Both the position numbers and the translations under genes were made by a program. From an uncultured Lachnospiraceae bacterium (lineage in GTDB: Bacteria > Bacillota > Clostridia > Lachnospirales > Lachnospiraceae), in the NCBI GenBank assembly GCA_902797565.1, contig CADBTO010000322.1, positions 1 to 12,865 on the forward strand: a stretch of 12,865 bases of DNA. Reading direction: 5' to 3'. Position 1 is the first letter of the stretch. Every line of letters begins with the position of its first letter. Positions 1-12,865 of this stretch are shown here, piece after piece. The notes beneath the pieces are model-generated. The model saw nothing but the letters and a program-made list of their open reading frames with translations, searched no databases and had not been told where the DNA came from.

Positions 1-1107
1 AATGGGCTGGCAGGGGGTATCCTGGGACGCGTTTGCGGAGGGAATACTCTGAATGATAAAACGGTCAAGGTATCCGGTATCAAAATGCCGTGCAGGATAG
101 AGGTCAAGGGCGAGGGCTCGGCCGGAGGCGTGATCGGCGGGACGGATACCGATACGGCGAATGGTCCGAACAACATATCAACATTGCTTTCGATCAAAAA
201 TATGGTCCTTGCAGGGCAGATTCGGGTTGAATCCACGAACCGGCGCGCTGGGGGGATCATCGGGACGGTGGAAGACAAGGATGACGGATTTACCGCATCG
301 GATGTCCACATCTATGGTTCGGATGCCTATGTCTATGCAAGCTGCGCGGGACAGCAGGGCGCGGCAGGCGGGTTTACCGGTGCGCTGTGTGCAAAGACCG
401 GTCAGATTAAAAATTCGTCTGCTTCCGTGTATGTATATGCTGAAAACGATGCAGCGGGTGGTTTTATTGGGTATGCAGCGAAAGGGAATGCAGATGCTTT
501 GATCGAAAACTGTTATGCCGGTGGGCATACGACGGAGCAGGGCAAATTCCTGGACGAAGCACCGCTGAAGCGCGAGGAAGGGCAAATTCATCTGGTATCC
601 GGCGGATACAATGTCTATAGCAATGGACGGTCCGCAGGAGGCTTCATTGGGAAAAATGCAGGGGCGTGGAAGATCACGAAGTGTTTCTCAACGGCATCGG
701 TGTATGGCATTGGAAGGGATAAAGATAAAGATGGTGTCGGTGGTTTCTGTGGGCACTTCTGGAAGGGAACAGTTTCCGATTGCTACAGCGCAGGAAGTGT
801 CAAAGGTGTTGGGAGTTATGTCCTTGCATTCTGCGGGAGTCCGAAAAACCAGTGTTTTACTGGCGTGAACCAATATCTGGCAGAACAGGTAACTGTACCA
901 GAGGAACAGGAGACCAATGCACAGCCGCGTACATACGCAGAGCTTGCAGAGGCATCTGGTTCGCTGGCAGAAGCTGTCCGTTTCGCAGGAGAAGGCGAAG
1001 CCTATCCGTTCCCGTTCTATTTCGCGGGAAGCGATGAGGGTGACGACTTCCACGGCGACTGGGTACTGGCAGAAGACACGGAAGCAGAACCGGAAGAAAA
1101 TCCGTAA
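1..1107 (+). CDS. GLUG-repeat extracellular protein, 3' part (5' end outside window)
   Basis: The frame is open from base 1, so this is the C-terminal 368 residues of a longer protein; the first ATG at 85 is internal. At least seven short glycine-rich motifs of the aGGfiG type recur (for example LAGGILG, SAGGVIG, RAGGIIG, AAGGFIG, SAGGFIG, VGGFCG), spaced roughly 25-65 residues apart. This matches the GLUG motif, known from large secreted or surface proteins of Gram-positive bacteria that form repetitive beta-rich stalks. Residues between motifs often read as short beta strands with Tyr, Ser and Val, such as ENCYAGG and SDCYSAGSV. The C-terminus (YPFPFYF, then HGDWVL, then an acidic EDTEAEPEENP tail) carries no LPxTG sorting signal and no closing membrane helix, so anchoring must be N-terminal or non-covalent. 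Similar Tyr-Pro/GDW endings occur in clostridial pilin-like GLUG proteins, but that comparison is from memory. The GLUG assignment is fairly sure; the role (adhesion or surface display) is inferred. Confidence 0.75.
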   Translation, partial: NGLAGGILGRVCGGNTLNDKTVKVSGIKMPCRIEVKGEGSAGGVIGGTDTDTANGPNNISTLLSIKNMVLAGQIRVESTNRRAGGIIGTVEDKDDGFTASDVHIYGSDAYVYASCAGQQGAAGGFTGALCAKTGQIKNSSASVYVYAENDAAGGFIGYAAKGNADALIENCYAGGHTTEQGKFLDEAPLKREEGQIHLVSGGYNVYSNGRSAGGFIGKNAGAWKITKCFSTASVYGIGRDKDKDGVGGFCGHFWKGTVSDCYSAGSVKGVGSYVLAFCGSPKNQCFTGVNQYLAEQVTVPEEQETNAQPRTYAELAEASGSLAEAVRFAGEGEAYPFPFYFAGSDEGDDFHGDWVLAEDTEAEPEENP

Positions 1108-1116
1108 AAAACACAT

Positions 1117-1147
1117 AAAAAACAGGAGGCATTGCCTCCTGTTTTTT
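1117..1147. terminator. Bidirectional rho-independent terminator
   Basis: A perfect 14-bp inverted repeat with a 3-base loop (ATT) has the core CAGGAGGC/GCCTCCTG. It is flanked by an A-tract on the left and a T-tract on the right, so it works as an intrinsic terminator on both strands. It sits 10 bases after the stop of the GLUG gene (+) and 6 bases after the stop of the rhodanese gene (-), closing both convergent units. Confidence 0.93.
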
Positions 1148-1152
1148 TAGAT

Positions 1153-1596
1153 TTATTCTTTCACAACTTCTCTGCTCCATTCCAGTATCCCGCCGAATAC
1201 CGAAACATCCGTGTATCCCTCTTTCACGAGGATTGCCGCAGCGTCTTCGGCGCGGCGGCCGGTGCGGCAGTACAGGAGCAGCGGCTGCTCTTTGTCTGGC
1301 AGGGCGTCCAGCTTTCCTTTGCGGATCTCTTCGATCGGCGCGAGCGTGGCATCCGGGATATGCCCTTCTTTGTATTCTTTTTCTGTCCGGACATCCACAA
1401 CCCGTGCATCCGGATTCGTTTTCATGATCTCTACAGCCTCTTCCTGGCTGATCATCTGGTATCCTTTCTGCATTTTGCTCCCTCCGTAAATAACCACGGC
1501 ACAAATTGCAGCAGCAGCAGCGACTGCGAGAAGCAGGATGCGGCCGGCTGATTTGCGCCGGACTGGCTGTTTGGGACTTAAAGTATCTGGATCCAT
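1153..1596 (-). CDS. Membrane-anchored rhodanese-like protein
   Basis: The protein has 147 residues. A basic N-terminus (PVRRKSAGR) is followed by one hydrophobic segment at about 20-37 with no clear cleavage site, so it is probably a signal anchor placing a single rhodanese domain (about 45-145) outside the membrane. Family marks are the VVDVR strand (66-70), the EYKEGHIPDA motif (74-83) and the active-site loop CRTGRR (110-115), with Cys110 as the predicted persulfide-carrying residue. Such domains move sulfane sulfur or act in thiol redox chemistry; the acceptor here is unknown. The start is supported by AAGGGGG seven bases upstream of the ATG. The gene begins 26 bases after the stop of the transporter-kinase gene and is the last gene before the terminator, so it is very likely the distal gene of that operon. 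The family call is firm; extracytoplasmic location is inferred from the charge pattern. Confidence 0.9.
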   Translation of the reverse strand: MDPDTLSPKQPVRRKSAGRILLLAVAAAAAICAVVIYGGSKMQKGYQMISQEEAVEIMKTNPDARVVDVRTEKEYKEGHIPDATLAPIEEIRKGKLDALPDKEQPLLLYCRTGRRAEDAAAILVKEGYTDVSVFGGILEWSREVVKE

Positions 1597-1622
1597 ACGT
1601 ATCCCCCTTTTGGAACAGTAAA

Positions 1623-4600
1623 TTATGTGGATAGGATTTCTGTCAATGTTTCGATCATCTTCCCAATTTCAATGGGTTTTGCAATGTGCGCATCCATTCC
1701 TGCGGCTTTTGCTTTCTGGACGTCCTCTGCGAAGGCATTTGCGGTCATTGCGATAATCGGAATCTTTGCCAGCTGAGGATCTTCCAGTGCGCGGATTGCC
1801 TGGGAGGATGCGTATCCGTCCATAACCGGCATCTGGATGTCCATCAGGACTGCTGCAAAATCTCCCGGCTGCGATGCCTGGACTTTTTCTACGGCAATCT
1901 TGCCATTCTCTGCCGTTTCAACCTGGAAGCCGGATTTCTTCAGGATCATCGTGGCAATCTCCCGGTTGACCACCTGGTCTTCCACAAGGAGCAGTTTGAA
2001 CTGGCTGAAATCCAGCTCTGCCGGCTTCGAATCAGGCGAATCAGACGGTGATGTACTGGAAGCCTGCGGTTTCTTCTTCGCCGGTGCTTTTGTGATGGCA
2101 AAATCCAGATGGAGGATGAACTCTGTGCCCTTGCCCTGCTCGGTTTCTACCGTGATTTTTCCGCCCATCAGATCTACGATACTCTTCGTAATCGCCATTC
2201 CAAGGCCCGTGCCCTGGATCTTGCTGACGGTTTTTTCACGTTCGTATGCTTCGAACACGCGTGCGGCAAATTCCGGGCTCATGCCCATGCCGCTGTCTTT
2301 GACCCGGATGACATAGTGCCCAATTCGTGCCGGAGCGGCTGTCTGGCCGCCTTGTGCAGGCTCTGTGCCCTGCCCCTCGTGTGCAGACTCTGTGTCCTGC
2401 CCTCCCAATACTTCAGGGGACGTTCCGTTTTCCAGCTCCGGGGCGGTGGAACTTCCTTCCTGTGTAAGAACCACGCGGACGCTCCCGTCGGCTGGCGTGA
2501 ACTTGAATGCATTGCTGACAAGGTTCAGCAGCACGCGGTTCAGACGGTTTGCATCGCAGAGGACATAGGGATCGGAAACATCATCCGTATCGACCGTATA
2601 CTCGATGCCCTTCATCTCCATCTGCGTGGCGAAGAGGTCTTTGATCTCTCCCACGGTCTGCGCCAGATTTGCCCGCTGCAGATCCAGTTCCATCTTCCCG
2701 CTTTCGATGCGGCTCATATCCAGTACATCGTTGATCAGCGCCAACAGATGGCGGCTGGAAGCCTCGATTTTCCCAAGATATTCTGCCGCGTCTTCCGGAA
2801 GCCCTTCGATTTCTTTCGTAATTTCTGTATAACCGATAATCGCATTCATCGGAGTCCGGATATCGTGGCTCATATTGGAGAGAAACGCGCTTTTTGCGCG
2901 GTTGCTTTCCTCCGCGGCAGCCTTTTCCACGGCCAGCATTTGTGCCCGCTGGTACATGGAACTGTAAATCTTAAACATAATGAAGAGCGCGAGGAAGATG
3001 ATCGCCATCTGGATCAGGCTGTTCTGCTGCATCTCGTGGTTGAATTTCGCAACCATCTTGTCCAGATAATAATCCGTATCTTTTTTCTCCGTCGCATCAG
3101 GCTTGTAGCCGTGTTCTTCCAGTTCATTTTCATGATAGGCACTCAGTTCCTTGAGCACTTCCGCGGACTTCGTATTCGAAGATTCCCGGAACCAGAGCAT
3201 ACTAAGGAAGAACAAGAGGAACAGCAGCACGATCCAGACCACGGTGGATTTTCCGAAGCGATGGCGTTTGTCATTCTGGAACACGCTATAGAAGAACAGG
3301 AAGCCCAGGATTCCCCAGCCGATTAAGATCAGATAGGATTCTGCCGTCAGTGCTTCCACAGACCAGAAGTTCGGGATCAGGAAGTACAGCGTGAAGATAC
3401 CGGAGATGAAGGCGCCCAGGATGCCCGTGTACATCACGATGCGGTTTCCGTCCCTGCGCGCTGCTTTGTAAGCGACTACGGATGTGTACAGATAGGCGAT
3501 GGTTGCGCCGATCGTATTGACATCCACGATCCAGCTGATGGCGGTCCGTCCCAGAAATGGCACGGGAAGCGAGATCAGCATCACGAAGAGGATCGCCGTC
3601 CGTGGTACGCCGTTGCGCCGCAGCTGCGCGAATTTCTTTGGAAGCATATCATCCCGCGCGGCAGCATAGAGCAGCCGGCTGGATGCAATCGTATTTCCGA
3701 TCAGGCCGGTCAGGATGCCGCCTGCAGTCGTCAATCCCAGTAGAAGGAATCCTGCCTTTCCCATATAGGTGAACACGCTGTGGAAAGTGGGAAGGCTTTG
3801 GACGCCGCTGTATTCAGACAGATGCAGGATATAATCTTTCCAGTCCGCCGCGCCTTTCGGCAATGCGGAAACGGCGATCAATGCCAGTAGTGAATATGCC
3901 AAAGCCGCCGTTACCACAGCAGAGATCATAATCGCAATCGCGCGCTTGACAGGGAAATGGAATTCCTCGGATGAATGGGAGATGGATTCAAATCCCGCAT
4001 AGGCCCAGGGCGCGAGCGCGACAATCCGGAAAATCTGGAGCGCGTGGCTCCCGTCTGAAGCAAATCTGGGCTGGATTTCCGTAATGGATACGCCGTTTCC
4101 AAGAAAGATGGATGCTGCACAGATCGTCACGCCGCCGATCAGGATGATCGCAAAGATGCTCTGTATCACAGAAGAGAGGCGTCCGCCTGCCAGACATACC
4201 AGTCCGGAAAACAGGATGGCTCCAGCGGAAACCAGCGCTTCGGCCAGATAGACGTCAAAGCCTGCCACCTGATAATGCGGCCCGATGGAAAGCAGGTTCC
4301 CGAACAGGTTCCGGCAGATCAGCGGGATCGCGGTGGCGTTTGCCCAGACAATCGCCAGATAGACGAGGGAGAGGAACCATGCGCTCAGGAAGCCATGGTC
4401 ATATCCCAGCTCCTGTTTGACGAAGGCGAAGGTTCCGCCGCAGTCCGGGTATTTTTTCATCATATAATAATAATTCGTTCCGATCAAGAGCATGACAAGC
4501 CCGCCGACCAGCATACCGATCGCCGTCCCCCATGGACCGGCAAGCGGGAGGAAGGTGGAACCCGGCATGACAAACGACCCCCAGCCAACGCTGCAGCCGA

Positions 4601-4685
4601 AGGCGAGTGCCCAGGCACCCAGGGGAGAAAGATAGGGCCTTAGGCCCCGAACCTCCTGAGACGGAGTTTGCGCACTTTGTGCCAT
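1623..4685 (-). CDS. APC-family transporter fused to hybrid histidine kinase
   Basis: The protein has 1020 residues from the ATG at 4685. Residues about 20-470 form a 12-helix amino acid-polyamine-organocation (APC) transporter: the broken first helix reads SVGWGSFVMPG, and the sixth-helix region reads PWAYAGFES. Two further membrane helices (about 482-499 and 557-574) enclose a charged loop of some 57 residues, probably outside the cell. A coiled linker leads to a HisKA domain with H-box SHDIRTPMN (His607). The ATPase domain has N-box Asn725, DSGMGM (797-802) and GTGLGM (825-830). The receiver domain (about 897-1015) has acidic pair Glu902/Asp903, phospho-acceptor Asp949, Thr981 and Lys1003. 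All kinase and receiver catalytic residues are present, so phosphotransfer should be active. It probably senses an amino acid or its transport and autophosphorylates; no output domain follows. A repetitive insert lies inside the ATPase domain. A TTG start 48 bases upstream is possible but less likely, since GGAG precedes this ATG. Domains are certain; the ligand is unknown. Confidence 0.93.
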   Translation of the reverse strand: MAQSAQTPSQEVRGLRPYLSPLGAWALAFGCSVGWGSFVMPGSTFLPLAGPWGTAIGMLVGGLVMLLIGTNYYYMMKKYPDCGGTFAFVKQELGYDHGFLSAWFLSLVYLAIVWANATAIPLICRNLFGNLLSIGPHYQVAGFDVYLAEALVSAGAILFSGLVCLAGGRLSSVIQSIFAIILIGGVTICAASIFLGNGVSITEIQPRFASDGSHALQIFRIVALAPWAYAGFESISHSSEEFHFPVKRAIAIMISAVVTAALAYSLLALIAVSALPKGAADWKDYILHLSEYSGVQSLPTFHSVFTYMGKAGFLLLGLTTAGGILTGLIGNTIASSRLLYAAARDDMLPKKFAQLRRNGVPRTAILFVMLISLPVPFLGRTAISWIVDVNTIGATIAYLYTSVVAYKAARRDGNRIVMYTGILGAFISGIFTLYFLIPNFWSVEALTAESYLILIGWGILGFLFFYSVFQNDKRHRFGKSTVVWIVLLFLLFFLSMLWFRESSNTKSAEVLKELSAYHENELEEHGYKPDATEKKDTDYYLDKMVAKFNHEMQQNSLIQMAIIFLALFIMFKIYSSMYQRAQMLAVEKAAAEESNRAKSAFLSNMSHDIRTPMNAIIGYTEITKEIEGLPEDAAEYLGKIEASSRHLLALINDVLDMSRIESGKMELDLQRANLAQTVGEIKDLFATQMEMKGIEYTVDTDDVSDPYVLCDANRLNRVLLNLVSNAFKFTPADGSVRVVLTQEGSSTAPELENGTSPEVLGGQDTESAHEGQGTEPAQGGQTAAPARIGHYVIRVKDSGMGMSPEFAARVFEAYEREKTVSKIQGTGLGMAITKSIVDLMGGKITVETEQGKGTEFILHLDFAITKAPAKKKPQASSTSPSDSPDSKPAELDFSQFKLLLVEDQVVNREIATMILKKSGFQVETAENGKIAVEKVQASQPGDFAAVLMDIQMPVMDGYASSQAIRALEDPQLAKIPIIAMTANAFAEDVQKAKAAGMDAHIAKPIEIGKMIETLTEILST

Positions 4686-4693
4686 AGATGATT

Positions 4694-4697
4694 CTCC
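4694..4697 (-). promoter_or_regulatory. Ribosome binding site choosing the transporter-kinase start
   Basis: GGAG lies eight bases before the ATG at 4685. The alternative in-frame TTG at 4733, which overlaps the stop of the upstream glucosidase gene, has no comparable site at normal spacing. The ATG is therefore preferred, and the 16 extra residues are left out. Confidence 0.7.
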
Positions 4698-4729
4698 AAT
4701 CTTACAAGAAAAATGCCAAATATAAAATG

Positions 4730-6427
4730 TCAAGAGCTTTTTTGGATAAAACGTAGAAGGACCGTTTCATAGGGGCGCAGCATTCCGCGCTGGTGCGGCG
4801 TCTTTTCCGGATAATTGCAGAGCAGCAGCTCTGCGGATGATTCGTCCAATCCCTTTGGCAGCCGGTAGGGTATTGCTTTCCGGGAAAACGAGCATAGGAC
4901 GAGGATCTGTTCATCGCGTCCTTCCAGCCTGCGTCCATACATGAACAGTTGTTTGCTTTTTGGGAAATATTCATGATAATCCCCCCAAAGCAGGACGTCG
5001 CTGTTTTTTCGCAGCTGCAGGCATTTCCGGTAGAAGTGCAGGATGCTGTCCGGGTCTTTTTCCTCCGATTCTGCGTTGATCCGCAGGTAGTTCGGGTTCA
5101 CATGAAACCAGGGGCGAACCCCGGAAAACCCTGCGTATGGGCCGCGGCTCCATTGCATCGGCGTCCGCGCCGAATCCCGGCTGGATACGTAGATGCGCAG
5201 CAGCCGTCTGGAAACGGGTTCTTTCTTGAAAAACGTGTGGTAAGCGTGTTTGGAAGCCACATCTTCGTATTGGTCAATGGAGTCCAGTCGGATATTGGTC
5301 ATGCCCAGTTCCTGGCCCTGATAGATGAACGGAGTCCCCTTCTGGAACAGGTATGCTGCCGCAAGCATCTTCCCGGATTCTTTCCAGAATTTATGGCTTC
5401 CATAACGGCTGATGACGCGCGGGTGGTCGTGGTTTTCAAGATACAGGGCATTCCAGCCTTTTTTGCCGAGGGCGTTCTGCCATTTGGTGAAGGCACGCTT
5501 CAGTTTGCGCAGGGAGAACCTGTGGTGTACGTATTCGGTCAGGAAACAGTCTGCCATCATATGGTCGAACTGAATCATCATATCCAGGACTTTATGTTTG
5601 CCCGTGGTATAACGCAGGGCGCTTGCCGTCGTTGTAAACGGTGCTTCCCCCACCTGCAGTGCCCCGTATTCCTGCGCCACATCCCGGAACTCCTGAAGAT
5701 AATCCAGAAGATTTGGCCCATTGTTATAGAACGGCAGGCCATTGATCGCAGGAAGGAAGGGATTGCCATTTGGAAGCGCCATATTCTTTGAGATAAACGT
5801 AATGACGTCTTCGCGGAATCCGTCCACGCCCATTTCCAGCCAGAAGCGCATAATGCCTTTGACTTCCTCCCGAACTCTGGGATTGTCCATATTCAGATCC
5901 GGCTGTTTTTTTGCAAATACATGAAGATAATACTGGCCGCGCTGTTCGTTGTATTCCCATGCCAGTCCTTCAAACTGGGAGTACCAGTTGTTTGGCGGAA
6001 GCTTGTCCTCACCTTTGAACAGCGGATCCCGCCAGATATAGTAGTCACTGTACGGGTTTTCTTCCGGGCTCCCGCCCTTGCAGCTTTCGAGAAACCATGG
6101 ATGCTCATCGGAAGTATGGTTGATGACCAGATCCAGCAGGACCTTTAGCCCCATCTGGTGTGCCCTGTCCAGGACTTTCCGGAACTGTTCCAGCGTACCG
6201 TAATCCGGATGAATATTCCGATAATCCGAGATATCATAGCCATAATCCGCGTTTGGCGAAGGATAGATCGGGGAAAACCAGATGCCGTCCACGCCGAGCG
6301 AATGGATGTATTCCAGCTTGTCGTAGACGCCATAGAGATCCCCAATCCCGTCTCCGTTCCCGTCTGCAAAGCTGCGGATCCAGATCTGGTAGAAGGACAT
6401 CCGGCGGTAATCAAAGACAGGTTTCAT
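4730..6427 (-). CDS. GH13 alpha-glucosidase, probably oligo-1,6-glucosidase
   Basis: The protein has 565 residues, the usual length for the oligo-1,6-glucosidase group (GH13 subfamily 31), and is predicted cytoplasmic (no signal peptide). The calcium-site loop DGNGDGIGD is at 22-30 and region I DLVINH at 99-104. The nucleophile is Asp207 in GFREDVITF, the acid/base Glu261 in VGEAP, and the third catalytic Asp334 in ENHDHPRV. RTPMQW (421-426) is typical of the group. The residue after the nucleophile is Val208; in this subfamily Val goes with alpha-1,6 activity (isomaltose, panose) and Thr with alpha-1,4, so an isomaltase-type specificity is inferred. Trehalose-6-phosphate hydrolase is the main alternative. 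The ATG overlaps the TGA of the glycosyltransferase gene (ATGA), with GGAGGAGG inside the end of that gene, so the two are translationally coupled. This suggests that the two enzymes share a substrate or product. The fold and catalytic residues are certain, the exact substrate is not. Confidence 0.92.
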   Translation of the reverse strand: MKPVFDYRRMSFYQIWIRSFADGNGDGIGDLYGVYDKLEYIHSLGVDGIWFSPIYPSPNADYGYDISDYRNIHPDYGTLEQFRKVLDRAHQMGLKVLLDLVINHTSDEHPWFLESCKGGSPEENPYSDYYIWRDPLFKGEDKLPPNNWYSQFEGLAWEYNEQRGQYYLHVFAKKQPDLNMDNPRVREEVKGIMRFWLEMGVDGFREDVITFISKNMALPNGNPFLPAINGLPFYNNGPNLLDYLQEFRDVAQEYGALQVGEAPFTTTASALRYTTGKHKVLDMMIQFDHMMADCFLTEYVHHRFSLRKLKRAFTKWQNALGKKGWNALYLENHDHPRVISRYGSHKFWKESGKMLAAAYLFQKGTPFIYQGQELGMTNIRLDSIDQYEDVASKHAYHTFFKKEPVSRRLLRIYVSSRDSARTPMQWSRGPYAGFSGVRPWFHVNPNYLRINAESEEKDPDSILHFYRKCLQLRKNSDVLLWGDYHEYFPKSKQLFMYGRRLEGRDEQILVLCSFSRKAIPYRLPKGLDESSAELLLCNYPEKTPHQRGMLRPYETVLLRFIQKSS

Positions 6428-7947
6428 CCTTCGGGCACCTCCTCCAGCTCGTCATAGGCATCCCATTCCGCTTCCATAAAGACGCGCCATTCGCGTGCCA
6501 GGTTTTCCAGCGCGGTATGCGGGAACAGTGCGGGGTTTTCGAACAGCTTTTCCGTGCTTTTACGGAGGCTTTCCCTGTTTTCGCGGAGCAGCGCCGTGCC
6601 CTCGCGCAGGCTGTCCCAGAAATTCTCCCGCATCCCGGTTGCGGTCTCGCGGAAGTCTGAGAAGAGTTCCTGGCCCAGCTGGCGCAGTTTCTGCTGTTCT
6701 GCAATGCCCCGCGCGGTCGCGGAGATCAGGTAGTCCGCCGGAAGCTTCTTCTTCCGGGGCAGCGTGCCTTTTGCCTTGGCTTCCAGGACATACTGGTAGC
6801 GGTCATATGCCCGCGCAACACAGGATTTCCATGAAAGATAGATTTCGTCCATCGCGCAGGTTCCAACGTCGTGCAGGTGTCCAAGATCCCGAATGGCTTT
6901 TGACAGGAGCGCGGCGCAGCTGTCTGCGTTTTCGTCGATCAGGAAGCCGTTCCTGCCGTCTGTTATGCCTTCTGCAGCACAACTGCCCCGTACTAATACA
7001 CTGGCGAGGCCGCAGGCGGCTGCTTCCCGGACCACCAGCCCGTTTGTGTCGAAGGTGGAGGGGAAGAGGAACAGGTCTGCCCGCGTGTTCCATGCACGCA
7101 GGGCATCGCGGTCATAGATCGGGCCGGTGAAAAAGCACTTGTCCGGCGCGTCCGGCCGTCCCATCAGCCCCAGTTCCTTTGCCTTGGACACAAGGCTTTC
7201 CTGGTCCGGCCCCTTCCCGACGAATACCATCCGGAAGTCCGCACCGGTATCCGCAAGCTGCTTCAGCGCGTCCAGAAGCAGGGGCAGGCCTTTATAATTC
7301 ATCATTCGTCCCACATAGAGGAACAGGGGGACGCCGGGCGGAAGGTCATAGCCGGCCGTTGCTTTTTCCACGTCTGCGTCCGGAACCCGCCCTTTCTCGA
7401 AGTCCACGCCATTACTCATGACGAGGTAATCGCCCTGGAAGCCAAGCTTCTTCAGGCTTTTCCCGGCACCCTGGCTGACAACCCAGATGTCGTCGCAGGC
7501 CTCGATGTTGCTCACCATGCTCCGGATGCCCTCCTGGGCGATCGGTTTCAGCTTCACAGCGCGTTCGATGTCGATATCGTACTTCGTGTGGTAGGTAAAG
7601 ACGATCGGCGCGTCTGTTTCATCCCGCAGGAGCCGCGCGATGACGGTTGCGGAGGCAGGGCAGTGGGAATGAATGATATCCGGCGCGAAGTCAAAGAGTT
7701 TCGCAACGGATTTCCCTTCAAATGGGTTCCCGGTACGGTAGCCGTTCGTGATTGCGGCTGTATCAAAACTTTGGTACGGTACGACTTTATAGGGATATTT
7801 TTCATAGTCCGCTCCGGGATAGGCGGGTGTCCCCACGATGATCTCCGAGGAAAAATCCCGCATGAGGTAATCCGCGTAGTTCATCATGACATTTACCACG
7901 CCGTCAATCACGGGCGGAAAGGAATCATTGAGTAAGCAAACTTTCAT
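6424..7947 (-). CDS. GT4-family glycosyltransferase with C-terminal helical extension
   Basis: The protein has 507 residues with a GT-B fold. The N-terminal domain opens with CLLNDSFPPVIDGV (4-17), a typical glycine-containing first loop of retaining GT4 enzymes, and has HSHCP (93-97) and TYHTKYD (118-124). The C-terminal nucleotide-sugar domain has GRMMNYKG (213-220), FVGKGPD (242-248) and DTNGLVVREAAACG (300-313), the EX7E signature with the first Glu replaced by Asp300 and the second kept as Glu308. Residues about 395-507 form a charged, mostly helical extension not needed for the fold. The closest families I can name are diacylglycerol alpha-glucosyltransferases and related alpha-glycosyl transferases, so the product may be a glycolipid or an alpha-glucoside; this is not settled by the sequence. 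GAAAGGG lies eight bases before the start. It overlaps the upstream small gene and the downstream GH13 gene by 4 bases each. The family is sure, the acceptor unknown. Confidence 0.9.
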   Translation of the reverse strand: MKVCLLNDSFPPVIDGVVNVMMNYADYLMRDFSSEIIVGTPAYPGADYEKYPYKVVPYQSFDTAAITNGYRTGNPFEGKSVAKLFDFAPDIIHSHCPASATVIARLLRDETDAPIVFTYHTKYDIDIERAVKLKPIAQEGIRSMVSNIEACDDIWVVSQGAGKSLKKLGFQGDYLVMSNGVDFEKGRVPDADVEKATAGYDLPPGVPLFLYVGRMMNYKGLPLLLDALKQLADTGADFRMVFVGKGPDQESLVSKAKELGLMGRPDAPDKCFFTGPIYDRDALRAWNTRADLFLFPSTFDTNGLVVREAAACGLASVLVRGSCAAEGITDGRNGFLIDENADSCAALLSKAIRDLGHLHDVGTCAMDEIYLSWKSCVARAYDRYQYVLEAKAKGTLPRKKKLPADYLISATARGIAEQQKLRQLGQELFSDFRETATGMRENFWDSLREGTALLRENRESLRKSTEKLFENPALFPHTALENLAREWRVFMEAEWDAYDELEEVPEG

Positions 7948-8111
7948 TCGTTAAGCCCTTTCATTCTTGGCTTTTGCCTTGATCCGCAGGAGATTCCGCA
8001 GGCAATGCAGTAGTTCCCGTATACGGCGATGTGCTGGTTCCCGTGTTCATCCTCCACGGACATGCATGCGCCCAGCGCAGAACGCTCCCCTTGTTGATTC
8101 TGATTCTCCAT
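7944..8111 (-). CDS. Small cysteine-rich protein of unknown function
   Basis: The protein has 55 residues, starting at the ATG at 8111, where GGGAG stands six bases upstream; a longer frame to 8183 lacks such a site and runs into the promoter region. It has four cysteines: Cys16 alone and Cys35, Cys38 and Cys42 in the cluster YCIACGISCG. That could bind a metal (zinc or iron) or carry a redox pair. There is no signal peptide or membrane segment. The N-terminal part is polar (MENQNQQGERS), and the C-terminus is basic (SRQKPRMKG). I do not recognise the family. Its TGA overlaps the ATG of the glycosyltransferase gene (ATGA), so it is the first gene of the operon and translationally coupled to that enzyme. 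A helper or regulator of the transferase is a guess from position only. Confidence 0.72.
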   Translation of the reverse strand: MENQNQQGERSALGACMSVEDEHGNQHIAVYGNYCIACGISCGSRQKPRMKGLNE

Positions 8112-8160
8112 AAAAGACTCCCATGTATTATTTCGTGGTTTCTGAATTGGAGCTAAATTC

Positions 8161-8192
8161 GATATAATACAATATTCTAACATATGTGGAAT
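8161..8192 (-). promoter_or_regulatory. Possible promoter of the five-gene minus-strand operon
   Basis: On the minus strand a TATTAT box (8169-8164) fits a -10 element, five of six matches to TATAAT. It would start transcription about 45 bases before the small Cys-rich gene. The -35 candidate (TTCCAC, 8191-8186, spacer 16) is poor. The location is expected because the 193-base gap is the only sizeable space upstream of the operon. Confidence 0.35.
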
Positions 8193-8248
8193 GGAAAATC
8201 CATAGAAAAATCCGTTGAATCAGTGGAGAAAACAATATATAATACAAT
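8162..8248. repeat. Direct repeat of 12 bases in the divergent control region
   Basis: ATATAATACAAT occurs identically at 8162-8173 and 8237-8248, start to start 75 bases, about seven helical turns. The second copy contains the -10 box of the chemoreceptor promoter, while the first overlaps the predicted -10 of the opposite operon. It may be a shared regulator site or just two related AT-rich promoter cores. Confidence 0.6.
8215..8243 (+). promoter_or_regulatory. Sigma-A promoter of the chemoreceptor gene
   Basis: TTGAAT (8215-8220), a 17-base spacer and a perfect TATAAT (8238-8243) form a near-consensus housekeeping promoter. Transcription would begin near 8250, giving an untranslated leader of about 55 bases before the ATG at 8305. 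Confidence 0.8.
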
Positions 8249-8304
8249 TGGTATAAAAGGACTCGTTTTTTCTGTTTGGAAGTACAGAGTAAGGGGATGG
8301 AGTT

Positions 8305-10026
8305 ATGAAAGTTCGGAAAATTGGAGTTTCGACAAAATTATTTTTTATGCTGACAGGCATGCTGCTGCTGGCGAATGCGGTGCTTGGCGGCATCATGTTC
8401 GCGCGGATCCGTTCGCTGCTGATCCAGCAGATTAAGCAGAGCACGGTCAATCTGGCGAAGACAGCCGCGGCAGAGGTGGACGGGGATGCGTTCGAGAAGC
8501 TGAAGGCGGGGGATGAGGATACGCCGGAATATAAAGGGATCTTTGACGAACTGGCTGTGTATCGGGATAATAGTGAAATAGAGTACATCTACGCAACGCG
8601 GCAGAACCCGGATGGACAGGTGGTTTATGTGGTGGATACGGATCCATCGGTGAGTGAGGTGGTGGATGTTTCTTTCGGAAGCGATGCAGGAGATGCGTTC
8701 CTGACAGCAATGAGCGGGACGCCTGCGGCGAACGCGAAGCCATACAAAGACCAGTGGGGGACGCACTTGAGTGCCTGTGCCCCGATCCGGGGAGGCGGCG
8801 GTTCGAAGATCGTGGGTGTGGTTTCGATTGATATCAGCATGTCCTGGGTGGACAAGAAAGTTCGCCAGGCGGGGATGGACATTATCGGTGTCTGCGCAGC
8901 GATCCTTGCGTGTGGCGTGGTGTGCCTGTACATTGTCAGCCGGCTGCTCCACAGAAAATTCGAGATATTGGATCAGAAGCTTCTGGATCTGACAGATGGT
9001 TCCGGGGATCTGACGAAGGAGATTACGCTGCGGAGCGGTGATGAATTTGAACTGATCGGCGTCCGGATCAATACCCTGATGGGGCAGATCCGGGCACTGA
9101 TCCAGCAGGTGGCGCATACTTCGGAAAACGTGGTGAATGAAGGCGTGAACCTGCAATATACGCTTGAAGGAAATGTCCGCAGCATCAGCGAGATGAACGA
9201 TGGCATTTCAAGCATCCGGGATAACATGCAGGATGTCCGCCATTCCAGCGAGACGGCAAGCGGATTCCTGGAGCGGACAGCGGAGCAGATCCAGGATTTC
9301 GCGAAACATGTTGAACAGGTGGAGCAGCAGACAGCATATGCGAACCGGGATGCGGAAGAATCTGCGAAGATGGCGCGGGAGCACCGGGACAAGGCGATCC
9401 GGGAGATTAGCGAGATCCAGCACAGGGTGCAGGAAGCCACAGAGGGCGCGAAGGTCATTGAGCGCGTGCAGGATATTGCGGCGGAGATCAATGCCATTGC
9501 GTCGAAGACGAAGATCCTGAGCCTGAACGCGCAGATCGAGGCGGCGCGTGCCGGGGAGCAGGGGCGCGGCTTTGCAGTCGTGGCAGGCGATGTGGAAAAC
9601 CTCAGCAGCACGATCGCCGTCTCTGTCCGGGAGATCAACGAGATCACGCGCCAGGCGATGGAGTCCGTTTCGCTTCTGGCGGACCAGAGTTCCTCGATGA
9701 GCGAGTTTATGACCCGCGAGGTTGTCCCGGATTACGACGCATTCGTGAACATCGGCCAGCAGTATGGCGATACGATGGGGACGATCCAGCAGAGCATGAG
9801 CGGTCTGCGGGACGGCAGCACCCAGATCAGCCGCGTGGTGGAAGAGGTCAACAGCAGCATTCAGGAGATCAGCACAAGTATGGGCGACAGCGCACAGCGG
9901 GTCAGCGATCTTTCGGATTCGTCTGCGGATATTTCGAACAGTATGGAGAAGCTGCGGGATGGCTCGGAGAAGAATGTGGAGCACACGGCGCAGCTGAATG
10001 AGCAGATTGGGAAGTACCAGTATTAA
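8305..10026 (+). CDS. Methyl-accepting chemotaxis protein
   Basis: The protein has 573 residues in the order membrane helix (about 12-33), extracellular sensor (about 35-188, Cache-like pattern with YIYATRQNPDG and GVVSIDIS), second helix (about 190-213), HAMP (about 214-266, with DGSGDLT at 231-237) and a long coiled-coil signalling domain. The hairpin tip at 398-427 includes SLNAQIEAARAGEQGRGFAVVA, shown here only as landmarks: LNAQIEAARAG and GRGFAVVA. The tip is close to consensus, but the following segment, VAGDVENLSS, departs from the usual VADEVRKLAE. There is no C-terminal CheR-binding pentapeptide. It should bind a small ligand outside and signal to CheA or a related kinase inside. 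AAGGGG eight bases before the ATG supports the start. It is transcribed away from the transporter-kinase operon from the same control region, which hints at linked sensing. The 89-aa gene follows after 27 bases with no terminator. The family is certain, the ligand unknown. Confidence 0.95.
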   Translation: MKVRKIGVSTKLFFMLTGMLLLANAVLGGIMFARIRSLLIQQIKQSTVNLAKTAAAEVDGDAFEKLKAGDEDTPEYKGIFDELAVYRDNSEIEYIYATRQNPDGQVVYVVDTDPSVSEVVDVSFGSDAGDAFLTAMSGTPAANAKPYKDQWGTHLSACAPIRGGGGSKIVGVVSIDISMSWVDKKVRQAGMDIIGVCAAILACGVVCLYIVSRLLHRKFEILDQKLLDLTDGSGDLTKEITLRSGDEFELIGVRINTLMGQIRALIQQVAHTSENVVNEGVNLQYTLEGNVRSISEMNDGISSIRDNMQDVRHSSETASGFLERTAEQIQDFAKHVEQVEQQTAYANRDAEESAKMAREHRDKAIREISEIQHRVQEATEGAKVIERVQDIAAEINAIASKTKILSLNAQIEAARAGEQGRGFAVVAGDVENLSSTIAVSVREINEITRQAMESVSLLADQSSSMSEFMTREVVPDYDAFVNIGQQYGDTMGTIQQSMSGLRDGSTQISRVVEEVNSSIQEISTSMGDSAQRVSDLSDSSADISNSMEKLRDGSEKNVEHTAQLNEQIGKYQY

Positions 10027-10053
10027 GGTTTGGTGAAAGGGGCGGGATGAGCG

Positions 10054-10323
10054 ATGCTGGAGATGGGGAAGGTTTATCCATGGAAGGAAATCGTGCAGGC
10101 GTATCCGGACAAGTATGCGTTTATAACAGATTATGAAGAAGAAGATGGTGTTCTGCAGAACTGCAGATTGCTGGAGATTTGTGATGACAAGGAGCGGACC
10201 GGCTGTCTGGAGAAATATCTGGATAGCGGGATCCGCTTCGGGTGCCGAAGGACTTCGGCTCCGCTGATTCCGTTCATGGGAGGGATTTTTTTGGATGATA
10301 GAGTTCGAAATCTTGCCATCTGA
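10054..10323 (+). CDS. Hypothetical 89-aa protein paired with retropepsin-like gene
   Basis: The protein has 89 residues and is soluble, with no signal or membrane segment. The first two thirds look like a small alpha/beta domain: PWKEIVQAYPDKYAFI (helix then strand), an acidic turn DYEEEDG, a strand CRLLEICDD and a helix RTGCLEKYLD. The end is more hydrophobic (SAPLIPFMGGIFL). I think I have seen similar proteins of about 90 residues next to retropepsin-like genes in Clostridia, but I cannot name a family. The ATG at 10054 is preferred, with GGGGCGGG upstream at usable spacing; the ATG at 10063 has GGAG directly against it, too close. The last 29 bases overlap the next gene in a different frame, so translation of the two is probably coupled. 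Function unknown; a partner, inhibitor or substrate of the protease is a guess from position. Confidence 0.75.
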   Translation: MLEMGKVYPWKEIVQAYPDKYAFITDYEEEDGVLQNCRLLEICDDKERTGCLEKYLDSGIRFGCRRTSAPLIPFMGGIFLDDRVRNLAI

Positions 10324-10876
10324 TGAGGCAAATATGCAAGTACGTGACGTGCTGCTTATTGAGAATCGGGTACCATCGTATTATATTCCCACATTGCTTG
10401 ACACGGGGGCAGCGCTGCCAACATGGCTTCGTGGATATCGAACGTTTGCCAAAACCTTTCCGGATTATGTGGATGAAAATGCGAAAGCGGTTCTGGCTGG
10501 TTTTGGGGGTGATGGAGAGATAGCGCCAGTATACAGGATCCCAAGGTTCATGTTTGGGGATGTATGTGGAAACACGGTGGTATTTCGTGATATGCCGGTT
10601 GTCGTTACAGAACGGAATTTCCAATTTGATATGGTTTTGAGTTTCACGTTGTTCCGAAAGATCAATGTTGAGTATGTTTCATACAAAACGGATGAGAGCG
10701 GGAATTATTGTGAATTGAATCCCAGGATACGTTTTTTCCCACATAAAGAGGAATATTATGTGGGAGCAAGGTACCTGCCTGTAACCCGGATGCCGGAAGG
10801 ATACAAGACAGGAGTGCAGGCAGAAAAACTGCTGACCGGGGTATATGTCTTTTCACAGAAACCTGTTATCAAATAA
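10295..10876 (+). CDS. Retropepsin-like aspartic protease family protein
   Basis: The protein has 193 residues, with no signal peptide. The signature is LLDTGAALP (34-42), with Asp36 as the predicted catalytic aspartate of a DTGA motif. A glycine-rich stretch, AGFGGDGEIAPVYRIP (68-83), fits the flap, and the hydrophobic FDMVLSFTLFRKINVEY (111-127) fits the second conserved loop and strand. Only one DTG motif is present, so like retroviral proteases it would need to form a dimer to build an active site. The substrate is unknown; cleavage of the neighbouring small protein is conceivable. GGGAGGG lies ten bases before the ATG, inside the overlapping 89-aa gene. The DNA is more AT-rich than its neighbours (35-53% GC in the four lines I counted, against 62-72% in single lines counted from metY and the chemoreceptor), which may mean different ancestry. 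Family fairly sure; protease activity is inferred from the motif. Confidence 0.78.
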   Translation: MIEFEILPSDEANMQVRDVLLIENRVPSYYIPTLLDTGAALPTWLRGYRTFAKTFPDYVDENAKAVLAGFGGDGEIAPVYRIPRFMFGDVCGNTVVFRDMPVVVTERNFQFDMVLSFTLFRKINVEYVSYKTDESGNYCELNPRIRFFPHKEEYYVGARYLPVTRMPEGYKTGVQAEKLLTGVYVFSQKPVIK

Positions 10877-10885
10877 ATTGATAAC
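10865..10885. repeat. Small inverted repeat over the stop codon of the retropepsin-like gene
   Basis: GTTATCAA and TTGATAAC form a perfect 8-bp inverted repeat with a 5-base loop that holds the TAA stop. It has only two G-C pairs and no T-tract, so it is not a convincing terminator. A protein binding site near the metY promoter is possible. Confidence 0.4.
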
Positions 10886-10905
10886 TGATTCTTAAAAAGC
10901 GGAAT

Positions 10906-10934
10906 TTGACACTTGCAGCATGGCGTGGTATCTT
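10906..10934 (+). promoter_or_regulatory. Promoter of metY
   Basis: A perfect TTGACA (10906-10911) is followed after 17 bases by TATCTT (10929-10934), four of six matches to the -10 consensus. The start of transcription would be near 10941, giving a leader of about 90 bases. I see no SAM-I, SAM-II or T-box pattern in that leader. Confidence 0.72.
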
Positions 10935-11015
10935 ATCCCCAGAAAATACAACTACAACATCAGTCAACGAGGAATCTTGACGCAGGAATCGCGCCGGGGC
11001 ATCGGATTTTCATTT

Positions 11016-11021
11016 GGGAGG
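11016..11021 (+). promoter_or_regulatory. Ribosome binding site choosing the metY start
   Basis: GGGAGG stands nine bases before the ATG at 11031. The frame stays open upstream to an ATG at 10920, but that one lies inside the promoter and its 37 extra residues do not look like the family, so 11031 is the start. Confidence 0.9.
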
Positions 11022-11030
11022 ATAAGAATT

Positions 11031-12320
11031 ATGTCAGAGAAGAAAAAATACAGATTTGAAACATTGCAGCTGCACGTGGGACAGGAGCAGGCGGATTCGG
11101 CAACGGATGCACGGGCGGTGCCGATTTATGCAACAACATCCTATGTGTTCCGGGATTCCCAGCATGCAGCAGACCGTTTTGGCCTGCGGGATGCGGGCAA
11201 CATTTATGGACGGCTGACGAATACAACACAGGATGTCTTTGAACAGCGCATCGCAGCACTGGAAGGCGGCGCGGCAGCACTGGCAACGGCATCCGGTGCG
11301 GCAGCGATCACATACACGATCGAAGCGCTTGCGGGACAGGGCGAAAACATTGTGGCATCGAAGACGATCTATGGCGGGACATACAACCTGCTGGAGCATA
11401 CGCTTCCCCGCTACGGCATTACGACGAAGTTTGTAGATCCCTATGCGGATGGTGCTTTCGAGGCAGCGATTGATGAAAAGACCAAGGCAATTTTCATCGA
11501 AACGCTGGGGAATCCGAATTCCAATGTCATTGATATCGAAGCGGTGGCAAAGGTCGCGCATGACCATGGCATTCCGCTGGTTATCGACAGTACGTTTGCA
11601 ACACCGTTCCTGATCCGGCCGCTGGAACACGGCGCGGATATTGTGATCCACAGCGCAACGAAGTTCATTGGCGGGCACGGCACAGCGATCGGCGGCGTCA
11701 TCATTGATGGCGGCAGCTTCGACTGGAAGGCGTCCGGGAAGTACCCGTGGATTTCCGAGCCGAACCCGTCCTATCACGGGATCAGCTTTTCTGATGCAGT
11801 GGGGCCGGTGGCATTTGTCACCTATATCCGTGCGATCCTGCTGCGGGACACCGGCGCAACGCTCTCTCCCTTCCACGCGTTCCTTTTCCTGCAAGGGCTG
11901 GAGACCCTGTCCCTGCGTGTGGAACGGCATGTGGAGAATGCGCTCAAGATCGTAGACTTCCTGTCGAAGCATCCGAAGGTGGAGGCGGTGCACCATCCAT
12001 CCCTGGAGAGCGAACCCAGCCACGAGATATACAAGAAGTATTTCCCGAATGGCGGCGGCTCGATTTTTACATTCGAGGTCAAAGGCGGCGAAGAAGAAGC
12101 CAGGAAGTTTATCGACCATCTCGATATCTTTTCGTTGCTGGCAAATGTGGCGGATGTCAAGTCGCTGGTCATCCATCCGGCGTCCACGACGCACTCCCAG
12201 CTGACTGAAGCGGAACTTCTGGAGCAGGGCATCAAGCCGAATACGATCCGCCTGTCCATCGGTACAGAGCATGTGGACGACCTGATCGGGGCACTGGAGG
12301 ATGCGTTTGCGGCAGTGTGA
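11031..12320 (+). CDS. metY: O-acetylhomoserine sulfhydrylase (aminocarboxypropyltransferase)
   Basis: The protein has 429 residues, the normal length for MetY and longer than MetB or MetC (about 380-400). It is a pyridoxal-phosphate enzyme of the Cys/Met metabolism family that makes homocysteine from O-acetylhomoserine and sulfide in the cytoplasm, the direct sulfhydrylation route to methionine. Landmarks are the N-terminal [11 protein letters not shown] (8-18), [10 protein letters not shown] (31-40), YGRLTNTT (59-66) for cofactor phosphate contact from the partner subunit, SGAAA (88-92), the cofactor-ring Asp186 in VIDSTFATP and Lys211 in [11 protein letters not shown] as the Schiff-base lysine. 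The long segment about 220-260 (GGVIIDGG to [14 protein letters not shown]) is typical of MetY rather than cystathionine enzymes. Single gene with its own promoter and terminator. Residual ambiguity is only whether it can also use O-acetylserine. Confidence 0.95.
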
Positions 12321-12361
12321 GATGAGGCGCGGCAGTGCGCAGCAAACTGATAAAAAACGAG

Positions 12362-12405
12362 AATGCCAGCCAGGCAGGGGGGAACCTTGCCTGGCTGGCA
12401 TTTTT
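12362..12405 (+). terminator. Rho-independent terminator after metY
   Basis: A 15-bp perfect stem (AATGCCAGCCAGGCA with its complement), extendable by three weaker pairs, ends in a run of five T. It lies 42 bases after the metY stop. It is very stable and should isolate metY from the next gene. Confidence 0.95.
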
Positions 12406-12408
12406 GCC

Positions 12409-12437
12409 TTGCACGTGTTTGACAGGTGTGGTAAGAT
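12409..12437 (+). promoter_or_regulatory. Possible promoter of the Uma2 gene
   Basis: TTGCAC (12409-12414), 17 bases, then TAAGAT (12432-12437) is a plausible sigma-A promoter just after the metY terminator. A better -35 match, TTGACA at 12419-12424, lies only seven bases from the TAAGAT and has no -10 box at correct spacing. Transcription would begin near 12444. Confidence 0.5.
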
Positions 12438-12483
12438 ACAGGGGGAGTAGTAAGTTTGGAAAAGCTAAGGGCGTGGCGAGGAC

Positions 12484-12573
12484 GTGGCAAAGGTTGCGGC
12501 GGATGCGAGTTACCGCAAACAGATGCTGGAGGCATTTCGGGAGGGAGACAATGGATATACAAATATCGTCTGA
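12484..12573 (+). CDS. Possible 29-aa leader peptide before the Uma2 gene
   Basis: A GTG-started frame encodes 29 residues (including ASYRKQMLEAFREGDNGY) and ends 23 bases inside the Uma2 gene in another frame. Its composition looks protein-like, with a helix-forming middle, but the upstream GAGG is only two bases from the GTG. It may be a translated leader, a remnant of an older gene, or chance. Confidence 0.25.
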   Translation: MAKVAADASYRKQMLEAFREGDNGYTNIV

Positions 12574-12865
12574 TACAAGGATGGAAGCGGTGAAGGCTCT
12601 GGGGGACCGGGGAGACGCGGGGTATACGGTGGCGGATATCGAGGCGCTGCCGGAGGACGTGCGGGTGGAGCTGATCAATGGCAGGCTTTACCTGATGGCG
12701 ACGCCAACACGGACGCACCAGAGGATATCCGGGTTTCTGTACTGGAAAATCAGAGATTATATCGAAAAGAACGGTGGAAAATGTGAAGTGTATTATGCCC
12801 CAATGGGGGTTTATCTTTTTGATGACGGGAAAAACTGGTTCGAACCGGACATATTTGTCTGCTGC
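12551..12865 (+). CDS. Uma2-family endonuclease-like protein, 5' part (runs off window)
   Basis: The first 105 residues are seen; the gene continues past the window edge. The pattern is that of the Uma2 (DUF820) family, which has a PD-(D/E)XK nuclease-like fold: YTVADIEALPEDVRVELING (25-44) with Glu40, LMATPTRTHQRIS (48-60), a helix LYWKIRDYIEKNGG, then VYYAPMGVYLF (80-90) and FEPDIFVCC (97-105) with Asp100, a predicted metal-binding residue. Members are common and often multicopy in cyanobacteria and in gut Clostridia, and their cell role is not well known. The ATG at 12551 is chosen because GGGAGGGAG ends three bases before it; an in-frame ATG at 12503 lacks a clear site and would add arginine- and tryptophan-rich residues unlike the family. 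The family is sure, the activity inferred. Confidence 0.88.
   Translation, partial: MDIQISSDTRMEAVKALGDRGDAGYTVADIEALPEDVRVELINGRLYLMATPTRTHQRISGFLYWKIRDYIEKNGGKCEVYYAPMGVYLFDDGKNWFEPDIFVCC

Follow-up and report, generated by a model that had tools for sequence, protein, structure and literature searches.

Most of what is known about bacterial transporter-sensors comes from the SLC5-STAC kinases, and the signalling role of the transporter is disputed there. According to the available excerpts of four papers, CbrA and CrbS consist of an SLC5 transporter joined via a STAC domain to a kinase (PMC7096432, PMC5715377, PMC7918813, PMC13022988), and the excerpts of two of them also describe SLC5-STAC together with a diguanylate cyclase (PMC7096432, PMC5715377). 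When the SLC5 part of CbrA is deleted or swapped, expression of the target genes persists, so that a fused transporter need not be a sensor; the same part modulates autokinase kinetics, as far as the accessible text of these studies extends (PMC7096432, PMC5715377, PMC7918813). In the 5TMR or S-component sensor kinases a transporter-like membrane fold serves as receptor before a histidine kinase or a GGDEF domain, and the accessible part of their description regards transceptors as oddities reported, apart from its own S-component case, only from eukaryotes, with CbrA set aside (PMC11109136). Yeast Ssy1, of the SPS sensor, is eukaryotic and has separate signalling partners and no fused kinase.

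Here, we analyzed a 12,865-nucleotide stretch of DNA (the window) from an uncultured Lachnospiraceae bacterium (GenBank assembly GCA_902797565.1, contig CADBTO010000322.1), which encodes an APC-type transporter, a histidine kinase and a receiver in one polypeptide. Similar to CbrA and CrbS (MxtR), this protein has a (hybrid) kinase preceded on its N-terminal side by a LeuT-fold transporter, and versions with a diguanylate cyclase are found as well. However, CbrA and CrbS possess an SLC5 part with 13 helices, a four-helix STAC domain and a PAS domain, whereas the window protein has an APC part, 14 helices and a putative hairpin coupler. Its fold is unrelated to the ECF S-component of the 5TMR-type kinases. 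On the best reading, the protein would work like CbrA or yeast Ssy1; it is a member of neither family. We give a probability of roughly 60% to a membrane receptor that derives from an APC (LeuT-fold) transporter and drives a phosphorelay via hairpin coupling.

Architecture of the APC-kinase protein

As the preliminary description had proposed, one unbroken open reading frame carries an APC fold and two additional helices, followed by HisKA, ATPase and receiver (Table 1). AA_permease_2 and AA_permease were the Pfam domains found on the transporter part at E up to 1; the AA_permease_2 profile scored above its curated cut-off and, together with the APC fold, places this part in the APC family. 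Pfam domains and the invariance of His607, Asn721, Asn725, Gly825-Gly829 and Asp949 in a 51-row alignment identify the remainder as a hybrid kinase. The transporter core is nearly gap-free and about as conserved as the kinase, if slightly less. NCBIfam returned 148 families, the best 25 of which were kinases or kinase-type regulators, all under cut-off.

Table 1. Coordinates of the features in the window
Feature	Position	Strand	Basis
Membrane-anchored rhodanese, 147 aa	1153..1596	-	PF00581, E 4.4e-17
APC-hybrid histidine kinase, 1020 aa, complete ORF (stop included)	1623..4685	-	
12-helix APC transporter fold, residues 13-475	3261..4649	-	
TM12-13 linker (RFGKS) and TM13/TM14 hairpin, residues 476-580, proposed coupler	2946..3260	-	
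Outer part of the hairpin, residues 501-557	3015..3185	-	Predicted continuing helices, turn near 526-530
HisKA, residues 597-663, phospho-acceptor His607	2697..2897	-	Pfam; His607 invariant, 51 rows
HATPase, residues about 705-865, N and G boxes	2091..2573	-	Pfam and alignment
Receiver, residues 899-1014, phospho-acceptor Asp949	1644..1991	-	Pfam; Asp949 invariant, 51 rows
Trp35, centre of Gly-Trp-Gly in broken TM1, at GkApcT Thr43	4581..4583	-	HMM alignment
Trp114, TM3, signalling-clade signature	4344..4346	-	W 144/145, F 1/145; 0/22 non-signalling
Glu233, TM6b, at GkApcT Asp237, signalling-clade signature	3987..3989	-	HMM alignment and residue counts

The SSF (SLC5) domain of CbrA and CrbS gave no Pfam match at E up to 1, which bears out the earlier proposal of a transporter-type sensor kinase built on another transporter family than that of CbrA. 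A STAC domain, 72 residues long in CbrA, is absent between transporter and kinase; there is no room for it, because TM14 lies within a single predicted helix (531-623) that runs into the start of HisKA, which begins at residue 597. Likewise, neither PAS nor any other cytoplasmic sensor domain matched between TM14 and HisKA in Pfam at E up to 1, and a PAS linker before the DHp was thus ruled out. The ATPase domain contains an insert rich in Gly, Gln and Glu (residues 745-790, window 2316-2453) that most relatives lack, residues 761-780 being gaps in 98% of the 51 aligned rows.

Transport site and proposed mechanism

In the receptor that we propose, a small solute, not necessarily an amino acid, would enter the central TM1/TM6 site from outside, and movement of TM6b/TM3 and the inner loops would be transmitted to the TM13/TM14 hairpin by way of the TM12-13 linker. 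Since TM14 is predicted to continue as a single helix into the beginning of the kinase dimerisation domain, the hairpin would reset the DHp bundle and thereby the balance of autokinase and phosphatase. Phosphate would then travel from His607 to Asp949, on to separate HPt proteins and finally to regulators. Transport would have been lost or reduced.

APC/SLC7 amino-acid transporters typically have Gly-(Ser/Thr)-Gly in the broken TM1. This motif, Gly-Thr-Gly in GkApcT, is absent from the window protein, which has Gly-Trp-Gly instead. Positions of the site were mapped by HMM alignment of the window protein to GkApcT, and residues were counted in 145 signalling rows (under 90% identity) and 22 non-signalling rows; these rows, like those used for hairpin and loop, were drawn from the best-ranked matches and the loci kept, and form an uneven sample. 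Trp35 is W in 145/145 signalling rows and, among the non-signalling rows, W in 19/22 and F in 3/22. Gly-Trp-Gly, being common to most non-signalling kin, is therefore a mark of the subfamily and not of the sensor. The position of Glu233 separates the two sets: E in 145/145 signalling rows versus D in 21/22 and G in 1/22 non-signalling rows. Asp96 (145/145 versus 0/22) and Asp472 (144/145 versus 0/22) behave similarly, as does Trp114, whose mapping onto TM3 of GkApcT is uncertain owing to a four-residue gap in the alignment. In GkApcT, according to the part of the paper available, the amides of Thr43 and Gly44 hold the amino-acid carboxylate, Asp237 lies at the inner gate and its replacement by Ala abolishes all function, and Phe231, to which Trp227 aligns, is close to the place of AdiC Trp202 (PMC5803215). 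GkApcT Glu115 and Lys191 have no counterpart in the window protein, where Val108 and Leu182 align to them; the rows tabulated have no acidic residue and no Lys at these positions.

The window protein thus differs from AdiC, y+LAT1 and GkApcT in its Gly-Trp-Gly TM1, in Glu for Asp237 and in the added hairpin and kinase. Comparing the site with an APC transporter of known substrate had been suggested as a check, and the aligned residues indicate a TM1/TM6 transport site that is retained yet altered. The original idea that the protein reads amino-acid binding or flux directly did not gain support, given the change from Gly-Thr-Gly to Gly-Trp-Gly and the missing equivalents of Glu115 and Lys191. 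The differences at the gate are marks of one clade, so that each is one old event rather than many; the clade residues are probably single ancestral changes, kept afterwards almost without exception. We infer that gating was altered when the protein turned into a sensor.

Alternatively, the APC part could be a working transporter that carries its substrate while the attached kinase answers another cue, as proposed for CbrA. Besides the CbrA precedent, the intact TM1/TM6 site and 12 helices are compatible with this, and uptake may depend on the fusions, as no stand-alone PF13520 transporter was found in the source genome (81% complete). We nevertheless consider it rather unlikely: no cytoplasmic sensor domain matched between TM14 and HisKA, the pore is linked to the output by the hairpin in kinase and GGDEF members alike, and the gate Asp of nearly all non-signalling rows is Glu throughout the signalling rows.

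TM13/TM14 hairpin and the rhodanese neighbour

The hairpin was counted as merged hydropathy peaks at two cut-offs (1.3 and 1.6) in 98 signalling rows, namely 51 + 10 kinases and 35 + 2 GGDEF proteins. At the cut-off of 1.3, two helices follow TM12 in 98/98 of these rows and none in 8 stand-alone transporters or in 4 fusions of APC with an iron-containing alcohol dehydrogenase; at 1.6, 89/98 signalling rows show two helices and 9/98 one, the 12 non-signalling proteins again none. In most of the signalling rows listed, TM12 leads into an RFGKS-like linker. The segment 498-560 measures 63 residues in the window protein and in 86/109 non-redundant kinase rows, whereas 7 other kinase rows from the same clade have a shortened version of 27-33 residues and the GGDEF rows differ as well (8-residue segments of L146 and L147, apparent alignment errors, were left out). 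Since the loop varies in length, we read the hairpin as a coupler and not as a second sensor. Of the two roles first offered for the added helices, that of coupling device is strengthened by their restriction to signalling members (98/98 versus 0/12), and that of second sensor is weakened. The hairpin looks like a coupler, with an added role of its loop possible in the main kinase family.

A stronger version would make the outer loop the sensor, perhaps for a product of an adjoining external rhodanese, and reduce the APC part to an anchor. Tyr517, Glu521 and His525 of the loop are near-invariant in the main kinase family, the prevailing single length of the segment agrees with such a function, and an external-looking rhodanese adjoins in 29/68 loci. 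However, the shortened and differing segments contrast with a constant APC core, and the average conservation of the loop columns is below that of the core, which makes a loop sensor improbable.

The rhodanese of the window begins 26 bases past the kinase stop and has its own ribosome site, AAAAGGGGG, ahead of its ATG; no further PF00581 match was found in the source genome. Across the 68 loci with a called downstream ORF, window included, a small rhodanese is the commonest neighbour, encoded on the same strand downstream as first or second gene in 29, and the next neighbour clusters reach at most 6 loci. All 29 rhodaneses have a hydrophobic N-terminal stretch and YCxxGxR, and 12 have a lipobox pattern; they therefore probably sit outside the membrane. 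On a tree with long branches at L100, L109 and L113, the pairing requires 9 changes versus a shuffled mean of 22. One 40-row clade (28 with, 12 without) holds 28/29 pairings, and the window is the sole paired member of its 28-row side. The pairing is therefore mainly a feature of that clade and, being absent from 39/68 loci, is not required by the sensor in general.

Other genes nearby were considered as well. A PLP enzyme of Cys/Met metabolism (11034-12317) was rejected as a sulfur link: it lies on the other strand, more than 6 kb off, and outside the 25 neighbour clusters examined. Nor did these 25 clusters include the genes for a GT4 and an alpha-amylase that lie upstream in the window. In a regex scan of 265 near versus 468 far ORFs, with rows that are not independent, GGDEF, HPt, kinase and receiver motifs were somewhat commoner near than far (Fisher p 0.007-0.063; EAL 0.38), an enrichment within two genes too weak to use. 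The window further encodes, on the strand opposite to the kinase, a methyl-accepting chemotaxis protein (8305-10026, +); a protein cut by the window start shows a GLUG motif match (1-1107, +), and a Uma2-family ORF lies at 12335-12865 (+). A minor neighbour cluster that looks Uma2-like by eye occurs at 6 loci, on the opposite strand and one or two genes upstream. Neither the Rfam nor the tRNA scan gave a match in the window.

For hints to a ligand, we inspected the neighbours of the five stand-alone relatives that branch closest to the sensor clade in the tree (L132, L134, L139, L140 and L141). A gene with winged-helix and nucleotidyltransferase domains adjoins in L132, L140 and L141, in L132 with a choline-kinase domain too, and an iron alcohol dehydrogenase gene adjoins in L134. 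In a further branch, Pfam also identified an APC part of the same subfamily joined to an iron-containing alcohol dehydrogenase in L145 (226-2871, -); sequence and length indicate the same fusion in L029 (1408-4128), L143 (1450-4101), L144, L030 and L031. A class-III aminotransferase adjoins the L145 fusion, and L143 and L144 show similar sequence. The pairing of aminotransferase and dehydrogenase recalls GABA breakdown, and the fusion is possibly a transporter-enzyme leading from GABA to 4-hydroxybutyrate. Altogether there are three divergent hints, to amino-alcohols, GABA-like compounds and sulfur compounds, none of them decisive; transfer of a ligand from kin is unsafe, because the sensor clade has its own near-site residues.

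Distribution, outputs and significance of the family

A protein search covered 5.77 billion proteins: the 7999 candidates with the most words in common with the query were scored, 2593 passed E 0.001 and the best 120 were listed. The five-domain Pfam set is identical in 120/120 matches listed, one of which is the window protein; the others share 54-58% identity with the query. The protein is hence a real transporter-kinase fusion, as first described, and the suggested search across genomes found APC + HisKA + receiver to be widespread. A join of separate transporter and kinase ORFs by misassembly or frameshift, named at the outset as what could overturn the finding, has practically no standing: the source genome is a fragmented bin of 428 contigs, nothing else speaks for a join, and the listed homologues repeat the architecture on many contigs, cultured Butyrivibrio strains included.

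A scan of genomes from named species yielded at least 80 loci, those listed bearing mostly Lachnospiraceae (with Butyrivibrio), Selenomonadaceae or Selenomonadales, and Oscillospiraceae titles. One bin each is titled Treponema, Victivallales and Lentisphaeria, and these may be misbinned. Of the 80 listed, 10 leave the contig at the 3' end and 3 at the 5' end; among the remaining 67, the median ORF measures 980 aa. A strict scan found all four motifs in 56/67. Once the other 11 had been inspected and L100, L109 and L113 analysed with Pfam, 66/67 are hybrid kinases, two of them with two receivers (L100 and L113), and 1/67 is a GGDEF protein (L109). In a Lachnospiraceae sample, 61/299 genomes had any match and 21/299 a match of at least 36% identity with an open reading frame of 740 aa or more, taken as signalling fusions by identity and length, with domains checked in some. 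A phylum-wide even draw gave any match in 79/398 genomes, mostly stand-alone-sized ORFs. The architecture is not rare, and family size rules out a one-genome curiosity. The source genome itself has two PF13520 ORFs, both joined to a hybrid kinase, the second (contig C418) with an HPt domain in addition. Two-component proteins are plentiful in this 2.4 Mb bin (91 stretches matching the window protein, 23 HPt matches).

Behind APC part and hairpin we found HisKA-ATPase-REC, the same with HPt, the same with two RECs, and GGDEF. The APC-GGDEF relative L127 (741 aa, 160-2382) was used for a further search, in which 119/120 matches listed, L127 included, contain GGDEF, the remaining one being a 526-residue entry named partial; these transporter-type diguanylate cyclases form a large family of their own (L127; P0121-P0240). 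L128 and L129 combine APC with GGDEF and a receiver. A quick tree (LG+G4, SH-aLRT, no bootstrap) was calculated from 64 rows, including 14/51 kinase rows of alignment A1 and 14/35 GGDEF rows of alignment A5. A single branch (SH-aLRT 100) separates all 42 fusions sampled (26 kinase, 16 GGDEF) from the other rows, and the 16 GGDEF rows form one group (SH-aLRT 96) adjoining kinase L130, nested among the kinases. The simplest account is that the APC sensor arose once, joined to a kinase, and that an output swap came later. As relatives place the same part before a different signalling enzyme, this suggests that the transporter part is a plug-in sensor. In L146 (393-2909 and 2920-4353, -) and L147 (589-3021 and 3029-4480, -) APC-kinase genes stand in tandem pairs with no visible receiver; in the second genes the phospho-acceptor His lies within THDIGL, and Pfam on the L146 copy gave no HisKA match at E 0.01.

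No description of an APC-kinase/GGDEF family was found among open-licence titles and abstracts, a scope outside which subscription papers lie and a domain-survey mention is possible. The lineage of transporter-derived sensors is real and widespread and, as far as searched, undescribed. Tentatively, with chances a little under even, we propose a receptor class: an APC transporter would have become a general-purpose sensory module once (core plus TM13/TM14 coupler), with transport lost or reduced via gate changes (TM6b Asp to Glu, TM3 Trp), joined to phosphorelay and c-di-GMP outputs and working in part with an external rhodanese, a sulfur compound or amino-alcohol being hinted at as ligand. With another transporter, another coupler and two outputs, this second lineage beside SLC5-STAC offers a clean comparison, since what both need in common is the coupling machinery. 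Ligand screening is simple with the GGDEF members, because c-di-GMP in laboratory E. coli can serve as the readout of their activity. Members of the family turn up repeatedly in Clostridia and Negativicutes of the rumen and gut, bacteria whose sensing is little known.
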